DNA of 64,000 nt, from assembly GCF_026020075.1 (NCBI RefSeq), contig NZ_CP102772.1:1922001-1986000 (forward strand), given 5' to 3'. The notes below the pieces were generated by a model that saw only the letters and a program-made list of their open reading frames with translations, had not been told where the DNA came from and made no database searches. The DNA is from Bosea sp. NBC_00550 (GTDB lineage Bacteria; Pseudomonadota; Alphaproteobacteria; Rhizobiales; Beijerinckiaceae). Each line of letters starts with the position of its first letter. Position 1 is the stretch's first letter. Both the position numbers and the translations under genes were made by a program. Shown one piece after another: positions 1 to 64,000 of this stretch.

Positions 1-392
1 TCTGGTTCCGCCCGCTGCTCCTGTGTGTTTCGCGCGGCTACTGGATGAACCTGCTCAAGGTCCGGCGCGCCGGCGTGCTCTCGCGCCATCGCCATCCGCT
101 GCCGGTCCACGGCTATGTGCTGAAGGGCAAGTGGCGCTACCTGGAGCATGACTGGGTCGCGACCGAGGGCTCCTATGTCTACGAGGCGCCGGGCGAGACG
201 CATACGCTAGTGGTCGATCCCGATGTCGAGGAGATGATCACCATGTTCCAGGTGAACGGCGCGATGATCTATGTCGACCCGGACGGCAAATGCCTCGGCT
301 ATGACGACGTCTTCACCCGCATCGACAAATGCCGCGCCCACTACGCGCAGAACGGCCTCGGCGCGGAGTATGTCGACCAGTTCATTCGCTGA
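1..392 (+). CDS. Cupin-type dioxygenase (2,4'-dihydroxyacetophenone dioxygenase-like), 3' part
   Basis: Partial gene: the reading frame is already open at base 3 and ends at a stop at 390-392, so the true start lies outside the window. The visible part (about 129 residues) reads as a small cupin barrel, with the histidine pair in SRHRHPLPVHGYVLKG and a later acidic/histidine strand (APGETHTLVV) typical of cupin metal sites. The sequence resembles the ChrR-like cupins annotated as 2,4'-dihydroxyacetophenone dioxygenase, which cleave an aryl ketone using non-haem iron. The substrate in this organism is not shown; many homologues have no tested activity. An internal ATG at 45 exists but is not the start, because conserved sequence (PLLLCVSRGYW) precedes it. 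Confidence 0.75.
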   Translation, partial: WFRPLLLCVSRGYWMNLLKVRRAGVLSRHRHPLPVHGYVLKGKWRYLEHDWVATEGSYVYEAPGETHTLVVDPDVEEMITMFQVNGAMIYVDPDGKCLGYDDVFTRIDKCRAHYAQNGLGAEYVDQFIR

Positions 393-409
393 GCCAACAT
401 TTGCTTGAG

Positions 410-502
410 CGTCATTCTCGGGCGAAGCGAAGCGCAGACCCGAGAATCTCGTGAGGGTCAATGCTGGTTTCCGAGATGCTCGGGTCAAGCCCGAGCATGA
501 CG
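410..502. repeat. Intergenic palindromic repeat, copy 1 (CGTCAT...ATGACG family)
   Basis: A 93-bp imperfect inverted repeat starting CGTCATTCTCGGGCG and ending CCCGAGCATGACG, lying between the cupin gene and fliX. The outer arms pair, and a second pairing (CGAGATGCTCGGG against CCGAGCATG) lies inside. Six related copies occur elsewhere in the window. Its tail overlaps nothing coding. Confidence 0.8.
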
Positions 503-505
503 CCA

Positions 506-913
506 TTACCGCTTCAGCTTCGCCAGCTCGACGGCGGCGCGCAGCTCGATATGGGCCAGCACCTCGTCGAGGCGCGGATCGTCGGTCGTCTCGCGCCGCA
601 GCGCCAGCGTCGTGCGCAGGCGCTCGAGTTCGGAGGGCAGCACGCGGCCGGCGAGCAGCGCCGCCTTGAGCCGGTCGAGCCCGTCAAGCAGATCGCTCCC
701 GCGGCGAGCCTGCCGGCGCTTGCGCTCCTGCGGGTCCTCCTGCGCCTGTACGGCCAGCAAGGTATCGAGCGGCCCGGTCGTGCCGACGCCGGCACTGCGG
801 GTCGCGGTGGCTGAATCCTCTGTCGGAAGCGCGAAGGAGGCGCCGCTCGAGCGCCTCGCGGAACTGGCCGGGCCGGCATTCGAGACCGGCGCGCGCTGGT
901 CGATCCTGATCAT
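506..913 (-). CDS. fliX: Flagellar assembly regulator FliX
   Basis: A 135-residue protein matching FliX, the alphaproteobacterial class II flagellar assembly factor that in Caulobacter couples basal-body assembly to activation of FlbD. Visible hallmarks are the N-terminal MIRIDQRAP, a variable Ala/Ser-rich linker, and the conserved C-terminal half (LLAVQAQEDPQERKRRQARR, then RGSDLLDGLDRLK and DEVLAHIELRAAVELAKLKR). An ATG at 928 is also possible, but the family begins at (M)RIDQ and AAGG sits about 5 bases before the ATG at 913, so 913 is chosen. It diverges from flgI, as in Caulobacter. Confidence 0.9.
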   Translation of the reverse strand: MIRIDQRAPVSNAGPASSARRSSGASFALPTEDSATATRSAGVGTTGPLDTLLAVQAQEDPQERKRRQARRGSDLLDGLDRLKAALLAGRVLPSELERLRTTLALRRETTDDPRLDEVLAHIELRAAVELAKLKR

Positions 914-1139
914 GGCGGCCTTGTGCAAGAGTGGCCCAAGCCTCGCTCGGCATGGTTAACAGCCGGTAAATGACCCGGCAGAAACTGCCGCCCCGGCAGG
1001 AAGCGCAGCCCGCGAAAGCCTGCCCCGAGGATGCCTCAAAACTCCAAACGACTGACAAACAAGGCTTTTCAATTTTGACCTGAATGGCACGCGGCTCGCA
1101 GGGGATGGTGAACTTGAACCTGTCCCCTGGTGCCGAAGC

Positions 1140-2273
1140 ATGTTCCGCAACTCCGCCCTGACGACGCTGCTGAAGCCGCTGGCCGCCCTGCTGGCCGTGG
1201 CGGTCGGCCTGTCGGCACAGCCGGTGTTCGGGCTGTCTCGGATCAAGGATCTCGCCGCGGTCGAGGGCGTGCGCACCAACCAGCTGCTCGGTTACGGCAT
1301 CGTCGTCGGCCTCAACGGCACGGGCGACACGCTGAACAACACGCCTTTCACCAAGCAGTCGCTGCAGGCGATGCTGGAGCGCCTCGGCGTCAACACGCGC
1401 GGCGCCAACATGCGCACCGCCAACGTCGCCGCCGTGATGGTCACCGCCAACCTGCCGCCCTTCTCGACGCAGGGCACCCGCGTCGACGTCACCGTTTCGG
1501 CGATGGGCGACTCCAAGTCGCTGCAGGGCGGCACGTTGCTGGTCACACCGCTGCTCGGCGCCGATGGCGAGGTCTACGCCGTCTCGCAGGGGCCCGTGGC
1601 GATCTCCGGCTTCTCGGCCGAGGGCGATGCCACCAAGATCACCCGCGGCGTGCCGACCGTCGGCCGCATCGCCAATGGCGGCGTGGTCGAGCGCGAAATC
1701 GATTTCGCCCTGAACAAGCTCTCGACGCTGCGCCTCTCGCTGCGCAACCCGGACCTGACCACGGCCCGCCGCATGGCCGCCGCGATCAACGACTTCGTCG
1801 GCGGCGACTCGGCCGAGCCGACCGACCCCTCGACCGTGGTCCTCCAGATCCCGCCGCGCTTCAAGGGCAACATGATCCGGCTGCTGACCGATATCGAGCA
1901 ACTGCGCATCGAGCCCGACCAGCTCGCCCGCATCGTCATCGACGAGCGCTCAGGCATCATCGTGATGGGCAAGGATGTCCGCGTCTCCACCGTCGCGGTG
2001 GCGCAGGGCAACCTGACCGTGACCATCAGCGAGACGCCGCAAGTCTCGCAGCCCAACGAATTCGCCCGTGGTCGGACGGTGGTGACGCCGCAGACCAGCG
2101 TCAAGGTCGACACCGGCGGCGGCAACAAGCTCGCCCTCGTCAAGGAAAGCGTGACGCTGGCCGAGCTCGTCGACGGGCTCAACGCGCTGGGCATCGGCCC
2201 GCGCGACCTGATCTCCATTCTCCAGGCCATCAAGTCGGCAGGTGCGCTGCAGGCCGAAATCGAGGTGATGTGA
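1140..2273 (+). CDS. flgI: Flagellar basal-body P-ring protein FlgI
   Basis: A 377-residue protein, full length for FlgI, which forms the periplasmic P-ring bushing around the flagellar rod in the peptidoglycan layer. A Sec signal peptide covers about residues 1-31 (hydrophobic LLKPLAALLAVAVGLSAQP). Family motifs follow: SRIKDLAAVEGVRTNQLLGY, GIVVGLNGTGD, and the C-terminal VDGLNALGIGPRDLISILQAIK. It ends with ALQAEIEVM and its stop codon overlaps the start of the flgJ-like gene (TGATG), so the two are probably translationally coupled. Transport is by Sec, not by the flagellar export apparatus. Confidence 0.97.
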   Translation: MFRNSALTTLLKPLAALLAVAVGLSAQPVFGLSRIKDLAAVEGVRTNQLLGYGIVVGLNGTGDTLNNTPFTKQSLQAMLERLGVNTRGANMRTANVAAVMVTANLPPFSTQGTRVDVTVSAMGDSKSLQGGTLLVTPLLGADGEVYAVSQGPVAISGFSAEGDATKITRGVPTVGRIANGGVVEREIDFALNKLSTLRLSLRNPDLTTARRMAAAINDFVGGDSAEPTDPSTVVLQIPPRFKGNMIRLLTDIEQLRIEPDQLARIVIDERSGIIVMGKDVRVSTVAVAQGNLTVTISETPQVSQPNEFARGRTVVTPQTSVKVDTGGGNKLALVKESVTLAELVDGLNALGIGPRDLISILQAIKSAGALQAEIEVM

Positions 2274-2629
2274 TGACTGCTGCCCTCGCGCTTCCCGCCG
2301 CCAACCTCGCCCTCGGTATCGCCGGCAAGGTCGCCAGCGGCATCGCCGATGCGCTCGATCCGGCCAAGGCCAAGGCGAAGAAGCAGGCCGACGACTTCGA
2401 GACGATGTTTCTCGAACAGATGACCGACCGCCTGACCGCCAGCGACGGCACCGAAGGCCCGCTCGGCGAAAACGGCACGGGCGGCGGTATCTGGCGCTCG
2501 CAGCTCAGCCAGCAATACGCCAAGCAGATCCAGAAGGCCGGCGGCATTGGCCTGTCCGACCAGATCATGCGCGACCTGATCAGCCTGCAGGAAAAGGCCG
2601 CCGGCGGGGCGCAGAATGTCGGCGGCTAA
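2273..2629 (+). CDS. FlgJ-like rod-binding protein (rod domain only)
   Basis: A 118-residue protein equivalent to the N-terminal rod-binding domain of FlgJ. The characteristic segment DDFETMFLEQMTDRLTA is visible at about residues 41-57, followed by GGGIWRSQLSQQYAKQI. No muramidase domain is present, which is usual in alphaproteobacteria, where a separate enzyme opens the wall. It probably acts as rod cap or chaperone. The ATG overlaps the flgI stop by one base and its own 3' end overlaps the next gene by 14 bases, so the three form one operon. Confidence 0.87.
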   Translation: MTAALALPAANLALGIAGKVASGIADALDPAKAKAKKQADDFETMFLEQMTDRLTASDGTEGPLGENGTGGGIWRSQLSQQYAKQIQKAGGIGLSDQIMRDLISLQEKAAGGAQNVGG

Positions 2630-3104
2630 GTTGATCCTGGATGAGAGGCCGCGCATCGCCGATGCGCTCAGCGCCCGCGCGCTGGTCGAGGCCGTGCTCG
2701 AGGCGCTGGGTTCCCTGTCGCATCTCGTCGGCGAGGAGACCGAGCTCGTCCGGGCCGGCCGCCTGCCGGAGGCGATGAGCCGTGAACCGCGCAAGACCGA
2801 ACTCGCCGGCATCTATATGCGCGGCGTCGAGCAGGTGAAGCTCAATGCGGTCGCGCTCGCCCGCTTCGTGCCCGATCAGGTGAAGCGCCTGAAGGAAGCC
2901 CACCTCGCCTTCCAGGGCCTGATCGAAACCAACCAGATCGTGCTCGCGACGGCCCGTGCCGTCTCCGAATCCGTCATCCGCGACCTGGCAGCCGACGCCA
3001 ACAAGCCGATGCGCGCGAACGGCTACGGCCCCGCAGCCTCGGTCGGCGCCGGCGCCTTCGCCCGTCCGAATTCCGGCCCACTCGTCGTCTCGCGGCGCCT
3101 GTAG
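2616..3104 (+). CDS. FlgN-like flagellar export chaperone
   Basis: A 162-residue mostly helical protein starting 14 bases inside the end of the flgJ-like gene. Position and composition (long helices, a middle segment VPDQVKRLKEAHLAFQGLIE, and a central helix ending in NQIVLATARAVSESVIRDLA) fit FlgN-type proteins, the chaperones of hook-associated proteins FlgK and FlgL. The C-terminal 30 residues are Gly/Ala/Pro-rich and low complexity. Similarity of FlgN across phyla is weak, so the function rests partly on context: flgI, flgJ and flgN are commonly linked in this order. Confidence 0.72.
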   Translation: MSAAKLILDERPRIADALSARALVEAVLEALGSLSHLVGEETELVRAGRLPEAMSREPRKTELAGIYMRGVEQVKLNAVALARFVPDQVKRLKEAHLAFQGLIETNQIVLATARAVSESVIRDLAADANKPMRANGYGPAASVGAGAFARPNSGPLVVSRRL

Positions 3105-3298
3105 CCAGCCTCCGCCAGCCCGGCTCACCACGATACTTTCCGGAGCGGCTGCGTCGGAAACCCTCAATATTTACCTAACTTCCTAACGGCGGATTCAATC
3201 TTTTCTGTCATGTTTTCATCGTCGGGCAGGTCTGTCCTGTTACCGGCGATCGACGAACGCGGCGCGACGGTGCCGTGAAAGCTCCAGAAGGAGTGGCT

Positions 3299-3751
3299 GT
3301 GGAATTTGGCAACGCACCCCGGATCGTGGCCGCGCCCGGCGCGCCGGCTGTCACGCGTTCCGACGTCACCGCCCAGCCGGGCAGCGTCGCCGTCGATCTC
3401 CCGCCCGAGAAGACCGTCCAGTCGGCATCCGCCGGAGCGGCCGTTAATGTCGAGGTCCGGGCCGAGGCGCGCGATGCCCAGAGCCGCGCGAACGGCGAGC
3501 GCCGCGCCTTGATCAACGATCAGAACGGACGCGCCGCCAATCGCACCGTCGACGAAACCGTCGAGCGCAAGTTGATCATCGACCCGCAGACCCGCGCGAT
3601 CGTCCTGCAGAAGAAGGACCGCGAAACCGGGGAGACGGTCTCGCAGTTGCCGGACGAAACCCTGCTGAAGCTGCGCGCTTATTCGCGCGAGCTGACAGAA
3701 CGGGCTCGCGAGGCCGAGGACACCCGCCATCAGGTCGAGCGCACGGCCTGA
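3299..3751 (+). CDS. FlaG-like flagellar protein
   Basis: A 150-residue protein with a low-complexity Ala/Val-rich first half and a C-terminal segment resembling FlaG: VERKLIIDPQTRAIVLQKKD, then RETGETVSQLPDETLLKLRAY. FlaG proteins affect filament length or stability in other bacteria, and its place directly before the flagellin genes agrees with that. Start choice: the frame is open back to a GTG at 3275, but AGAAGGAG at 3286-3293 sits 5 bases before the GTG at 3299, so 3299 is preferred. The function here is inferred from the domain and the neighbours only. Confidence 0.7.
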   Translation: MEFGNAPRIVAAPGAPAVTRSDVTAQPGSVAVDLPPEKTVQSASAGAAVNVEVRAEARDAQSRANGERRALINDQNGRAANRTVDETVERKLIIDPQTRAIVLQKKDRETGETVSQLPDETLLKLRAYSRELTERAREAEDTRHQVERTA

Positions 3752-3784
3752 CGGCCTGCCGCTCCCGCCCATCGCATCTGCTCG

Positions 3785-3814
3785 CCGCCCGCCTCGTGCG
3801 GGCGGTCTGCGTTT
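3785..3814 (+). terminator. Possible terminator after the flaG-like gene
   Basis: A perfect 8-bp stem (CCGCCCGC / GCGGGCGG) with a 5-base loop, followed by TCTGCGTTT, lies 33 bases after the flaG-like stop. The U-run is weak, so termination may be partial. Confidence 0.45.
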
Positions 3815-3995
3815 CGGCGCTCTGAACGCGCCGGGGCCGTTAAAGGCCGCTTAACCATGGCCCGACAAGTCGGCGATCCGCCTTAATTCGCCGGCCGAAA
3901 TTTACCGGTTGTTACCGGCTGGGCCGCCAGGGTCGCCCCGTCCTGGCCAGAACGGCCGGGGCGCCAGAAGGCACCATACCAGAAGGTAAACACAG

Positions 3996-5318
3996 ATGGC
4001 CGTCTCTCTCTCCTCGGGCGTTAGCAACGCGCTCTCGTCGCTGCAGTCGATCACCGCCCAGGCCCAGGCTTCCCAGTTCAAGCTGGCCACCGGCAAGAAG
4101 GTCAACACTGCGGTTGACAGCCCCGTCAACTACTTCACCGCCGCTTCGCTCAATGACCGCTCCAGCCAGCTCACGGGCCTGCTCGACGGCATATCGAACG
4201 GCATCCAGACCATTCAGACCGCCTCGAAGGGTATCGACGGCATCACCAAGCTGGTGAGCTCCCTGCAGTCGACCATCAAGCAGGCGCAGTCGGACGCCGC
4301 CCAGAACCGCCCGACCAAGGCTGGCACCGCTCTCGCGACCGCGGCCGAAGCAGCCGTGACCTCGAAGAGCCTCAAGGACATCGCCCTCGACAAGAAGATC
4401 GGCGGCGCGGATGCCACGGCTGACGCCGCCACCGCCACCACTTCGGGCGACGTCGGTATCGACACCACGACTGCCGTCAAGGCCGCCGTTTTCCTGAAGT
4501 CGGATACCACGACGTACACCGCCAGCTTCGACTCCACCACCGCAACGGTTCGTGACGTCGTCAACGAGATCAACAAGTCGGGCATCGCCACCGCCTTCGT
4601 CGACGAGAAGGGCCAGCTCAACGTCAAGGGCACCGGTTCGGAAGAAGTGCAGTTCGGCTTCGGCGTCGGCACTGACGACACCACCTCCCAGGCCGCTGCC
4701 GCCGGCGCCGGCAACGCCAACGCCAAGATCGGCTTTGCGACCGCGGACAACGTCGCGGGCACCGGCATCAAGGGTCAGGCCATCACCTCGGCCGTCCGTT
4801 CGAACCTGATCGACCAGTACAACGACCTGCGTAGCAAGATCGACGATCTCGCCAAGGACTCGAGCTACAACGGCATCAACCTGCTGAAGGGCGACCGCCT
4901 CTCGATCCAGTTCAACGAGAAGACCGGCAAGAACCAGACCAAGCTCGACATCCAGGGTTCGGACGTCACCTCCGACAACCTCGGCCTCGTCAAGGCTGGC
5001 AACACCAAGCTCACCGGTCAGGTCAACTTCCAGAACGACTCCGACCTCGAAGCAGCGACCAAGGCCCTCACCGGCGCCCTGACCTCGCTGAAGTCGCTCT
5101 CCTCGACCTTCGGTGCCAACCTCTCGGTCGCGCAGACCCGGCAGGATTTCACCAAGGACATGGCTGACACGCTGAGCACCGGCGCCGCCAATCTGGTGAA
5201 CGTCGACGCCAACTCGGAAGCCGCCAACCTGCTCGCGCTGCAGACCCGTCAGCAGCTCTCGCAGACGGCGCTGTCGCTCTCCAACCAGAGCGAACAGGCG
5301 GTCCTGCGGCTGTTCTGA
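3996..5318 (+). CDS. fliC: Flagellin (first of a tandem pair)
   Basis: A 440-residue flagellin, the filament subunit exported through the flagellar type III apparatus. The conserved D0/D1 ends are clear: N-terminal SSGVSNALSSLQSITAQAQA with QFKLATGKKVNTAVDSPVNY and SLNDRSSQLTGLLDGISNG, and C-terminal SVAQTRQDFTKDMADTL and TRQQLSQTALSLSNQSEQAV. The surface-exposed middle is Ala/Thr/Asp-rich. It has its own terminator and a 200-base gap before the second flagellin. The stretch 4600-4778 is identical, base for base, to 6126-6304 of the second copy, whereas the flanking parts have diverged. Translation is probably governed by FlbT and FlaF, encoded just downstream. Confidence 0.96.
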   Translation: MAVSLSSGVSNALSSLQSITAQAQASQFKLATGKKVNTAVDSPVNYFTAASLNDRSSQLTGLLDGISNGIQTIQTASKGIDGITKLVSSLQSTIKQAQSDAAQNRPTKAGTALATAAEAAVTSKSLKDIALDKKIGGADATADAATATTSGDVGIDTTTAVKAAVFLKSDTTTYTASFDSTTATVRDVVNEINKSGIATAFVDEKGQLNVKGTGSEEVQFGFGVGTDDTTSQAAAAGAGNANAKIGFATADNVAGTGIKGQAITSAVRSNLIDQYNDLRSKIDDLAKDSSYNGINLLKGDRLSIQFNEKTGKNQTKLDIQGSDVTSDNLGLVKAGNTKLTGQVNFQNDSDLEAATKALTGALTSLKSLSSTFGANLSVAQTRQDFTKDMADTLSTGAANLVNVDANSEAANLLALQTRQQLSQTALSLSNQSEQAVLRLF

Positions 5319-5370
5319 TCTTCGGTCCGCAGAAGCGGATCAACCCGCAGAACGCGGGGCGAAGTCAAAG

Positions 5371-5400
5371 AGCGGCGGAGCTACGGCTCCGCCGCTTTTT
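5371..5400 (+). terminator. Rho-independent terminator after flagellin 1
   Basis: A 10-bp perfect stem (AGCGGCGGAG / CTCCGCCGCT) with a 6-base loop followed by TTTTT, located 53 bases after the flagellin stop. It separates the two flagellin transcripts. Confidence 0.9.
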
Positions 5401-5518
5401 CGTTCGGCACGGCGGCGAGATAGTCGCCTCGATTAACCTTTTATTATCCCTAACGCGGGATTATCGCCCCTGAAATCAGGTTGCATCGCGCCGGAGTCGC
5501 GCGTTCAGGGGACCGAAG

Positions 5519-6847
5519 ATGGCCAGCACGATCCTTTCCAGCGGTGTCCGCAACAACCTCTTGACGCTGCAGCAGACGACGGCCCAGCAGAACGTCATCC
5601 AGAATCGACTTGCTACCGGCAAGAAGGTCAACTCGGCGATCGACAACCCGGTCAACTACTTCACCGCGCTCTCACTGAATGACCGCTCCAGCCAGCTGAC
5701 GGGCCTGCTCGACGGCATCTCGAACGGCATCCAGACCATCCAGACCGCCTCCAAGGGCATCGACGGCATCACCAAGCTAGTGGGCTCGCTGCAGTCGACC
5801 GTCAAACAGGCCCAGGCCGACGCGGCCCAGAATCGCCCGACCAAGGCCGGCACGGCTCTGGCGACGGCGACGGAAGCGGCAGTGACCTCGAAGAGCCTCA
5901 AGGACATCGCTCTCGACAAGAAGATCGGCGGCGCGGACGCCACGGCGGACGCAGCCACCGCCACCTCTCCCGGTGACGTCGGCATCGACACCACGACCAA
6001 CGTCAAAGGCGCCATTTTCCTGAAGTCCGGGAGCACGACGTACACCGCCAGCTTCGACGTCGCCAATGCGACAATGCGCGACGTCGTCAACGAGATCAAC
6101 AAATCGGGCGTCGCCACAGCCTTCATCGACGAGAAGGGCCAGCTCAACGTCAAGGGCACCGGTTCGGAAGAAGTGCAGTTCGGCTTCGGCGTCGGCACTG
6201 ACGACACCACCTCCCAGGCCGCTGCCGCCGGCGCCGGCAACGCCAACGCCAAGATCGGCTTTGCGACCGCGGACAACGTCGCGGGCACCGGCATCAAGGG
6301 TCAGAGCATCACCTCGGCCGTCCGTTCGAACCTCATCCAGCAGTACAACGACCTGCGCACGCAGATCGATCAGCTCGCCAAGGATTCGAGCTTCAACGGC
6401 ATCAACCTGCTGCAGGGCGACCGCCTCTCGATCCAGTTCAACGAGAAGACCGGCAAGAACCAGACCAAGCTCGACATCCAGGGTTCGACCCTGTCCGCTG
6501 ATAACCTCGGCATCAGCCAAGCCATCAACACCCAGCTCAACGGCTTCATCAACTTCCAGAACGATGCCGACCTGGACAAGGCGACAGCCGCGCTGACCGG
6601 CGCGCTGACCTCGCTGAAGTCGCTGGCCTCGACGCTGGGCTCCAACCTCTCGGTCGCGCAGACCCGGCAGGACTTCACCAAGGAACTCGCCAACGTGCTG
6701 ACCACCGGCGCGGGCAACCTGGTGCTGGCCGATCCGAACGAGGAAGGCGCAAGCCTGCTGGCGCTCAACACCCGCCAGCAGCTCTCGCAGACCGCGCTCT
6801 CGCTGGCGAACCAGGCCGACCAGGGCGTCCTGCGTCTCTTCGGCTGA
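5519..6847 (+). CDS. fliC: Flagellin (second of a tandem pair)
   Basis: A 442-residue paralogue of the upstream flagellin, with the same D0/D1 ends (GVRNNLLTLQQTTAQQNVIQ, RLATGKKVNSAIDNPVNY and C-terminal RQQLSQTALSLANQADQGV). The central domain is almost the same protein as in copy 1, including a 179-bp block of perfect nucleotide identity, while the terminal parts differ more. That pattern suggests gene conversion between the copies. The preceding 200 bases hold the upstream terminator and an AT-richer leader (ATTAACCTTTTATTATCCC at about 5431-5450) that may contain the promoter. Two flagellins often form one mixed filament in this group. Confidence 0.96.
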   Translation: MASTILSSGVRNNLLTLQQTTAQQNVIQNRLATGKKVNSAIDNPVNYFTALSLNDRSSQLTGLLDGISNGIQTIQTASKGIDGITKLVGSLQSTVKQAQADAAQNRPTKAGTALATATEAAVTSKSLKDIALDKKIGGADATADAATATSPGDVGIDTTTNVKGAIFLKSGSTTYTASFDVANATMRDVVNEINKSGVATAFIDEKGQLNVKGTGSEEVQFGFGVGTDDTTSQAAAAGAGNANAKIGFATADNVAGTGIKGQSITSAVRSNLIQQYNDLRTQIDQLAKDSSFNGINLLQGDRLSIQFNEKTGKNQTKLDIQGSTLSADNLGISQAINTQLNGFINFQNDADLDKATAALTGALTSLKSLASTLGSNLSVAQTRQDFTKELANVLTTGAGNLVLADPNEEGASLLALNTRQQLSQTALSLANQADQGVLRLFG

Positions 6848-6893
6848 CGCTTCCGCGATCGCCGCCCTCCCCTCGCCAGAAGGCAGCACAGAC

Positions 6894-7286
6894 ATGGCCC
6901 TCAAGGTCGAGCTCAAACCGCGCGAACGGATCATCATCGGCCAGGTGGTGATCCGCAACGACGAGCAGCGCACGCGCTTCTTCATCGAGGGCGACGCCCC
7001 GATCTTGCGCGAGAAGGACATCCTCACGGCCGCGACCGCGGACAGCCCGGCCAAGAAGATCTATCTCGCCATCCAGCTGATGTATCTGGCTCAGGATCCG
7101 ACGCATCAGCACGAGACCTATTTCCAGCTGGTGCGCGATTTCATCAACGCGGCGCCCAGCGCTCTGCCGCATGTTCATGAGATCAATAACCGCATTTTAA
7201 GCGACGACCTCTACAAGGCTCTCAAGGCGGCCAAGAAGCTGATCGGCTACGAAGCGGAATTGATCGAGAATGCAAAACGGGTTTAA
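6894..7286 (+). CDS. flbT: Flagellin translation repressor FlbT
   Basis: A 130-residue FlbT. In Caulobacter this protein binds flagellin mRNA 5' leaders and lowers translation until the hook is finished. The family pattern is evident throughout: LKPRERIIIGQVVIRND, RTRFFIEGDAPILREKDIL, AKKIYLAIQLMYL, and the C-terminal LSDDLYKALKAAKKLIGYEAE. The last 17 bases overlap the start of flaF, so the two are expected to be coupled and act in opposition on the flagellins encoded immediately upstream. Confidence 0.95.
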   Translation: MALKVELKPRERIIIGQVVIRNDEQRTRFFIEGDAPILREKDILTAATADSPAKKIYLAIQLMYLAQDPTHQHETYFQLVRDFINAAPSALPHVHEINNRILSDDLYKALKAAKKLIGYEAELIENAKRV

Positions 7287-7641
7287 CGCCTACGCCGCCG
7301 CTGCCAAGACAGCTCAATCCGTCGTTTCGCCTCGCGAGCTCGAAGCCTCCCTCCTGATCAAGGCCGCCACCCGGCTCCAGGCCGTCGCCGACGACTGGAG
7401 CATGCGCGAGCGGGAGCTCGACGAGGTCCTCACCTATAATCGCCGCCTCTGGACGTTGCTGGTCTCGGCCGTGATCGCCGAGGACAACCCGCTGCCGGTC
7501 GGCATCAAGCAGAACATCCTCGGCCTCGCGAATTTCATCTTCAACCAGACGTTCCGGATTTCATCCGATCCGCAGCCGCAAAGTCTCGGCATCCTCATCA
7601 ACATCAACCGGGACATCGCGGCCGGCCTGCGCGGGCGCTGA
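7270..7641 (+). CDS. flaF: Flagellin synthesis regulator FlaF
   Basis: A 123-residue FlaF, the positive counterpart of FlbT needed for flagellin synthesis and secretion. Visible motifs are AYAAAAKTAQSVVSPRELEA near the N-terminus, RLWTLLVSAVIAEDNPLP in the middle, and QNILGLANFIFNQTF toward the end. It begins inside the end of flbT and is followed 28 bases later by a strong terminator, closing the flagellin-regulator unit. Confidence 0.95.
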   Translation: MQNGFNAYAAAAKTAQSVVSPRELEASLLIKAATRLQAVADDWSMRERELDEVLTYNRRLWTLLVSAVIAEDNPLPVGIKQNILGLANFIFNQTFRISSDPQPQSLGILININRDIAAGLRGR

Positions 7642-7669
7642 CGCGCCTACCGAACCGCCGACGTTGGAC

Positions 7670-7704
7670 AAACGCCGCCCTTTCGGGGCGGCGTTTCTGT
7701 TTTG
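7670..7704 (+). terminator. Rho-independent terminator after flaF
   Basis: An 11-bp stem (AAACGCCGCCC with its complement GGGCGGCGTTT) and a short TTTCG loop, followed by CTGTTTT. Placed 28 bases after the flaF stop. Confidence 0.85.
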
Positions 7705-7739
7705 GGGGACGCTTCGGGACTTTGCCTGGAGCACAAGGG

Positions 7740-7836
7740 CGTCATCCCGGACAAGCTGCGCAGCAGCGCCGATCCGGGATCCATCATAGAGCTCCGGAGC
7801 CCTCCGATGGATCCCGGGGCAAGCCCGGGATGACCG
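7740..7836. repeat. Intergenic palindromic repeat, copy 2
   Basis: About 97 bp, starting CGTCATCCCGGACAAGCTGC and ending AAGCCCGGGATGACCG. It belongs to the CCCGG-type variant of the CGTCAT/ATGACG family, like copy 4. It lies in the convergent gap between flaF and flgL. Confidence 0.8.
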
Positions 7837-7860
7837 CGGCCCCGCAAAGAATCAGTATGA

Positions 7861-9378
7861 TCAGAGGAAGTTCGTCAATGACAGCTTCGAGAGCATCGAC
7901 GTCACCTGATAGCTCGCCTGCAGCTGCGTCTGCAGCGCCAGAATCTGCGTCGCGACCTCTTCCGTCGTGACGTTCTCGATGCCCTCGAGCGTCGTGGTCA
8001 GATAGCCCTTGGTGGCCTGGTGGCGTTCCTTGGCGCTGGCGAGCGCCGTCTGGGCCGAGCCGAATTCGGTGATGATCTCGGCCGGCTTCTGCGTGCTGCC
8101 GCCGAAACCCAGCTTCTCGCTGACGCGCGATGTCATCGCCTCGTAGCGAGCCTGCGAATTCGCGTCGCCGGCCGGGTAATTCTCGGCCGACATGATCGCG
8201 AACTGGGCGAGGCCGACGCGGAAAGCCTCCTCATTGGCGCGGGCACCCGTGCCGACGATCTGCCCCTGATCGATCTGCACAGTGGCCGTGCTGCGCGCCG
8301 GGTCTGCCCCGTCGTCGCCGCGATACCAGATCACCGTCGTGGCCGCCGCGCCGGCATTGGTCGGCGGCAAGGTCGCGGTGTCGAAAGGCGGTCCTGGAAC
8401 ACGCTTCGGCGGGTTGCCGAGGCTGCCGGCGAAGAAGTCCTGCGCCGCCACCTGTGAGGAAGCGGCCGAAAGCGTCGTCTTCGCCTCCTTACCGAGCCCC
8501 GCCGCGATCGAGGCGCGCAGATTGGCGGCCGTCGCGTTCGCATCGGCGCCGATCTCGAAGGAATCGGTGTCCGAACCCGTGGTGCCCGCCGCACGGGCCG
8601 TCAGCACCACCTCCTCCTGCGTCCCGTCCGGCAGGTTGAGCTTGATCCGCACCGTGTCGCCGGCCACGGGCTGCGACGCGACATTGACCGCGACATCGGC
8701 CGGCGGGCCGGCATTGAAGGTCGTCGTCATCGCGGCCGTACTGCTGGAGGCGCCGGCGATCTTGAAACCGTAGGGATGGACCGTCGCTTCCTCGGCGATG
8801 GTCGCCGTCGCGCCGGTGCCGCCCGTCGTCAGCCGGCCGAGGCCGGAGCCGAGATCGGCCTGCCGGCGTTCGTCGATCAGTTGCTTCAGCCCGGCTTTGC
8901 CGGCGCCGTCGCCGTTCATGATCTCGCCGAAGCCGGCCGTCGGCTGGGTGTCGGAGGTCTTGCCGGAGAAGAGGTAGCGGCCATTGACCGCGATGTTCAG
9001 CAGGTCGAGCGTCTGCTTGAACTTCTCCTCGGCCAAGACCTGCGGCGAGGAACGGCCGCTGGCGCTCGGCACATAGCTGTTGGAGCGCGTGTCGTTGCGG
9101 GTTTCGCTGGCGAGCTTCGCGAAGTTCTCGACCGATGTCGTCTGCAGCTTCACGTTCACATTGCTGAGCTCGATGCCGCTCAGCCAGGAATCGATCGTCG
9201 AGACCTTCGCGTTGAGGTCGAGGCTGACGCGCCGGTCGATGCCGAGGTCGCCATAGCTGGTGCTGCGCTTCTTCGTGTCGAGCTGGCGCTGGAGATCGTC
9301 GAACTGGGCGCGGGTCGAGGCGAACTCGTTGGGCTTGGCTGTGCGATAGGCACCGGTTCCATAGGAGGTGATGGTCAT
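7861..9378 (-). CDS. flgL: Flagellar hook-associated protein FlgL (HAP3)
   Basis: A 505-residue flagellin-like protein on the strand opposite to the flagellins and 7 bases downstream of flgK. The N-terminal region (SYGTGAYRTAKPNEFASTRA, then DLQRQLDTKKRSTSYGDLG) and the C-terminal TEEVATQILALQTQLQASYQ with VTSMLSKLSLTNFL are the D0/D1 parts that join the hook to the filament. The middle holds an inserted Ala/Gly/Thr-rich domain. It is somewhat longer than enteric FlgL (about 317), a common trait in rhizobial relatives. It is probably exported with FlgN-type chaperone help. Confidence 0.9.
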   Translation of the reverse strand: MTITSYGTGAYRTAKPNEFASTRAQFDDLQRQLDTKKRSTSYGDLGIDRRVSLDLNAKVSTIDSWLSGIELSNVNVKLQTTSVENFAKLASETRNDTRSNSYVPSASGRSSPQVLAEEKFKQTLDLLNIAVNGRYLFSGKTSDTQPTAGFGEIMNGDGAGKAGLKQLIDERRQADLGSGLGRLTTGGTGATATIAEEATVHPYGFKIAGASSSTAAMTTTFNAGPPADVAVNVASQPVAGDTVRIKLNLPDGTQEEVVLTARAAGTTGSDTDSFEIGADANATAANLRASIAAGLGKEAKTTLSAASSQVAAQDFFAGSLGNPPKRVPGPPFDTATLPPTNAGAAATTVIWYRGDDGADPARSTATVQIDQGQIVGTGARANEEAFRVGLAQFAIMSAENYPAGDANSQARYEAMTSRVSEKLGFGGSTQKPAEIITEFGSAQTALASAKERHQATKGYLTTTLEGIENVTTEEVATQILALQTQLQASYQVTSMLSKLSLTNFL

Positions 9379-9385
9379 GGCGGGC

Positions 9386-11257
9386 TCACACTCTCAGCAG
9401 CACGTCCATCATCTCCTTGACGGTGGAGATGATGCGGGCATTGGCGGCGTAGGCGGTCTGCAGCTCGATCAGCATGGACATCTCCTGATCGACATTGACC
9501 TGCGCGGTTGCTTGAAAACGGCTCTGGATCGAGGCGAGCGCGACCTGCTGGCCCTCGTCGAGGCGCTGGGCCGCCTCGACGGCCTGCCCCTGCGACGAGA
9601 CCACGCGCTGGACGAAGTTGGCCATCGTCGTGGTCGAGGTCGCGCTGTTGCCGTCGAGCCCGACCGCATTGGTGAAGGAGCGCTGGCTCTGCGTCAGCCG
9701 CTCGAGCATCTGCTTGGGCCGGGTCGCGTCGCCCTGTGCCGTCGGGGGCGAGGTGTTGTAGACGGCGAGCAGCGATCGATCGGCCACGAGCGCCGGGTTG
9801 ATCGCGATCCGCCCCGCGAAGCCGACGGTCTGCGAGCCGCCTTCATAGGAACCGGTGAAGGGCGTCCCGGCCGAGCCATCGACGAAGAAGGGCAGCTCCG
9901 GCGTTCCGCCTGCCGAAGACAGTGCCGTGTTGGTCGGCCGCGACGTCAGGCCGAGCACGTCGCGCGTGCCCGCCGCGCCGTCGTCGACGATGCGTAGGGT
10001 CGAGCCCGTGTTGGAGACCGTGAAGCCTCCGCCCACCGCAGCCTGGATCTGGGCCGCGACCGAAGCCGGACCGCCGGAAAAGTCGATGCCGATGACGCGA
10101 TTGTTGGCATCGCCGCCGGCCGATGTCGGCAGCGGCAGCGAAGCAGCAGAATCGACCCTGACGAAGGTGAAGCGCTGCGTCTGGCCCCCCGGCGTCGCCT
10201 TGTAGTCGAGCGTGACCGTATTGCCGGATTGCAAGCCTGCCAGATCGACATCGAAGCCGGAGGCGGCGCCCGCCGTCACGGCCGTGCCGGCGATCTCGCG
10301 GTCAGAGAGCGCCTTCGACATCTGCGCGGCTATTTCGTCGAGCTGGGCCTGCGCCTGCACCAGCGTCTTGTCGCGCAGCTCGATATTGGCTGCGATCTCG
10401 CCCGAGCGGAAGATCTTGTTGGCGATCGCATCCGAGGCATTCCCGGATGCGTCCTTCATCGTGATCGTGCCGACCCCGCGCTTCGCCGGGTCGATGTTCC
10501 ACTGATCGTCGGGCCCGAGCCCGGCATGCTCGTCGAAGCTGAAGGTGACGGCCGGCTTGCCGTCGAAGAGCTGCGTGCCCGAGCCGGTGACGACGCTGAT
10601 CGAGCCGCGCGCATCTTCCGTGGTCTTGATGTCGATGTATTGCGACAGCTCGGACAGGATCAGGTCGCGCTGGTCGCGCAGGCTTGCGGTCGCGCTGTCG
10701 TTGGGGCTCGCGACGATGCGCGCATTCACCTTGGTCAGCGCGCCGAGCAGGTCGTTGACCTTGGTGACGCCGTTGGCGATGCCGCTCTCGGCCTGGCTGC
10801 GCAGTGCCTGCACGCCGTTGGAGAGCGTATTGAGCTGCCGCGCGAGCTGTGTGGCGTTGTCGATCACCTGCGAGCGCAGGCTGTAGGAAGACGGGTCGTT
10901 CTGCAGCGCCTGCAGCGCACCGGTGAACTTGCTGAAGATCGTGTCGAGCGCCGTCGCGCTGCCCGGCGCGCCGTAGAGCTTGTCGAGGTTCGACATCGCG
11001 CTCGCCCGCGTCGAGGTGTAGGCGGCGCCCGAGGACTCCTGCCAGAGCTGATGCTGCACGATCTTGTCGAGCAGCCGCTGCACCTGCGTGTTCTGCACAC
11101 CGATGGTGAGCCCGGACAGGCTGTCATTGGTCGAGACCGACCGCCGGACATAGCCCGTCGTCCCCGCATTGGCGACGTTCTGCGAAACGACGCCGATGCC
11201 GACCTGCGTGGCGTTGAGGCCGCCGATCGCCGTATTGAGGGAGGTACTCAGACCCAT
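9386..11257 (-). CDS. flgK: Flagellar hook-associated protein FlgK (HAP1)
   Basis: A 623-residue hook-filament junction protein. The N-terminus reads SLNTAIGGLNATQVGIGVVS with QNVANAGTTGYVRRSV, the rod/hook signature, and the C-terminus DQEMSMLIELQTAYAANARI followed by ISTVKEMMDVLLRV is the matching terminal helix. The ATG at 11257 is used because AGGAG lies 6 bases before it; an in-frame TTG two codons upstream would leave no spacing. It is transcribed with flgL downstream (7-base gap) and flgE upstream (59-base gap). Confidence 0.95.
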   Translation of the reverse strand: MGLSTSLNTAIGGLNATQVGIGVVSQNVANAGTTGYVRRSVSTNDSLSGLTIGVQNTQVQRLLDKIVQHQLWQESSGAAYTSTRASAMSNLDKLYGAPGSATALDTIFSKFTGALQALQNDPSSYSLRSQVIDNATQLARQLNTLSNGVQALRSQAESGIANGVTKVNDLLGALTKVNARIVASPNDSATASLRDQRDLILSELSQYIDIKTTEDARGSISVVTGSGTQLFDGKPAVTFSFDEHAGLGPDDQWNIDPAKRGVGTITMKDASGNASDAIANKIFRSGEIAANIELRDKTLVQAQAQLDEIAAQMSKALSDREIAGTAVTAGAASGFDVDLAGLQSGNTVTLDYKATPGGQTQRFTFVRVDSAASLPLPTSAGGDANNRVIGIDFSGGPASVAAQIQAAVGGGFTVSNTGSTLRIVDDGAAGTRDVLGLTSRPTNTALSSAGGTPELPFFVDGSAGTPFTGSYEGGSQTVGFAGRIAINPALVADRSLLAVYNTSPPTAQGDATRPKQMLERLTQSQRSFTNAVGLDGNSATSTTTMANFVQRVVSSQGQAVEAAQRLDEGQQVALASIQSRFQATAQVNVDQEMSMLIELQTAYAANARIISTVKEMMDVLLRV

Positions 11258-11316
11258 CGCCAACTCCTGTCGCTAGCAGCGGCCCTCCTGGGCCGCGCCG
11301 GCCTTGCCGAAACGGC

Positions 11317-12717
11317 TCAGCGGATGATGTTGAACACCGCGCTCAGCATCTCCTGCGCGGTGGTGATGACCTTGGTGTTGGCCGAATAGGCCTGCTGAGT
11401 GACGATCATCTTCGAGAATTCGTCGGCGATGTCGGTGTTCGACTGCTCGACGCTGCCGCCGACGAGCTGCGAGGTGCCGAGGCCGATGATCGGCGGGCCG
11501 GATTCGATCGTTTCCTCGAAGGCGCCGCCATCGAGCCGCTTGAGCGAATTGTCGGCATTGAAGCGCGCCACCGAAAGCTGGGCCAGCGCCACGACCTGGC
11601 CGTTGCTGAACGTGCCGATGACCTGCCCTTCCGCCGAGACGGAGACGCGATCCAGCGTACCGGCGGTGTAGCCGTCCTGGCGGATGCTGCGGGCGTCGAT
11701 CTGGCCGCTGACGTCGCCGTTCTGGGTCAGGCCATTGCCGCCTGTCGTCAGGTTGATGCCGGTGATCGTCGTGCCGCCGATCGTCATGGTCGGGATCGGG
11801 ATGTCGCCGCTGGCCGGGTTGGTCATCTGCCCGGTCGAGCCGAAGGTGACGCTGACATTGGCGTTGCGATAGGCGACGGCGGTGCCGGTCGCGCCGGTAT
11901 TCTCGGCGACGAACAGGTTCCAGGTGTCGGTTGTCGCCGGCGGGCCTGCCGAAGCGTTGGTGGTCTTGGCCCAGCGCAGCTCGACGCTGGTCGCCCGGCC
12001 AAGCTGGTCATACACCGTGACCGAGCCGCCCGGGATCGAGCGGCTGAGGAAGTTCGTCACCTCGCTGCCGACGACGATGCCGGTGCCGCCCTGCGTGGTC
12101 GAGAGCGGGTTGCTCGCCGGGAACGCGGCAGGGCTGAGCAGTTCCGAGCCCGGAACCGTGCTGTCGGCATTGTTGGTCTTCGGATAGGCCGGGATGTTGG
12201 CGCGGTACTCGATCGAGGTCGTCGCCTTGGCCGGGAATTGCTCCTTGGTGATGCGCAGCACCTCGGGCTGGGTGCCCACGAGCTGGCCGGTCACCTGGTC
12301 GATCTTCAGGCCCTTGAGGTAGTAGCCCGCGCCGTTGACGAGATAGCCGTTGGCGTCGAAGTCGAAATCGCCGCGGCGGGTGTAGAGGTTCTGGTTGGCG
12401 AACTGGGTGTTCGCGCCGACGCCGCTCGCCCGCTGGTCGACCACGAAGAAGCCGTCGCCGTTGATCGCGACGTTGGTGTCGATGCGGGTGGCGTTGAGGT
12501 CGCCCTGGATCGAGTTCGTCGCCTGGCTGAAGGCCGCGACGGAGCCGGCGATCTGCCGGTTCAGCGCCGCATCCGGCACCAGATCGGCGAAGGTCGTGTC
12601 GACGCGCTTGTAGCCGGTCGTCCGCGAATTCGCGATGTTTCCGGAAATGTTCTCCAGCGCATAGGACTGCGCCGTCATCCCCGAAACCGCCGTCGTCAGC
12701 GCACTGAAAACACCCAT
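11317..12717 (-). CDS. flgE: Flagellar hook protein FlgE
   Basis: A 466-residue hook protein. The N-terminal GVFSALTTAVSGMTAQSYAL and ENISGNIANSRTTGYKRVDT motif and the C-terminal DEFSKMIVTQQAYSANTKVI are diagnostic for the FlgE/F/G rod-hook group, and the large Ser/Thr/Gly-rich centre plus adjacent flgK and flgL indicate FlgE. The frame is open to an upstream methionine, but the family starts at MGVFS and GAGGTGAGGG precedes this ATG at 12717. It heads the minus-strand flgE-flgK-flgL unit. Confidence 0.93.
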   Translation of the reverse strand: MGVFSALTTAVSGMTAQSYALENISGNIANSRTTGYKRVDTTFADLVPDAALNRQIAGSVAAFSQATNSIQGDLNATRIDTNVAINGDGFFVVDQRASGVGANTQFANQNLYTRRGDFDFDANGYLVNGAGYYLKGLKIDQVTGQLVGTQPEVLRITKEQFPAKATTSIEYRANIPAYPKTNNADSTVPGSELLSPAAFPASNPLSTTQGGTGIVVGSEVTNFLSRSIPGGSVTVYDQLGRATSVELRWAKTTNASAGPPATTDTWNLFVAENTGATGTAVAYRNANVSVTFGSTGQMTNPASGDIPIPTMTIGGTTITGINLTTGGNGLTQNGDVSGQIDARSIRQDGYTAGTLDRVSVSAEGQVIGTFSNGQVVALAQLSVARFNADNSLKRLDGGAFEETIESGPPIIGLGTSQLVGGSVEQSNTDIADEFSKMIVTQQAYSANTKVITTAQEMLSAVFNIIR

Positions 12718-12873
12718 GGAACCCTCACCTCGACCGGCCGCCCCCCAAGGGCTGCCCACAACTCGAGGCCTGATCTGCACGGCGCATGCCATGCGAGTGT
12801 TCTTTTGGTTTCAGAGGGTTATATCGTTTACGAAGGGTTTTGCGGCACTCCTGACCGGGCAGATTCGCCCAAG

Positions 12874-12894
12874 GCCCGGCAGATTCTGCCGGGC
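12874..12894 (-). terminator. 21-bp perfect palindrome at the end of the YcjF-like gene
   Basis: GCCCGGCAGA and its exact complement are separated by one base, immediately beyond the stop of the minus-strand YcjF-like gene. A similar but unpaired CGGGCAGATTC lies just beyond. No U-run follows, so it may be a hairpin 3' end or a protein site instead of a classic terminator. Confidence 0.45.
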
Positions 12895-13911
12895 TCAGCC
12901 TTCGGAGTCCTTGCTGCCGCGCCATGAGGCCAAGTCGCCCGCGACCTCCGCCAGCGTCGGCGGGCGCGCTTCGACGAAGGGCAACGGCCGGCAGACTTCG
13001 AGCGCCGCAAGCCCGATCCGCGCCGTCAGCATGCCATTGATGACGCCCTCGCCGAGCTTGGCCGAAAGCCTCGCCGCGAGCCCCTGCCCCACCACCTGCT
13101 GGATCACTGCATCGCCCGCCGCGATGCCGCCGGTCAGAACGAGATGATTCAGGACCTGTCGGGCCAGCCGCAGCAGGCCGAGCGTGCCCGGCCGCCCGGC
13201 ATAGATGCCGGCGATCGAGCGCAACAGCCGCGCGCAGGCGACCAGCACGAAGACGACATCGACCAGCGCGCGCGGGCTGACCGCCGTGACAAGCGAAACG
13301 CGCCGCGCCGCGATCGCGATCTGCGCCTGCGCCATCGCATCGAGCGGCGTGAGCAGGCTGCGCTCCGCCACCGTCAGCATGTCACGCGCCGCGAAGAGCT
13401 GCGGCAGCGCCTCCTGCAGCGCCGCGCGGCCTTGCGCCGTCTGCGCGCGGCCTTTGTAGAGCCCGACGAGCTCCTCCGCGATTGCCCTGCCCTCGTCCGG
13501 CGTCCCGCTCGCAAGTGCCAGGGTCGCGCGCTCGCGCAGGGCTTCGACCTTTCGCTCGCGCAGGATGTCGCGGAGCACCCGCGCCAGCATGACGAGGAGC
13601 GCCAGCGCGGCAGCGGCGGCACAGGCCAGAGCCGCATAGCCGAGCGCCGGATTCTGGCTCATCAGCGACCGAATCGTGTTCTCGACCCAGACGCCGGCCG
13701 CCAGCGCCAGGAAGCCCGAGAGACCGGCGACGAAAAGCGTGCCCCATGAGAAGCGGCGCCTGGCAGCGGGCGCCACCGCCGGCTCGACGGCATCGATCGG
13801 CTCGCTCTCGGGCAGGATCGCGACCTCCCCGCGGCGAAGGGCTCCATCGTCGACAGCCACAGCGTCCGCGGCCTTGTCGCCGAGAAGGATCGCGCGCGGT
13901 GCCTTGCTCAT
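12895..13911 (-). CDS. YcjF/DUF697-like membrane protein (TIGR01620 family)
   Basis: A 338-residue inner-membrane protein. After a polar N-terminal 55 residues come two adjacent hydrophobic segments (about 58-75 and 92-108: FVAGLSGFLALAAGVWV, YAALACAAAAALALLVMLA), then a helical region and a hydrophobic C-terminal DUF697 domain (SPRALVDVVFVLVACARLLR, GGIAAGDAVIQQVVGQGLAAR). This is the arrangement of YcjF, whose gene is nearly always next to ycjX as here (13-base gap). The role is not firmly known; in enterics the pair belongs to an envelope-stress regulon. Confidence 0.85.
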   Translation of the reverse strand: MSKAPRAILLGDKAADAVAVDDGALRRGEVAILPESEPIDAVEPAVAPAARRRFSWGTLFVAGLSGFLALAAGVWVENTIRSLMSQNPALGYAALACAAAAALALLVMLARVLRDILRERKVEALRERATLALASGTPDEGRAIAEELVGLYKGRAQTAQGRAALQEALPQLFAARDMLTVAERSLLTPLDAMAQAQIAIAARRVSLVTAVSPRALVDVVFVLVACARLLRSIAGIYAGRPGTLGLLRLARQVLNHLVLTGGIAAGDAVIQQVVGQGLAARLSAKLGEGVINGMLTARIGLAALEVCRPLPFVEARPPTLAEVAGDLASWRGSKDSEG

Positions 13912-13924
13912 GGGCGCAAACTCC

Positions 13925-15370
13925 TCATGCCAGCCGGTCCCCGATCAGGAACTCCAGCGCACGGTCGAGGCGGATCTGCGGCGGCGGCTTCGATCGCCCG
14001 CCTGCGTCGGGCTCGACCAGCGGCGGCCTGAAGCGCGGCGCCCTGACCTGCCAATGCGCCTTCGGGTCGAAGATCGCCTCCGGCCGCTCCGGCAGATCGC
14101 CGGGAAAGATGGCGGCCTCAGTGACGCCGTCGAAGACCTGCCCGTCGATCTCCTCGCCGGCTTCCGGCACGCCGGCGATGGCCGGAAGCTCCTCGCGCCC
14201 CTGCTTGATCCGCACCTCATGCGTCGCGCGCACGGCGGCAAGCGCCATCGCCTCGACGCGCGCGCCCGCACCCTGCGCCCGCCCCATCGCCCGCCCGACC
14301 AGATGTGACATCACCGCCGCGAGCCTGTCATGGCTGCTGTGGTGGATATGGTCGGCCTTGGTGGCAGCGAAGAGCACACGCTCGATGCGCGGCGCGAACA
14401 GGCTCGACAGCCAGGAATTGCGGCCGACCGAGAAGGCGGCGAGCGCCTGCCCCAGCGCCGTTTCGAGATCGGCCAGCGCCGGGGCGCCGGCATCGAGCGC
14501 GGCGAGCACGTCGACCAGCACGATCTGCCGGTCGAGCCGGGCGAAATGATCGCGGAAGAAGGGGGTTACGACGACGCGCTTATAGGCCTCGAAGCGCTCC
14601 GCCATAAGCCCGGCGAGCGTGCCGGGCTGCGGCTCGTGGTCATGGCCGAGATCGAGCGGCGCAAAGGTCAGCGCCGGCGAGCCTTCGAGATCGCCCGGCA
14701 TCAGGAAGCGCCCGGGCGGCGTCACCGCCACGGCCTCCGGATCGGCCCGCAACCGCGCGAGATAATCCTTGAACACATCGCTCGCGGCCTCAGCCGCGAG
14801 TTCGTCCGGCGGCCCACCCGGGTCGCGCTTCTCCAGATCGGCAAGCCAGGCTTCGGCGGCCGCGCGCCGGTGCGGCTTGCGCGCATCGGCCACGGCCTGC
14901 GCCGACCAGCTCTTGTAGTCCTGCCCGATCAGGGCGAGGTCGAGCAGCCATTCACCGGGATAGTCGACGATGTCGAGCGTCAGCGTCGCCGGCCCCTTGA
15001 ACCAGCCGGCGGCGCGTTCGTAGTCGATCTCGACGCGCAGCTCCGCGATGCGTCGCGTCGATTCCGGCCAGCGCCGATCCCGCCCGTTCATGGCGGCGCG
15101 ATGGGCCTCGTAGGGAAAGCGCGGCACTTGCGGGTCGGGCTGCGGCACCAGCCGCACGCGGGCGATACGACCTTCCGAGGCCGCCTTCAGCACCGGCAGC
15201 TTCGCCCCTTCGATCAGGTTCTGGATCAGCGCCGTGGTGAAGACGGTCTTGCCCGAGCGCGACAGGCCGGTGACGCCGATCCGCAGGCGCGGCCGCGCCA
15301 GCCCGAGCAGGCTGTCACCGAAGGCCAGCGCCGCGTTGCGGGCATTGTCGAGATAGGAGGGGTCGCTCAC
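13925..15370 (-). CDS. YcjX-like P-loop NTPase (DUF463)
   Basis: A 481-residue predicted nucleotide-binding protein. The P-loop GLSRSGKT is at residues 35-42 and is followed by TVFTTALIQNLIEGAKLP, and ERRIAELRVEIDYE-like and LTLDIVDYPGEWLLDLALI segments that match the conserved core of YcjX (a Walker-B-like DYPGEWL). NSWLSSLFAPRIERVLFAAT and KADHIHHSSHDRLAAVM are also family features. It is the partner of the YcjF-like membrane protein downstream. The biochemical role is unproven; GTP or ATP use is inferred from the fold. Confidence 0.88.
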   Translation of the reverse strand: MSDPSYLDNARNAALAFGDSLLGLARPRLRIGVTGLSRSGKTVFTTALIQNLIEGAKLPVLKAASEGRIARVRLVPQPDPQVPRFPYEAHRAAMNGRDRRWPESTRRIAELRVEIDYERAAGWFKGPATLTLDIVDYPGEWLLDLALIGQDYKSWSAQAVADARKPHRRAAAEAWLADLEKRDPGGPPDELAAEAASDVFKDYLARLRADPEAVAVTPPGRFLMPGDLEGSPALTFAPLDLGHDHEPQPGTLAGLMAERFEAYKRVVVTPFFRDHFARLDRQIVLVDVLAALDAGAPALADLETALGQALAAFSVGRNSWLSSLFAPRIERVLFAATKADHIHHSSHDRLAAVMSHLVGRAMGRAQGAGARVEAMALAAVRATHEVRIKQGREELPAIAGVPEAGEEIDGQVFDGVTEAAIFPGDLPERPEAIFDPKAHWQVRAPRFRPPLVEPDAGGRSKPPPQIRLDRALEFLIGDRLA

Positions 15371-15383
15371 GACGACGCCGGCA

Positions 15384-15911
15384 TCACTCGTCCGGCCCCT
15401 CGCCCAGCGAAGCCGGCGTTACGAAGCGGTCGAGCCGCCCGCCGCGCGCGGCCACGTCGCCCCAGTCGTCGACCGCGAAATCGAGCACCGCGAGGCCGCT
15501 GGTCGGGTATTTCTGGCTCATGCGCGCCGCCGCGTAGCGGTCGCCATGGCCCGTGAGCAGTGTCGCGAGTTCGGCGAAGCCGGGATTGTGGCCGACCATC
15601 AGCAGGGTCCGGACATTGCCCTCGATGTCCTGCACAACTTCCAGCAGCCGCTCCATCTTGGCCTCGTAGATGCGGGGCTCGAAATGCATCGGCGGCTTTT
15701 CCGGCAGCATGGGAGCCACCAGCTCCCAGGTCTCGACGGTCCGCCGTGCCGGCGAGACCAGTACGAGGTCGGGCAGCAGCAGTTCATCGGCGAGATAGCG
15801 CCCCATCACGGGCGCGGCTTCATGCCCGCGCGTGGCGAGCGGACGGTCGCGGTCGGCCACACCGGTAGGCCAGTTAGACTTGGCGTGGCGCAGAAGCATG
15901 AGGCGTCGCAT
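15384..15911 (-). CDS. SixA-like histidine phosphatase
   Basis: A 175-residue phosphohistidine phosphatase family protein. The catalytic RHG-type motif is LMLLRHAKSNW near residue 8 (His acts as the phospho-acceptor) and the second histidine is in LLMVGHNPGFAELA. Length and the DRDRPLATRGHEAA segment match SixA, which dephosphorylates histidine phosphotransfer domains in enterics. The target in this organism is unknown. It lies 13 bases after the ycjX-like gene start on the same strand, so it may be the first gene of that unit. Confidence 0.85.
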   Translation of the reverse strand: MRRLMLLRHAKSNWPTGVADRDRPLATRGHEAAPVMGRYLADELLLPDLVLVSPARRTVETWELVAPMLPEKPPMHFEPRIYEAKMERLLEVVQDIEGNVRTLLMVGHNPGFAELATLLTGHGDRYAAARMSQKYPTSGLAVLDFAVDDWGDVAARGGRLDRFVTPASLGEGPDE

Positions 15912-15950
15912 GGGAAGAACCTAGCGATGCCGTGCAGGATTTGCGAGGGG

Positions 15951-16175
15951 TCAGCCGCCGCCGATTTCGGCATCCGGCTCGTAGCGCAACAGATCGCCCG
16001 GCTGGCATTGCAGGACCACGCAGATGCGCGCCAACGTGTCGAAGCGCATGCCGCGCACCTTTCCCGATTTGAGCTGCGACACCTGCTGCTCGGTCAGGCC
16101 GATGCGCTGGGCGAGTTCCTTCGAGCGCATCTTGCGACGCGCCAGCATGACATCGAGTTCGACGACGACGGGCAT
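15951..16175 (-). CDS. Small HTH (XRE/YozG-like) regulator
   Basis: A 74-residue single-domain helix-turn-helix protein of the Cro/CI type: MLARRKMRSKELAQRIGLTE, QQVSQLKSGKVRGMRFDTLA and RICVVLQCQPGDLLRYEP. This is the layout of YozG-like regulators, often paired with a DUF2975 membrane protein; no such partner is seen here. Its targets are unknown. A short divergent gap to a possibly broken gene at 16264 may contain its operator. Confidence 0.82.
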   Translation of the reverse strand: MPVVVELDVMLARRKMRSKELAQRIGLTEQQVSQLKSGKVRGMRFDTLARICVVLQCQPGDLLRYEPDAEIGGG

Positions 16176-16263
16176 GGCGTTGCGTTACACGAAACTTTGA
16201 TTTTCGTCCGAAAGCCGGATCGCTTCCCTCCGTGAAGCGAGCGAGCTCGCGAAGCTGCCGACC

Positions 16264-16609
16264 ATGACAGCTCCCGGGCGCCGCTTCAGCGTGTTCAGGC
16301 TGAGCGAGAGCGACGCCATCCGCATCGGCGCCTTCCGGGAAGAGATGTTCGTCGGGCCGCAGAACAGCGGCAATCGCGGCAGCTTGGCCCTGACGGCCGA
16401 AAAGGCCTGCCGGCTCGGCGACCTCTCGGACAAGCCGATCCTGGACGAGCTATCTGAAGACATCCGAGACGCAGGACTATGTCCTGCTGACGCGTGATGT
16501 CGACCTCGGCGAGGCTGTCCGCGCCATCGCGCCGGGGGTCGATCTTGCAGCGGCGATCCCGCCCTGCGAAACCGTCGCCGGCCTCAGCGGCTCTCGCGCC
16601 GCGCCATGA
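16264..16609 (+). pseudogene. Possible frameshifted small gene between the HTH regulator and moxR
   Basis: An ATG at 16264 opens a frame (SVFRLSESDAIRIGAFREEM, then ALTAEKACRLGDLSDKP) that stops at 16497. Another frame, one base further on, is open from about 16391 to 16609 and reads YLKTSETQDYVLLTRDVDLG with GEAVRAIAPGVDLAAAIPP, which looks more protein-like than its counterpart. Joining the frames near 16440-16455 would give a protein of about 115 residues whose end overlaps the moxR 3' end. I recognise no family. It could be a remnant or chance; codon use alone supports it. Confidence 0.3.
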
Positions 16610-17429
16610 AGGCGAGCTTCTCGAACAGCGAGACGTCCTGCTCGTTCTTGAGCAGCGCCCCGTGCAGCGGCGGGATCAGCTTGCGCGGATCGCGCTCGCG
16701 CAGCACCTCGGGGCCGATATCCTCCGCGACGAGCAGCTTCAACCAGTCGAGCAGTTCGGAGGTCGAGGGCTTCTTCTTCAGGCCCGGCACCTCTCGCACC
16801 TCGAAGAACAGCCTGAGCGCCTCCTCCATCAGCCGCTTCTTGATGCCGGGGAAATGCACCTCGACGATCTGCTGCATCGTCTCCGCATCGGGAAAGCGGA
16901 TGTAGTGGAAGAAGCAGCGGCGCAGGAAGGCGTCCGGCAATTCCTTTTCGTTGTTGGAGGTGATGATCATCACCGGCCGCTGCGCCGCCTTGATCGTCTC
17001 GCCGGTCTCGTAGACGTGGAATTCCATGCGATCGAGTTCGAGCAAAAGGTCGTTGGGAAACTCGATATCGGCCTTGTCGATCTCGTCGATCAGCAGCACG
17101 GGCCGGACGGGCGAGGCGAAAGCCTCCCACAGTTTGCCGCGCTTGATGTAGTTGGCGATGTCGGACACGCGGGGATCGCCGAGCTGGCTGTCGCGCAGGC
17201 GGCTGACAGCATCATATTCGTAGAGGCCCTGCTGAGCCTTGGTCGTCGACTTGATGTGCCAGGTGATGAGCGGCGCGCCGAGCGCGGCGGCGATCTCCTC
17301 GGCCAGCACGGTCTTGCCGGTACCGGGCTCGCCCTTGACCAGCAGCGGACGCTCAAGCCGGATCGCGGCATTGACGGCAACGGTCAGATCCTCGGTCGCG
17401 ACGTAGTTCTCGGTGCCGGAAAAGCGCAT
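16584..17429 (-). CDS. MoxR-family AAA+ ATPase
   Basis: A 281-residue AAA+ ATPase. The Walker A GEPGTGKT is at residues 33-40, Walker B is VLLIDEIDKAD, sensor 1 is IITSNNEKELPDAFLRRC with the arginine finger region RRCFFHYIRFPD. MoxR proteins act as chaperones that help assemble metal cofactor enzymes, frequently with a von Willebrand factor A partner (for example CoxD with CoxE). No such partner is adjacent here: downstream is the possible frameshifted gene and upstream a divergent antiporter. The closest known type is the CoxD-like group. Confidence 0.88.
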   Translation of the reverse strand: MRFSGTENYVATEDLTVAVNAAIRLERPLLVKGEPGTGKTVLAEEIAAALGAPLITWHIKSTTKAQQGLYEYDAVSRLRDSQLGDPRVSDIANYIKRGKLWEAFASPVRPVLLIDEIDKADIEFPNDLLLELDRMEFHVYETGETIKAAQRPVMIITSNNEKELPDAFLRRCFFHYIRFPDAETMQQIVEVHFPGIKKRLMEEALRLFFEVREVPGLKKKPSTSELLDWLKLLVAEDIGPEVLRERDPRKLIPPLHGALLKNEQDVSLFEKLAFMARRESR

Positions 17430-17640
17430 GGACGATCCTTATGAGCGAACCGGCGGACGCTAGCCCATCCTGCCTCGGGCCGGAAACCGCTTTTGTCGAC
17501 GCGGATCGAGACCTCCGGCGTAAAGCCTCATCAGGCAACGCGAATTTCTTTCCGCCAACGCGATTCCAAGGTTGTGTTGCGCCGCCGCGAACCGCAAGAA
17601 TTATCGGCATACCTCACTCCTCGAATCGTAAGGTCAGGCT

Positions 17641-19434
17641 TTGGCCGGAACAGTCGATCCTTCCGCCTATAGGGACGTCGTCGTCGTGCTCGCGACGGCG
17701 GGCGTGATCGTGCCTCTCGCCAAGAGCCTCAAGGTCAATTCGATCATCGCCTTCGTCGCATGCGGCGCCCTTCTCGGCCCGTTCGGACTGGGTGGCCTCG
17801 TGTCGAAGGTGCCGCTTCTCGGCACGGTCACCATCTCGAGTCCGGAAGCCCTGGCCGGGCCGGCCGAATTAGGCGTCGCCTTCCTGCTCTTCGTCATCGG
17901 GCTGGAATTATCCTTCGAGCGCCTGATGACGATGAGGCGCCTCGTCTTCGGCCTCGGTCTCGGCCAGGTCGGGCTGAGCGCCGCCGCCATCGGGCTCGTC
18001 GCCTATGCCGTCGGCCAGCCGGCGGCGGCCGCCCTCATCATCGGCTTCGGCCTCGCCCTCTCCTCGACCGCGATGGTGGTCGAACTTCTCGCCGCCAAGA
18101 AGCGGATGACGACCTCGGCCGGCCGCGCCAGCTTCGCGATCCTGCTCTGCCAGGACCTCGCGGTCATCCCTCTACTCTTCCTGATCAGCGTCCTCGACGC
18201 GCAGAACGGCACGGGTTCCCTGCTCGCGGGCCTCGCGCAGGCGTTCATCCAGGCCTTCGCTGCGATCGCCACCATCATCGTCATCGGCCGGCTGGCGCTG
18301 CGGCCGCTCTTCCGCCTCGTCGCCTCGACCGGCTCGACCGAGAGCTTCATGGCGGCGACCTTGCTCACCGCGCTCGGCACCGGCCTGATCGCGGCGACGG
18401 CCGGGCTCTCGATGGGGCTGGGCGCCTTCATCGCCGGGCTGCTGCTCGCCGAGACGGAATTCCGCCGCGCCATCGAAGTCACCATCGACCCGTTCAAGTC
18501 GCTGCTGATCGGCGTCTTCTTCATCGCCGTCGGCATGAGCGTGAACCCGGGGCAGATCGCGGCACATCCCGGAGCGATTCTCGGCGCGTCGGCGGGTCTC
18601 ATTCTGGTCAAGGCGGCCATCACCTTTGCGCTCGCCCGCCGCTTCCGGCTGTCCTCGGCGACCGCGCTCGAAACCGCGCTCATGGTCGCGCCCGGCGGCG
18701 AGTTCGCCTTCGTGCTGCTCAATGCCGCGACGGGTGCGAGACTGATCGACCAGAGCGCCACCAGCATCGTTCTCGCCGCCGTCTCGCTGACGATGGTCGC
18801 GCTGCCCTTGCAGGCCAGGATCGCCCGCAACCTCGCCCAGAAGTTCGCGCGGCCGGTCATCCTACCGGACGAGGCCTCCGTGCTCCCGCCCGACGACCAT
18901 GCGCCGCGCGCCATCGTGGTCGGCGGCGGGCGCGTCGGCCGGCTCGTCGCTTCGATGCTGGACGAGCACGGCAAGTCCCACATCATCATCGATTCCGATG
19001 CCTCGCTGATCACGACGCAACGCCGGGCCGGCCGCCCGGCCTTCTATGGCGACGCGACCGAGCCGGAGTTCCTGCGCCTCTGCGGTCTGGAAGATGCGAC
19101 GGCGCTGATCGTGACGATCGACGGCTCCCGCGCCGTCGATGCAATCGTCCAAGCCGCCCGCACCCTGAGGCCCGACATCGTCATCGTCGCCCGCGCCCGC
19201 GACGCGGCCCATGCCCGCCATCTCTACGAGATCGGCGTCAACGATGCCGTGCCGGAGACGATCGAAGCCAGCCTGCAGCTGTCGGAGGCGGCGCTGGTCG
19301 GGCTCGGTGTGCCGATGGGCCTCGTCATCGCCTCGGTCCACGAGCGGCGCGACGGCTTCCGCGCCCAGCTCAAGCCGGCAGGCGCCGCGACAGCCCCCGC
19401 CGTTCCACGCCACGCCCGTTCGCGAAGGCTGTGA
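17641..19434 (+). CDS. CPA2-family cation:proton antiporter (KefB/YbaL-like) with TrkA-N domain
   Basis: A 597-residue protein with about 12 hydrophobic helices (roughly residues 10-385) and a cytosolic nucleotide-binding TrkA-N domain whose Rossmann motif VVGGGRVGRLVASMLDEHG begins near residue 424. Transporter motifs include GFGLALSSTAMVVELL and LGAFIAGLLLAETEFRRAI, typical of Kef/YbaL exchange proteins (K+ or Na+ against H+). The start is a TTG with AAGG about 9 bases upstream; no better-placed ATG is present. The gene ends 65 bases inside the convergent GT4 gene, an unusual tail overlap. Confidence 0.9.
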   Translation: MAGTVDPSAYRDVVVVLATAGVIVPLAKSLKVNSIIAFVACGALLGPFGLGGLVSKVPLLGTVTISSPEALAGPAELGVAFLLFVIGLELSFERLMTMRRLVFGLGLGQVGLSAAAIGLVAYAVGQPAAAALIIGFGLALSSTAMVVELLAAKKRMTTSAGRASFAILLCQDLAVIPLLFLISVLDAQNGTGSLLAGLAQAFIQAFAAIATIIVIGRLALRPLFRLVASTGSTESFMAATLLTALGTGLIAATAGLSMGLGAFIAGLLLAETEFRRAIEVTIDPFKSLLIGVFFIAVGMSVNPGQIAAHPGAILGASAGLILVKAAITFALARRFRLSSATALETALMVAPGGEFAFVLLNAATGARLIDQSATSIVLAAVSLTMVALPLQARIARNLAQKFARPVILPDEASVLPPDDHAPRAIVVGGGRVGRLVASMLDEHGKSHIIIDSDASLITTQRRAGRPAFYGDATEPEFLRLCGLEDATALIVTIDGSRAVDAIVQAARTLRPDIVIVARARDAAHARHLYEIGVNDAVPETIEASLQLSEAALVGLGVPMGLVIASVHERRDGFRAQLKPAGAATAPAVPRHARSRRL

Positions 19435-20482
19435 AACTGGACGGCGACACCGCGCCCGCCTCGCGCGGTACATAACCCGCCTGCTGCGCCACCCGCTTGA
19501 TATGCCCGTAGAACTGCGCCGCGCTGTGCGCCCAGCTATGGCGGGCGGCGAGTTCCAGGCAGATCTCGCGCGGTACTCGCAGCGCCTGCATGGCGGCACT
19601 GCGGAGATCCTCGTCCAGCACGCCAGCGTCGCTGCCGGCGAAGACGTCGCGCGGCCCCTGCACCGGGAACGCCGCGACCGGCAGTCCGCTTGCCGCAGCT
19701 TCCAGCAGCACGATGCCGAAGGTGTCGGTCAGGCTCGGGAAGACGAAGACATCGGAGGAGGCGTAGATTCCCGCCAGTTCCTCGCCTTCCTTGATGCCGA
19801 GGAAATGCGCTTCGGGATAGGCGCGCTGCAGATCGGCCCGTGCCGGCCCATCGCCGACGACGACCTTGCTGCCCGGTAGGCGCAGCGAGAGGAAGGCGTC
19901 GAGATTCTTCTCGACCGCCACGCGTCCGACACTGAGGAAGATCGGCCGCGGCAGGTCGAGCAGGCTCTGCGGGCGCGGATGGAACTGGCCGAGATCGACC
20001 CCGCGCCCCCAGCGCACCAGCTGCTGGAAGCCGTGCTGGCGCAGTTCCTCTTCCACCGTCGCTGTCGAGACCATCACGGCTGCGGCGGGACCATGGAAAC
20101 GGCGCAGCAGCCCGTAGCTCCAGCTCTCCGGAATCGGCCAGCGGGCGGCGATGTATTGCGGAAAGCGGGTGTGGTAGCTCGTCGTGAACGGGCGCTTCTG
20201 GGCGAGGCAGACGGCGCGCGTCAGCCAGCCGATCGGCCCCTCCGTCGCGATATGGATATGATCCGGCGCGAACTCCGCGATGCGGGCGGCAAGCGCGCGG
20301 CGCGTCGCCAGCGCCAGGCGGATATCGGGATAGCTCGGCAGGCCGATCTGGTGGAAGCCTTCCGGTGTCAGCGCCTGCGCGGTCACCCCGAAATCCGGCG
20401 CCGCCGCGATCATCCGCTCCAGCGAGCGGACGACCCCGTTGATCTGCGGGCGCCAGGCATCGGTGGCGACGAGGACGCGCAT
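19370..20482 (-). CDS. GT4-family glycosyltransferase (mannosyl/sulfoquinovosyl-type)
   Basis: A 370-residue retaining glycosyltransferase with a GT-B fold. N-terminal RVLVATDAWRPQINGVVRSL carries the loop for the acceptor, and the C-terminal half has the sugar-nucleotide motif FLSVGRVAVEKNLDAFLSL and the E-x7-E element FVFPSLTDTFGIVLLEAAAS. Such proteins (MgtA or SQD2-like) put mannose or a related sugar on a diacylglycerol-type lipid. The ATG shares a base with the stop of the upstream phosphoesterase gene (20482), so the two form an operon, consistent with a lipid-modification role. The actual sugar and lipid are not shown. Confidence 0.87.
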   Translation of the reverse strand: MRVLVATDAWRPQINGVVRSLERMIAAAPDFGVTAQALTPEGFHQIGLPSYPDIRLALATRRALAARIAEFAPDHIHIATEGPIGWLTRAVCLAQKRPFTTSYHTRFPQYIAARWPIPESWSYGLLRRFHGPAAAVMVSTATVEEELRQHGFQQLVRWGRGVDLGQFHPRPQSLLDLPRPIFLSVGRVAVEKNLDAFLSLRLPGSKVVVGDGPARADLQRAYPEAHFLGIKEGEELAGIYASSDVFVFPSLTDTFGIVLLEAAASGLPVAAFPVQGPRDVFAGSDAGVLDEDLRSAAMQALRVPREICLELAARHSWAHSAAQFYGHIKRVAQQAGYVPREAGAVSPSSFTAFANGRGVERRGLSRRLPA

Positions 20483-21387
20483 CAGCGCGCTTTCCGTTCA
20501 GCCGTTTCCGGCCGAACGCCAAGAATGCGCGCCAGCTCAAAAGGCCCGAGCTTGCTCCGGGCCGCCTCGACCAGTTCCGGCACGGCGACCGGGCGCACCG
20601 GCACGACGACCGGCGCGGCGGCCTCGCCCCTCAGCCGGTCCTGCGGCCAGCGGATCAGCTCGAAACGCCCGTCATGGTGCTCGACGAACGCCGTGCAGCT
20701 TTCGACCCAGTCCCCAGTGTTGATGTAGGTCAGCCCTTCGATCTCGCGATGGGCCGCGTGGTGGATATGGCCGCAGATCACGCCGTCGGCATGGTGCCGG
20801 CGCGCCTCGGCGGCAAGGCAGGTTTCGAACTCGCCGATATAGTTCACGGCGTTCTTGACCTTGTGCTTGGCCCAGGCCGAGAGCGACCAGTGCGGCAGCT
20901 GCAGCCAGCGGCGCACCTTGTTCAGCGCCATGTTGAGTCCGAGCGCCAGCGTGTACGCCCAGTCACCCAGCAGGGCGAGCCATTTGGCGTTGCGCACGAC
21001 GAGATCGAACAGGTCGCCATGGATGACGAGCAGGCGCTTGCCGTCGGCGGTCTCGTGGACGATGTCGTCGACCAGCGTGATGCCGCCGAACTGCAGGCCG
21101 GTGAAATCGCGCAGGAAGTCGTCGTGGTTGCCGGTGACGTAGATCAGCTTCGAGCCCTTGCGCACCTTGCGCAGCAGCTTCTGGATCACGTCGTTATGCG
21201 CCTGCGGGAAATACCAGCCGCTCTTCAGCCGCCAGCCGTCGATGATATCGCCGACGAGATAGATCTGCGGCGCGTCGTAGGCGCGCAGGAACTCCAGGAC
21301 GAGATCGGCCTGCGCCCCGCGTGTCCCCAGATGCAGATCCGAGATGAAGATGCTGCGGACCTGCTTCGCGTCGTCCTCGTCGCCCAT
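20482..21387 (-). CDS. LpxH-like metallophosphoesterase (UDP-2,3-diacylglucosamine diphosphatase family)
   Basis: A 301-residue calcineurin-like phosphoesterase. Metal-site motifs are FISDLHLGTRG (D17/H19), LVGDIIDGWRL, VTGNHDDFLR, VIHGDLFD and the terminal GHIHHAAH. The family is LpxH-like, though many alphaproteobacteria make lipid A through LpxI, and members next to GT4 enzymes may act on other phospholipids. The frame extends to 21504, but that would leave only 11 bases to a divergent gene; the ATG at 21387 fits the fold start (MGDEDDAKQVRSIFISDLH). Coupled to the GT4 gene downstream. Confidence 0.85.
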   Translation of the reverse strand: MGDEDDAKQVRSIFISDLHLGTRGAQADLVLEFLRAYDAPQIYLVGDIIDGWRLKSGWYFPQAHNDVIQKLLRKVRKGSKLIYVTGNHDDFLRDFTGLQFGGITLVDDIVHETADGKRLLVIHGDLFDLVVRNAKWLALLGDWAYTLALGLNMALNKVRRWLQLPHWSLSAWAKHKVKNAVNYIGEFETCLAAEARRHHADGVICGHIHHAAHREIEGLTYINTGDWVESCTAFVEHHDGRFELIRWPQDRLRGEAAAPVVVPVRPVAVPELVEAARSKLGPFELARILGVRPETAERKAR

Positions 21388-21515
21388 ACCGGACAGCCCC
21401 TGCTGTTGCGATGCTCGGGGCGTGTGTCTGATTTGCGTTGCGCTTTGATGACGGCGAGGCCAATCCATGGTCTGGGTGAGGGCCTCGAAAGCCTCCCTGC
21501 TCATCGGAGAACGCC

Positions 21516-22295
21516 ATGGATCTCGGAATCGCCGGCCGTACGGCCATCGTCTGCGCCTCCAGCAAGGGGCTCGGCCGCGGCTGCGCCGAAGCCCTGGCGG
21601 AAGCCGGCTGCACCGTCGTGATCAACGGCCGCAACGCCACGACCCTCGAGGCCACCGCAAGCGCCATCCGCGCCGCGACCGGCGCGACGATCATCGCCGT
21701 CGTCGCCGATGTCTCGACCCGCGCCGGACAGGACGCCCTGCTCGCCGCCGCGCCCAACCCCGACATCCTCGTCAACAACAATGGCGGCCCGCCGCCCAAG
21801 CCCTTCCGCGACGTGACGCGCGACGGACTGCTGGAAGGCGTCGTGCAGAACATGGCGACGCCGCTGGAGCTGGTTCAGCGCGTCATCGACGGCATGATCG
21901 AGCGCCGCTTCGGCCGCATCGTCAACATCACCTCCGCGAGCGTGGTGACGCCGCTGACCGGCCTCGACGTTTCCTCCGCCGCCCGCGCGGGCCTGACCGC
22001 CTTTCTCTCCGGCGTGGCCCGCGAGGTCGCGCATGCCAACGTCACCATCAACAACATCCTGCCCGGCGTGTTCGACACCGACCGGATCAAGACCGCGACC
22101 ACCAAGGTCGCCGAAATGCAGGGCATCAGCATCGAGGAGGCCACGAAGAAGCGGCTCGCCGCGGTCCCGGCCGGCCGCCTCGGCACGCCGAACGAATTCG
22201 GCAAGCTCTGCGCCTTCCTCGCCAGCGACCATGCCGGCTACATTACCGGCCAGAATTTCCTGATCGACGGGGGCTCTTTCCGCGGCACGTTCTGA
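21516..22295 (+). CDS. SDR-family oxidoreductase with altered catalytic tetrad
   Basis: A 259-residue classical-type short-chain dehydrogenase. The Rossmann glycine motif is ASSKGLGRGCAEALAEAG (residues 14-31), the NNNGG stretch matches NNAG, and the C-terminal AGYITGQNFLIDGGSFR is conserved. The catalytic YxxxK is replaced by SSAAR at residues 153-157 (Y to S153, K to R157), though serines 140-142 remain. A known branch of FabG-like proteins has a similar change, so it may have a different or lost reductase activity. Possibly followed by the palindrome at 22367. Confidence 0.85.
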   Translation: MDLGIAGRTAIVCASSKGLGRGCAEALAEAGCTVVINGRNATTLEATASAIRAATGATIIAVVADVSTRAGQDALLAAAPNPDILVNNNGGPPPKPFRDVTRDGLLEGVVQNMATPLELVQRVIDGMIERRFGRIVNITSASVVTPLTGLDVSSAARAGLTAFLSGVAREVAHANVTINNILPGVFDTDRIKTATTKVAEMQGISIEEATKKRLAAVPAGRLGTPNEFGKLCAFLASDHAGYITGQNFLIDGGSFRGTF

Positions 22296-22366
22296 GCCGC
22301 GCGCCGCGGGCTTGGCGGGGTTGCAGAGTTCACGCTTCGCCGCCCTGCCTGGACATGGTCTAAGCA

Positions 22367-22396
22367 CAGGAACGGTTTCGCTCGAAACCGTTCCTG
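22367..22396. promoter_or_regulatory. 30-bp perfect inverted repeat before the EamA gene
   Basis: A 14-bp arm (CAGGAACGGTTTCG) and its exact complement are separated by CT, ending 21 bases before the TTG start of the transporter gene. There is no U-run. It could be a hairpin that ends the SDR transcript or an operator for the transporter; with this position close to the start, an operator or leader structure is the more attractive reading. Confidence 0.6.
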
Positions 22397-22417
22397 CTCC
22401 CCTGGCGCACCGTTCCG

Positions 22418-23341
22418 TTGTCCCCTTTTCTCGGCATCACCCTCAAGCTGGTTTCGGCACTGGCCTTCACCCTGATGTCGGCGGCGATCAAGTCGATCTC
22501 GACGCGCTATCCGACGGGTGAGATCGTCTTCATCCGCTCCTTCTTCGCGATGATCCCCCTGCTCATCTGGCTGGCCTGGCGCTCCGAGCTGCCGGCGGCG
22601 CTGAAGACGAGCAATCTGCGCGGCCACCTCAAGCGCGGCATCATGGGCTCGACCGGCATGTTCTGCGGCTTCGCGGCGCTGCAGTTCCTGCCCTTGTCGG
22701 AAGCGGTGGCGATCGGTTACGCCGCGCCGCTCGCCGTCGTCATGCTCGCCGCGCTCGTCCTCAAGGAACGGGTCCGCATCTATCGCTGGAGCGCGGTGGC
22801 GATCGGTTTCGTCGGCGTGCTGATCATGCTCTCGCCACATCTCGGCGCCGGCGCCCATCCGATGGGCACGGGCTCGGCCATCGGCGCCGCGCTCGGCCTC
22901 GCCGGCGCCTTCTGCTCGGCCTTCGCCTCGGTCGAGGTCCGGCTCCTGACCCAGACCGAGCGCACCGGCGCCATCGTCTTCTACTTCATGCTGCTGACCA
23001 GCCTGCTCGGCTTCTCGACCATCCTGCTCGGCTGGAACATCCCCGATCTCCAGGACGCCCTGCTGATGGTCGTCATTGGCATCCTCGGCGGGCTCGGCCA
23101 GATCCTGATCGTGCAGGCCTATCGCTACGGCGATGCCTCGCTGATCGCGCCGTTCGAGTACTCGACGATGCTCTGGGCCGTGGCGATCGGCTGGTTCTGG
23201 TTCGGCGAATGGCCACCGATGACGATCCTGATCGGCGCCTTCATCGTCATCACCTCCGGCATCTATGTGATCCTGCGCGAACGCCAGCTCGGCCTCGCAC
23301 GGCGCGAGCAGCGCGAGGTCGGCCCCAGCCGCATAACCTGA
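22418..23341 (+). CDS. EamA/DMT-family transporter
   Basis: A 307-residue membrane protein with ten predicted transmembrane helices arranged as two EamA repeats (about residues 5-140 and 150-295). Features include PTGEIVFIRSFFAMIPLLIW in the first half and the second-repeat ending PFEYSTMLWAVAIGWFWFGE. Such drug/metabolite exporters often move amino acids or nucleobases; no substrate is shown. The start is TTG at 22418, weakly supported, chosen because the first helix begins just after. A palindrome lies 21 bases upstream, and an XRE-cupin regulator follows 82 bases later on the same strand, so it may be under that regulator. Confidence 0.88.
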   Translation: MSPFLGITLKLVSALAFTLMSAAIKSISTRYPTGEIVFIRSFFAMIPLLIWLAWRSELPAALKTSNLRGHLKRGIMGSTGMFCGFAALQFLPLSEAVAIGYAAPLAVVMLAALVLKERVRIYRWSAVAIGFVGVLIMLSPHLGAGAHPMGTGSAIGAALGLAGAFCSAFASVEVRLLTQTERTGAIVFYFMLLTSLLGFSTILLGWNIPDLQDALLMVVIGILGGLGQILIVQAYRYGDASLIAPFEYSTMLWAVAIGWFWFGEWPPMTILIGAFIVITSGIYVILRERQLGLARREQREVGPSRIT

Positions 23342-23422
23342 CGCCCGCATGGGCATTGTTCGCTTGTTCAAACGATCGTCCGCCGTTACAAACGACACAT
23401 CAGTCGAAACGGGGCCGGATGC

Positions 23423-24043
23423 ATGGGAATCGAGACGAAAGAGCGCGGCGGGCGGGAGCTTGAGTCCGGAGCTCAGGTGATCTCGGGCCAGCTCGGCAAG
23501 ACGATCCAGCGCCTGCGCAAGGCCTATAATTTCTCGCTCTCCGATCTCGCCGAGCAGTCCGGCGTCGCCAAGTCGATCATCAGTCAGATCGAGCGCAACG
23601 AGACCAACCCGACGCTGGCGACGATCTGGCGGCTCTCGCAGGCGCTCGACATCTCGATCGAGCGCGTGCTCTCCAGCGGCGAGGAAGAGCCCTTCATCGA
23701 CAAGACCACACGAGCCGACACGCCGATCCTCGTTTCCGAGGACGGCAAGCTCAGGCTCGCGATCGTCGGCTGGATCAAGACGGTCGAATGGCTGCAATGG
23801 TACGAGGTCTCGTCCGAGCCCGGCGGGGAGCTCGACTCCGAGGGGCATCAGCGTGGCTCGATCGAGTCGCTCTCGGTCACCGCCGGCGAGTTCGAGGTCG
23901 AGGTCGGCGACATCGTCCAGCGCGCCAAGGCCGGCGAGACGCTGCGCTACCGCTGCGACCGCCGCCACGTCGTCCGCTGCGTCGGCAACGAACCCGGCCA
24001 CGCCCTGATGGTCTGCATCCTCAAGGCGGCGGTGATGGAGTAG
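23423..24043 (+). CDS. XRE-family regulator with C-terminal cupin domain
   Basis: A 206-residue two-domain regulator. The N-terminal HTH (about residues 24-80) reads LGKTIQRLRKAYNFSLSDLA, EQSGVAKSIISQIERNETNP, and the cupin (about 125-205) reads HQRGSIESLSVTAGEFEVEV with IVQRAKAGETLRYRCDRRHV. Such proteins sense a small ligand and control nearby transport or catabolic genes; the EamA transporter upstream is a likely target. The 3' end (from about 23854) is repeated in damaged form at 25509-25685 on the other side of the GT8 gene. Confidence 0.9.
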   Translation: MGIETKERGGRELESGAQVISGQLGKTIQRLRKAYNFSLSDLAEQSGVAKSIISQIERNETNPTLATIWRLSQALDISIERVLSSGEEEPFIDKTTRADTPILVSEDGKLRLAIVGWIKTVEWLQWYEVSSEPGGELDSEGHQRGSIESLSVTAGEFEVEVGDIVQRAKAGETLRYRCDRRHVVRCVGNEPGHALMVCILKAAVME

Positions 24044-24075
24044 GCAGACGCTCCGCTCCCATGCACGCATCTTCC

Positions 24076-24100
24076 CGCCCGCGCATCGCGCGGGCGTTTT
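24076..24100 (+). terminator. Rho-independent terminator after the XRE-cupin gene
   Basis: A 9-bp perfect stem (CGCCCGCGC / GCGCGGGCG) with a 3-base loop and TTTT, 32 bases after the stop. Confidence 0.88.
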
Positions 24101-24298
24101 ATATTCGAGGGGCAACGGAGCGCTGCGAGCCGCCGGGCGCGGGATTTGCTCCTCCTCTCGATCAGCCGGCGACGCGAACGCCCCCCGCCAGATAGACCGC
24201 GACAACGTTGAAGCAGGCCTCGACCAGACGGGCGCGAAAGGCCGACGCAGGCCCTCGGCCATGCAACGAGAGCCTCGCGCCCGCCGGAAACAGATTTG

Positions 24299-25342
24299 TC
24301 AGGCAGGCCGCAAAGCCGTCTGCAGCAAGCCGACTGCCGCCCTCTTGAGACGCCACAGCGCGTAGAAGGCTCGATAGCCGATCACGCTTTCAAGCTTCGC
24401 AAAAGGCGAAATATCAACCCTGCGCCAGTATGGCGTCATCTTCAGGTATCTGACGAAAAATGATGACCGCGGTTTTTTGTAGTCAGCATTCCATGGTTTG
24501 TACTTGCCGTCATAGTGCACGATGAATGGGCTGTTTCTGGAAGAGATCCATTCGGCACGGCTGTAGGCTGGCGCAACCCATCGCTCCGGAAGCAGGGAGG
24601 TGGACACCTGGTTCCAGCGCTGGTCAAGGCGGAACCAGTCATCGAAGAGGACTGCGTTGAGCGCGCCTTGATCGAGAAACTGAACGCGGTCCTTGTGCTC
24701 GGCGAGATAATGAAACACGCGCTCCGACACGTTACGTTCTCGCCAGAGCTTCAGATTAATGACGAGTACACCGCTTTGAAAATAGCGGTTTGATGGCGGG
24801 ATGCCGAGCTCGGCATAGTTGAACACAACGGGATCGGATTCCGATGTCGACGACGTATTCAATGCCGGTGGCGCATCCAGCTTCGACGATACGTAAGGAT
24901 ACCAAACGTTCGATACAGCCGAAATCGCGAATTCGGGGTTCGCTGCATCGCTGAGCGAAGCGAGATCCGCCAGGACGACGAGATCGCAGTCGAGATAGAT
25001 GACCTGCTCGCAATCGGCTGGCAGGACATGGGGGGCCAGCAGTCGCGAATAGGCATCTGGCGAGATGTACTTCAGATCCCCTTGTGAGAAAAACGCCTCG
25101 AAAGAAGAGAGATCGACTGGCGACCAGTGGAAGGTGATCTCGACCTTCTCGCGCGCCATCTCGCCGATCACCCGCTCAAGCTCGAGCCGCGCGGCAGCCT
25201 CGATATCGGAGGTCAGAACATGGATATGCAACGGCCGATCTGATTTGTAGTTGCACACTACTGACGTCAACATCACGGTGAGCGGCATGATATACCGGGT
25301 ATTGGATGCGCAAAGAAGGTGAACATCTTCCTTTCCAGCCAC
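24299..25342 (-). CDS. GT8-family glycosyltransferase
   Basis: A 347-residue retaining glycosyltransferase of the GT8/LgtC-type fold. The metal-binding DxD is in YLDCDLVVLADL (D118-D120), and RYFQSGVLVINLKLWRERN, QGALNAVLFDDWFRLDQRWN and SPFIVHYDGKYKPWN are family motifs that hold the donor sugar and the second metal ligand. The GTG start at 25342 has a strong GGGAGGG 6 bases upstream. Composition is clearly AT-richer than the neighbours, and the gene sits between the XRE-cupin gene and a degraded copy of that gene's 3' end. It probably modifies a surface polysaccharide, and it is likely to have been acquired by transfer. Confidence 0.88.
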   Translation of the reverse strand: MAGKEDVHLLCASNTRYIMPLTVMLTSVVCNYKSDRPLHIHVLTSDIEAAARLELERVIGEMAREKVEITFHWSPVDLSSFEAFFSQGDLKYISPDAYSRLLAPHVLPADCEQVIYLDCDLVVLADLASLSDAANPEFAISAVSNVWYPYVSSKLDAPPALNTSSTSESDPVVFNYAELGIPPSNRYFQSGVLVINLKLWRERNVSERVFHYLAEHKDRVQFLDQGALNAVLFDDWFRLDQRWNQVSTSLLPERWVAPAYSRAEWISSRNSPFIVHYDGKYKPWNADYKKPRSSFFVRYLKMTPYWRRVDISPFAKLESVIGYRAFYALWRLKRAAVGLLQTALRPA

Positions 25343-25508
25343 TATTCACCCTCCCGAAGCTTTGGCCCGACGAGGTAAGTCTAGTCCGAGGCAGGAGAAA
25401 GGATAAGTCGATGCGAGGCACTCAAAATAGGGAGCGCCATGCGCAAAGGTGGCATACGACTGCGACCAGCGGCGTTCGCCAAAGCTAGCTTTGCCACTCT
25501 CGCGACGG

Positions 25509-25685
25509 CGCTCGATCGAAGCGCTCTCGGTCACCGCAGGAGAATTCGAGGTCGAGGTCAGCAACATCGTCCAGCGCGCCAAGGTCGGCGAAACGCTGCG
25601 ACCGCCGCCACGTCGTCCGCTGCGTCGGCAACGAACCCGGCCACGCCTTGATGGGCTGCATCTCAAGGCGGCGGTGATGGAGTAG
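25509..25685 (+). pseudogene. Degraded partial copy of the XRE-cupin gene 3' end
   Basis: This stretch matches 23854-24043, the 3' end of the XRE-cupin gene: both have GCTCGATCGA, SxLSVTAGEFEVEV, IVQRAKxGETLR and the same final GGCGGCGGTGATGGAGTAG. It carries substitutions, an 11-bp deletion between GCTGCG repeats and a single-base deletion, so the reading frame is broken. It has no HTH part. Its 3' end overlaps the HAD gene's 3' end, on the opposite strand. Confidence 0.85.
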
Positions 25686-26298
25686 ACGGACCGCAATCAG
25701 CCGCCTGTTCCATCAAGGCAGTAACCGACCGCGTCCCATTCCACAAAGCCGCACTCCACCCCCTCGCATGTGCTGCATCGACGTTGGCCTGCTTATCGTC
25801 GATGAAGAATATATCCGAAGGAGAAAAGCCGCTTTTTGCTTCTACCGCGCGAAAGAAGCGCTCATCGGGTTTGGCGCAACCAAGCTCTGCCGCGTAGTGC
25901 ATATCGTCGAAGCTGCGCTTCAGCTCCAGCCCGTGCCAGATGTGCCGGGCTCGTTGATGCTCCTGCACCGTGGCGAGGTGAAGCTTCACTCCGGCCGACC
26001 TGATCGGGTCAAGTTGCGCAAGCAGACCATGATTGAGGTGAGCATCGTTTTCGAACCAGTATCGCGTTAATGTCTCCGCGCTGAGATGCGGCGCGATCTC
26101 GGCAAGTACCGGTTCGAGGCGCGCTCGCAGATCGGCGCGTCCCAGAATGATGTCTTGCCAGTGCGGCTGGAAGAAAGCCGCATGCAACAGCTCGCTTGAC
26201 AGGTCGAGGTCGCGTTCAAGATGCGCCGACGAGCCGCGGGGATCAGGGTGCACGATTACGACGCCGTCGACGTCGAGCATTAAGGCCTTGAAGCGCAT
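25663..26298 (-). CDS. HAD-superfamily hydrolase
   Basis: A 211-residue haloacid-dehalogenase-like hydrolase. The nucleophile motif MLDVDGVVIV places the catalytic aspartates at D9 and D11; motif II is LATVQEHQR, motif III includes GCAKPDERFFRAV, and motif IV is IFFIDDKQANVDAAHARGW. A phosphatase or phosphoglycolate-type activity is likely; the substrate is unknown. The open frame reaches 26565, but the family start at MRFKALM and the absence of similarity in the extra 89 residues place the start at 26298. Its 3' end overlaps the degraded XRE-cupin fragment. Confidence 0.85.
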   Translation of the reverse strand: MRFKALMLDVDGVVIVHPDPRGSSAHLERDLDLSSELLHAAFFQPHWQDIILGRADLRARLEPVLAEIAPHLSAETLTRYWFENDAHLNHGLLAQLDPIRSAGVKLHLATVQEHQRARHIWHGLELKRSFDDMHYAAELGCAKPDERFFRAVEAKSGFSPSDIFFIDDKQANVDAAHARGWSAALWNGTRSVTALMEQAADCGPSTPSPPP

Positions 26299-26375
26299 CC
26301 GCTGATGATAGGGCGAATGCTTCTTTTCACCGATAGCAGCCTCTGCGCCCGTGGGTTGGTCGAGCCGGCCTCTCC

Positions 26376-27311
26376 TCACTTCGCCTGCGGCCGTGCCGGC
26401 CCTTCCACCGCCGGCAGCGATTTCAGGTATTCCGCCATTGCCATCCGGTCGGCGTCCGGGAGTTGCGCGATGTTGCGCACCACTGCCGCCATCGTGCCGC
26501 CGACATTGTCGAAGCTCGGCGTGAAGCCGGTCTTCAGCAGCTCCGCGATCTCCTCCTTCGACCATTTGGCGAGGCCGTTTTCGGACTGCGTGATATTCGG
26601 CACCCAGCCCTTACCTTCAGGATCGGGGCCGCCAGCGAAGCGGGTCGCCGGGATGATCGCGCCGAGCGCGTTGCGAGCCGAGTGGCATTCGGCGCAATGG
26701 CCGGGGCCGTTGACGAGATAGGCGCCGCGATTCCACGCCTCGCTCTTCGTCGGGTCCGGACGGAAGGACGCCCCTTCGAAGAACAGCAGCTTCCAGCCGC
26801 CGACCAGACGGCGGATGTTGAATGGGAATGGCAGGTCATGCGCCGCCGCCCGGCCCTCGACCGGCGGCAGGGTGCGGATATAGGCGAAGAGATCGGCCAG
26901 AGCCCGCGGTGGCATCAGCCGGTAGGAGGTGTAGGGGAAGGCTGGGTAGAGATGCTGCCCCTTCGGCGAGACGCCGGCCGCCATCGCATCGACGAAGTCC
27001 TGCACACCCCAATTGCCGATGCCGTCGCGTGTATGCGGCGAGATGTTCGGCGCATGGAAGGTGCCGAAGGGCGAGGCGAGCGCGAGCCCACCGCCGAGCC
27101 GGAGCTTGTCGTCCTGCCCCGGCGTCGCATGGCACGAGGCGCAACCTCCCGCCGCGAACAGCAGCTTGCCGTTCTCGATATCCGCCGCCGGCAGCGCGCC
27201 GACCTCCGGCGAGGGCGAGACCACGCGCGGATCGGTAAGGACGTAGAAGCCGGCGAAGGCCAGCGCCACGAACACGACGAGGGTCACGAACATGCGGCGC
27301 AGCAACAGCAT
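26376..27311 (-). CDS. Membrane-anchored di-haem cytochrome c
   Basis: A 311-residue protein with an N-terminal membrane anchor (about residues 5-27, FVTLVVFVALAFAGFYVL) and two class I haem sites: CASCH at C57-H61 and CAECH at C206-H210. Methionine-containing segments (RLMPPRALADLFAYIRTL and DRMAMAEYLKSLPAVE) probably give the axial ligands. It resembles the cytochrome c subunits of membrane gluconate/alcohol/aldehyde dehydrogenases. ATG 27311 is preferred over 27317 because GGAG lies 6 bases before it. It lies 300 bases downstream of another cytochrome and the molybdenum hydroxylase on the same strand, so it is a plausible electron acceptor. Confidence 0.87.
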   Translation of the reverse strand: MLLLRRMFVTLVVFVALAFAGFYVLTDPRVVSPSPEVGALPAADIENGKLLFAAGGCASCHATPGQDDKLRLGGGLALASPFGTFHAPNISPHTRDGIGNWGVQDFVDAMAAGVSPKGQHLYPAFPYTSYRLMPPRALADLFAYIRTLPPVEGRAAAHDLPFPFNIRRLVGGWKLLFFEGASFRPDPTKSEAWNRGAYLVNGPGHCAECHSARNALGAIIPATRFAGGPDPEGKGWVPNITQSENGLAKWSKEEIAELLKTGFTPSFDNVGGTMAAVVRNIAQLPDADRMAMAEYLKSLPAVEGPARPQAK

Positions 27312-27440
27312 CGGCATCTCCACAAGGCGCGTCCGCCAGATTGGACGGGCCGGCGTCTCATCGGCAACCCTCAAAACGCAGCAATTCCAAACTGAGCGTG
27401 ACGATCTTCCATAGAACCACGCTGCCGCCCGGCAAAAGGC

Positions 27441-27533
27441 GTCATTCTCGGGCGAAGCGAAGCGCAGACCCGGGAATCCCATGACGAGAAGGCGCTGGTT
27501 TCCGTCATGCTCGGGTCAAGCCCGAGCATGACG
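27441..27533. repeat. Intergenic palindromic repeat, copy 3
   Basis: A 93-bp copy nearly the same as copy 1 (CGTCATTCTCGGGCGAAGCG at the start, CCCGAGCATGACG at the end). The non-coding gap 27312-27626 holds only this repeat and a terminator. Confidence 0.82.
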
Positions 27534-27565
27534 GCGAGGGAGCAGCCAAGGCTGCCTCGGTCACG

Positions 27566-27595
27566 AAAAAGCGGGCGGCCATCACTGGCGCCCGC
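27566..27595 (-). terminator. Rho-independent terminator after the cytochrome c-556-like gene
   Basis: On the minus strand a 7-bp stem (GCGGGCG / CGCCCGC) with an 11-base loop that can pair partly is followed by TTTTT, 32 bases after the stop. Confidence 0.75.
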
Positions 27596-27626
27596 TTCGG
27601 TGCACGTCACAAGTGGCCGGGTCGGC

Positions 27627-28055
27627 CTATTTCTTGACGCGATAGGCCTCGTGGCAGGTGCCGCAATTCTTCGTCGCCGCACCGAAGGCCGGGCGGAAAC
27701 CGTCGAGGCTGGTGACGGCGGCGCCCGCCGCGGCGTCAGCCTCGAACTTGGCGAAAGCGGCCTTGAACCCGGCCTGATCCTCCCAGATCTTCGGCGAAGC
27801 CGTGGTCTCGCCGGTCTTGGAATTGTCGGGGAACAGCCCCGGCACCTTCTTCGCCGCATCGGCATATGTCTTGAAGACGGCCTGCGCCTTGGCCGCATCG
27901 AAGGGAACGTCTCCCTTCGCGATGGCCGCGCCTTCGCGCGTCGCAGCCCCGATCGCCTTCATCGCCTGCTGGCGCTCCGCGATCGGGTTCGACTGCGCCG
28001 TCACGGCGGAGAGGCCGAGCGCAAGGCCGGCGAGCACGAAAGCAGTGCGGATCAT
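27627..28055 (-). CDS. Cytochrome c' / c-556-type protein
   Basis: A 142-residue periplasmic cytochrome of class II: a signal peptide of about 20 residues (AFVLAGLALGLSAVTAQS), a four-helix-bundle-type body, and the haem site CGTCH near the C-terminus (C131-H135). The segment IAERQQAMKAIGAATREGAA gives the usual N-terminal helix with its axial methionine (QAM). It lies 131 bases after the molybdenum hydroxylase gene and is probably co-expressed with it. It may carry electrons or bind a gas; the sequence does not decide. Confidence 0.87.
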   Translation of the reverse strand: MIRTAFVLAGLALGLSAVTAQSNPIAERQQAMKAIGAATREGAAIAKGDVPFDAAKAQAVFKTYADAAKKVPGLFPDNSKTGETTASPKIWEDQAGFKAAFAKFEADAAAGAAVTSLDGFRPAFGAATKNCGTCHEAYRVKK

Positions 28056-28186
28056 CCCTATCCCCTTTGAGGCAAGCCGGTGCCGGACGGCGCCGTTTTG
28101 AACTCGTCCAGATCAAACGATGATCGCGACGTAAGCCAGTCGCTTTTGCGTGAACGGATTTGCACCTGCGCAAACCCGCCCTTGCA

Positions 28187-30496
28187 TCAAAGCGGATAGC
28201 CCGCTTCCTTGAGCGCGTTGAAGACCTTGAGCGGCGTCGCCGGCATGTCCATGGCCTTGATGCCGGCTGCGCGATCGAGCGCATCGACCATCGCGTTCAT
28301 CACCGCCGGGCAGGCACCGATCGCCCCCGCCTCGCCCGCGCCCTTCACGCCGATGGCGTTGGTGACGCAGCGGACATTGCGCGTCTCGAAATGGAAGTTC
28401 GGGATGTCGATCGCGCGCGGCAGGGCGTAATCCATGAAGGTCGCGGTCAGCATCTGCCCGTCCGGATCGAAGCGGATTTCCTCCATCAGCGCCTGGCCGA
28501 TGCCCTGCGCCGCGCCGCCATGCACCTGTCCCTGCAGCATCAGCGGGTTCAGCGTCACGCCGAAATCGTCGACCACGACATAGTTGAGGATCTCGGTCGC
28601 CCCGGTGCCCGGATCGATCTCCAGTTCGCAGACATGCGTGCCGTTCGGATAGGTCGCCTCCGGCGGCTGCCAACTCTGGTGCACCTTGAGCAGGGCGGGA
28701 GATGCTCCCGGCAGCGCGGCGATGGCCGCGAGGTCGAGCGCCTTGTCGGTGCCGACGATCCTGACCGCACCATCGACGAGTTCGAGATCGCCGACCGCCG
28801 CCTCCAGCTTCTCCGAGGCGAGCTGCTTGAGGTTGTCGGTCAGGATTTCGGTCGCCTTGTTGAGCGCCGCACCGCCGACGGGGATGGAGCGCGAACCGCC
28901 GGTGCCCGAACCTGTCTCGACGCGATCGGTGTCGCCCTGGATCACGCGGATGCGGTCCATCGGGATGTCGAGATGCTGCGAGACGAGCTGGGAGTAGGCC
29001 GTCTCATGCCCCTGCCCGTTCGACTGCGTGCCGATCAGCACGGTGACCGTGCCGTCCTTCTCGAGGATCACGGTCGAGCTTTCCGGCCCGCCGCCGCCGC
29101 AGGCCTCGATATAGCAGGCCAAGCCGATGCCGCGGATCCTGCCGGCCTTGGCCGAGGCCTTGTGGCGCGCCTTGAAGCCCTTCCAGTCGGCCACGTCCAT
29201 GGCGCGGCGCATATGGCCCTCGAACTCGCCGGAATCGTAGACCGGCCCGGTCTGCGTCTTGTGCGGCATCTCTGTAGGCTTGACGAAGTTCTGGATCCTC
29301 ACCGCTTCCGGCGTCTTGCCGGTCTCGCGCGCGATGGCATCGACCAGCCGTTCGATCAGATAGGCCGCCTCCGGGCGCCCCGCGCCGCGATAGGCGTCGA
29401 CCGGTGTCGTGTTGGTCAGCACGCCGCGGAACAGCACGTGCACGGCCGGGATGCTGTAGCAGCCCGGCGTCATCGTCGTGCCGACCCAGGGAATGAAAGG
29501 CCCATATTGCGAGAGATAGGCGCCCATCTCGGCCGAGAGATCGACCTTGAGGCCGATGAACCTGCCCTTCGCGTCGAGCGCCATCGTCGCCTTGGCGAGA
29601 TTGGCCCGGCCATGCGTGTCCGCGAGGAAATGCTCGTTGCGGTCGGAGACCCAGCGCACCGGGCGCTTCAGCTTCTCGGCCGCGATCATCGCCAGCGGAT
29701 ATTCGCGGTAGAGGAAGATCTTGGTGCCGAAGCCGCCGCCGACATCGGGCGTCACCACGCGGATGCGCTTGGGATCGACCTTCAGCACATAGTTCGCGAT
29801 CAGGTCGCGCATGCCATGGCTGCCCTGGCTGCCCAGCGTCAGGGTCCAGCGCTTCTCGGCCTTGTCGTATTCGGCGATGCAGGCGCGCGTCTCCATGTAG
29901 TTGGAGGCGAGGCGGTTGTTGACGACGGTCAATGAGACCGTGCGCGCCGCCTTGGCGAAGGCCTGCTCGGTCTTCTCGCGGTCGCCCTGCTCGGCTTCGA
30001 AGGCGACGTTGCCCGGCCGGTCCGCCCAGACCTGCGGCGCGTCCTCGGCCAAGGCCTCTGCGATGCCGGTCACAGCCGGCAGCGGGCCCCAGTCGATCTC
30101 GATCGCTTCGGCCGCGTCGCGCGCCTGCGCCAGCGTCTCGGCGACGATGAAGGCCACGGCCTCGCCGACATGTCGCACGGTGTCGGTCGGCAGGACCGGG
30201 ACCGGCAGCGGCTTCACCATCTCGCCGGAGGTGGTCTTGATCACCCCCTTGCAGGGCAGGTCGCCATAATCGGCCACGTCCTTGCCGGTCAGGATCAGCT
30301 TCACGCCCTTCAATTGGCGGGCGGTCCCGGTGTCGCCGATCGTGAAGCGGGCATGGGCATAGGGAGAGCGCAGCACGAAGGCGTGCAGAGCCCCTTCCGA
30401 GGCGATGTCGTCGGTATACCGGCCCGTGCCGGTCGTCAGGCGTTGATCCTCGACCCGCCTCACAGGCTGGCCGAAACCGAATTTCATGGGACGCAT
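28187..30496 (-). CDS. Xanthine dehydrogenase-family molybdopterin-binding large subunit
   Basis: A 769-residue molybdenum hydroxylase large subunit (CoxL/XdhB type). N-terminal FGQPVRRVEDQRLTTGTGRY is typical, the active-site loop reads DAYRGAGRPEA (form II type, unlike the AYxCSFR of true CO dehydrogenase), and GSGTGGSRSIPVGGAAL plus KGAGEAGAIGACPAVMNAM are cofactor-binding motifs with the catalytic Glu in GEAGAIG. It should oxidise aldehydes, N-heterocycles or purines, passing electrons to [2Fe-2S] and FAD subunits, but neither is encoded beside it. Cytochromes c lie downstream. Start 30496 with GAGG 9 bases upstream; ATG 30487 is the alternative. Confidence 0.9.
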   Translation of the reverse strand: MRPMKFGFGQPVRRVEDQRLTTGTGRYTDDIASEGALHAFVLRSPYAHARFTIGDTGTARQLKGVKLILTGKDVADYGDLPCKGVIKTTSGEMVKPLPVPVLPTDTVRHVGEAVAFIVAETLAQARDAAEAIEIDWGPLPAVTGIAEALAEDAPQVWADRPGNVAFEAEQGDREKTEQAFAKAARTVSLTVVNNRLASNYMETRACIAEYDKAEKRWTLTLGSQGSHGMRDLIANYVLKVDPKRIRVVTPDVGGGFGTKIFLYREYPLAMIAAEKLKRPVRWVSDRNEHFLADTHGRANLAKATMALDAKGRFIGLKVDLSAEMGAYLSQYGPFIPWVGTTMTPGCYSIPAVHVLFRGVLTNTTPVDAYRGAGRPEAAYLIERLVDAIARETGKTPEAVRIQNFVKPTEMPHKTQTGPVYDSGEFEGHMRRAMDVADWKGFKARHKASAKAGRIRGIGLACYIEACGGGGPESSTVILEKDGTVTVLIGTQSNGQGHETAYSQLVSQHLDIPMDRIRVIQGDTDRVETGSGTGGSRSIPVGGAALNKATEILTDNLKQLASEKLEAAVGDLELVDGAVRIVGTDKALDLAAIAALPGASPALLKVHQSWQPPEATYPNGTHVCELEIDPGTGATEILNYVVVDDFGVTLNPLMLQGQVHGGAAQGIGQALMEEIRFDPDGQMLTATFMDYALPRAIDIPNFHFETRNVRCVTNAIGVKGAGEAGAIGACPAVMNAMVDALDRAAGIKAMDMPATPLKVFNALKEAGYPL

Positions 30497-30549
30497 GAGG
30501 CATATCCTCAGATTGGTCTGATGAAAGACTGGAACAGAAACGGCGCTAC

Positions 30550-30583
30550 GTCAGCCCCCGGCACGTGGCGCGGGGGCTGCGTT
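30550..30583 (-). terminator. Hairpin between the DUF3829-like and hydroxylase genes
   Basis: AGCCCCCG and CGGGGGCT face each other across a loop of about 18 bases, just after the stop of the DUF3829-like gene. There is no U-run, so it may be a weak terminator or a processing site. Confidence 0.35.
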
Positions 30584-30596
30584 CTGCGCATTACTC

Positions 30597-31556
30597 TCAG
30601 CGCGCGGTCCGGATCGCCGTCTCCGAGAGCGAGACCATGGTGTTATAGTTGTTGACGATCCAGTTCGCGTCGCGCGCGGCGCCACGCCGGACATCGCCCT
30701 TGCTCTTGGCCAGCTTGTCGCTGAAGTCGCGCAGCTTGCCGAGCCAGGAGCTCGCCTGGCTCTCGATGAAGGGCACGCCGGACGGGTTCTTGTCCTTGAA
30801 CGCGTCCATCTCGCGCACCGCGCCGGCATAGTCGGCGATGGCGGCATTGAAGACCTTCAGGTCGACGACCGGGCTCTCGTTGCTCGGCATCAGATCCATC
30901 ACGGCGCGCGCATTGATCATGATGTTGCGCACCTGCCAGCGCGCCGAGCGCCCCTCCCGCTGCTCGACCGAGGCAAGCTCGCGCTGGTCCAGCCCCTTCT
31001 TGTAGACGCGCATCAGCGCATCGAGCTTGGCCCGCTCCTCCAGGAAGGTCTTGGCGGCCGGCACCATCAGCGCATGCAGCCTCTGCCCCTCCGCGAGGTT
31101 GTCGTCGCGATAGTCCTTGCGGTCGTAATAGCGCTCGCCCCGGGTGATCGACGGCGCCAGCTCCTGATAGGCCTTGATGTAGTTCCCGACGGTGGCGTCG
31201 ATCGCCGGCAGCTTCGGCTCGCGCGCCATCGCTTCCTCCGCCTTCTTGATCTCGCCCGCCACGTCATAAAGGCTGTAGAGCCCGTAGGTGATGTAGCGCT
31301 CCTTGCCGGTCGGACCCTTCTTCATGTCGACCCAGCTCGCATAGCGCTCCCAGGACTGGATCGCGCGCAGCGTGCGGTTCATCAGCGCCGTATAGGCGTT
31401 CGACTTGGTGATCGCGGCCTGGAGATCCTCGTCCCCCGCCTTGCTCGCGCTGCCGGCCGGGACGGTCGCGGCCGGCTGGGCCAAGGTGGCATTCGGCGCG
31501 GCAAGAAGGGCGGCGGCGGCGCAGGCAGCGCCGAAGAAGAACGCTCGGGTCAACAT
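30597..31556 (-). CDS. Secreted DUF3829/YiiG-like protein
   Basis: A 319-residue protein with a Sec signal peptide (residues 1-27, FFFGAACAAAALLAAPNATLAQ type) and a mostly helical body: ITKSNAYTALMNRTLRAIQS, RYASWVDMKKGPTGKERY, YYDRKDYRDDNLAEGQRLHA and LASVEQREGRSARWQVRNIM. The pattern matches DUF3829, whose function is unknown. The start at 31556 is chosen because it begins the signal peptide; the frame is open to 31598. It is upstream of the hydroxylase with 100 bases between, so co-transcription is possible. Confidence 0.7.
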   Translation of the reverse strand: MLTRAFFFGAACAAAALLAAPNATLAQPAATVPAGSASKAGDEDLQAAITKSNAYTALMNRTLRAIQSWERYASWVDMKKGPTGKERYITYGLYSLYDVAGEIKKAEEAMAREPKLPAIDATVGNYIKAYQELAPSITRGERYYDRKDYRDDNLAEGQRLHALMVPAAKTFLEERAKLDALMRVYKKGLDQRELASVEQREGRSARWQVRNIMINARAVMDLMPSNESPVVDLKVFNAAIADYAGAVREMDAFKDKNPSGVPFIESQASSWLGKLRDFSDKLAKSKGDVRRGAARDANWIVNNYNTMVSLSETAIRTAR

Positions 31557-31604
31557 GGTCCGATCCCTGGTAGGCGAAATCTCGGGAGAGCGCGGCATGC
31601 GCCG

Positions 31605-31922
31605 TCAATCCTGCACGACCGGCTCGCCATGCATCAGCCAGTCCTTGAAGCCGCCGGCATAATGGCTGTCGATGTCTAGACCGGCCGATTGCGCGAATTC
31701 CAGCGCCCGCCGTGAGCGCACTCCGGCGGCGCAGGACAGCACGAGTCGCTTGCCCGGCTCATTCGGCAGATCCGCCGGGTCGAACTGCGAGAGCGGCCGC
31801 GAGACCGAGCCGGGGATATGGCCGGCGGCGAATTCATACGGCTCACGGACATCGACGAGCAGGATCGAGCCGTCGCTCAGGCCCGCCTTGATGTCGTCGA
31901 TGTCGAGGTCGTTCACGATCAT
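31605..31922 (-). CDS. Rhodanese-like sulfurtransferase domain protein
   Basis: A 105-residue single rhodanese domain (GlpE/PspE type). The fold marks are LLVDVREPYEFAAGHIPGSV and the active-site loop LSCAAGVRSRRALEFA, with Cys as the persulfide-carrying residue, and the end GGFKDWLMHGEPV. Cytosolic, with no signal peptide. It lies 48 bases before the DUF3829-like gene on the same strand. Its sulfur acceptor is unknown. Confidence 0.92.
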   Translation of the reverse strand: MIVNDLDIDDIKAGLSDGSILLVDVREPYEFAAGHIPGSVSRPLSQFDPADLPNEPGKRLVLSCAAGVRSRRALEFAQSAGLDIDSHYAGGFKDWLMHGEPVVQD

Positions 31923-32016
31923 GGGCAGCTCTTTCGCGCAGACTCGTCGTACCGCCCAGATAAGGCGGCGCGACGGCCATGGCCAGCGCGAGGCGCTCCG
32001 GGAAACCGAACAAATG

Positions 32017-32045
32017 AAAACAGCCGCGGGACCGGCCCGCGGCTG
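32017..32045 (-). terminator. Rho-independent terminator after the BON-LysM gene
   Basis: On the minus strand a 9-bp stem (AGCCGCGGG / CCCGCGGCT) with a 5-base loop is followed by GTTTT, 17 bases after the stop. Confidence 0.82.
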
Positions 32046-32061
32046 CGCCGATGCGAAATCC

Positions 32062-32505
32062 TCAAGCCTTCGGCGGGATGCGCAGGACCCAGCCGGGCTG
32101 GATCAGGTCGGGGTTCTTCACCGGCGGCGTGTTGGCCTTGACGATCTCGGTATATTTCGCGCCCTGGCCCTTGCCGTAATGCTCCTCGGCGATCTTCCAG
32201 AGCGTGTCACCCTTCTTCACCGTGTAGAACACGGCGGCCGGCGCCTCCTTGTTGACGGCGAGGTCGGATTCGACCTGCGCGACGCCGGTGGTGTTGCCGA
32301 GCGCAAGGATGATCTTCTCCGCCTCTTCCGTCGAAACGGCCTTGCCGGACACCTTCACCTTGTCGCCGTCGATCTGGATATTGACGTCGGATGGCAGGCC
32401 GTGCCCCGCCAGTTCCTTCTGCAGGTCATCGGCGGTGGCCGCCTTCGCCGCGCCCGATCCGAAGATCTTGGCGCCGGCTTCCTTGATGAAACTGAACAAA
32501 CCCAT
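32062..32505 (-). CDS. BON- and LysM-domain protein (YgaU/Kbp-like)
   Basis: A 147-residue protein with a helical N-terminus (GLFSFIKEAGAKIFGSG), a BON domain (about residues 25-85, DVNIQIDGDKVKVSGKAVST) and a C-terminal LysM domain (about 93-145, YTVKKGDTLWKIAEEHYGKG). The same order is found in E. coli YgaU (Kbp), a cytosolic K+-binding protein. The LysM part may bind glycan in other settings, but no signal peptide is present. Length and layout match the family exactly. Confidence 0.92.
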   Translation of the reverse strand: MGLFSFIKEAGAKIFGSGAAKAATADDLQKELAGHGLPSDVNIQIDGDKVKVSGKAVSTEEAEKIILALGNTTGVAQVESDLAVNKEAPAAVFYTVKKGDTLWKIAEEHYGKGQGAKYTEIVKANTPPVKNPDLIQPGWVLRIPPKA

Positions 32506-32669
32506 GGTATGCCCTCCTTGTCTCGGGTGACTATCAAGCCCTGTCGTGGCGTCGCACGCAAGCAGCCGACGTTTCTCGAGAGACGGTCGCGCGCGACAGC
32601 CTGGCGAGAGGGCTCTTCCCTGCCCGCCCGGCGACTGGCAAGAACGCCGTATCGAAACGGGAGTTCCCC

Positions 32670-33098
32670 ATGCTGACCCTCGCCCAGGCCCAGACCATCC
32701 TCCAGGCAGCCCTCGCCCACGGCGAAGCCAATGGCTTCAAGCCGCTCGCCATCGCGATCCTGGACTCGCGCGGCGCCCAGAAGGTCTTCGCAGCCCAGGA
32801 CGGAACCAGCCTGAAGCGCGGCGAGATCGCGCTCGGCAAGGCCCATGGCGTGATCGCGCTGGGCATCGGCTCGCGCGCGCTGCACAAGATGGCGCTGGAC
32901 CGGCCCTACTTCGTCGAGGCGGCGACGCACGCCGTCGGCGGCTCGCTGGTGCCGGTGCCCGGCGGCGTGCTGATCCGCTCGCCCGAAGGCGCGGTTCTCG
33001 GCGCCATCGGCATCTCCGGCGACACTTCCGACAATGACGAAGCGGCGGCCTGCACGGGCATCGCAGCGGCCGGCCTCAGCGCCGATACGGGGGCTTGA
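32670..33098 (+). CDS. HbpS/GlcG-family haem-binding-like protein
   Basis: A 142-residue protein of the GlcG/HbpS family: LTLAQAQTILQAALAHGEAN, PLAIAILDSRGAQKVFAAQD and VPVPGGVLIRSPEGAVLGAI with GISGDTSDNDEAAACTGI. The family includes the Streptomyces haem-sensing HbpS and the GlcG protein of glycolate operons, but many members have no known role. GGGAGTTCCCC precedes the ATG at 32670. No glycolate oxidase gene is adjacent. Confidence 0.87.
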   Translation: MLTLAQAQTILQAALAHGEANGFKPLAIAILDSRGAQKVFAAQDGTSLKRGEIALGKAHGVIALGIGSRALHKMALDRPYFVEAATHAVGGSLVPVPGGVLIRSPEGAVLGAIGISGDTSDNDEAAACTGIAAAGLSADTGA

Positions 33099-33195
33099 CC
33101 CGCGTTTTTGCACTTGTCATCCGGCTATCGAGAGCTCATCTCCTCACCGTCACCAGGTTCGTTAAATCGGACAGTTTGGACCGGATCGAAGGTAG

Positions 33196-34260
<1,065 letters not shown>

Positions 34261-34288
34261 ACCGGCCGGTTTCGGGCAGGCATCGATG

Positions 34289-34318
34289 AAGCCGCGGCAA
34301 AGGCCGCGGCTTTTTTTT
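34289..34318 (+). terminator. Rho-independent terminator after the FNR gene
   Basis: A 10-bp stem (AAGCCGCGGC with its complement GCCGCGGCTT) and an AAAG loop, followed by eight T. The convergent YfhO-like gene ends at 34317, so this hairpin serves the plus-strand gene and overlaps the last codon of the other. Confidence 0.92.
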
Positions 34319-36845
34319 ATTGCGCGGTGACGTCGCTCGGGATGTGAGCGGCAGCCGTCCCGCTCCGCGCCGGCGTATTCTGCACCGGGGCGAGGCCGAG
34401 CGAATTGCGCACGCTCTGAGACGGGCCGGCCAGCATCGGCCCTTCGCCCGGCGCGGTGACGATCTGCGGCTCGCCATGCATCGGCGGCAGCGGCAGATTA
34501 TCCTCCGGCTCCTGCGGCTCGATGCGTGCCTTGAGCTCGGCAAGCGCGCCCGACAGCGGCTGGAAGCTGAAGCGCACCTTGTGCGTGCCGGCCGGAACCT
34601 GCACGGCGCGGAACAACACGTTCGCCTTCAGGATCTCCGTCTCGACGCCGTCGACCTCGGCCTTCCACCAGGGGTGCCAGATGTCGTTGAGCACCACGAA
34701 GCCGGCTGAAGGCGTCGTCACCTCGATCTCGACCTCGGCATTGCGATACCGCGTCAGCTTCACATCGGCCTGCACCGCGACCGGCCCTTCCGCCGCCACG
34801 ACCGGCGGCTCGACATCGAGCAGCACGGCCTGCTGCGGATCGGTCTCCGGCCAGCGGCCCGAGAGCTTCATCCTCTCGAAATCGGCGAACTGCCAGCCGC
34901 CGACGAACTGCACGCGCGGCAGCGCATGCGGGTTCTCGTAGACATAGCCTTCCTTCGTCCGGGCGATCAGGTTGAGATCGCCGCCGCGCAGCGCATGGTC
35001 CACCTGGTCGATCGGGACCGGCGAGGCGATGTAGCGGAGGCCCAGCAGGTTCGCGAGCCGGCAATGATAGGACGGGAAGAGCGGCGTGAACTTGCGCTCT
35101 GACGGCGAGGCGATGCCGTCGCGCGTGCCCACCGCTTCGGAGAAATCCTCCAGCCGCAGGGGGTTGTAGCCCAGCGTGTGGTCGAAGCCGTGGACCATGC
35201 CGGCATTCGGCCATTCGAAGCCCAGGCCGAGCAGCTCGACCCGGTCGCGACGCGGTGAATCGGCCGTTTGCGCCGTCAGATGCTTCAGCAGCGCGATGGT
35301 CTCGTTCTTCGTGCCCGGCTGCAGCACGTCGTAGAGCTGCGGCGACAGGGCCGTGGATTCGTTGGGGCCGTTGTTGACGCCGAGGTCGGCTGCCACCACG
35401 CCCGTGACGAGGATAGCGGCCGCGGCCGTGCCGAGCGCGCCGCGCCAGCGCTGCAGCATGAAGAAGGCGCCGCCCGCGACCGCGAACCAGCCGATCGCCA
35501 GCGCCACGGGCTTCCAGGCATCGCCGAGATGCCCCTCGCCGCGCGACACCAGAAGCGCAACCGCCAAGCTTGCGAGAACGAGCCCGGCACCGATGAGGAG
35601 ATCGCGCCGGAACGAGGTGCCCGCCTCGGCCGTCAGGATGCGATGCAGCACATAGCCCGACAGCACCGCCGCCAGCCCACCGATCAGGAAGGTCGCATCG
35701 GCCGGCCGGCGGAACACCTTGATGCCCGGCAGATAATCATAGGCGAACTGGAACAGCGGCGTGTAGCGCCCGAGCGCGAACAGCACCATGAAGGCGAACA
35801 TCAGCGTCAGCGGCCGCACCGCCTTGTCCCAGAGCCAGCCACGCGTCAGCCCCGGCGCCAGCAGCAGCAGCAGCGGCAGTGCGCCGAAATAGACCTGCCC
35901 CATATTCTGCGACAGGAAGAGCTCCTTGGCCCATTGCGGATTGTTGTACGGGCCCCAGAACTCGACATTCGGGTCCTTGGCGCCGAACAGGTCGCCGATG
36001 AAGGCGGTCAGCAGCGAGACCGGATGCAGCGAGCCGCGCCCGGCTTCGGTCAGGTCGATCTCGGGCCGGGTCGTCGCCTCGGCGAAGAGCCAGGTCCAGA
36101 TCAGCGGCAAGGCGATGACGGCGAGCCCCGCGACGCTGGCGGCGGCGATCGGCAGCAGGCTGGTGCGGAAAGCGGGCCAGCCGCCCGAAAGCCAATGCGC
36201 CACGACCATGCCGAAAAGCACATAGCCGCCGAGCAACGCGACCTGATCGGGCTCGAGCACCATCAGCCCGGCGGCAAGCCCGGCGAAGACGCCGGAAAGT
36301 ATCGACGACCGCTGCAGCATGCGCGCCGTCAGCCAGAAGGCGATGGCGAAGAAGGCGAGGCTGGCGATCTGCCCGACATGCTGCACCCGCCAGGCGGCTG
36401 AGGCGCCGAAGGCGAAGACCAGCGCCGCCATCAGCCCGCCCGCCGGATGCCAGTTGCGATCGCGGAAGAACACGATGAGCGCCAGTCCGCCGGCCAGGAG
36501 ATGCGCCAATATATAGGCGTCGACCTCGCGGAAGCTCGGTGAAGGCGAGAGCAGCGCCAGGAGGATCGCGGGCGAGAAGATCAGCGATTGCGGATCGGCG
36601 ATCTGCGGCGAGCCACCGAAGACGTTGTGGTTCCAGAACGGCGATTGGCCGGAATGGAGCGCGTTCGCCAGGAACTGGACCTGCGCCTGGAAATGCGCCT
36701 TCGCATCGAACGGAATCGTCACCGAACCCGAAAGCCAGGGCCAGCACAGGACCACCCATGCCACGACGAAACCCGCGGCCGCCAGCAGGTAGCCGGCGCA
36801 CCTTGCATCCAAACGTCTCAACTGGACCCCCACGGTCCTCGGCAC
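34317..36845 (-). CDS. Large YfhO-like membrane protein
   Basis: An 842-residue protein with about 12 membrane helices in its first 500 residues and a soluble C-terminal half. After the first helix comes TIPFDAKAHFQAQVQFLANA and QSPFWNHNVFGGSPQIADPQ, the usual YfhO-type periplasmic loop with conserved aspartates; similar loops in GT-C glycosyltransferases hold the catalytic acid. The C-terminal region (FVVLNDIWHPWWKAEVDG) resembles a YfhO beta-domain. YfhO proteins help attach sugars to lipoteichoic acid in Firmicutes; the role in a Gram-negative is not known but a surface glycosylation is plausible. It ends in a polar Pro/Gly/Ala tail. Confidence 0.8.
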   Translation of the reverse strand: MPRTVGVQLRRLDARCAGYLLAAAGFVVAWVVLCWPWLSGSVTIPFDAKAHFQAQVQFLANALHSGQSPFWNHNVFGGSPQIADPQSLIFSPAILLALLSPSPSFREVDAYILAHLLAGGLALIVFFRDRNWHPAGGLMAALVFAFGASAAWRVQHVGQIASLAFFAIAFWLTARMLQRSSILSGVFAGLAAGLMVLEPDQVALLGGYVLFGMVVAHWLSGGWPAFRTSLLPIAAASVAGLAVIALPLIWTWLFAEATTRPEIDLTEAGRGSLHPVSLLTAFIGDLFGAKDPNVEFWGPYNNPQWAKELFLSQNMGQVYFGALPLLLLLAPGLTRGWLWDKAVRPLTLMFAFMVLFALGRYTPLFQFAYDYLPGIKVFRRPADATFLIGGLAAVLSGYVLHRILTAEAGTSFRRDLLIGAGLVLASLAVALLVSRGEGHLGDAWKPVALAIGWFAVAGGAFFMLQRWRGALGTAAAAILVTGVVAADLGVNNGPNESTALSPQLYDVLQPGTKNETIALLKHLTAQTADSPRRDRVELLGLGFEWPNAGMVHGFDHTLGYNPLRLEDFSEAVGTRDGIASPSERKFTPLFPSYHCRLANLLGLRYIASPVPIDQVDHALRGGDLNLIARTKEGYVYENPHALPRVQFVGGWQFADFERMKLSGRWPETDPQQAVLLDVEPPVVAAEGPVAVQADVKLTRYRNAEVEIEVTTPSAGFVVLNDIWHPWWKAEVDGVETEILKANVLFRAVQVPAGTHKVRFSFQPLSGALAELKARIEPQEPEDNLPLPPMHGEPQIVTAPGEGPMLAGPSQSVRNSLGLAPVQNTPARSGTAAAHIPSDVTAQ

Positions 36846-37016
36846 GAACGGTCCCGTTCTGGGATCCTGTCTTCAGCCCTGTCAGTGGACTGACGATGCT
36901 GCGGCGCACCTGAACCGAATCTGAACGCGATCACGCATCCGTGAGCACGGCTGAGGACAAGCTGAAGAAAGACCAAAGGGGATGCGCCTGCGCGCCGATG
37001 TGTGATGGAGCCGCAG

Positions 37017-37111
37017 CGTCATCCCGGACAAGCTGCGAAGCGGCGCAAATCCGGGATCCATCGGAGGGCTCGGCGTTCCGCGATGGATCCCGGGTCAAGC
37101 CCGGGATGACG
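37017..37111. repeat. Intergenic palindromic repeat, copy 4
   Basis: A 95-bp copy of the CCCGG-type variant (CGTCATCCCGGACAAGCTGC at the start, CCCGGGATGACG at the end), closely like copy 2. It lies in the 290-base gap between puuD and the YfhO-like gene. Confidence 0.82.
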
Positions 37112-37136
37112 CGCGGTTCCTTGCGAACTCCCTGTG

Positions 37137-38372
37137 CTAGCGCCCGGCGGCGAGCCAGCCGGCCAGCACCTTGCGCTCCGCCGGTGTCATGCCGGAGAGG
37201 TTGTTCGGCGGCATGGCGTGCGTCATCACCGCCTGCATGCGGATGGCGCGGGCATGGGCGGCGATCTGCTCCGGCTCGTGCAGCAGCACGCCTTTCGGCG
37301 CGATCTGGATGCCGGGCCAGGACGGCTCGGGCGCATGGCACATCGCGCAACGCCCGGCGACGATGTTGGAGACCTCCACCGGCGGCAGCGTCATGCCCGC
37401 CAGCAGGACCGGCTTGCCCGCCTCGCGCGGCTTGAGGCCGAGCTGATCGCGCCCGCCCGGCGAGGACGACATCGCCACCCAGAAGGCGAGCCACAGCGCC
37501 AGGATCGCCACCGCCCAGCACCACCAGGGCGATTTGGCGTGGTTGGCGTGGCGGACGTTGAAGAAATGCCGGATCAGCGCGCCCGCTACGATCACCAGCG
37601 CCACCAGCAGCGGGATCGCAGTCGAGTTGGCATAGGTCACCGGATAGTGGTTCGACAGCATCAGGAACAGCACCGGCAGGGTGATGTAGTTGTTGTGCGT
37701 CGAGCGCTGCTTGGCGGCCTTGCCGTATTTCGGATCGGGCTTCTCGCCGGCGGTCAGCGCCGCGATCACCTTCCGCTGCCCCGGCATGATGTTGAAGAAG
37801 ACGTTGGCGGTCATGATCGTCGCCATCAGCGCGCCGGTGTGGATCAGCGCGCCCCGCCCGGAGAAGACGCTGGCGAAGGCCCAGCTCGCCGCCACCACAT
37901 AGCCGAAGCCGACGAGCCCCAGCAGGACGTCGTGCTTGCCGAGCGGCGACTTGCACATCAGGTCGTAGATCAGCCAGCCTACGACCAGCGCCGCGATGCC
38001 GATGGCGCCGGCCGCAAAGGGCGAAAGCTGCATCACCGCCGGGTCGATCAGATAGAGCTCCGACTGCGCGTAATAGACCCAGACCAGCAGGAAGAAGCCG
38101 GAGATCCAGGTCCAGTAGCTCTGCCATTTATGCCATGTCAGCTCGGCCGGCATCACGGCCGGCGCGACCATGTATTTCCGCATCTCGTAGAAGCCGCCGC
38201 CATGCACCTGCCAGGCCCGCCCGCCTGTACCGGGCGGAATGTCCTCGGCCGGCTTCAGCGAGGCGTCGAGATGGATGAAGAAGAAGGAGGCGCCGATCCA
38301 GGCGATCGCCGTGATGACATGGAGCCAGCGCAGCATCATGCCGCCCCATTCCATCAGATAGGCTTCCATCAT
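37137..38372 (-). CDS. puuD: Urate hydroxylase PuuD (membrane urate oxidase with cytochrome c domain)
   Basis: A 411-residue protein that should oxidise urate to 5-hydroxyisourate and pass electrons to a cytochrome instead of to O2 directly. The N-terminal 300 residues hold about eight helices with MMLRWLHVITAIAWIGASFF and FFIHLDASLKPAEDI; the C-terminal soluble domain has a haem c site CAMCH at C342-H346 and GVLLHEPEQIAAHARAIRMQ, then AVMTHAMPPNNLSGMTPAER, with axial Met in AMPPNN. This architecture is specific for PuuD. It diverges from uraH (131-base gap), which takes its product. Confidence 0.95.
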   Translation of the reverse strand: MMEAYLMEWGGMMLRWLHVITAIAWIGASFFFIHLDASLKPAEDIPPGTGGRAWQVHGGGFYEMRKYMVAPAVMPAELTWHKWQSYWTWISGFFLLVWVYYAQSELYLIDPAVMQLSPFAAGAIGIAALVVGWLIYDLMCKSPLGKHDVLLGLVGFGYVVAASWAFASVFSGRGALIHTGALMATIMTANVFFNIMPGQRKVIAALTAGEKPDPKYGKAAKQRSTHNNYITLPVLFLMLSNHYPVTYANSTAIPLLVALVIVAGALIRHFFNVRHANHAKSPWWCWAVAILALWLAFWVAMSSSPGGRDQLGLKPREAGKPVLLAGMTLPPVEVSNIVAGRCAMCHAPEPSWPGIQIAPKGVLLHEPEQIAAHARAIRMQAVMTHAMPPNNLSGMTPAERKVLAGWLAAGR

Positions 38373-38503
38373 CGGCGGTCACCATCCTCGATTCGGCCGG
38401 GCCGGCGCGACGCGCCGTTGGAATTGGCCTTCCGGCAAATTACGGTTGAGGCAAGCCGGCATGCAAGTTGCTGGCCTCGACACGCGAACCGACGGGAACG
38501 GAC

Positions 38504-38857
38504 ATGGCAGGGCTGACGACGCATATCCTCGACACCCATGGCGGACAGCCCGCTGCCGGGGTCGCGATTTCGCTGCGCCGCCTCGGCCCGGAAGGCAGCG
38601 AGACGCTCGTCGAGACGCTCACCAATGCCGATGGCCGCACAGACGCGCCGCTGCTCACGCCCGAAGCGACCCGGCCGGGCATCTACGAGATCGACTTCGC
38701 GATCGGCCCCTATTTTCGCGAGCGCGGCGTCACGATGCCGGAGCCCGCCTTCCTCGACGTCGTCACCGTGCGCTTCGGCATCTCGGAGGTGACTCGGCAT
38801 TATCACGTCCCGCTCCTCGCCTCGCCCTATGGCTATACGACCTACCGGGGGAGTTGA
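38504..38857 (+). CDS. uraH: Hydroxyisourate hydrolase UraH
   Basis: A 117-residue transthyretin-related protein. The start MAGLTTHILDTHGGQPAAGV carries the active-site His of the family; GRTDAPLLTPEATRPGIYEI and the C-terminal tetrapeptide YRGS are diagnostic of 5-hydroxyisourate hydrolases as opposed to transthyretin. It converts PuuD's product to OHCU. Upstream in-frame ATG 38468 is ignored because the family begins at this ATG. It diverges from puuD and precedes the puuE-uraD fusion with a palindromic repeat between them. Confidence 0.95.
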   Translation: MAGLTTHILDTHGGQPAAGVAISLRRLGPEGSETLVETLTNADGRTDAPLLTPEATRPGIYEIDFAIGPYFRERGVTMPEPAFLDVVTVRFGISEVTRHYHVPLLASPYGYTTYRGS

Positions 38858-38874
38858 GTTTACCAACCCTCCGC

Positions 38875-39019
38875 CGTCATTCCGGGGCGGGCCGAAGGCC
38901 CGAGCCCGGAACCCAGAAACAATGCGTTTGCACGGCAAGCGCGTCGGCCGAAACAGCTTTGCTTGAGAGGGTATCGTTTCTGGGTTCCGGGCTCATCGCT
39001 GCGCGATGCCCCGGAATGA
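38875..39019. repeat. Intergenic palindromic repeat, copy 5 (longer variant)
   Basis: A 145-bp member that begins CGTCATTCCGGGGCGGGCCG and ends GATGCCCCGGAATGACG. An inner pair (GAACCCAGAAAC against GTTTCTGGGTTCC) forms a second arm, so the whole can fold as one long stem-loop. It is longer than the other copies. Confidence 0.8.
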
Positions 39020-39087
39020 CGGAGAGTTTCCGCATCAAATAGAGTGATCTAGCATCATCGTCTGAATCGAATTGTGGGCAGCCGCAC

Positions 39088-40512
39088 ATGACCACCACCG
39101 CCTATCCGCGCGACCTCAAGGGCTATGGCCGCACCACGCCCCATCCACACTGGCCGGGCGAGGCGCGCATCGCCGTCCAGTTCGTCGTCAACTACGAGGA
39201 AGGCGGCGAGAACAACATCCTGCATGGCGACGCCGCTTCGGAAGCGTTCCTCTCCGAAATCGTCGGCGCAGCGGCTTGGCCCGGCCAGCGCCACATGAAC
39301 ATGGAGTCGATCTACGAATACGGCTCCCGCGCCGGTTACTGGCGGCTCTGGCGGATGTTCACCGAGCGGAACCTGCCCGTTACGGTCTTCGCCGTGGCCA
39401 GCGCGCTCGCCCGCTATCCCGAGATCGTCGGCTCGATGCAGGAGGCCGGCTGGGAGATCGCGACCCACGGCCTGAAATGGATCGACTACCGCGATGTGCC
39501 GAGGGAGCGCGAGCGCGCAGACATCCTCGAAGCTATCCGCATCCAGACCGAGCTCACCGGCGAGCGCCCGCTCGGCTGCTATCAGGGCCGCACCTCGCAG
39601 AACACGATACCGCTGACGATGGAGGAAGGCGGCTTCCTCTACACCGCCGATGTCTATGCCGACGAGCTGCCTTACTGGCTTTCGGGACCGAAGGGGCCGC
39701 AGCTCGCCGTGCCCTACACGCTCGACACCAACGACATGCGCTTCGCCACGCCGCAGGGCTTCAACAGTGGCGACCAGTTCTTTGCCTATCTGAAGGACAC
39801 CTTCGACACGCTCTATGCCGAGGGCGAGACCGCGCCGAAGATGATGTCGGTCGGCCTGCACTGCCGCCTCGTCGGCCGGCCGGGCCGCGCCGCGGCGCTC
39901 ACCCGCTTCCTCGACTATGTGAAGAGCCACGAGAAGGCCTGGGTTGCGACGCGCCTCGACATCGCCCGCCACTGGGTCAGGACACATCCTCCGGCCGGCG
40001 GCTATGTGCCCTCGAAACTGCCGAAGGCCCTCTTCGTCGAGGTCTTCGGCCGCGTCTGGGAGCATTCTCCTTGGGTCGCCGAGGCGGCCTATGATGCCGG
40101 GATCGGCACGGCGCAGGACACTGCCGAGGGACTGCATGCGGCGATGGTCGCCGCCATGCGCAAGCATTCGCCGGAGCGCCAGAAGGCCCTGCTCAACGCC
40201 CATCCCGATCTTGCCGGCAAGCTCGCGGCGGCCGGCGAGATCACGCCGGAATCGACGCAGGAACAGGCCTCGGCCGGGCTCGACCGCCTCACCAGCGACG
40301 AGCGTGTCCGCTTCACGGCGTTGAACGAGGCGTACAAGGCCCGTTTCGGCATTCCCTTCATCATGGCGGTGAAAGGCGCGACCAAGGCCCAGATTCTCGC
40401 CGCTTTCGAGGAGCGGTTGAAGAACACGCCCGAGCAGGAATTTGCGACGGCACTGACCCAGGTCGAGAAGATCGTCCTGCTCCGGCTGAAGGAGCTGCTG
40501 CCCGCCGATTGA
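39088..40512 (+). CDS. Fused allantoinase PuuE - OHCU decarboxylase UraD
   Basis: A 474-residue two-domain enzyme. Residues 1 to about 300 are PuuE, a polysaccharide-deacetylase-like allantoinase (RIAVQFVVNYEEGGENNILH, then GWEIATHGLKWIDYRD and PYTLDTNDMRFATPQGFNSG). Residues about 310 to 474 are UraD (AHPDLAGKLAAAGEITPEST, QEQASAGLDRLTSDERVRF, NEAYKARFGIPFIMAVKG, ALTQVEKIVLLRLKELL). Reaction order is OHCU to S-allantoin (C-terminal half) then to allantoate (N-terminal half), so the fusion may channel allantoin. It completes the urate-to-allantoate path started by PuuD and UraH. Fusions of this type are known in some alphaproteobacteria. Confidence 0.92.
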   Translation: MTTTAYPRDLKGYGRTTPHPHWPGEARIAVQFVVNYEEGGENNILHGDAASEAFLSEIVGAAAWPGQRHMNMESIYEYGSRAGYWRLWRMFTERNLPVTVFAVASALARYPEIVGSMQEAGWEIATHGLKWIDYRDVPRERERADILEAIRIQTELTGERPLGCYQGRTSQNTIPLTMEEGGFLYTADVYADELPYWLSGPKGPQLAVPYTLDTNDMRFATPQGFNSGDQFFAYLKDTFDTLYAEGETAPKMMSVGLHCRLVGRPGRAAALTRFLDYVKSHEKAWVATRLDIARHWVRTHPPAGGYVPSKLPKALFVEVFGRVWEHSPWVAEAAYDAGIGTAQDTAEGLHAAMVAAMRKHSPERQKALLNAHPDLAGKLAAAGEITPESTQEQASAGLDRLTSDERVRFTALNEAYKARFGIPFIMAVKGATKAQILAAFEERLKNTPEQEFATALTQVEKIVLLRLKELLPAD

Positions 40513-40518
40513 GGCTGT

Positions 40519-41988
40519 TCAGGCCGCCCGCTCCAGCCGAAGCGCCGGAACGCGCGAACCGACGCGATTGAGATCGGCGACGAAGCGGGCATATTCGCGC
40601 CGCTTCGCCTCCTCATCCGGCAGGCGCAGCAGGAAGGACGGGTGCACGGTGGCGACCAACGGCGTGCCGTCGTCCAGGACCAGCTCCCGCTCGCGCGCCT
40701 GGGCGAGAGGGCCGGCATGGCCGGTGAGCGAGCGCAGGGCCGTCGCCCCGAGAGCGACGACAAGCCCGTGCTTGACGAAGCCGCGCTCCAGATCGAGCCA
40801 GAACTTGCAGGCCTTGATCTCGCCGACATTCGGCTTCTCGTGGATGCGGCGCTTGCCGCGCAACTGGAATTTGAAGTGCTTCACCGCATTGGTGACATAG
40901 GCGCGCCGCCGGTCGAGCCCGGCTTCGGCCAGAGCTTGATCGAAGAGCCGCCCAGCCAGCCCGACGAAGGGCCTGCCGGCAAGGTCTTCCTGATCGCCCG
41001 GCTGCTCGCCGACGAAGATCACCGGCGCGTCGAGCGGCCCCTCCCCGAACACGACCTGCGTCGCATGGCAATGAAGCTCGCAGCGGGTGCAGCCTTGCGC
41101 GACTGCCGCCGCATCCTGCCATGACGCGATCGCGGCTTCGTTCGCCGGCTGATCCGCTTGAGACGACCGCCGCTCCTGCCTGATATGTCGCTCCGGAGGT
41201 TCTGTCGGAGTGCGCATCACCATCTCCTCCGCCCGCCGGTTCGCACTGGCGATCAAGGGAGCAATCAGTTCGGCCTCGGGTAGGTTCCGCCAATACTTCA
41301 TCGGCATCTCGGCCCGCATCGCCCTGACCTTCAAACGCGCGGGATTGAAGATGCTGGCGTAGTAGGTGCGCCAGTAATCCTCCATCCGGTCGTCATCGGG
41401 AACCTCGGCTCGCCGGGCCGGTGGACCGTGCAGCAGCGTCTCGCCATCCCAGTGAAGCGAGCCTTGCGGGGTCAGGATCGACCAACACATCGCCGCGAAG
41501 CGCGCGGTGAAGAAGGTGGCGGCGGGCGCCAGGATGAAATGCTCGGGCTCGAACCAGGCGACGAAAGGGCCGTCCTCGCACGCCCCGGCCACCGCCCGGA
41601 AGCGGACGAAAGCCGTCATCTTGTGAAGGTCGCGCCGCACCGAGCGCGCCATCGCCTGCGCCCGGGCGACATCGGCATCGACGCTGTCGTCGAGCAGCGC
41701 CGGCTCCTGCTGCAGGCGCAGCAGCATGCGGTAGAGCAAGGCGAAGCGGCCACCGTCCCGGTGGCAGATCACCGTCTCGGCCAGATCAAGGAAGCGCCTG
41801 GGCACCGTGAGATCGCAAGGCTGCGCCTGCGCCGGTGCCAGCGCATCCCCGGCTCCAAACAGGCCGCCCCCGCCTTCGCCCCAATTCCATTCCACGTCCT
41901 CGGGCGCTGCGCCCGCCTGCGCCAGCCGGCGCGCCTCGGCACGCCAGCCTGCGAAGTCGGCGGGCCCTGAAAGCCGCGCCGCGATCAT
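40519..41988 (-). CDS. UdgX-type uracil-DNA glycosylase with N-terminal DUF4130
   Basis: A 489-residue fusion. The first 260 residues are DUF4130 (RRFLDLAETVICHRDGGRFA, LLYRMLLRLQQEPALL, RMEDYWRTYYASIFNPARLK). The remainder is a family 4-like uracil-DNA glycosylase of the UdgX group: VFVGEQPGDQEDLAGRPFVG-type motif (residue order GEQPGDQEDLAGRPFVGLAG) and the special loop GKRRIHEKPN with His at 383. In mycobacterial UdgX this histidine forms a covalent bond with the uracil-DNA abasic site. Four cysteines (GCTRCELHCHA and others) probably bind an Fe-S cluster. It overlaps the radical SAM gene by four bases. Confidence 0.92.
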   Translation of the reverse strand: MIAARLSGPADFAGWRAEARRLAQAGAAPEDVEWNWGEGGGGLFGAGDALAPAQAQPCDLTVPRRFLDLAETVICHRDGGRFALLYRMLLRLQQEPALLDDSVDADVARAQAMARSVRRDLHKMTAFVRFRAVAGACEDGPFVAWFEPEHFILAPAATFFTARFAAMCWSILTPQGSLHWDGETLLHGPPARRAEVPDDDRMEDYWRTYYASIFNPARLKVRAMRAEMPMKYWRNLPEAELIAPLIASANRRAEEMVMRTPTEPPERHIRQERRSSQADQPANEAAIASWQDAAAVAQGCTRCELHCHATQVVFGEGPLDAPVIFVGEQPGDQEDLAGRPFVGLAGRLFDQALAEAGLDRRRAYVTNAVKHFKFQLRGKRRIHEKPNVGEIKACKFWLDLERGFVKHGLVVALGATALRSLTGHAGPLAQARERELVLDDGTPLVATVHPSFLLRLPDEEAKRREYARFVADLNRVGSRVPALRLERAA

Positions 41989-43217
41989 GCGAACAGTGAG
42001 AGCTGCTGCGGCCGCGGCGACAACCGCTCCCGCAGCCGTTCATGATCGAGGCTCCCGCCCGGGGACCAGCCCTCGGCTGCGATGAAATGGCGGATGGTGG
42101 CGAGCGAACGCGTCAGCCGCCCGACATCCTCGAGCCTCAGACGCCGAAAGCGCCGAGAGGTCAGGATGCGGTCGACGCTGCGGGTTCCGAGCCCCGGCAC
42201 GCGCAGCAGCGCCTCACGGTCGGCCCGGTTGACGTCGACGGGAAAGCGCGCCCGGTGTTTGAGGGCCCATGCGAGCTTGGGATCGATGTCGAGGTCGAGC
42301 ATCTCCCCTTGCGCGATGATCTCCTCGGCCTCGAAGCCGTAGAAGCGCGTCAGCCAATCCGCCTGGTAAAGCCGATGCTCGCGCATCAGCGGCGGCGCGA
42401 TCAGGGGCAGTTGCCGCGACGCATCCGGGATCGGGCTGAAGGCGGAGTAATAGACCCGCTTCAGCCCGAAGCTCCCATAGAGCAGCGCGCTGCGCCTCAG
42501 GATCGTCCCGTCGCTCGCGCCGTCGGCCCCGACGATCATCTGGGTGCTCTGCCCGGCAGGCGCAAAGGCCGGCGCCTTCGCGCTCGCCTCCCGTTCCTCC
42601 GCGGCCTCCTCGATCTTCAGCTTGAGCCCGCCCATCGCGCTTCGAATGGCGACGGCGCTCTTCTCCGGCGCGAACCGCGCCAAGCCGGTTTCGCTGGGTA
42701 GTTCGACATTCACGGAGACCCGGTCGGCGAACCGCCCGGCCCGCTCGATCAGCTCCTGGCTGGCGCCGGGGATCAGCTTGAGATGGATGTAGCCGCGGAA
42801 ATCATTCTGCAGGCGCAACGTCTCGGCGACGCGGACGAGTTCGGCCATCGTATAGTCGGGCGAGCGGATGATGCCCGAGGAGAGGAAAAGCCCCTCGATG
42901 TAATTCCGCCGATAGAAGCTCAGCGTGAGCTTCACCACCTCCTCCACCGAGAACCGGGCGCGGCGCACATTGCTCGACGAACGGTTGATGCAGAACACGC
43001 AGTCGAAACTGCAGAAATTGGTCAGGAGGATCTTGAGCAGCGAGATACAGCGGCCATCCGGCGCATAGGAATGGCAGATGCCGGAACCGGTCGTCGAGCC
43101 CAGCCCGCGACCGTCGCGGGAATCGCGCCGCGTCGTGCTGCTCGACGCGCAGGACGCGTCGTATTTGGCGGCGTCGCTCAGGATCTCGAGCTTCTCCATC
43201 GTGGTGAGCTGACCCAT
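41985..43217 (-). CDS. Putative DNA modification/repair radical SAM protein
   Basis: A 410-residue radical SAM protein of the TIGR03916 type. The 4Fe-4S triad is FCSFDCVFCINR with C69, C73 and C76; SDAAKYDASCASSSTTRRDS and GICHSYAPDGRCISLLKIL are N-terminal conserved segments with further cysteines. A helix-hairpin-helix motif near the C-terminus (VNRADREALLRVPGLGTRSV) implies contact with DNA. It is always linked in genomes to a DUF4130-UdgX gene, as here. The reaction is not known; the pair is thought to handle a DNA lesion. Confidence 0.92.
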   Translation of the reverse strand: MGQLTTMEKLEILSDAAKYDASCASSSTTRRDSRDGRGLGSTTGSGICHSYAPDGRCISLLKILLTNFCSFDCVFCINRSSSNVRRARFSVEEVVKLTLSFYRRNYIEGLFLSSGIIRSPDYTMAELVRVAETLRLQNDFRGYIHLKLIPGASQELIERAGRFADRVSVNVELPSETGLARFAPEKSAVAIRSAMGGLKLKIEEAAEEREASAKAPAFAPAGQSTQMIVGADGASDGTILRRSALLYGSFGLKRVYYSAFSPIPDASRQLPLIAPPLMREHRLYQADWLTRFYGFEAEEIIAQGEMLDLDIDPKLAWALKHRARFPVDVNRADREALLRVPGLGTRSVDRILTSRRFRRLRLEDVGRLTRSLATIRHFIAAEGWSPGGSLDHERLRERLSPRPQQLSLFA

Positions 43218-43328
43218 GGCGTTTCCTTATGTTCACTATTTGTTCTATCAGATGGCTTCCGCTTCTGGCAAGCTTGGTCGGCAGCGGGAACCGCGTCACG
43301 CGGGCGAGCGTTGTTCGGCGGAAACCCC

Positions 43329-43499
43329 ATGGAGTGTCCGGTGTTCCGCCTGCTGCTGGTCATCATCATCCTGGTCGTCGGATACGACGCCGTCGTGCAT
43401 CAGGGTGCGTATACGCGTGACGCCTGGAACAGCATCGTCCGGCTGACCAGTGCGTCAGTCGAGGGCGCCAAGGAACTGGGCGAGCGCGCACGCAACTGA
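43329..43499 (+). CDS. Small single-helix membrane protein
   Basis: A 56-residue protein with one transmembrane helix (FRLLLVIIILVVGYDAVVHQ) and a short polar tail (SVEGAKELGERARN). It diverges from the radical SAM gene and converges on the helicase gene. A GTG at 43341 has GGAG six bases before it and is an equally good start, giving 52 residues. I recognise no family; small membrane proteins of this type are common in Hyphomicrobiales. Its role is unknown. Confidence 0.6.
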   Translation: MECPVFRLLLVIIILVVGYDAVVHQGAYTRDAWNSIVRLTSASVEGAKELGERARN

Positions 43500-43515
43500 G
43501 CGGCCCTCGGGTGGC

Positions 43516-44919
43516 TCAGGCGGCCGCCCTGCCCTCGACGATCCCCGCAATCGCCTCCAGCATCCGCGTATCGTCCCCGGCGAGCCCCTCCATCGCAGCC
43601 ATGCGCTGGATCACGGTCGCGGCGATGGCTTCCTCTACCGTGTCCTCGGCATAGGCGTAGAAGATCGTCGCGTGCTGGCCGTCTCGATGGCAGCGCCCCT
43701 CGATCTGCTGGAGCTGGATCGCGCTGTGGCGCATGTCGTGAACCACCAGCGCCCGCTCCCGCTCCCCGCCCGGCATCTCGCCGCGATGCAGCGAAATCGA
43801 TTCGGTGACGGTGAAGATCACCGCATCGAGCTGCCCCGTCTGGAAAGCGATGCGCGTCTCCTCGTTCTGCGTGCCCGAATGTCCTCCGTTGATCTCGGCC
43901 GTGCGCCAGCCGCGCCCGCGCAGCGTCTCGGCCAGCATCGCGCTGGTTTCGAGGAAGGCGACGGAGATCGCGACCTGCTCGTCATTGCCAAGCAGGTCTT
44001 CGCAGAAATCCGCGGTACCGGGGATGCGCAGCAGGCTCGCCTTCTGGCGGAAGCGCAGATCGGCCGCCCAGCCCTGAGGCTTGCGCGTCGAGCCGCCGGC
44101 GAGGCCGAGTTCCTTGCGGAACTCGCGCCATGTCGCGTCGTAGAGCTTGCGCGAGGCGGTATCGAGCGCGACGGGAGCAAGCTCGCGCTGCACCTCCGGC
44201 CAGCCGGCGATCTCCTCCGGCCGGCGCCGCAGCCCAATGGCGTTCGCGCCGCGATAGAGCAGATCGGCCATCGCCTTCCGGTCGGCCTCGTTCGGCTCCC
44301 AGCTCCAGTTCTTCCAGCGGCCCTTCGCCCGGCCGATCTTCAACCGTTTCATCAGAAGGCGGAAGCCGTCGAGATCGGCTGATGGCATGCCCGCCGCCTT
44401 GGCCAATAGCGGCGCGAGATAGGACAATTCATGCGGGGACTGGCCGGCCGTCGCGCTCATATAGATCGTGAAATCGGCAGCCTCCGCCATTTGTCGGCAG
44501 ACCAGCCCCTGCTGCGAGTTGGGGTTGCGGATGCGGTGGGCCTCGTCGATCACCACCAGCGGCCAGGTCCGCTTCGGTGTGCCGTGCTTGGCGATCTCGT
44601 TGTTCTTGGCCCGCGTCGAGCGCTTCTTGCTGTCGGTGGGCGGCGCGAGCAGCGACTTCGTCTTCTCGAAATTCATCAGCGTCACCCGCTTCGCCGGCAA
44701 ACCCGACAGCGCGATGGTCCGCCGCCATTGCGGGATCGCGCCCTTCGGGCAGATCACCAGCACCTCCTCTTCCGGCATCGCCGAAAGCGCGAGCCAGGCC
44801 GACAAGGTCTTGCCGAGTCCCGTCAGGTCGCCAAGCAGGAAGCCGGCCGCGCCCTTGGCCCGCGCCGCGAGGATCGCATCGCGCGCGACGATCTGGTGGG
44901 GATGCGGGACAAAATTCAT
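43516..44919 (-). CDS. SNF2-like DEAD/DEAH helicase
   Basis: A 467-residue superfamily 2 ATPase of the compact SNF2/phage-type. The start NFVPHPHQIVARDAILAARA gives the Q-like motif, Walker A is LTGLGKTLSAWL, motif II is VVIDEAHRIRNPNSQQGL, motif III is TIYMSATAGQSPHELSYLAP, and motif VI QQIEGRCHRDGQHATIFYAY fits QxxGRxHRxGQ. It therefore carries the SNF2 signature but lacks other domains. The frame is open to 45069; the ATG at 44919 is preferred because longer versions would overlap the divergent M20 gene. Function in DNA repair or phage context is unknown. Confidence 0.85.
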   Translation of the reverse strand: MNFVPHPHQIVARDAILAARAKGAAGFLLGDLTGLGKTLSAWLALSAMPEEEVLVICPKGAIPQWRRTIALSGLPAKRVTLMNFEKTKSLLAPPTDSKKRSTRAKNNEIAKHGTPKRTWPLVVIDEAHRIRNPNSQQGLVCRQMAEAADFTIYMSATAGQSPHELSYLAPLLAKAAGMPSADLDGFRLLMKRLKIGRAKGRWKNWSWEPNEADRKAMADLLYRGANAIGLRRRPEEIAGWPEVQRELAPVALDTASRKLYDATWREFRKELGLAGGSTRKPQGWAADLRFRQKASLLRIPGTADFCEDLLGNDEQVAISVAFLETSAMLAETLRGRGWRTAEINGGHSGTQNEETRIAFQTGQLDAVIFTVTESISLHRGEMPGGERERALVVHDMRHSAIQLQQIEGRCHRDGQHATIFYAYAEDTVEEAIAATVIQRMAAMEGLAGDDTRMLEAIAGIVEGRAAA

Positions 44920-45038
44920 GGGCGGGCAGCGCGAATTCCGTTCATCGGGCACGCCATGCCCGTTCCGCTCTCTTGGCACTGGCGCGCCACGGCGTCCACC
45001 GGCACTGTGCCGGCCTCGAATCCGGGAGACCCAGACAG

Positions 45039-46427
45039 ATGACCCGCGCGCAGGCGATCGCGAAAGCACAGGATTGTTTCGATTCAGGCCGGCTCAAGAG
45101 CGATCTTGCCCGCCTTGTCGCGATGCCGACCGAAAGCCAGAATCCCGATCGCGCCCCGGTGCTCTCGCAATATCTCGACACCGAGATGCGCCCGCTGCTG
45201 GAATCGCTCGGCTTCACCTGCCGCGTCCTGACCCATGCCAAGGCCAAGGGCCCCTTCCTCTACGCCGAGCGTATCGAGGATGCAGCCCTGCTGACCATCC
45301 TCGGCTACGGCCATGGCGACGTGATCCGCGGCCTCGACGCGCAATGGAGCGAAGGCCTCTCGCCCTGGGCGCTGACCGAGCGTGACGGCCGCTGGTACGG
45401 CCGCGGCGTCGTCGACAATAAGGGCCAGCACCTGATCAATCTGAGTGCGCTCCGCGCCGTGCTGGAAACGCGCGGCAAGCTCGGCTTCAACGCCAAATAC
45501 CTGATCGAGATGGGCGAGGAATCGGGTTCGCCCGGCCTGCGCGAACTCTGCGAGGAGCAGGCGGAGCTGCTCAAGGCCGACGTGCTGATCGCCTCCGACG
45601 GCCCGCGCCTCAACGCCGAGCGGCCGACCGTCTTCCTCGGCGCCCGCGGCGTCATCACCTTCGACCTCCAGATCACCGCGCGCGAGGGTGGCCATCACTC
45701 CGGCAACTGGGGCGGCATTCTGTCCGATCCCGCCATCCAGCTCGCCCACGCCATCGCCTCGATCACCTCGCCGACCGGCCAGATCCGCATCCACGAATGG
45801 GTTCCGAAGGAGCTGCCACCGGCCGTGCGTCGCGCCGTCGCCGATTGCGAGATCGACGGCGGACCGGACGGCCCGACCATCGATCCGAACTGGGGCGAGC
45901 CCGGCCTCTCGCCGGCCGAGCAGGTCTTCGGCTGGTGTTCCTTCGATGTGCTGGCGATGAAGTCGGGCGTGCCGGAAACGCCGGTCAACGCGGTGCCGCC
46001 GAGCGCCTGGGCCCGCGTCGCCCTGCGCTTCGTCGTGGGCATCGAGCCGCGCGACGTCGCGCCGGCGCTGCGCCGCCACCTCGATCGCCACGGTTTCCCG
46101 ATGGTCGAGATCATCATGCCCGGCACCGAGCGCTTCGGCGCGACACGGCTCGATCCGGACGATCCGTGGGTGGCCTTCACGATCGCTTCGATTGCCGAGA
46201 GCACCGGCAAGAAGCCCGCGCTCCTGCCCAATCTTGGCGGCTCCCTGCCGAACGACATCTTCGCCGAGATCCTGAAGCTGCGCACGATCTGGGTGCCGCA
46301 TTCCTATCCCGGCTGCTCGCAGCATGCGCCGGACGAACACCTCCCCGTCGCCATCGCGCGCGAAGCGCTGACGGCAATGGCCGGGCTCTACTGGGACATC
46401 GGCGCGGGAAGCACGCCGCCCGTCTGA
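45039..46427 (+). CDS. M20-family metallopeptidase
   Basis: A 462-residue zinc peptidase. Metal ligands: LGYGHGDVIRG (His), RGVVDNKGQHLINL (bridging Asp), EMGEESGSPGLREL (catalytic Glu and ligand Glu), IASDGPRLNAERP and the final SYPGCSQHAPDEHLPV with His. A dimerisation domain is seen around residues 220-350 (AREGGHHSGNWGGILSDPAI). It cleaves dipeptides or N-acyl amino acids; the substrate is not shown. GGGAGA lies about 10 bases before the ATG. The upstream helicase gene diverges, and the Pro-rich gene converges 3 bases after its stop. Confidence 0.9.
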   Translation: MTRAQAIAKAQDCFDSGRLKSDLARLVAMPTESQNPDRAPVLSQYLDTEMRPLLESLGFTCRVLTHAKAKGPFLYAERIEDAALLTILGYGHGDVIRGLDAQWSEGLSPWALTERDGRWYGRGVVDNKGQHLINLSALRAVLETRGKLGFNAKYLIEMGEESGSPGLRELCEEQAELLKADVLIASDGPRLNAERPTVFLGARGVITFDLQITAREGGHHSGNWGGILSDPAIQLAHAIASITSPTGQIRIHEWVPKELPPAVRRAVADCEIDGGPDGPTIDPNWGEPGLSPAEQVFGWCSFDVLAMKSGVPETPVNAVPPSAWARVALRFVVGIEPRDVAPALRRHLDRHGFPMVEIIMPGTERFGATRLDPDDPWVAFTIASIAESTGKKPALLPNLGGSLPNDIFAEILKLRTIWVPHSYPGCSQHAPDEHLPVAIAREALTAMAGLYWDIGAGSTPPV

Positions 46428-46430
46428 AGC

Positions 46431-46688
46431 TCACTCCTGCGGCTGGCGCGGGTCACGTCCCGGCGGCAGGTCGATCGGCGTCGCCGGGGGCGCCTCCGGC
46501 GGTGCGTTCGGCGGCAATTCCGGTGGCGGCTCGGTCGGGATGCCCTGCGGCTCCTCGTCGGGCGGCGATTCGACCGGCGGGGCCGGCGGCACGTCGCCGG
46601 GCGTCAGCGGCGGGACCTCTGGCGGTGGGTTCGGCACGGCCGGCGTATTGCCGGGGCCGGCTTCTAGGCTGCGATTGAACTGCATCAT
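46431..46688 (-). CDS. Small proline-rich protein
   Basis: An 85-residue protein with a short N-terminal start (MQFNRSLEAGPGNTPAVP) and then about 60 residues made of PP-E/PP-A repeats (PPPEVPPLTPGDVPPAPPVE, PPELPPNAPPEAPPATP). No signal peptide or membrane helix. Such sequences are extended and flexible and may be protein-interaction linkers. The GC-rich codon composition could also be chance, but the minus-strand reading is far more regular than the others. Function unknown. Confidence 0.55.
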   Translation of the reverse strand: MMQFNRSLEAGPGNTPAVPNPPPEVPPLTPGDVPPAPPVESPPDEEPQGIPTEPPPELPPNAPPEAPPATPIDLPPGRDPRQPQE

Positions 46689-46759
46689 GCGGAAACTGCC
46701 CTTTCAGGACAGCAACGCCGCAGTCGCCGAAAGGCTCCGCCCGATCGAAGCTGGCAGGG

Positions 46760-47221
46760 CTACTCCCGTTGGTCCGCACCTCGTTTTTCGTCTTTCGGCA
46801 GCGGATGCCGCGCCTGGATCCAGCTCTCCAGCGAGTGATCGAGTGCGAGCAGGACGAGGGCCAGCACCGTGGCGGCAAGCGTGACGAGCCAGTGCCCCAG
46901 CCCGGCGGCACATCCCAGCGCAGCCGTGACCCAGACCGCCGCCGCCGTGGTCAGGCCGTGAGGCATCATGTCGTCGTTGCGGCGGATAATCAGCCCGGCG
47001 CCGAGAAAGCCGACGCCGGTCAGCACGCCCTGCACCACGCGGCTCGCCGCGTCGGGATGCAGCGCCTCGCTGAACAGGCTTGCAGCCACCGCAGTCCCTA
47101 GCCCGACCAGGCCGAAGGTCCGGATGCCGGCGCTCTTGCGCTGGACAGTCCGCTGCCAGCCGACCGCCACGCCCGCCGCGAGCCCGGCAAGCAGCCGAAG
47201 AAGCAGTTCGAGTTCCGCCAC
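46760..47221 (-). CDS. MgtC/SapB-family membrane protein
   Basis: A 153-residue membrane protein with four or five helices: LLLRLLAGLAAGVAVGWQRT, then KSAGIRTFGLVGLGTAVAAS, QGVLTGVGFLGAGLIIRRND and GLTTAAAVWVTAALGCAAGL. The MgtC signature (RTFGLVGLGTA and GFLGAGLI) is present. MgtC-type proteins influence Mg2+ homeostasis and in pathogens regulate the ATP synthase. The GTG at 47221 (GTGGCGGAACTCG) is chosen because family members start there; the frame is open to 47317. It lies near tRNA-Lys on the same strand. Confidence 0.85.
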   Translation of the reverse strand: MAELELLLRLLAGLAAGVAVGWQRTVQRKSAGIRTFGLVGLGTAVAASLFSEALHPDAASRVVQGVLTGVGFLGAGLIIRRNDDMMPHGLTTAAAVWVTAALGCAAGLGHWLVTLAATVLALVLLALDHSLESWIQARHPLPKDEKRGADQRE

Positions 47222-47392
47222 GCTGCTGCTCGCTCCCGCCTTTAATTGGGGGCCAACGATAGCACAGCCGCGAAGCCGGCGAAGATGCCGCGTCGGCCGG
47301 TAACGGCTACAGGCCACGACCGGGCTGCTGCGCCCCAGGCGCCAGCCGCTCGCCTCAGCGAAAGTACGATCCGGAGATTTTCAGGAAAACCG

Positions 47393-47468
<76 letters not shown>

Positions 47469-47607
47469 ATACGCCACGAAGCGCCGCCGTTCGGCGGCGT
47501 GGACCGCGTCAGGCAGGGGGCGTGTAGCAAAGGCCCTGCCCCCTGTCCACCCGTCCATGACAGTTTTTTCAAGGCTCGCCCGAAAACACGGGCGAGCCTG
47601 TGGATGG

Positions 47608-48879
47608 TCAGGCCGCGCGGCGGTTCAGCAGGTGATAGAGCACGATCGCGCCGAAGGTCGCGGTGCCGATGCCGCCGAGCTCATAGCCGAAGATCGGCAG
47701 CTTGAGATCGCCCGCGCCGAGGATCAGCGCGGTCGCGACCGTGATGAGGTTCTTCGGCTCGGAGAAGTCGACCCTGTTCTCGACCCAGATCCGGCCGGCC
47801 GTCGCGGCGATCAGGCCGAACACCACGACCGCAAGGCCACCGAGCACCGCGACGGGGATCGTGCCGATCACCGCGCCGAACTTCGGCGAGAAACCGAGCA
47901 GCAGGGCGATGATGCCGGCCGCGACGAAGACCAGTGTCGAATAAACCCGCGTCACCGCCATCACGCCCATGTTCTCGGCATAGGTCGTGACGCCCGTGCC
48001 GCCGCCCGAGCCGGCGATCATGGTGCCGAGACCGTCGGCAAAGAAGCCGCGGCCGATCAGGTGGTCGAAGCTGCGCCCGGTCATCACCGAGATGCCCTTG
48101 ATGTGGCCGAGATTCTCCGCGACCAGGATGATTGCGACCGGCACGATCAGGGTGATCGCCTTCATCTCGAAGACCGGCGCCACGAATTGCGGCAGGCCGA
48201 ACCAGGCAGCGGCGCCGACCTTGCCGAAGTCGATCGGCGGCGCACCGAAGCTGGCCGCCGAGATCGCATAAAGGATATAGGCCGCGAGCCCACCGATGAG
48301 GATGGGCAGGCGCTGCGGCAGCCCGCGCCCATAGACAGCGACCAGCGCCACCGAGACCACCGTGAACAGCGCGATCCACTTTGTGTACGGGCTGGCCGAG
48401 ATCATGCTGATCGCGACCGAGGTCAGGTTGAGGCCGATCGCGGCCACGACCGCACCGGTGACCACCGGCGGCAGCAGCTTCTCGATCCAGGCCGTGCCGA
48501 CGCCCTGCACGATCAGCCCGATCACCGCATAGACCGCGCCGCAGGCGATGATGCCGCCGAGCGCCACGCCGATATTCGGATTGGGGCCGGAGCCGGCATA
48601 GCCGGTCGCCGCGATGACGACGCCGATGAAGGCGAAGGAGGAGCCGAGATAGCTCGGCAGCTGCCCGCGCGTGATGACGAAGAACAGCAGAGTCGCGATG
48701 CCCGAGAAGAAGATCGCGACGTTCGGGTCGAAGCCCATCAGCACCGGCGCGAGCACCGTCGAGCCGAACATCGCGACGACGTGCTGCATCCCGGCAACGA
48801 CCGTCTGCCCGGTCGGCAGCCGCTCGTCCGGCATCACCGCGCCGGAAGTCTTCAGGGTCCAGTTCGGAAAATAGCCCAT
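47608..48879 (-). CDS. Uracil/xanthine permease (NCS2/UraA family)
   Basis: A 423-residue transporter with about 14 helices. The NAT signature is present as VTTYAENMGVMAVTRVYSTL (Glu in AENMG) and FAFIGVVIAATGYAGSGPNP; the start MGYFPNWTLKTSGAVMPDER matches the UraA/RutG group. It takes up uracil or related bases with protons. GGGGAGCGAT lies before the ATG pair 48882/48879, with the better spacing to 48879. It is not beside the puuD cluster, but uptake of purine bases would complement it. A palindromic repeat lies just upstream. Confidence 0.9.
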   Translation of the reverse strand: MGYFPNWTLKTSGAVMPDERLPTGQTVVAGMQHVVAMFGSTVLAPVLMGFDPNVAIFFSGIATLLFFVITRGQLPSYLGSSFAFIGVVIAATGYAGSGPNPNIGVALGGIIACGAVYAVIGLIVQGVGTAWIEKLLPPVVTGAVVAAIGLNLTSVAISMISASPYTKWIALFTVVSVALVAVYGRGLPQRLPILIGGLAAYILYAISAASFGAPPIDFGKVGAAAWFGLPQFVAPVFEMKAITLIVPVAIILVAENLGHIKGISVMTGRSFDHLIGRGFFADGLGTMIAGSGGGTGVTTYAENMGVMAVTRVYSTLVFVAAGIIALLLGFSPKFGAVIGTIPVAVLGGLAVVVFGLIAATAGRIWVENRVDFSEPKNLITVATALILGAGDLKLPIFGYELGGIGTATFGAIVLYHLLNRRAA

Positions 48880-48995
48880 CATATCGCTCCCCAGGGCCGC
48901 CGGGGGAGCGACCGCACCGGAAGAGCAGATGAGGGCAAGATGCCGGCCAGCGCCAGATCGCGGCGGCGTCATCCACCGGAATCAGGGGACGAAAG

Positions 48996-49099
48996 CGTCA
49001 TGCTCGGGCTTGACCCGAGCATCTCGTGCCGAACGAGGCTCCGGCGCCTTCGCGTCCGGAGATTCTCGGGTCGGCGCGATGCGCCGCCCGAGAATGACG
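48996..49099. repeat. Intergenic palindromic repeat, copy 6
   Basis: A 104-bp copy that starts CGTCATGCTCGGGCTTGACC and ends CGCCCGAGAATGACG. It is in the inverted orientation relative to copies 1 and 3. It is located between leuA and the permease. Confidence 0.8.
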
Positions 49100-49110
49100 G
49101 CGGGTGGCTC

Positions 49111-50673
<1,563 letters not shown>

Positions 50674-50750
50674 GGTCTGCTTCCGGTGTCGGTGCGCCGC
50701 GAGATCGGAAAAGGCGGGCGCTGGGTTTGCTGTCGGCGGTTCTCGTCACT

Positions 50751-50792
50751 CCCCTGAGCGCCCAGGCAGCATGCCCGGCCGGCCCTCAGGGG
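50751..50792 (-). promoter_or_regulatory. Attenuator hairpin of leuA
   Basis: On the minus strand CCCCTGAG and CTCAGGGG pair across about 26 bases, and the inner GC-rich stretch can pair further. The first arm covers the last sense codon and stop of the leuL peptide, so a ribosome stalled at the leucine codons would leave it free to pair with something else. There is no U-run after it, so termination might need Rho or the hairpin may act on translation. Confidence 0.6.
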
Positions 50793-50857
50793 CAGCTAAG
50801 GAGAAGAAGGCCAAGAAGCGAGAACGGAGCACGAGCGAGGGGAGCGCAAGCGCGCAT
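50786..50857 (-). CDS. leuA leader peptide (LeuL-type)
   Basis: A 23-residue reading frame from ATG 50857 to TGA 50786-50788. It has seven leucines, six of them in the stretch LLGLLLL near the end (residues 14-20), read as CTT CTT GGC CTT CTT CTC CTT. The end of the frame forms the first arm of the hairpin that precedes leuA. This is the classic layout of ribosome-mediated leucine attenuation: shortage of Leu-tRNA stalls the ribosome here and favours leuA expression. No leader RBS is obvious in the GC-rich upstream, and the hairpin lacks a U-run, so the mechanism's details are inferred. Confidence 0.8.
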   Translation of the reverse strand: MRACAPLARAPFSLLGLLLLSCP

Positions 50858-51098
50858 GCCGACGAGCTGCGCAGCGGCGCAGTCCTTCGTCAGGTCATGG
50901 CGGGCGGTCGAAACCACGGGCGTTCCTCAAATCGACGGGACAGGATGTAACCGAAAGCGCGGGCGAAGCGCAAGCATATGTCTCATGCGTCGCGAAATAA
51001 CGACGGTCGCCATCTGTGGATTATCATCGCAGCGCGCGATTCGGCCGCCAATCGCGCTCCGCGACGGCCAGGCTGAAAACACTCGGAGTCACGCGCCG

Positions 51099-51740
51099 AT
51101 GATGCGTTACGACCGCCCTGACATGGGGCTCGCCTTCTGCCTCTCCGGGCTCGCCGGCTTTGTCGATGCTCTCGGCTTCCTCAGCCTCGGCGGATTCTTC
51201 GTCTCCTTCATGACCGGCAACACCACGCGCCTCGGCATCGAGTTGGCCGGGCGGCATGCGGGTGGCATCGTCCTGGCCGCGACGATCCTCGGCCTCTTCG
51301 TCCTCGGCGTCGTCTGCGGCTCGCTGGTCAGCCATTTCGGCAAGAGGCAGCGCAAGGCGGCGGTGCTCGCCTTCGTCACGCTCGTGCTGATCCTCGCGGC
51401 CGGTCTCGACACCATCGGATTCGGCACAGCCGCAGCCGGCGTTCTCGCCCTGGCGATGGGCGCGGAGAATTCAGTCTTCCAGCGCGACGGCGAGGTCACG
51501 ATCGGCCTGACCTACATGACCGGCACGCTGGTGAAGATGGGCCAGCGCCTCGCCGGCGCCCTGCTCGGCGGGCCGAAGCTCGCCTTCCTGCGCCATTTCG
51601 CGCTCTGGCTCGGCTTGCTCAGCGGTGCTGTCGTTGGAGCCGCCGCGCATAGCCGGATCGGCCTCGACGCAATCTGGTTGGCGGCGGCGGGGGCCGGCTT
51701 CTTCACCGTCGTCGCCCTCTTCATGCCGGATCGGGGCTAA
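51099..51740 (+). CDS. YoaK-like (DUF1275) membrane protein
   Basis: A 213-residue inner-membrane protein of the DUF1275 family with six predicted helices. The signature is GFVDALGFLSLGGFFVSFMT, FMTGNTTRLGIELAGRHAGG and GAENSVFQRDGEVTIGLTYM with TGTLVKMGQ. Members have no established function. The start at 51099 (ATGATG) is preceded by GGAG at 51085-51088, 10 bases away. In the 425-base gap 50674-51098 only the leuA leader, its hairpin and presumably two divergent promoters are seen. Confidence 0.87.
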   Translation: MMRYDRPDMGLAFCLSGLAGFVDALGFLSLGGFFVSFMTGNTTRLGIELAGRHAGGIVLAATILGLFVLGVVCGSLVSHFGKRQRKAAVLAFVTLVLILAAGLDTIGFGTAAAGVLALAMGAENSVFQRDGEVTIGLTYMTGTLVKMGQRLAGALLGGPKLAFLRHFALWLGLLSGAVVGAAAHSRIGLDAIWLAAAGAGFFTVVALFMPDRG

Positions 51741-51820
51741 CCCCCCGGCCCATGCGGGACGCCTTTGCCCGCGGGATGGAATCGGTCATGGTTCCGGCTC
51801 GAAGATACGGAGCCTCCCCG

Positions 51821-52165
51821 ATGCGCGCCACACCGATCCTCGCCGCGGCCTTCGCGGCGCTGCTGCTGTCTGCCTGCCAGACCTCGACGGTCAGCGCGCC
51901 CCCTGCCCCGCGGCCTGAGCAGGCCGCGCCCGGCGTGACGCCAAGCACCTTCCGCATGCCCTCGGGCACCGGCTGCTCCGGCGAGGTCGAGCGCTTCCAG
52001 GCCGTGATGGACAACGATCTCGCCACCGGCCACACGACCAAAAGCGTGCATGACCGCGTCAGCGGAGAGATCTCCCGTGCCCGCTCGACCTGCTCGGCCG
52101 GCAACGACGCGGGTGCGATCAGCCAGATCCGGGCGACGAAGACGAGGTTCGGCTATCCGGGCTGA
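51821..52165 (+). CDS. Small predicted lipoprotein
   Basis: A 114-residue protein with a lipoprotein signal peptide: MRATPILAAAFAALLLSACQ, with lipobox LSAC and lipidated Cys at residue 19. A Pro/Ala linker follows, then a short domain with two more cysteines (PSGTGCSGEVERFQAVMDND, RARSTCSAGNDAGAISQIR) probably forming a disulfide. GGAG lies 8 bases before the ATG. Similar small lipoproteins occur in Hyphomicrobiales; function unknown. Confidence 0.8.
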   Translation: MRATPILAAAFAALLLSACQTSTVSAPPAPRPEQAAPGVTPSTFRMPSGTGCSGEVERFQAVMDNDLATGHTTKSVHDRVSGEISRARSTCSAGNDAGAISQIRATKTRFGYPG

Positions 52166-52173
52166 ACTTTGCG

Positions 52174-52267
52174 CGTCATGCTCGGGCTTGACCCGAGCAT
52201 CTCGTAAACCACCGCCTTCTCGTCACGAGATTCTCGGGTCGAAGCTTTGCTTCGCCCGAGAATGACG
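52174..52267. repeat. Intergenic palindromic repeat, copy 7
   Basis: A 94-bp copy (CGTCATGCTCGGGCTTGACC at the start, CGCCCGAGAATGACG at the end), very like copy 6. It lies in the convergent gap between the lipoprotein gene and dcp. Confidence 0.83.
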
Positions 52268-52274
52268 CCCTGGC

Positions 52275-54365
52275 CTACGCGGCCAGCCCCCGCTTTTCGA
52301 GCAGCGCATCCGGCGTCGGCAGCCGGCCGCGGAAGAGCGTGTAAGCCTCTGCCGCGTCGCGGGTGTCGCCGGCCGAATAGATGTAGCGCTTCAGTTTCTC
52401 CGCCACCTCGGCTGAGAACACGTCGCCGGTCTCGGTAAAGGCGTTGAAGGCGTCGGCGTCCATCACCTCGGACCAGAGATAGCTGTAATACCCCGCCGAA
52501 TAGCCGTCGCCCGAGAAGACATGGGTGAAGTGCGGCGTGCGGTGGCGCATGGTGATCTCGTCGGGCATGCCGATGCGCTTCAGCTCCGCCGCCTCGAAGG
52601 CAAGCGGATCGACCTCGGCCGGCGCCTCCAGCGAATGGAAGGCGAGATCGACCAGCGCAGAGGAGGTGTACTCCACGGTGGAGAAGCCTTGATTGAACGT
52701 CTGGGCCTTCTCGATCTTTTCGATCAGCGCTTCCGGGATCGGCTCGCCCGTCTCGGCATGCAGGCAATATTGCCGCATCACATCGCGCGTCAGGAACCAG
52801 TGCTCGTAGAGCTGCGACGGCAGCTCCACAAAGTCGCGCGCCACCGCCGTGCCGGCGAGCGAGCCATAGGTCACATCCGAGAGCAGACCGTGCAGAGCGT
52901 GGCCGAACTCGTGGAAGAGTGTGCGCGCGTCGTCGATCGAGAGCAGCGCGGGCTTGCCCTCGGCCGGCTTGGCGAAATTGCAGACATTGACGATGATTGG
53001 CCGGGTCTCGCCGTCGAGTTTGCGCTGGCCGCGGAAGGCGCTCATCCAGGCGCCCGAGCGCTTCGAGGAGCGGGCGAAATAGTCGCCGATGAACAGCCCG
53101 ATATGCCGGCTGCTCGCCGCTTCCGTCACCTCGAAGATGCGCACATCGGGGTGATAGCCGGCGAGTTCCGGCCGCTCGGCGAAGGACAGCCCGAAGAGCT
53201 TGCCGGCGACATCGAACGCCGCCTGCCGGACACGATCAAGCTGCAGATAGGGCTTCAGCACGGCCTCATCGAGCGCATAGGTCTTCTGCCGGACCTTCTC
53301 GGCATAGTGACGCCAGTCCCAGGGGCGGATCGGCCCGTTCTCGCCCTCGTCCTGAGCGAGCGCCGCAAGGTCGGCAGCCTCGCGAGCCGCCCGCGCCTTG
53401 GCCGGCTTCCACACTAGTTCGAGCAACCCGCGCACATGTTCCGGCGTCTTCGCCATGGCGTCGTCGAGCTTGAAATGCGCGAAGGTCGCATAGCCCAGAA
53501 GCTTCGCCTTCTCGGCGCGCAGCTTCACCATCTCGGCGACGATGGCGCGGTTGTCGCTCTCGCCGCCGTTTTCCCCGCGCTTGCTCCAGGCGATGAAGGC
53601 TTCCTCGCGCAGGTCGCGGCGGGTCGAGAAGGTCAGGAACGGCTCGATGATCGAGCGCGACAGCGTCACCGCATGCTGGCCGGGCTTGCCGCGGTCGGCC
53701 GCCGCGCGCGCCATCGCAGCCTTGACGAACTCCGGCAGCCCGGCCAAGCCCGCCTCGTCTTCGATGAAGAGCGCATAGGAGGATTCGTCCTTCAGCACGT
53801 TCTGGCTGAACTGCGTGCCGAGCCCCGCCAGCCGCTCGTTGATGGTGGCGAGACGCTTCTTGTCGTCCGCGCCGAGCTTCGCGCCCGAGCGGATGAAGCC
53901 CTTGTAGGTCCGTTCCAGCAGCCGCGCCTGCTCGGCATCGAGTCCAAGCTTGTCCTGTCCGGCGAAGACCGCATCGACGCGAGCAAACAGCCCTTCATCC
54001 ATCATGATCGCCGACCAGTGCCGCGAGGTGATCGGCGACATCTCGCGCTCGATCGCCTGCAGCGCCTCGTTCGTGTCGGCACCGGTCAGGTTGAAGAACA
54101 CGCCGCCGACGCGGCTGAGTGCCCGCCCTGCCCGCTCCAGTGCCTCGATGCTGTTGGCGAAATCGGGCGCGGCCTTGTCCGCAACGATCGCCGCGATCTC
54201 GCCCTTGTGCTTGGCGAGCGCCGCGTCGAAGGCCGGGCGGATATGCTCGGGCCTGATCGCGCCGAAGGGCGGCAACCGGAACGGCGTCTCCCAGCGCGTG
54301 GCGAAGGGGTTCTCAGCCGGCAGAGGCAGGGCTTCGGGATAGGCGGTCTCGGCAGAGTTCATCAT
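52275..54365 (-). CDS. dcp: M3-family metallopeptidase (Dcp-like)
   Basis: A 696-residue zinc oligopeptidase similar to peptidyl-dipeptidase Dcp. The active site HEFGHALHGLL begins at H485 and the third ligand Glu is about 25-30 residues later; the start ENPFATRWETPFRLPPFGAI resembles Dcp. It trims dipeptides from peptide C-termini in the cytosol or periplasm; no signal peptide is visible. ATG 54365 and 54362 are adjacent, either may be used. Next to it begins the integrated element. Confidence 0.92.
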   Translation of the reverse strand: MMNSAETAYPEALPLPAENPFATRWETPFRLPPFGAIRPEHIRPAFDAALAKHKGEIAAIVADKAAPDFANSIEALERAGRALSRVGGVFFNLTGADTNEALQAIEREMSPITSRHWSAIMMDEGLFARVDAVFAGQDKLGLDAEQARLLERTYKGFIRSGAKLGADDKKRLATINERLAGLGTQFSQNVLKDESSYALFIEDEAGLAGLPEFVKAAMARAAADRGKPGQHAVTLSRSIIEPFLTFSTRRDLREEAFIAWSKRGENGGESDNRAIVAEMVKLRAEKAKLLGYATFAHFKLDDAMAKTPEHVRGLLELVWKPAKARAAREAADLAALAQDEGENGPIRPWDWRHYAEKVRQKTYALDEAVLKPYLQLDRVRQAAFDVAGKLFGLSFAERPELAGYHPDVRIFEVTEAASSRHIGLFIGDYFARSSKRSGAWMSAFRGQRKLDGETRPIIVNVCNFAKPAEGKPALLSIDDARTLFHEFGHALHGLLSDVTYGSLAGTAVARDFVELPSQLYEHWFLTRDVMRQYCLHAETGEPIPEALIEKIEKAQTFNQGFSTVEYTSSALVDLAFHSLEAPAEVDPLAFEAAELKRIGMPDEITMRHRTPHFTHVFSGDGYSAGYYSYLWSEVMDADAFNAFTETGDVFSAEVAEKLKRYIYSAGDTRDAAEAYTLFRGRLPTPDALLEKRGLAA

Positions 54366-54600
54366 ATCGCTTTCGAAAAGCCGGGTGGATCACTCGCCAT
54401 CGAAGATATGCGCGAGATAACAAGCCCGCACTGCGGCGTTTTTACCGTTCCGTGCCGTTCTCCTGCAAGTCGTTGATCTACGTACGAAATCTGCTTCATC
54501 GTTGTGCGTCATTAATCCTCGTTTGTCTCGTTGTTTTCGATTTTTGCTCCGGTTTCACCGCATCGCCACCGCATGGACCGCATCGGCGCCCCCCGTTTGT

Positions 54601-55824
54601 TCACCCCTCGGAGGCGCTAAGACTGGCGAGCCGATCGCCCATCAGATTTGCCGCCGCCTCGGCCCGTTCGTCCTTCACATGGCCATAAACCTCAAGCGTG
54701 ATCCGCGGGCTCGAATGGCCGAGCCGGTGCGCTACTGTCACGGCGTCGAGCCCGGCCGCGAGGAGATCGGTCGCGCAGGAATGACGCCATGCGTGGCAGG
54801 GCTGGGCGCCTTTAACTTTGGCGCGTCGCATGACGCGCTCCATCAGCTTTGTGATGCGGTCCGGGTGAAACATCTCCCCGCCCAGGGTCGGGAACAACAG
54901 AAGCGGCTCGCGCTGATAGCCCGGCCCCCACTTCAGCCCCTGTTCGAGGATGGTAGCGCGATGCCTCATAAGCCGTGCCATGAAGGCTGGGGGCAGCTTG
55001 ATCCGGCGCAGCGACTTTTGGGTCTTCGCTACTTTGCGCAGCACCGGGACGCGCCCCGGTCCGACGCTGACCGAGCGCGTAATCGCGATCTCGCTGCGCT
55101 CTGTATCGATCTGGTCGAAAGCGAGCGGGGCGAGTTCGCCGCGTCTCATCCCGGTTAGCATTAAGACCGACACCATCAGGTCAATGTGATCGTAAACCTC
55201 GGTTTGGAAATCCGGATCTCCGACGATCGCCAGCAGTCGTCGGATTTCATCGTCGGCGAGATTGCGCGCACCGCTTCGCACAGTGGTGGGCGGCGTCGCA
55301 TCGGCAGCAGGATTGCTGACGAGCCATCGCCATTTCCGGGCCTGCTGTAGCGCCGCATGGGCTGCCGTATGAACGACACGAACGGAGGCTGGGCTGAGTG
55401 ACTTCGTTTCGTGCTTGCCCGGGACCTTCGGCTTGCGCCTGCTCACGCCACCGGTTTTCAGAAGTGTGGCGTAGGCCTTGTCAAGGTCAGCCGCGCTCAA
55501 ACGGCGCAGTTTGATGGAACCGATGATCTTGCCGAGCTTCGTCAAGCTCTGGGCGTAAGTGCGCACGGTCGCTGGCGACTTGCCTTGGCTTTCGAGCACG
55601 TCGATGAAAAGCCTGAAAAACTCCGCGACAGTCCGGTCATCGGGATCACCCGCAACGATACCGGTATGGGCGGTTTCCATCGCAGCAGCATGGAGCTTCG
55701 CGTCGCGTTCCTTTTCAAAGCTCTTGGAGCGTTCGCGCGACTTGCCATCGGCGGCCGTTTCCCGCCAGCCCGCCCTGAAGAACGTCCTGCCGCTGACGCT
55801 GGTCTCCTTCCGAACATAGGCCAT
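54601..55824 (-). CDS. Tyrosine-type site-specific integrase
   Basis: A 407-residue phage-type tyrosine recombinase. A SAM-like core-binding domain spans about residues 70-160 (VAEFFRLFIDVLESQGKSPA, TVRTYAQSLTKLGKIIGS). The catalytic domain has the first Arg in LTGMRRGELAPLAF, the HxxR in HAWRHSCATDLLAAG, GHSS, and the tyrosine nucleophile at Y380 (LEVYGHV). It overlaps the previous gene's stop (TGATG), so the ATG at 55824 is used though the frame is open to 55932. It should integrate and excise the element; the nearest end, beyond 54600, is the likely attachment site. Confidence 0.92.
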   Translation of the reverse strand: MAYVRKETSVSGRTFFRAGWRETAADGKSRERSKSFEKERDAKLHAAAMETAHTGIVAGDPDDRTVAEFFRLFIDVLESQGKSPATVRTYAQSLTKLGKIIGSIKLRRLSAADLDKAYATLLKTGGVSRRKPKVPGKHETKSLSPASVRVVHTAAHAALQQARKWRWLVSNPAADATPPTTVRSGARNLADDEIRRLLAIVGDPDFQTEVYDHIDLMVSVLMLTGMRRGELAPLAFDQIDTERSEIAITRSVSVGPGRVPVLRKVAKTQKSLRRIKLPPAFMARLMRHRATILEQGLKWGPGYQREPLLLFPTLGGEMFHPDRITKLMERVMRRAKVKGAQPCHAWRHSCATDLLAAGLDAVTVAHRLGHSSPRITLEVYGHVKDERAEAAANLMGDRLASLSASEG

Positions 55825-56501
55825 CACGCATTTCCCGCATTCTTGGCCGCAGACCGGCGCTGATACGCGACATGACACCGGCCGGAGCAGAAGCGCGCAT
55901 CGGAACGTTGATGCTCGAAATAGTCGAGGCATTCGATGCAGGCGCGCATGGGTGTTTCGTTTTCGAGGTGATGACCGGCACTTTGGATCATAAAAGCAAA
56001 GAGCACCTTGGCGCGGTTGTGGAACCCGCCCGTGTTAAAGTTCTGCTCGGGTTTGACGTCATTTTCGATCGTGAGATTGCGATCTCGCAGGAAGCATCGG
56101 GCGGATCGAAGGCGATCGCTGTCGCGCGTGATCCGGCTGACGCCGTCCGGCCCGAGCGGTTCCCACGCGCCAGCAGCAGCTCGCAATGCGTCCAGTAATT
56201 CCAGCCAATCCGATGTGCTGGCAGGTTTGTCAGGTGCAAGGCGGTCAAATGGTTCGCCGTGACGGCGACAGAACGATGCGGCCGCCTCTCCGTCCGCGGG
56301 ATCGATGGCCGCGAAGCTTCGCCAGAACGCTGCCGGTGCGTCGGCGGTCCATTCCTGTCCGACCCCGGTTGTTGTGAGGTCAACGACAACCTTCTTGCTT
56401 ACCGGAGCCCAGTCGCGCGCGCTTCTCAGCGTGATCTCGTAAGGCTCCCCGGGCTTGGCCCGGCGAAAGCGACGACCCGTAAATATCAGCCTCGTTCTCA
56501 T
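55824..56501 (-). CDS. Element protein with C-terminal CxxC zinc-ribbon-like motif
   Basis: A 225-residue protein just upstream of the integrase gene, sharing one base with it. The C-terminus has ACIECLDYFEHQRSDARFCS followed by GRCHVAYQRRSAA, a C-x2-C...C-x3-C pattern that probably binds zinc, as seen in CGNR/phage-type proteins. The first 130 residues (KPGEPYEITLRSARDWAPVS, DRLAPDKPASTSDWLELLDAL) resemble nothing I recognise. Coupled translation with the integrase implies a role in integration, excision or its control. Confidence 0.65.
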   Translation of the reverse strand: MRTRLIFTGRRFRRAKPGEPYEITLRSARDWAPVSKKVVVDLTTTGVGQEWTADAPAAFWRSFAAIDPADGEAAASFCRRHGEPFDRLAPDKPASTSDWLELLDALRAAAGAWEPLGPDGVSRITRDSDRLRSARCFLRDRNLTIENDVKPEQNFNTGGFHNRAKVLFAFMIQSAGHHLENETPMRACIECLDYFEHQRSDARFCSGRCHVAYQRRSAAKNAGNA

Positions 56502-56524
56502 CGGTTAGTCCCGCTTCCAATCGC

Positions 56525-56619
56525 TTTGTCATCAAGGATTAGCGGGAAAGCACGCGAAACGCAACAGAACGATTTATGTCCGTTGACAAAGGGATTAATA
56601 CCGACAAACCTAATTTGTC
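56525..56619. promoter_or_regulatory. Candidate operator region between the divergent element genes
   Basis: The 147-base gap between the zinc-ribbon-like gene and the AlpA-like gene is AT-rich and has four copies of TTTGTC/GACAAA: 56525-56530, 56585-56590, 56603-56608 and 56614-56619, in both orientations. TTGACA at 56584-56589 could be a -35 box. This is typical of a phage-like divergent control region. Confidence 0.5.
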
Positions 56620-56648
56620 AGCTTGTTCGACATCTGTTGGAGGACGTC

Positions 56649-56972
56649 ATGAACCGCCTTCGCCCGAAGAGACCCGGCTCCGGCTATTCCCCACATGCTT
56701 TTGCCCAGCGCATCCGAAAGTCGGATCGGATCGTCAATAAGATGATTGCGAATGGAGAGGTTCGCGTTGTGAAGCTGGGCGGGATGAAAATCATTCCCGA
56801 CGACGAATTGCCGCGAGTGTGCGGCCTCTTGGGTATCATCCCGCCGCCCGAGCCCGAACCTCTGGGCCACGTCAACCAGCAGATCGAAGGAGAGGCTGCG
56901 CCTCTCGCTTGCCGCCCTCGCGGCAGACCGCGCAAGGTTGTTACGGAAACCGCCCCCTCGCAAAACGGATGA
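56649..56972 (+). CDS. AlpA/excisionase-like DNA-binding protein with AT-hook-like tail
   Basis: A 107-residue protein. The N-terminal half (SGYSPHAFAQRIRKSDRIVN, then KMIANGEVRVVKLGGMKIIP) reads as a winged HTH of the AlpA/MerR type, used in satellites as a transcription activator or excisionase. The C-terminus RPRGRPRKVVTE resembles an AT-hook (GRPRK). GGAGGA lies 4 bases before the ATG. It faces away from the integrase gene across the candidate operator region. AlpA-like proteins in phage satellites switch the island on. Confidence 0.7.
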   Translation: MNRLRPKRPGSGYSPHAFAQRIRKSDRIVNKMIANGEVRVVKLGGMKIIPDDELPRVCGLLGIIPPPEPEPLGHVNQQIEGEAAPLACRPRGRPRKVVTETAPSQNG

Positions 56973-57102
56973 ACCGCCACGGGGCGGTCGAAGCAGCGCC
57001 GCGGCGGGTTGTCAGATTTCGCTTTCCAAGAGTGTGAAATCTAACAAGCGCGCGCATGCCTGTCGATCAGTCCCCGGCATCTCCAAACGGAGGCCAGCGA
57101 CC

Positions 57103-59277
57103 ATGCACGGCAATGGCTATCGCGGCACCGACGAGCCGCTCTCCGCCGTCGAGATCGAGATGTTGGCGGCCGCCAAATTCGGCTGCAAGGTGAACAGCCG
57201 CGGCCGAGACGAACTGCGCCTCGGCAAGAACGACCGCTATTCGGTCGCTACCCGTGGCGAGAAGGCCGGCGTCTGGCACGACTTCCTAACCGACGAGGGC
57301 GGCATCTTCCGGCGCGAGGACGATGACCGGCCGCGCAGCAACGGCCATTCCTTCAAGACACCGCCGCCACGCTCCGGGCGGGCCGAGAATAGCCATGCCG
57401 ATCGTGACGAGCCCGACGCGGATGATGAAGCCAAGCGCGAAGCCGAGCGCCAGCGCAGCCAGAAGATCCTCGGTGACTGCCTGCCGATCAAGGGTTCGAT
57501 CGCCGAGCGCTACCTCGCCTATCGCGAGATCCCATGCCCGCAGAGCGGCGTCTGGTTTCACCCCGCCCTGTCCCCGCATCGGGATCTGCCAAAATGGCCC
57601 GCACTGGTCGCCCAGCCGCGCTACGGCGACGGCAAGCCGACGCCTGGGCACCATGTGATCTATTTGGCCGAGGATGGCGCCCGCAAACGCGACGACATGG
57701 GCAAAAAGTCAAAACTGTCCTGGGGTGAGATCAAGGGCGGTGCGGTCCAGCTTTCGCCGATGACCGAGTACGGCCATCTCGGCTACGCCGAGGGCATCGA
57801 GACCGCGCTCTCGGCGCAGGCCATCTTCGGCGTTCCGGTCTGGGCCATGCTCGGCACGAGCAGCGACCTGCCTATGCCGCCTGGGCTCAAGCGCGCCACC
57901 GTCTTCGCCGACGCCGGCCAGGGCGGTGAGGAGGCCGCGCGTAAGCGGGCCGAGCGGCTGGTCGAGGCCGGCGTCATCGTCGAGATCCGCCGACCGCTCG
58001 GCGACGACGACTTCAACACCGACCTGATGAAGAATCCCGGCCTCACCGCCGCGGACTATCCCGAGACCGAGCCCATCAACGAACCCGACGCCGACCTGCC
58101 GCTTCGCCCTTCGGTCCCCGGCGACGAGGCAGGCATCCCCCAGCGCCGCTGGCTGATCCCCGGTCTGGCGCTGCCCGGCCAGGTCAGCCTGATCGGTGGC
58201 GCGGCCGGGGCCGGGAAGTCGATGTTCGCGGTGCATCTGTCGCTCGCAGCCGCGGCCGGCGTCGACTGGGGCGGCTGGCGCCTGCCGCGGCCCTTCAAGG
58301 TGCTGACCGTCAACCTCGAAGAGGACGACGACGAGATGGACCGGCGCTTCTGCGCGGTTCGGCGAAGCATGGACCTGATCGGCACCGATCTCAGCCCGGC
58401 GGTCTCGGTCAGGCGCCTGGCCGACCTGGTCGTGGCGCGGTTCGACCCGAAGAAGAGGACGGTGATCGAGACCCCACGCGTCGATGAGATCATCCGGTCG
58501 ATCCGCCATCACGGCTTCGACATGGTCATCATCGACCCGCTCGGCGAGACCTTCGACGGCGAGGAAAACTCCAACGACCAGATGAAGCGCATCGTCGGGA
58601 TCTGGCGCCGCATCGCCCGCGAGACCGGAGCCGCCGTGGTGCTCGTCCCGCATGCGGGCAAGAACCGCAACGGCGATTCCGGCAACGCCGACATGGTGCG
58701 CGGCGCCTCCGCCATGATCGGCGTGGCGCGCTGCGTCGTCACGATCGCCCCGATGGCGCCCGACGAGGCGGTCAAGCTCGGCCTGCCCGAGGCCGACGCG
58801 CGGCGCTATGTCAGGATCGACGATGCCAAGATGAATTACAGCCTGCCCTCGGCCGAGGCGCGCTGGTTTCGCCGCGAGGGCATCACGCTCGCCAACGGTC
58901 CAGCCGGCTCCGACGGCGACGAGGTCGGCGTGCTCGAACCCTGGGATCCGCATGCTGCCTTTACCGAGGTCTCGCCGGCTGCCGTTCGGGGCGCTCTCGA
59001 CAAGATCGAGGCTGGCATCCTCGACAAGGACGGCCGGCCGACCGGAGCGCTCTGGACCCCCCACAACAACAGCGGGGACAAATCGCGCTGGGTCGGCACG
59101 CTGTTCATGCGCGAGTTCGGCTGCCCGGAAGCGCAGGCCAAGCGGCTGATCAGCGACATGCTCGACAGCGGATTACTGGTCGCAACCGAGTATTCAGACC
59201 GGCACCGGAAGAAGCGCGTCGGGCTCAAAATCAACCTGACAAAATGGCCGGGTTCGAGGTGCGACGATGGCACCTAA
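57103..59277 (+). CDS. Primase-helicase of RepA/Toprim type
   Basis: A 724-residue replication protein. The first 130 residues look like a phage primase zinc/DNA-binding part (GKNDRYSVATRGEKAGVWHD, FLTDEGGIFRRED). Next is a Toprim-like domain (about 200-330: GYAEGIETALSAQAIFGVPV, and FADAGQGGEEAARKRAERLV with an Asp). The C-terminal half is a RepA-like hexameric helicase with Walker A IGGAAGAGKSMFAVHLSL and Walker B VIIDPLGETFDGEENSND. GGAGG lies 9 bases before ATG 57103. It should initiate and prime element replication. The repeat array that begins 20 bases after the stop is the probable origin. Confidence 0.85.
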   Translation: MHGNGYRGTDEPLSAVEIEMLAAAKFGCKVNSRGRDELRLGKNDRYSVATRGEKAGVWHDFLTDEGGIFRREDDDRPRSNGHSFKTPPPRSGRAENSHADRDEPDADDEAKREAERQRSQKILGDCLPIKGSIAERYLAYREIPCPQSGVWFHPALSPHRDLPKWPALVAQPRYGDGKPTPGHHVIYLAEDGARKRDDMGKKSKLSWGEIKGGAVQLSPMTEYGHLGYAEGIETALSAQAIFGVPVWAMLGTSSDLPMPPGLKRATVFADAGQGGEEAARKRAERLVEAGVIVEIRRPLGDDDFNTDLMKNPGLTAADYPETEPINEPDADLPLRPSVPGDEAGIPQRRWLIPGLALPGQVSLIGGAAGAGKSMFAVHLSLAAAAGVDWGGWRLPRPFKVLTVNLEEDDDEMDRRFCAVRRSMDLIGTDLSPAVSVRRLADLVVARFDPKKRTVIETPRVDEIIRSIRHHGFDMVIIDPLGETFDGEENSNDQMKRIVGIWRRIARETGAAVVLVPHAGKNRNGDSGNADMVRGASAMIGVARCVVTIAPMAPDEAVKLGLPEADARRYVRIDDAKMNYSLPSAEARWFRREGITLANGPAGSDGDEVGVLEPWDPHAAFTEVSPAAVRGALDKIEAGILDKDGRPTGALWTPHNNSGDKSRWVGTLFMREFGCPEAQAKRLISDMLDSGLLVATEYSDRHRKKRVGLKINLTKWPGSRCDDGT

Positions 59278-59296
59278 ACCCGACAGAATGTCCCTC

Positions 59297-59465
59297 TGCG
59301 CCGGTTCAAATCATCAACCGGCGCAGACCGGCGCAACCGGCGCAAAAATGCCTGCGCCGGTCCCATTTTTGCCAGAGCTAAAGCTCTGGTGGGGCAACCG
59401 GCGCAAAAGCTGCGCCGGTCGCTTGCCCGGCTGTCGCCGGCAGCGACTGCTTTGCCCCACCAGAG
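59297..59465. repeat. Iteron-like array and nested hairpins (candidate replication origin)
   Basis: Seven perfect copies of the 9-mer ACCGGCGCA or its complement lie at 59297, 59317, 59327, 59336, 59353, 59397 and 59411; three (59317, 59327, 59336) are direct repeats spaced by about one helical turn. Opposed copies form stems across 8 and 5 bases. An 8-bp hairpin (CCAGAGCT AA AGCTCTGG, 59372-59389) competes with a 14-bp arm (59384-59397) that pairs with 59452-59465. Lying directly after the primase-helicase, this looks like a replicator iteron region. Confidence 0.7.
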
Positions 59466-59508
59466 CGTCAGCCCAGCCCTGGCAAAACGCGCGACCGGCT
59501 CGCCTGCC

Positions 59509-59952
59509 ATGAGCACCGCCCTCGCCACCCTGCAGGCAGCACGCTCGGCCGGGATCGAGATCGAGGCAGACGGATCACGGCTGCGCCTGCGATCAGCCAT
59601 CCCGCCCTCCCGCATCCTGCTCGGAGCACTGCGCCAGAACGAGCCCGAGATCATCGAAATGCTGACGCCCGGCGAGGATGGCCGATCGCCCGAGGACTGG
59701 GCCTGCCGCTTCGACGAGATCGCCGGCCAGCGCGAATACGAGGACCACATGCCCCGGCCCGAGGCCGAAGCCTGCGCCCGGCAGTGCTGCATCACCGAAT
59801 GGCTGGCCTGCCACCCCGGCCGGTCCACCACCGAGGCCGAAGACGTCTTCGCCCGCATCGGGATGACGACGCGCAACTTATTGCGTCCGGCGCTGGCCAC
59901 GCCCGACGACCAACCGAACCGGCCCGGCCAGCCAATCAGGAGAGCGTCATGA
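59509..59952 (+). CDS. TubC N-terminal-docking-domain-like protein
   Basis: A 147-residue protein whose first 55 residues (ALATLQAARSAGIEIEADGS, RLRLRSAIPPSRILLGALRQ, EPEIIEMLTPG) resemble a TubC_N docking domain. In nonribosomal peptide systems this domain joins subunits, but phage-like elements encode free copies with unknown roles. The remainder has several cysteines and an acidic run (EAEACARQCCITEWLACHPG). The frame is open to 59389, but that part crosses the iteron array, so the ATG at 59509 is preferred. It overlaps the next gene by four bases. Confidence 0.65.
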   Translation: MSTALATLQAARSAGIEIEADGSRLRLRSAIPPSRILLGALRQNEPEIIEMLTPGEDGRSPEDWACRFDEIAGQREYEDHMPRPEAEACARQCCITEWLACHPGRSTTEAEDVFARIGMTTRNLLRPALATPDDQPNRPGQPIRRAS

Positions 59953-60399
59953 ACGGAACATCCCCGGAAGACGAAGCCGAAGCCCAACTTGTTGCGCTTA
60001 TTCAGGAGGTTATTGACGAGCAATGCGCAAAACGTAGGGCCCTGCCGGTCGCCGATCTGGTCAATGAGGTCATAGCCCGCAAAGGCGGCTTCCACGGCCC
60101 GGATGCCGAGTTCTATCGGCTATGCGCCCATGACCACATCACCGAGCTGGTGCAGCGCCACTTCGGGCCGCCGCAGCTGCCCGACCCTTTCCGACATCGT
60201 GCCCGGTTACTCGCACCTGCGGAGAGCCTATTCGGTCGTGCGGAACGGCAAGCGCGTCACGGTTCCAGTCGAGCGGCTGACACCTCAGGAGGCTCGGACA
60301 ATCGCCGACCAGCAGGAGCAGTTGGCTGCGGTCTACCTTGCCAAGGCCGAGGCGTACGAACGGGAAGCGGCGCGCCGTGAGGCAGGCGAGGACGGCTAG
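59949..60399 (+). pseudogene. Element gene interrupted by a frameshift
   Basis: The ATG at 59949 opens a convincing protein (AQLVALIQEVIDEQCAKRRA, LPVADLVNEVIARKGGFHGP, HITELVQRHFGPPQLPDP) that changes to low-quality sequence near 60185. From that point the frame one base ahead is good (SDIVPGYSHLRRAYSVVRNG, RVTVPVERLTPQEARTIADQ, LAKAEAYEREAARREAGEDG, stop at 60399). A +1 shift in GACCCTTTCCGAC would join them into a protein of about 149 residues. Either a mutation, a sequencing error or programmed slippage; I recognise no family. Confidence 0.65.
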
Positions 60400-60570
60400 C
60401 GGATGGAGCCGAGGCCGGGGGGAGGTCTGCAAGCCCGGCCGGGGCCTCCGGGAACCGACCCGTAGCCCCGCGCTTGCGGCGGCCCGAAATTCAACGAATT
60501 TTGAAGTACAATAATCGAGATTGTGTCCATTCTCTCCGCGCAGATACTTGCCACGTTCGGAGCACCGCCG

Positions 60571-61062
60571 ATGCCAGCAGGACGCCCGCCGAAGCCGCGT
60601 CGCGTCCGCGAGTTAGAGGGCCGGCGCGGGCATCGACCTATCCCGAACAGCGTCGAGAGCTGTGGCCGGCCACTGATGCCCGATTATCTCGACGACGAGC
60701 AGCGGGGCTTGTGGAAACAGATCGAGGCCGGCATGCCACCCGGCCTGCTCACTTTGGCCGACAGCCAAGCGGTCGAAAGGATGTGCGTCGCGTGGGCGAG
60801 GTTCCGCGAATGCCAGCGCAAGATCGGGGCGTTGACGATGTTCAGCAGAGGCTCAACCGGCCAGTTGGCGATGTCGCCCTTGGTCCGAATCCAGAACCTC
60901 GCGTCGAAGGAGATGCATCTTGCCGGCGAGGCACTCGGATTGAGCCCGGTCGCGCGCGCCCGGATCAGCGCGCCCGAGAACGTCGACAATGATCCCCTGG
61001 CGCTGTTGCTCGACGGCCAAGTTTATCGCCCGGCCGTGCCACGGAAGTCGAGGGCCAACTGA
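60571..61062 (+). CDS. Phage terminase small subunit, P27 family
   Basis: A 163-residue P27-type small terminase. The start PAGRPPKPRRVRELEGRRGH with RPIPN is the usual N-terminus of the family, and PDYLDDEQRGLWKQIEAGMP, LTLADSQAVERMCVAWARFR and NLASKEMHLAGEALGLSPVA follow. GGAG lies about 9 bases before the ATG at 60571. No large terminase gene follows, so it either serves as a packaging-specificity protein for a helper phage or is a leftover of a prophage. Confidence 0.88.
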   Translation: MPAGRPPKPRRVRELEGRRGHRPIPNSVESCGRPLMPDYLDDEQRGLWKQIEAGMPPGLLTLADSQAVERMCVAWARFRECQRKIGALTMFSRGSTGQLAMSPLVRIQNLASKEMHLAGEALGLSPVARARISAPENVDNDPLALLLDGQVYRPAVPRKSRAN

Positions 61063-62170
61063 GGCGATTTGTGGACGGCGACGTGCGCCCGGCCTAGCCT
61101 CGATCTGCGGATCAGATGCGGTAGTAACCCACCGAACATCGTCGGCTGGCCCTGATGGTTTCCGCGGATAAGGTCCCATTCTGCTTTGCGGGCTTCGACC
61201 CCCTCGACCCCCGCGGGTTGTCCTCATCCTCAGTCTGACCGGCGCGGATCTCGTATGTTGTCCTCGCAACCTCCTATGCGCGCGTAGCGCGCTGGTTGGA
61301 GGCTGATCCTCAAGCGGCTGCCCTCGGACCATGGTGGCCCAGATCGCCCGTGCGGCCCGGCTGGCCTTGACGAAAGTGTCGAGCCGGATCGGTTTGCGGG
61401 CGATCAGCGCGTTTCGCGAGGATCCACTGCATTTGGGTGATACTTGTTGCGTCTGACGAGCCGGCATCTGCCATTCGTGACGGTGACCGCGGCCTTCGTG
61501 CGGAAGGTGCTCTGGGTCAGCGTGTTCGGTACTTCTCCATCGTTGCTAAACCGCTTTTCGCCAGCTTCGTGATGTGCACGGGGCGGTAATGGATCGAGGA
61601 TCTCCGGCTCGCGCGCTCGGTCCGATGCCTCGGGTTTATACCGGGATCACAGCGGGTTCGTGCATCTATGGATCCACGCTCGTGCTTAGTGACGTACGTG
61701 AGCGCCATCTGATTGGCGCGATCGTCCGGAAAACGCCCCTGGCGTGAGAAACGTATGATCAGAGGCCGGCCGTGGTCGCTGACCCAAAAGGATTAGGACC
61801 TGGATCTGTATCCCGCTAGCGCGGATAGCGGGCATCGCCTCTTAATTAGGCAGCCGCGTTCCCTGGAAATTTGAAAACCTCGGCGCCGCGTTAGAAAACA
61901 CGGCAATTAAGCACCTCGTCGCCGAATAAGTATGTGCAGATTAAAATCTGTGCTCTGTGCACCCTAGCGGGCATTCGCTGACCTAGCGGTCGTTGGCGCC
62001 AGTTCCGGGATCTCTTCGGCATTCTCTGATTGTGCTTCGGAATTAACCGTCCCGGCACTGGCCCATTGCACGCAATTCTAGCGTGAGTTAAGGAACCGTT
62101 AATGCGGCAACCGAGATTTTACGGGCTTCTTATGAAGGTCCGTGAGTACTAATATTCAGGGGGTTGGATA
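61063..62170. other. 1.1-kb region without a clear intact gene
   Basis: No reading frame here is convincing on either strand. Near 61270-61302 is a hairpin (CCTCC, GCGCGC/GTA/GCGCGC, GGAGG). At 61309-61434 on the minus strand, RNALIARKPIRLDTFVKASR and AARAIWATMVRGQPLE faintly recall the C-terminus of IS110/IS1111-type transposases. Beyond 61700 composition becomes AT-rich and the stretch before 62171 holds TAGCGG repeats and probably the promoter of the exopolysaccharide locus. Confidence 0.5.
61812..61989. promoter_or_regulatory. TAGCGG repeats upstream of the exoY-like gene
   Basis: CCCGCTA (61812-61818) and TAGCGGG (61826-61832) form an inverted repeat; TAGCGGGCAT recurs exactly at 61826-61835 and 61965-61974, and TAGCGG again at 61984-61989. 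They precede the exoY-like start by 180-360 bases and could be regulator-binding sites. Confidence 0.4.
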
Positions 62171-62860
62171 GTGAGCCACAGTTCAACGCCGCCCAATTCG
62201 CGAGTTATCGAACTCGCGGAAACGGAGGTGCCTCGCCCAGTCGATCCGATCGGTGATCGCCCGAAACGCATATTCGACATCTCGTTTGCTTGCGTATCGC
62301 TCCTCGTCCTTGCGCCCCTCATGCTCCTGATCTTCGCCGCGCTTAAGATCTTCGAAGGAGGGCCGGCGTTTTACAGTCATCGCCGTGTTGGACATGCCGG
62401 GCGCGAGTTCGGCTGCCTAAAGTTCAGGACCATGTCCATTGACTCCGCCCAACGGCTCCGGGATTTGCTGGAAAACGATGCCGGAGCCGCGAGGGAATGG
62501 GCGCGAACGCACAAGCTCAAGAACGATCCGCGAATTTCGACATTGGGTCGTACACTTCGGAGGTCAAGCCTCGACGAGCTACCGCAGCTCTTCAACATCA
62601 TAAGGGGTCAGATGAGTGTGGTTGGCCCCCGTCCGGTGACGGCGACCGAACTCGACCGATATGGAGTAGCCGCCGAACTCTACAAGCGCGCCCGTCCTGG
62701 ACTCACCGGACTCTGGCAGGTCAGTCGGACCGACGCGACCACCTACGACATGCGAGTGCGGCACGACGTCGAATACGTGATCAATCAGTCGATTAGGGGG
62801 GACGTCGTGATCATCGCGAGAACGTTCCGAGCGGTCTTATCGGGTGAAGGGGCGTCCTGA
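62171..62860 (+). CDS. ExoY-like initiating sugar transferase (undecaprenyl-phosphate hexose-1-phosphate transferase)
   Basis: A 229-residue monotopic phosphoglycosyl transferase. A single hydrophobic segment (FACVSLLVLAPLMLLIFAAL, about 40-60) is followed by the family core: EFGCLKFRTMSIDSAQ, the catalytic SSLDELPQLFNIIRG, MSVVGPRPVTATELDRYG and RPGLTGLWQVSRTDATTYD. It attaches galactose-1-phosphate or glucose-1-phosphate to undecaprenyl phosphate, the first step of exopolysaccharide repeat assembly (ExoY type, without the N-terminal helices of WbaP). GTG start with AGGGGG about 8 bases upstream. Located in an AT-richer region with an ExoA-like gene next. Confidence 0.92.
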   Translation: MSHSSTPPNSRVIELAETEVPRPVDPIGDRPKRIFDISFACVSLLVLAPLMLLIFAALKIFEGGPAFYSHRRVGHAGREFGCLKFRTMSIDSAQRLRDLLENDAGAAREWARTHKLKNDPRISTLGRTLRRSSLDELPQLFNIIRGQMSVVGPRPVTATELDRYGVAAELYKRARPGLTGLWQVSRTDATTYDMRVRHDVEYVINQSIRGDVVIIARTFRAVLSGEGAS

Positions 62861-62863
62861 TCT

Positions 62864-62950
62864 TCACCGACAGAACAGGCACCATGCGGCGTAGCCAAGA
62901 CCGAGCCAGATGCCAATGGACAATGGGTATCCGATTATCAGGCCACGCAT
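62864..62950 (-). CDS. Possible 28-residue membrane peptide
   Basis: On the minus strand, in the gap between the exoY- and exoA-like genes, ATG 62950 opens a 28-codon frame with a near-perfect GGAGGA Shine-Dalgarno 5 bases upstream. The peptide is one hydrophobic helix with Gly/Tyr/Trp (GLIIGYPLSIGIWLGLGYAA) and an end with two cysteines (WCLFCR). It is too short for ordinary gene callers. Translation is inferred from the RBS and the membrane-like sequence; similar tiny membrane proteins occur near polysaccharide genes. Confidence 0.55.
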   Translation of the reverse strand: MRGLIIGYPLSIGIWLGLGYAAWCLFCR

Positions 62951-63102
62951 CACATTCCTCCGTTTCTCCGCCGGGCGCTCACTGTTCCTTCTGGACCTGA
63001 GATGACCGCGAAGTCCGGAAAGATCGGATTGCAGCGAGCGGATACGCCTCGTCCTTTCCTGGCAGATGGCCGGTTAACGAGGAATTAAATTGTGGGGACC
63101 AC

Positions 63103-64000
63103 ATGGCCACACTAAGGCGACAGCCTCTTCCGCCGAGCGACATCAATGCGGCTAAGGCAAAGACGCTCCCACGGGCCTCAATCATCGTCCCGACCCTGAA
63201 CGAGAGCCGGCACATTGGCGCGCTCCTTCAGCAATTGATCGATTTTGCCCCACCCGAGGTTACCGAGATTTTCGTGTCGGATGGGGGCAGCACCGACGGC
63301 ACGCAGGAAATCGTCAGGGCGTTCGAGGCGCGCGATCGCAGAATTCTGCTCATCAGCAATCATGGTCGGATCCAGGCGATCGGCGTGAACATCGCGGCGA
63401 AGGCGTCCAGCCCCCAATCGGAGGTCCTCATCCGTATGGATTCTCACGCTGCATACGGGAATGACTTCGTAAAGACGTTGTTGACCGAGATGGGGCGTCC
63501 GGAACTGCACAGCGTGGTCGTTCGGATGGTCACCGTTGGCGAGGGGTGCTTCCAGCGCGCAGTGGCGATGGTGTCGAACACGGCAGCGGGGACGGGTGGT
63601 TCGGCGCACAGGATCGGCGCGGAATCGAAGGTCGTCGATCACGGCCATCACGCGGCGTTTAGGCGAAGAACGTTCCTCGATCTGGGTGGATATGATGAGA
63701 CGTTCGCGACCAACGAAGATGCCGAATTCGACCACCGCCTGATGCTGAAGGGCGGGCGAATCTGGCTTTCCGTCGAAGCGGACGTCCGATACTTCCCGAG
63801 GTCATCCCCGTTTGCGCTGGCGCGGCAGTATTTCAAGTACGGTGCTGGACGTTTCCGCACCATGTGGAAGCATAGAGTCAGACCGAAGCTGAGGCAGTTG
63901 ATCCCGGTCTTGCTCACGCTCTACCTTCTAGCCAGCTTCCCGGTAGCGCTGCTCGTTTCACCGATCATGCTGCTGCCACTCGGGGCATACGGGGCCCTGC
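63103..64000 (+). CDS. ExoA-like GT2 glycosyltransferase, 5' part
   Basis: Partial gene running off the window after about 299 codons. A GT-A fold glycosyltransferase of family 2: ASIIVPTLNESRHIGALLQQ, then IFVSDGGSTDGTQEIVRAFE (first Asp of the metal/nucleotide site), IRMDSHAAYGNDFV, ATNEDAEFDHRLMLKGGRIW (catalytic acid region) and FKYGAGRFRTMW. Two hydrophobic segments begin near residue 270 (IPVLLTLYLLASFPVALLVS). The whole resembles ExoA of succinoglycan synthesis, which adds the third sugar of the repeat. GGGGA precedes the ATG. It is in line with the exoY-like gene, 242 bases downstream. Confidence 0.88.
   Translation, partial: MATLRRQPLPPSDINAAKAKTLPRASIIVPTLNESRHIGALLQQLIDFAPPEVTEIFVSDGGSTDGTQEIVRAFEARDRRILLISNHGRIQAIGVNIAAKASSPQSEVLIRMDSHAAYGNDFVKTLLTEMGRPELHSVVVRMVTVGEGCFQRAVAMVSNTAAGTGGSAHRIGAESKVVDHGHHAAFRRRTFLDLGGYDETFATNEDAEFDHRLMLKGGRIWLSVEADVRYFPRSSPFALARQYFKYGAGRFRTMWKHRVRPKLRQLIPVLLTLYLLASFPVALLVSPIMLLPLGAYGAL

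What the first reader, a model, noticed from the sequence alone, without database searches (positions are those of the whole stretch)
59297..59465. Seven perfect ACCGGCGCA 9-mers plus competing hairpins directly after a primase-helicase: candidate new replicator
Seven copies in 123 bases, three at about one-helical-turn spacing, and a 14-bp inverted arm pair that competes with an inner 8-bp hairpin. Such density is far above chance, and its position after a RepA/Toprim protein is where satellite origins lie. The GC-rich iteron differs from the AT-rich ones commonly described.
Basis: partly seen in the sequence, partly recalled or inferred. Interest (0 to 1): 0.78.

Follow-up and report, generated by a model that had tools for sequence, protein, structure and literature searches.

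The report
Origin repeats read by own helicase
A tight cluster of short repeated DNA words beside a DNA-copying gene on a bacterial genomic island is very probably the place where that gene's own protein starts replication, because in many relatives the protein's tip and the repeated word change together so that one largely predicts the other.

Summary
In detail: seven perfect ACCGGCGCA in 123 bases right after a Toprim/RecA-type primase-helicase gene. The word is common genome-wide; the cluster is not. It belongs to a large family. Of 246 distinct relatives of the helicase, 160 carry a repeated 9-mer array straight after the gene (control windows 2 of 738), with 54 different words among 134 aligned cases. 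The word covaries with the protein's C-terminal winged-helix tip: one wing residue gives base 6 right in 106 of 134 arrays with training proteins under 60% identical (nearest neighbour 28, majority 37). Seventeen further arrays, found without the rule in 68 array-negative loci, obey it 17 of 17 at three bases. Best reading: a replication origin whose iterons are bound by an RSF1010-RepA-like helicase that loads itself there, as described for SaPI Rep and SCCmec Cch2, which are other helicases. The window copy sits on a 33.7-kb island with integrase, 19-bp att repeats and a terminase small subunit, so it resembles a satellite. Binding and replication are inferred; no experiment was run. New variant of a known kind.

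The parts
54401..54419 (+). attL: 19-bp direct repeat CGAAGATATGCGCGAGATA; second copy at genome C1:2010101-2010119, outside the window
   Evidence: In 6 of 9 flank loci of other genomes homology stops at 54419; the right flank of one of them maps to C1:2010101; exact 19-bp repeat; no further copy with up to 3 mismatches in the window or L383
54601..55932 (-). tyrosine integrase
   Evidence: Pfam Phage_integrase 9.6e-18, phrog_1 3e-55
56938..59277 (+). primase-helicase: DUF7146, Toprim_3, AAA_25 (RSF1010 RepA-like helicase), C-terminal winged-helix-like domain
   Evidence: Pfam; PDB 1g8y 1.2e-32; AlphaFold model of residues 375-779, pLDDT 90.3
58945..59274 (+). C-terminal domain, residues 670-779, predicted helices followed by a two-stranded wing
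   Evidence: AlphaFold model pLDDT 87.3
59035..59037 (+). codon of R700, counterpart of the residue that covaries with iteron bases 1-2 (R with A at base 1, Q with GG)
   Evidence: the alignment here lies next to an insertion
59197..59217 (+). wing DRHRKKR, residues 754-760; R757 and K758 correspond to the residues that covary with bases 8 and 6
   Evidence: loop between the two strands in the models
59297..59461 (.). iteron array: seven ACCGGCGCA plus two GGTGGGGCA variants
59297..59305 (-). iteron 1; with iteron 2 in a 12-bp inverted repeat 59295-59306/59316-59327
59317..59325 (+). iteron 2
59327..59335 (+). iteron 3
59336..59344 (+). iteron 4
59353..59361 (-). iteron 5
59372..59389 (.). central hairpin CCAGAGC-TAAA-GCTCTGG, counterpart of a hairpin seen between iteron groups in many relatives
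   Evidence: L007 row; coordinates
59383..59397 (.). left 15-bp arm, holds variant iteron GGTGGGGCA at 59388-59396 (+)
59397..59405 (+). iteron 6
59411..59419 (-). iteron 7
59452..59466 (.). right 15-bp arm, holds variant iteron GGTGGGGCA at 59453-59461 (-)
60523..61062 (+). terminase small subunit
   Evidence: Pfam Terminase_4 6e-15, phrog_83 8.6e-31

Best explanation
The array is the replication origin of a mobile element, and its iterons are the binding sites of the primase-helicase encoded just upstream. Proposed steps: the C-terminal winged helix of the helicase subunits binds the 9-mers (strongly inferred from covariation); bound subunits, held in opposite orientations on both sides of a central hairpin, assemble ring helicases there (inferred); the hairpin region opens or extrudes as loading or priming site (inferred); the RepA-like helicase unwinds and the Toprim domain primes (inferred from the families). 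Lineages change 9-mer and wing together, which would keep neighbouring elements from using each other's origin (inferred).
For: Array straight after the gene in 160 of 246 distinct genes, control 2 of 738 windows inside the genes; first copy within 30 nt of the stop in 122 of 134. 54 different words in 134 aligned cases. Residue 437 (L088 numbering; K758 here) predicts base 6 in 106 of 134 with training under 60% identity (majority 37, nearest neighbour 28); residue 387 (R700 here) predicts bases 1 and 2 in 113 and 114 of 134 (majority 77, 81; nearest neighbour 89, 79). Arginine at 436 goes with C at base 8 in 117 of 117, other residues in 6 of 17. In 57 disjoint sister pairs and 3312 tests the two best are 436 with base 8 (p 4.5e-7) and 387 with base 2 (4.0e-6). 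Hold-out of 22 new loci: base 6 right in 19 (majority 5, nearest neighbour 11). 17 arrays found without the rule in 68 array-negative loci (backwards control 2), from 51 bases before to 2.3 kb after the gene end, obey it at bases 1, 6 and 8 in 17 of 17. Near-identical pairs (380 aligned residues) switch all copies at once: L107/L110 96%, R436 to S, GCA to GAA, nine copies each; L116/L125 98%, R437 to H, GGAG to GTCG, nine each. The window fits. Four complete plasmids carry gene plus array.
Against: No replication or binding data. 86 of 246 genes lack an adjacent array; other arrays were found for 17 of 68 (5 or more copies) or 21 of 62 (3 or more); the rest have none in the DNA held, including a clade with a wing motif (L267-L294). 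Bases 3, 4, 5, 7, 8, 9 are predicted little or no better than by the majority base in the leave-relatives-out test, and for base 8 the best column there is 243, not 436. In the sister pairs the third best is 370 with base 6 (1.5e-5), not one of the code residues; 437 with base 6 is fourth (3.5e-5) and does not survive Bonferroni. One of the window genome's other two elements breaks the rule at base 6 (E437 with T). No general AT-rich stretch at the array (mean percentile 0.58, 21 of 133 above 0.9), no clean GC-skew switch in 25 loci. Hairpin significant in 30 of 50 spacers only. One of the four plasmids also has repB/repC.
Confidence: 0.8

Rival explanations
1. The same protein binds the array, but to control expression, copy number or partition of the element rather than to start replication.
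For: In L008, L012, L088 and L130 the array runs up to a start codon a few bases after its last copy (read by eye).
Against: Several phased sites in both orientations are more than one promoter needs (judgement); no sigma-70-like site in 59200-59600; arrays that lie further downstream keep a common internal layout within their group. Not excluded, and both roles can coexist.
Confidence: 0.1
2. RNA element: hairpins in the mRNA end transcription or control translation.
For: Very stable fold (as DNA z -10.2); one terminator-like hairpin at 59336-59361, where 0.7 is expected by chance.
Against: The base in the repeated word tracks a protein wing residue; same-strand copies sit 8-12 bp apart in 113 of 134 (63% for random placement); no Rfam family reaches its gathering score (best mir-610, 25.5 of 90 bits, E 0.0049).
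Confidence: 0.05
3. Packaging or recombination site, for example read by the terminase small subunit.
For: A terminase small subunit gene lies 1.1 kb downstream and one is in the G038 element as well.
Against: The best predicting columns for bases 1, 2 and 6 are at the helicase C-terminus; two plasmids with the array list no terminase (gene tables incomplete). The terminase itself was not tested for covariation.
Confidence: 0.04
4. Chance or selfish REP-like repeats with no link to the gene.
For: GC-rich palindromic repeats are common in bacteria (recalled).
Against: 2 of 738 control windows; words 400 times in arrays and 28 times elsewhere in 936 kb (reversed control 10); covariation with the protein.
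Confidence: 0.01

Closest known systems
SaPI Rep / SCCmec Cch2 replicators (self-loading helicases)
   Same: Helicase whose C-terminal domain recognises iterons directly downstream of its own gene (passages of PMC7581432)
   Different: Cch2 is placed with D5-type helicases there (AAA+ fold recalled); here the helicase is RecA-fold, RSF1010 RepA type, with a fused or adjacent Toprim primase; the iterons are 9-mers of many kinds, most of them GC-rich
PICI satellites of Gram-negative bacteria
   Same: int, pri-rep, ori directly 3' with two iteron sets, sometimes terS (passages and section 11 of PMC6092414)
   Different: Rep family not compared directly; the middle here is a hairpin and not generally AT-rich; no AlpA hit; helper phage unknown; the module also occurs on proviruses and plasmids
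RSF1010 (IncQ) replicon
   Different: RSF1010 uses a separate RepC to read iterons and RepB' to prime at ssiA/ssiB (passage of PMC4234260); here one protein carries primase, helicase and the probable reader
Archaeal plasmid pRN1
   Same: Primase-helicase with C-terminal winged helix and an essential stem-loop just downstream of its gene, conserved in shape more than in sequence (passages of PMC4234260)
   Different: Archaeo-eukaryotic primase and SF3 helicase, no iteron structure (same passages)

Membership tests
Self-loading helicase replicator (SaPI Rep / Cch2) | Iterons directly downstream of the helicase gene | tested here: met
Self-loading helicase replicator (SaPI Rep / Cch2) | C-terminal domain of the helicase reads the iterons | tested here: inconclusive
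   Covariation strongly supports it; binding not measured
Self-loading helicase replicator (SaPI Rep / Cch2) | Helicase of the D5/AAA+ kind | tested here: not met
   Pfam AAA_25 and RSF1010 RepA are the matches; SaPI Rep was not aligned directly
PICI satellite | Integrase and own att repeats | tested here: met
PICI satellite | pri-rep followed by ori with two iteron sets flanking an AT-rich melting region | tested here: inconclusive
   Two sets flank a hairpin; AT-rich stretch not general
PICI satellite | terS, but no capsid, portal or large terminase genes | tested here: inconclusive
   terS present. G038 sister element, 10.9 kb between att repeats: 10 of 10 enclosed ORFs of the list scanned, no structural hit; ORFs across the two att copies not scanned. 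Window island: right 24 kb listed but not scanned
PICI satellite | AlpA/Rpr-type regulator | tested here: inconclusive
   Small ORF 56652-56972: only a sub-threshold AT_hook in Pfam, no PHROG
PICI satellite | Helper-phage induction and packaging | not testable with these tools
   -
RSF1010/IncQ replicon | RepA hexameric helicase | tested here: met
   Homologous domain; hexamer not tested
RSF1010/IncQ replicon | Separate RepC iteron-binding protein | not tested
   Nine ORFs around the array gave no such Pfam hit, but RepC was not searched for as such
P4-type replicon | alpha protein with SF3 helicase (SF3 recalled) | tested here: not met
   Helicase is RecA-fold AAA_25; the Toprim primase is shared with P4 alpha

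The most novel reading that the evidence does not exclude
A whole class of replicators in phages, satellites and plasmids in which an RSF1010-RepA-type primase-helicase loads itself at iterons just past its own gene. A few wing and arm residues form a readable recognition code, so origins can be predicted from protein sequence, and the wing and all 6-10 iterons switch in concert between near-identical elements, probably under pressure to avoid cross-use between co-resident elements (three such elements with three different words in the window's genome). The sample was drawn from the window's genus up to its class plus viral contigs; the four named plasmid hosts are Alphaproteobacteria.
Probability: 0.7. 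Interest if true: 0.85.

Novelty: new variant of a known kind. Interest (0 to 1): 0.8.

Why it matters
Origins of most prophages and satellites outside a few model groups are unknown (recalled). If right, the rule points to the origin of a widespread element family from the protein alone, suggests how related elements coexist in one cell, and offers a natural data set in which one protein loop and up to ten DNA sites change together: a direct handle on how initiator and origin coevolve.

Tried and rejected
Close relatives by single-protein scans: 2 loci in genome contigs, matching the toprim part only, and none in viral contigs; alignments were needed. Named phages: distant hits only; Rhizobium phage RHph_X2_26 has no array after its gene. 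Bartonella run-off replication origin as a relative: the L005 locus shares only the toprim part, and the paper's passages describe a lambda-like module; dropped. A direct-repeat search for att inside the window failed because attR lies outside it. GC skew and AT-rich stretch as origin marks: not conclusive.

Tests that did not help or went against: product-corrected mutual information with 45 representatives gave shuffled maxima of 4.4 to 9.0 against an observed 5.8, so I do not rest on those z-scores; the per-pair permutation list was spoiled by invalid values and not used; in the first 37 sister pairs no test passed a full correction; six contact columns agreed with iteron change in 31 of 37 pairs, random matched columns in 29.1 on average and 10.7% of sets did as well. 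Foldseek on the C-terminal domain alone: best E 0.017, winged-helix proteins, the first rows being plasmid initiators (RepA_N label recalled), weak. Layout controls are modest: random placement already gives 63% for both pair measures.

Error found and mended: read one strand of each locus only, which silently left out minus-strand loci of the genome search; one search repeats the count on both strands and is the one to use. The counts rest on the one-strand set.

Rows dropped before counts: 111 duplicates and 6 cut short of 363 genes; 26 of 160 arrays with iteron fit below 8 or not alignable, the array of plasmid pVL1_6 among them. Iteron orientation and offset were chosen by fit to a form like [AG]nTGnnGCA, so the constancy of bases 3, 4 and 7-9 is partly by construction; bases 5 and 6 are free and base 1 and 2 nearly so. 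The patterns were written after seeing the tables. The 17 arrays fall into about seven related groups by my reading of the list.

Literature: searches listed no paper that I recognised as being on this array family (titles and abstract starts seen; passages of five papers read); the library holds open-licence papers only. Two SaPI origin papers were not held.

Full report
Observation. The window holds seven exact ACCGGCGCA in 123 bases, starting 20 nt after the stop codon of a 779-aa primase-helicase, in the order - + + + - + -. The word occurs 162 times in the 6.27-Mb genome, against 125 for the word read backwards, so it is not rare; the density is. Two copies of a variant, GGTGGGGCA, lie inside the 15-bp arms. 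The strand, folded as DNA, is far more stable than shuffles (z -10.2). The 15-bp arms and the inner 9-bp hairpin are nested; the real competitor of the left arm is a 7-bp hairpin with a TAAA loop at 59372-59389.

Relatives keep the array, not its word. The first same-genus relatives already showed other words in a like layout: ACTGGCGCA, ACTGGAGCA, AATGGCGCA, GGTGGGGCA. Widening through genomes, IMG/VR and plasmids and reading both strands gave 363 gene hits; after dropping 111 duplicates and 6 cut short, 246 distinct downstream regions remain, of which 160 score 3.5 or more for a repeated 9-mer, against 2 of 738 windows taken inside the same genes. In an earlier one-strand count the array score exceeded all 20 shuffles of the same sequence in 116 of 154. 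A frequent layout is one inverted copy about 5 nt after the stop, two or three direct copies 20, 30 and 40 nt further, an inverted copy near 72, a hairpin, then copies near 110-150. The first copy starts within 30 nt of the stop in 122 of 134; a same-strand pair 8-12 bp apart is present in 113 of 134 (63% under random placement) and an inverted pair 14-26 apart in 98 of 134 (63%). The spacer between groups has a stem of 6 or more in 30 of 50 cases, with changing arm sequence and loops such as TAAA, TTTA, CGTA; the window's TAAA hairpin is of this kind. The words are confined to the arrays: 400 copies there, 28 elsewhere in 936 kb, four of which belong to one array that my window missed.

The word tracks the protein. 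With 95 one-strand cases, the strongest mutual information lay mostly in the last 65 residues. In the final set of 134 (L088 numbering): residue 387 R goes with A at base 1 in 39 of 40, Q with G in 72 of 84; 436 R goes with C at base 8 in 117 of 117, other residues in 6 of 17; at base 6, residue 437 K or H goes with C in 43 of 49, R with A in 15 of 19, M, N, E or D with G in 43 of 51. Because relatives share history, I tested this four ways. (a) Hold-out: 22 loci fetched later, under 95% identical to the training proteins; residue 437 gives base 6 right in 19 (majority 5, nearest neighbour 11), residue 387 gives base 1 in 20 (7, 18). (b) Training restricted to proteins under 60% identical: base 6 from residue 437 in 106 of 134 (majority 37, nearest neighbour 28); bases 1 and 2 from residue 387 in 113 and 114 of 134. 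These were the best of all columns for those three bases. The other bases are predicted little or no better than by the majority base, and for base 8 the best column was 243, not 436. (c) 57 disjoint sister pairs, 3312 tests: best 436 with base 8, p 4.5e-7, then 387 with base 2, 4.0e-6, both surviving Bonferroni; third 370 with base 6, 1.5e-5, borderline and not a code residue; fourth 437 with base 6, 3.5e-5, which does not survive. (d) Among 68 genes without an adjacent array and with readable residues, a search of the whole locus that did not use the code found clusters of 5 or more in 17 (backwards control 2), from 51 bases before to 2.3 kb after the recorded gene end; all 17 obey the code at bases 1, 6 and 8. 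They form about seven groups, not 17 independent cases. A search with the code gave 3 or more copies in 21 of 62, backwards control 0.

Concerted switches. In one group the arrays keep their layout while the word changes in all copies with the wing: L107 and L110 are 96% identical over 380 residues, wing QRRPR to KSRVR, word ACTGGAGCA to ACTGGAGAA, nine copies each; L116 and L125 are 98% identical, QRRLR to SRHMR, ACTGGAGCA to ACTGTCGCA, nine each. These residues correspond to the wing loop of the model. The window fits: R700 with AC, R757 with C8, K758 with C6. Its genome holds two more such genes, with arrays of GGTGCTGGA and GGTGCGGGA; both proteins lack arginine at 436 and both words lack C at base 8, but the first breaks the rule at base 6 (E437 with T) and the second has alanine at 387, for which there is no rule.

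What carries it. The window copy lies on a 33.7-kb insertion bounded by a 19-bp repeat (54401-54419 and C1:2010101-2010119); in 6 of 9 flank loci of other genomes homology stops at the same base 54419. The left 6.6 kb holds integrase, primase-helicase, array and terminase small subunit; the rest looks to me like a polysaccharide cluster from the starts of its ORFs, which I did not scan. Genome G038 has a related 10.9-kb element between two such repeats, with integrase, a helicase frame of 330 aa, the AATGGCGCA array, terminase small subunit and GtrB-like cargo, and no structural hit among its 10 scanned ORFs. That is much of the gene set of a PICI-like satellite, but helper dependence is untested. 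The same module also sits on a 53.5-kb IMG/VR provirus (L146, same array as L012) and on four complete plasmids: one with capsid, portal and terminase genes, one that also has repB/repC, and two (NZ_CP102848, NZ_AP024151) in which the listed names and the proteins scanned with Pfam (10 of 49 and 10 of 39 listed) show a ParA-like ATPase but no known initiator other than this helicase. The plasmid gene tables are incomplete and many proteins are unassigned, so this is suggestive only.

Reading. The protein that unwinds DNA probably also reads the sites beside its gene, in groups around a hairpin. That is how SaPI Rep and Cch2 are described (PMC7581432, passages), and PICIs have the same order of parts (PMC6092414, passages and one section). 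The helicase family is different here, so it works like them without being one of them. Shown: array, family, covariation, switches. Inferred: binding, helicase loading, origin function, avoidance of cross-use.

Noticed in passing
window 54401 to genome C1:2010119: 33.7-kb island with a phage-type replication module at one end and what looks like a polysaccharide cluster at the other; the window ends inside it.
   Followed up: partly
L385 1675-12576 (G038:C9): Related element between the same kind of att repeats, with O-antigen conversion (GtrB-like) cargo, terminase small subunit and its own iteron array; its helicase frame is only 330 aa.
   Followed up: partly
G000:C1 near 31340 and 2078900 (L389, L388): Two more elements of the same kind in the window's genome; each has a 409-aa integrase starting with the same 30 residues, but the iteron words differ.
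   Followed up: partly
window 410-502, 27440-27533, 48895-49099: Dispersed repeat of about 80 to 100 bp, also found in two other genomes of the genus (blastn of L376 and L370).
   Followed up: no
L267-L294 (viral contigs): Group with a wing motif but no array found in the DNA held; its sites, if any, lie elsewhere.
   Followed up: no
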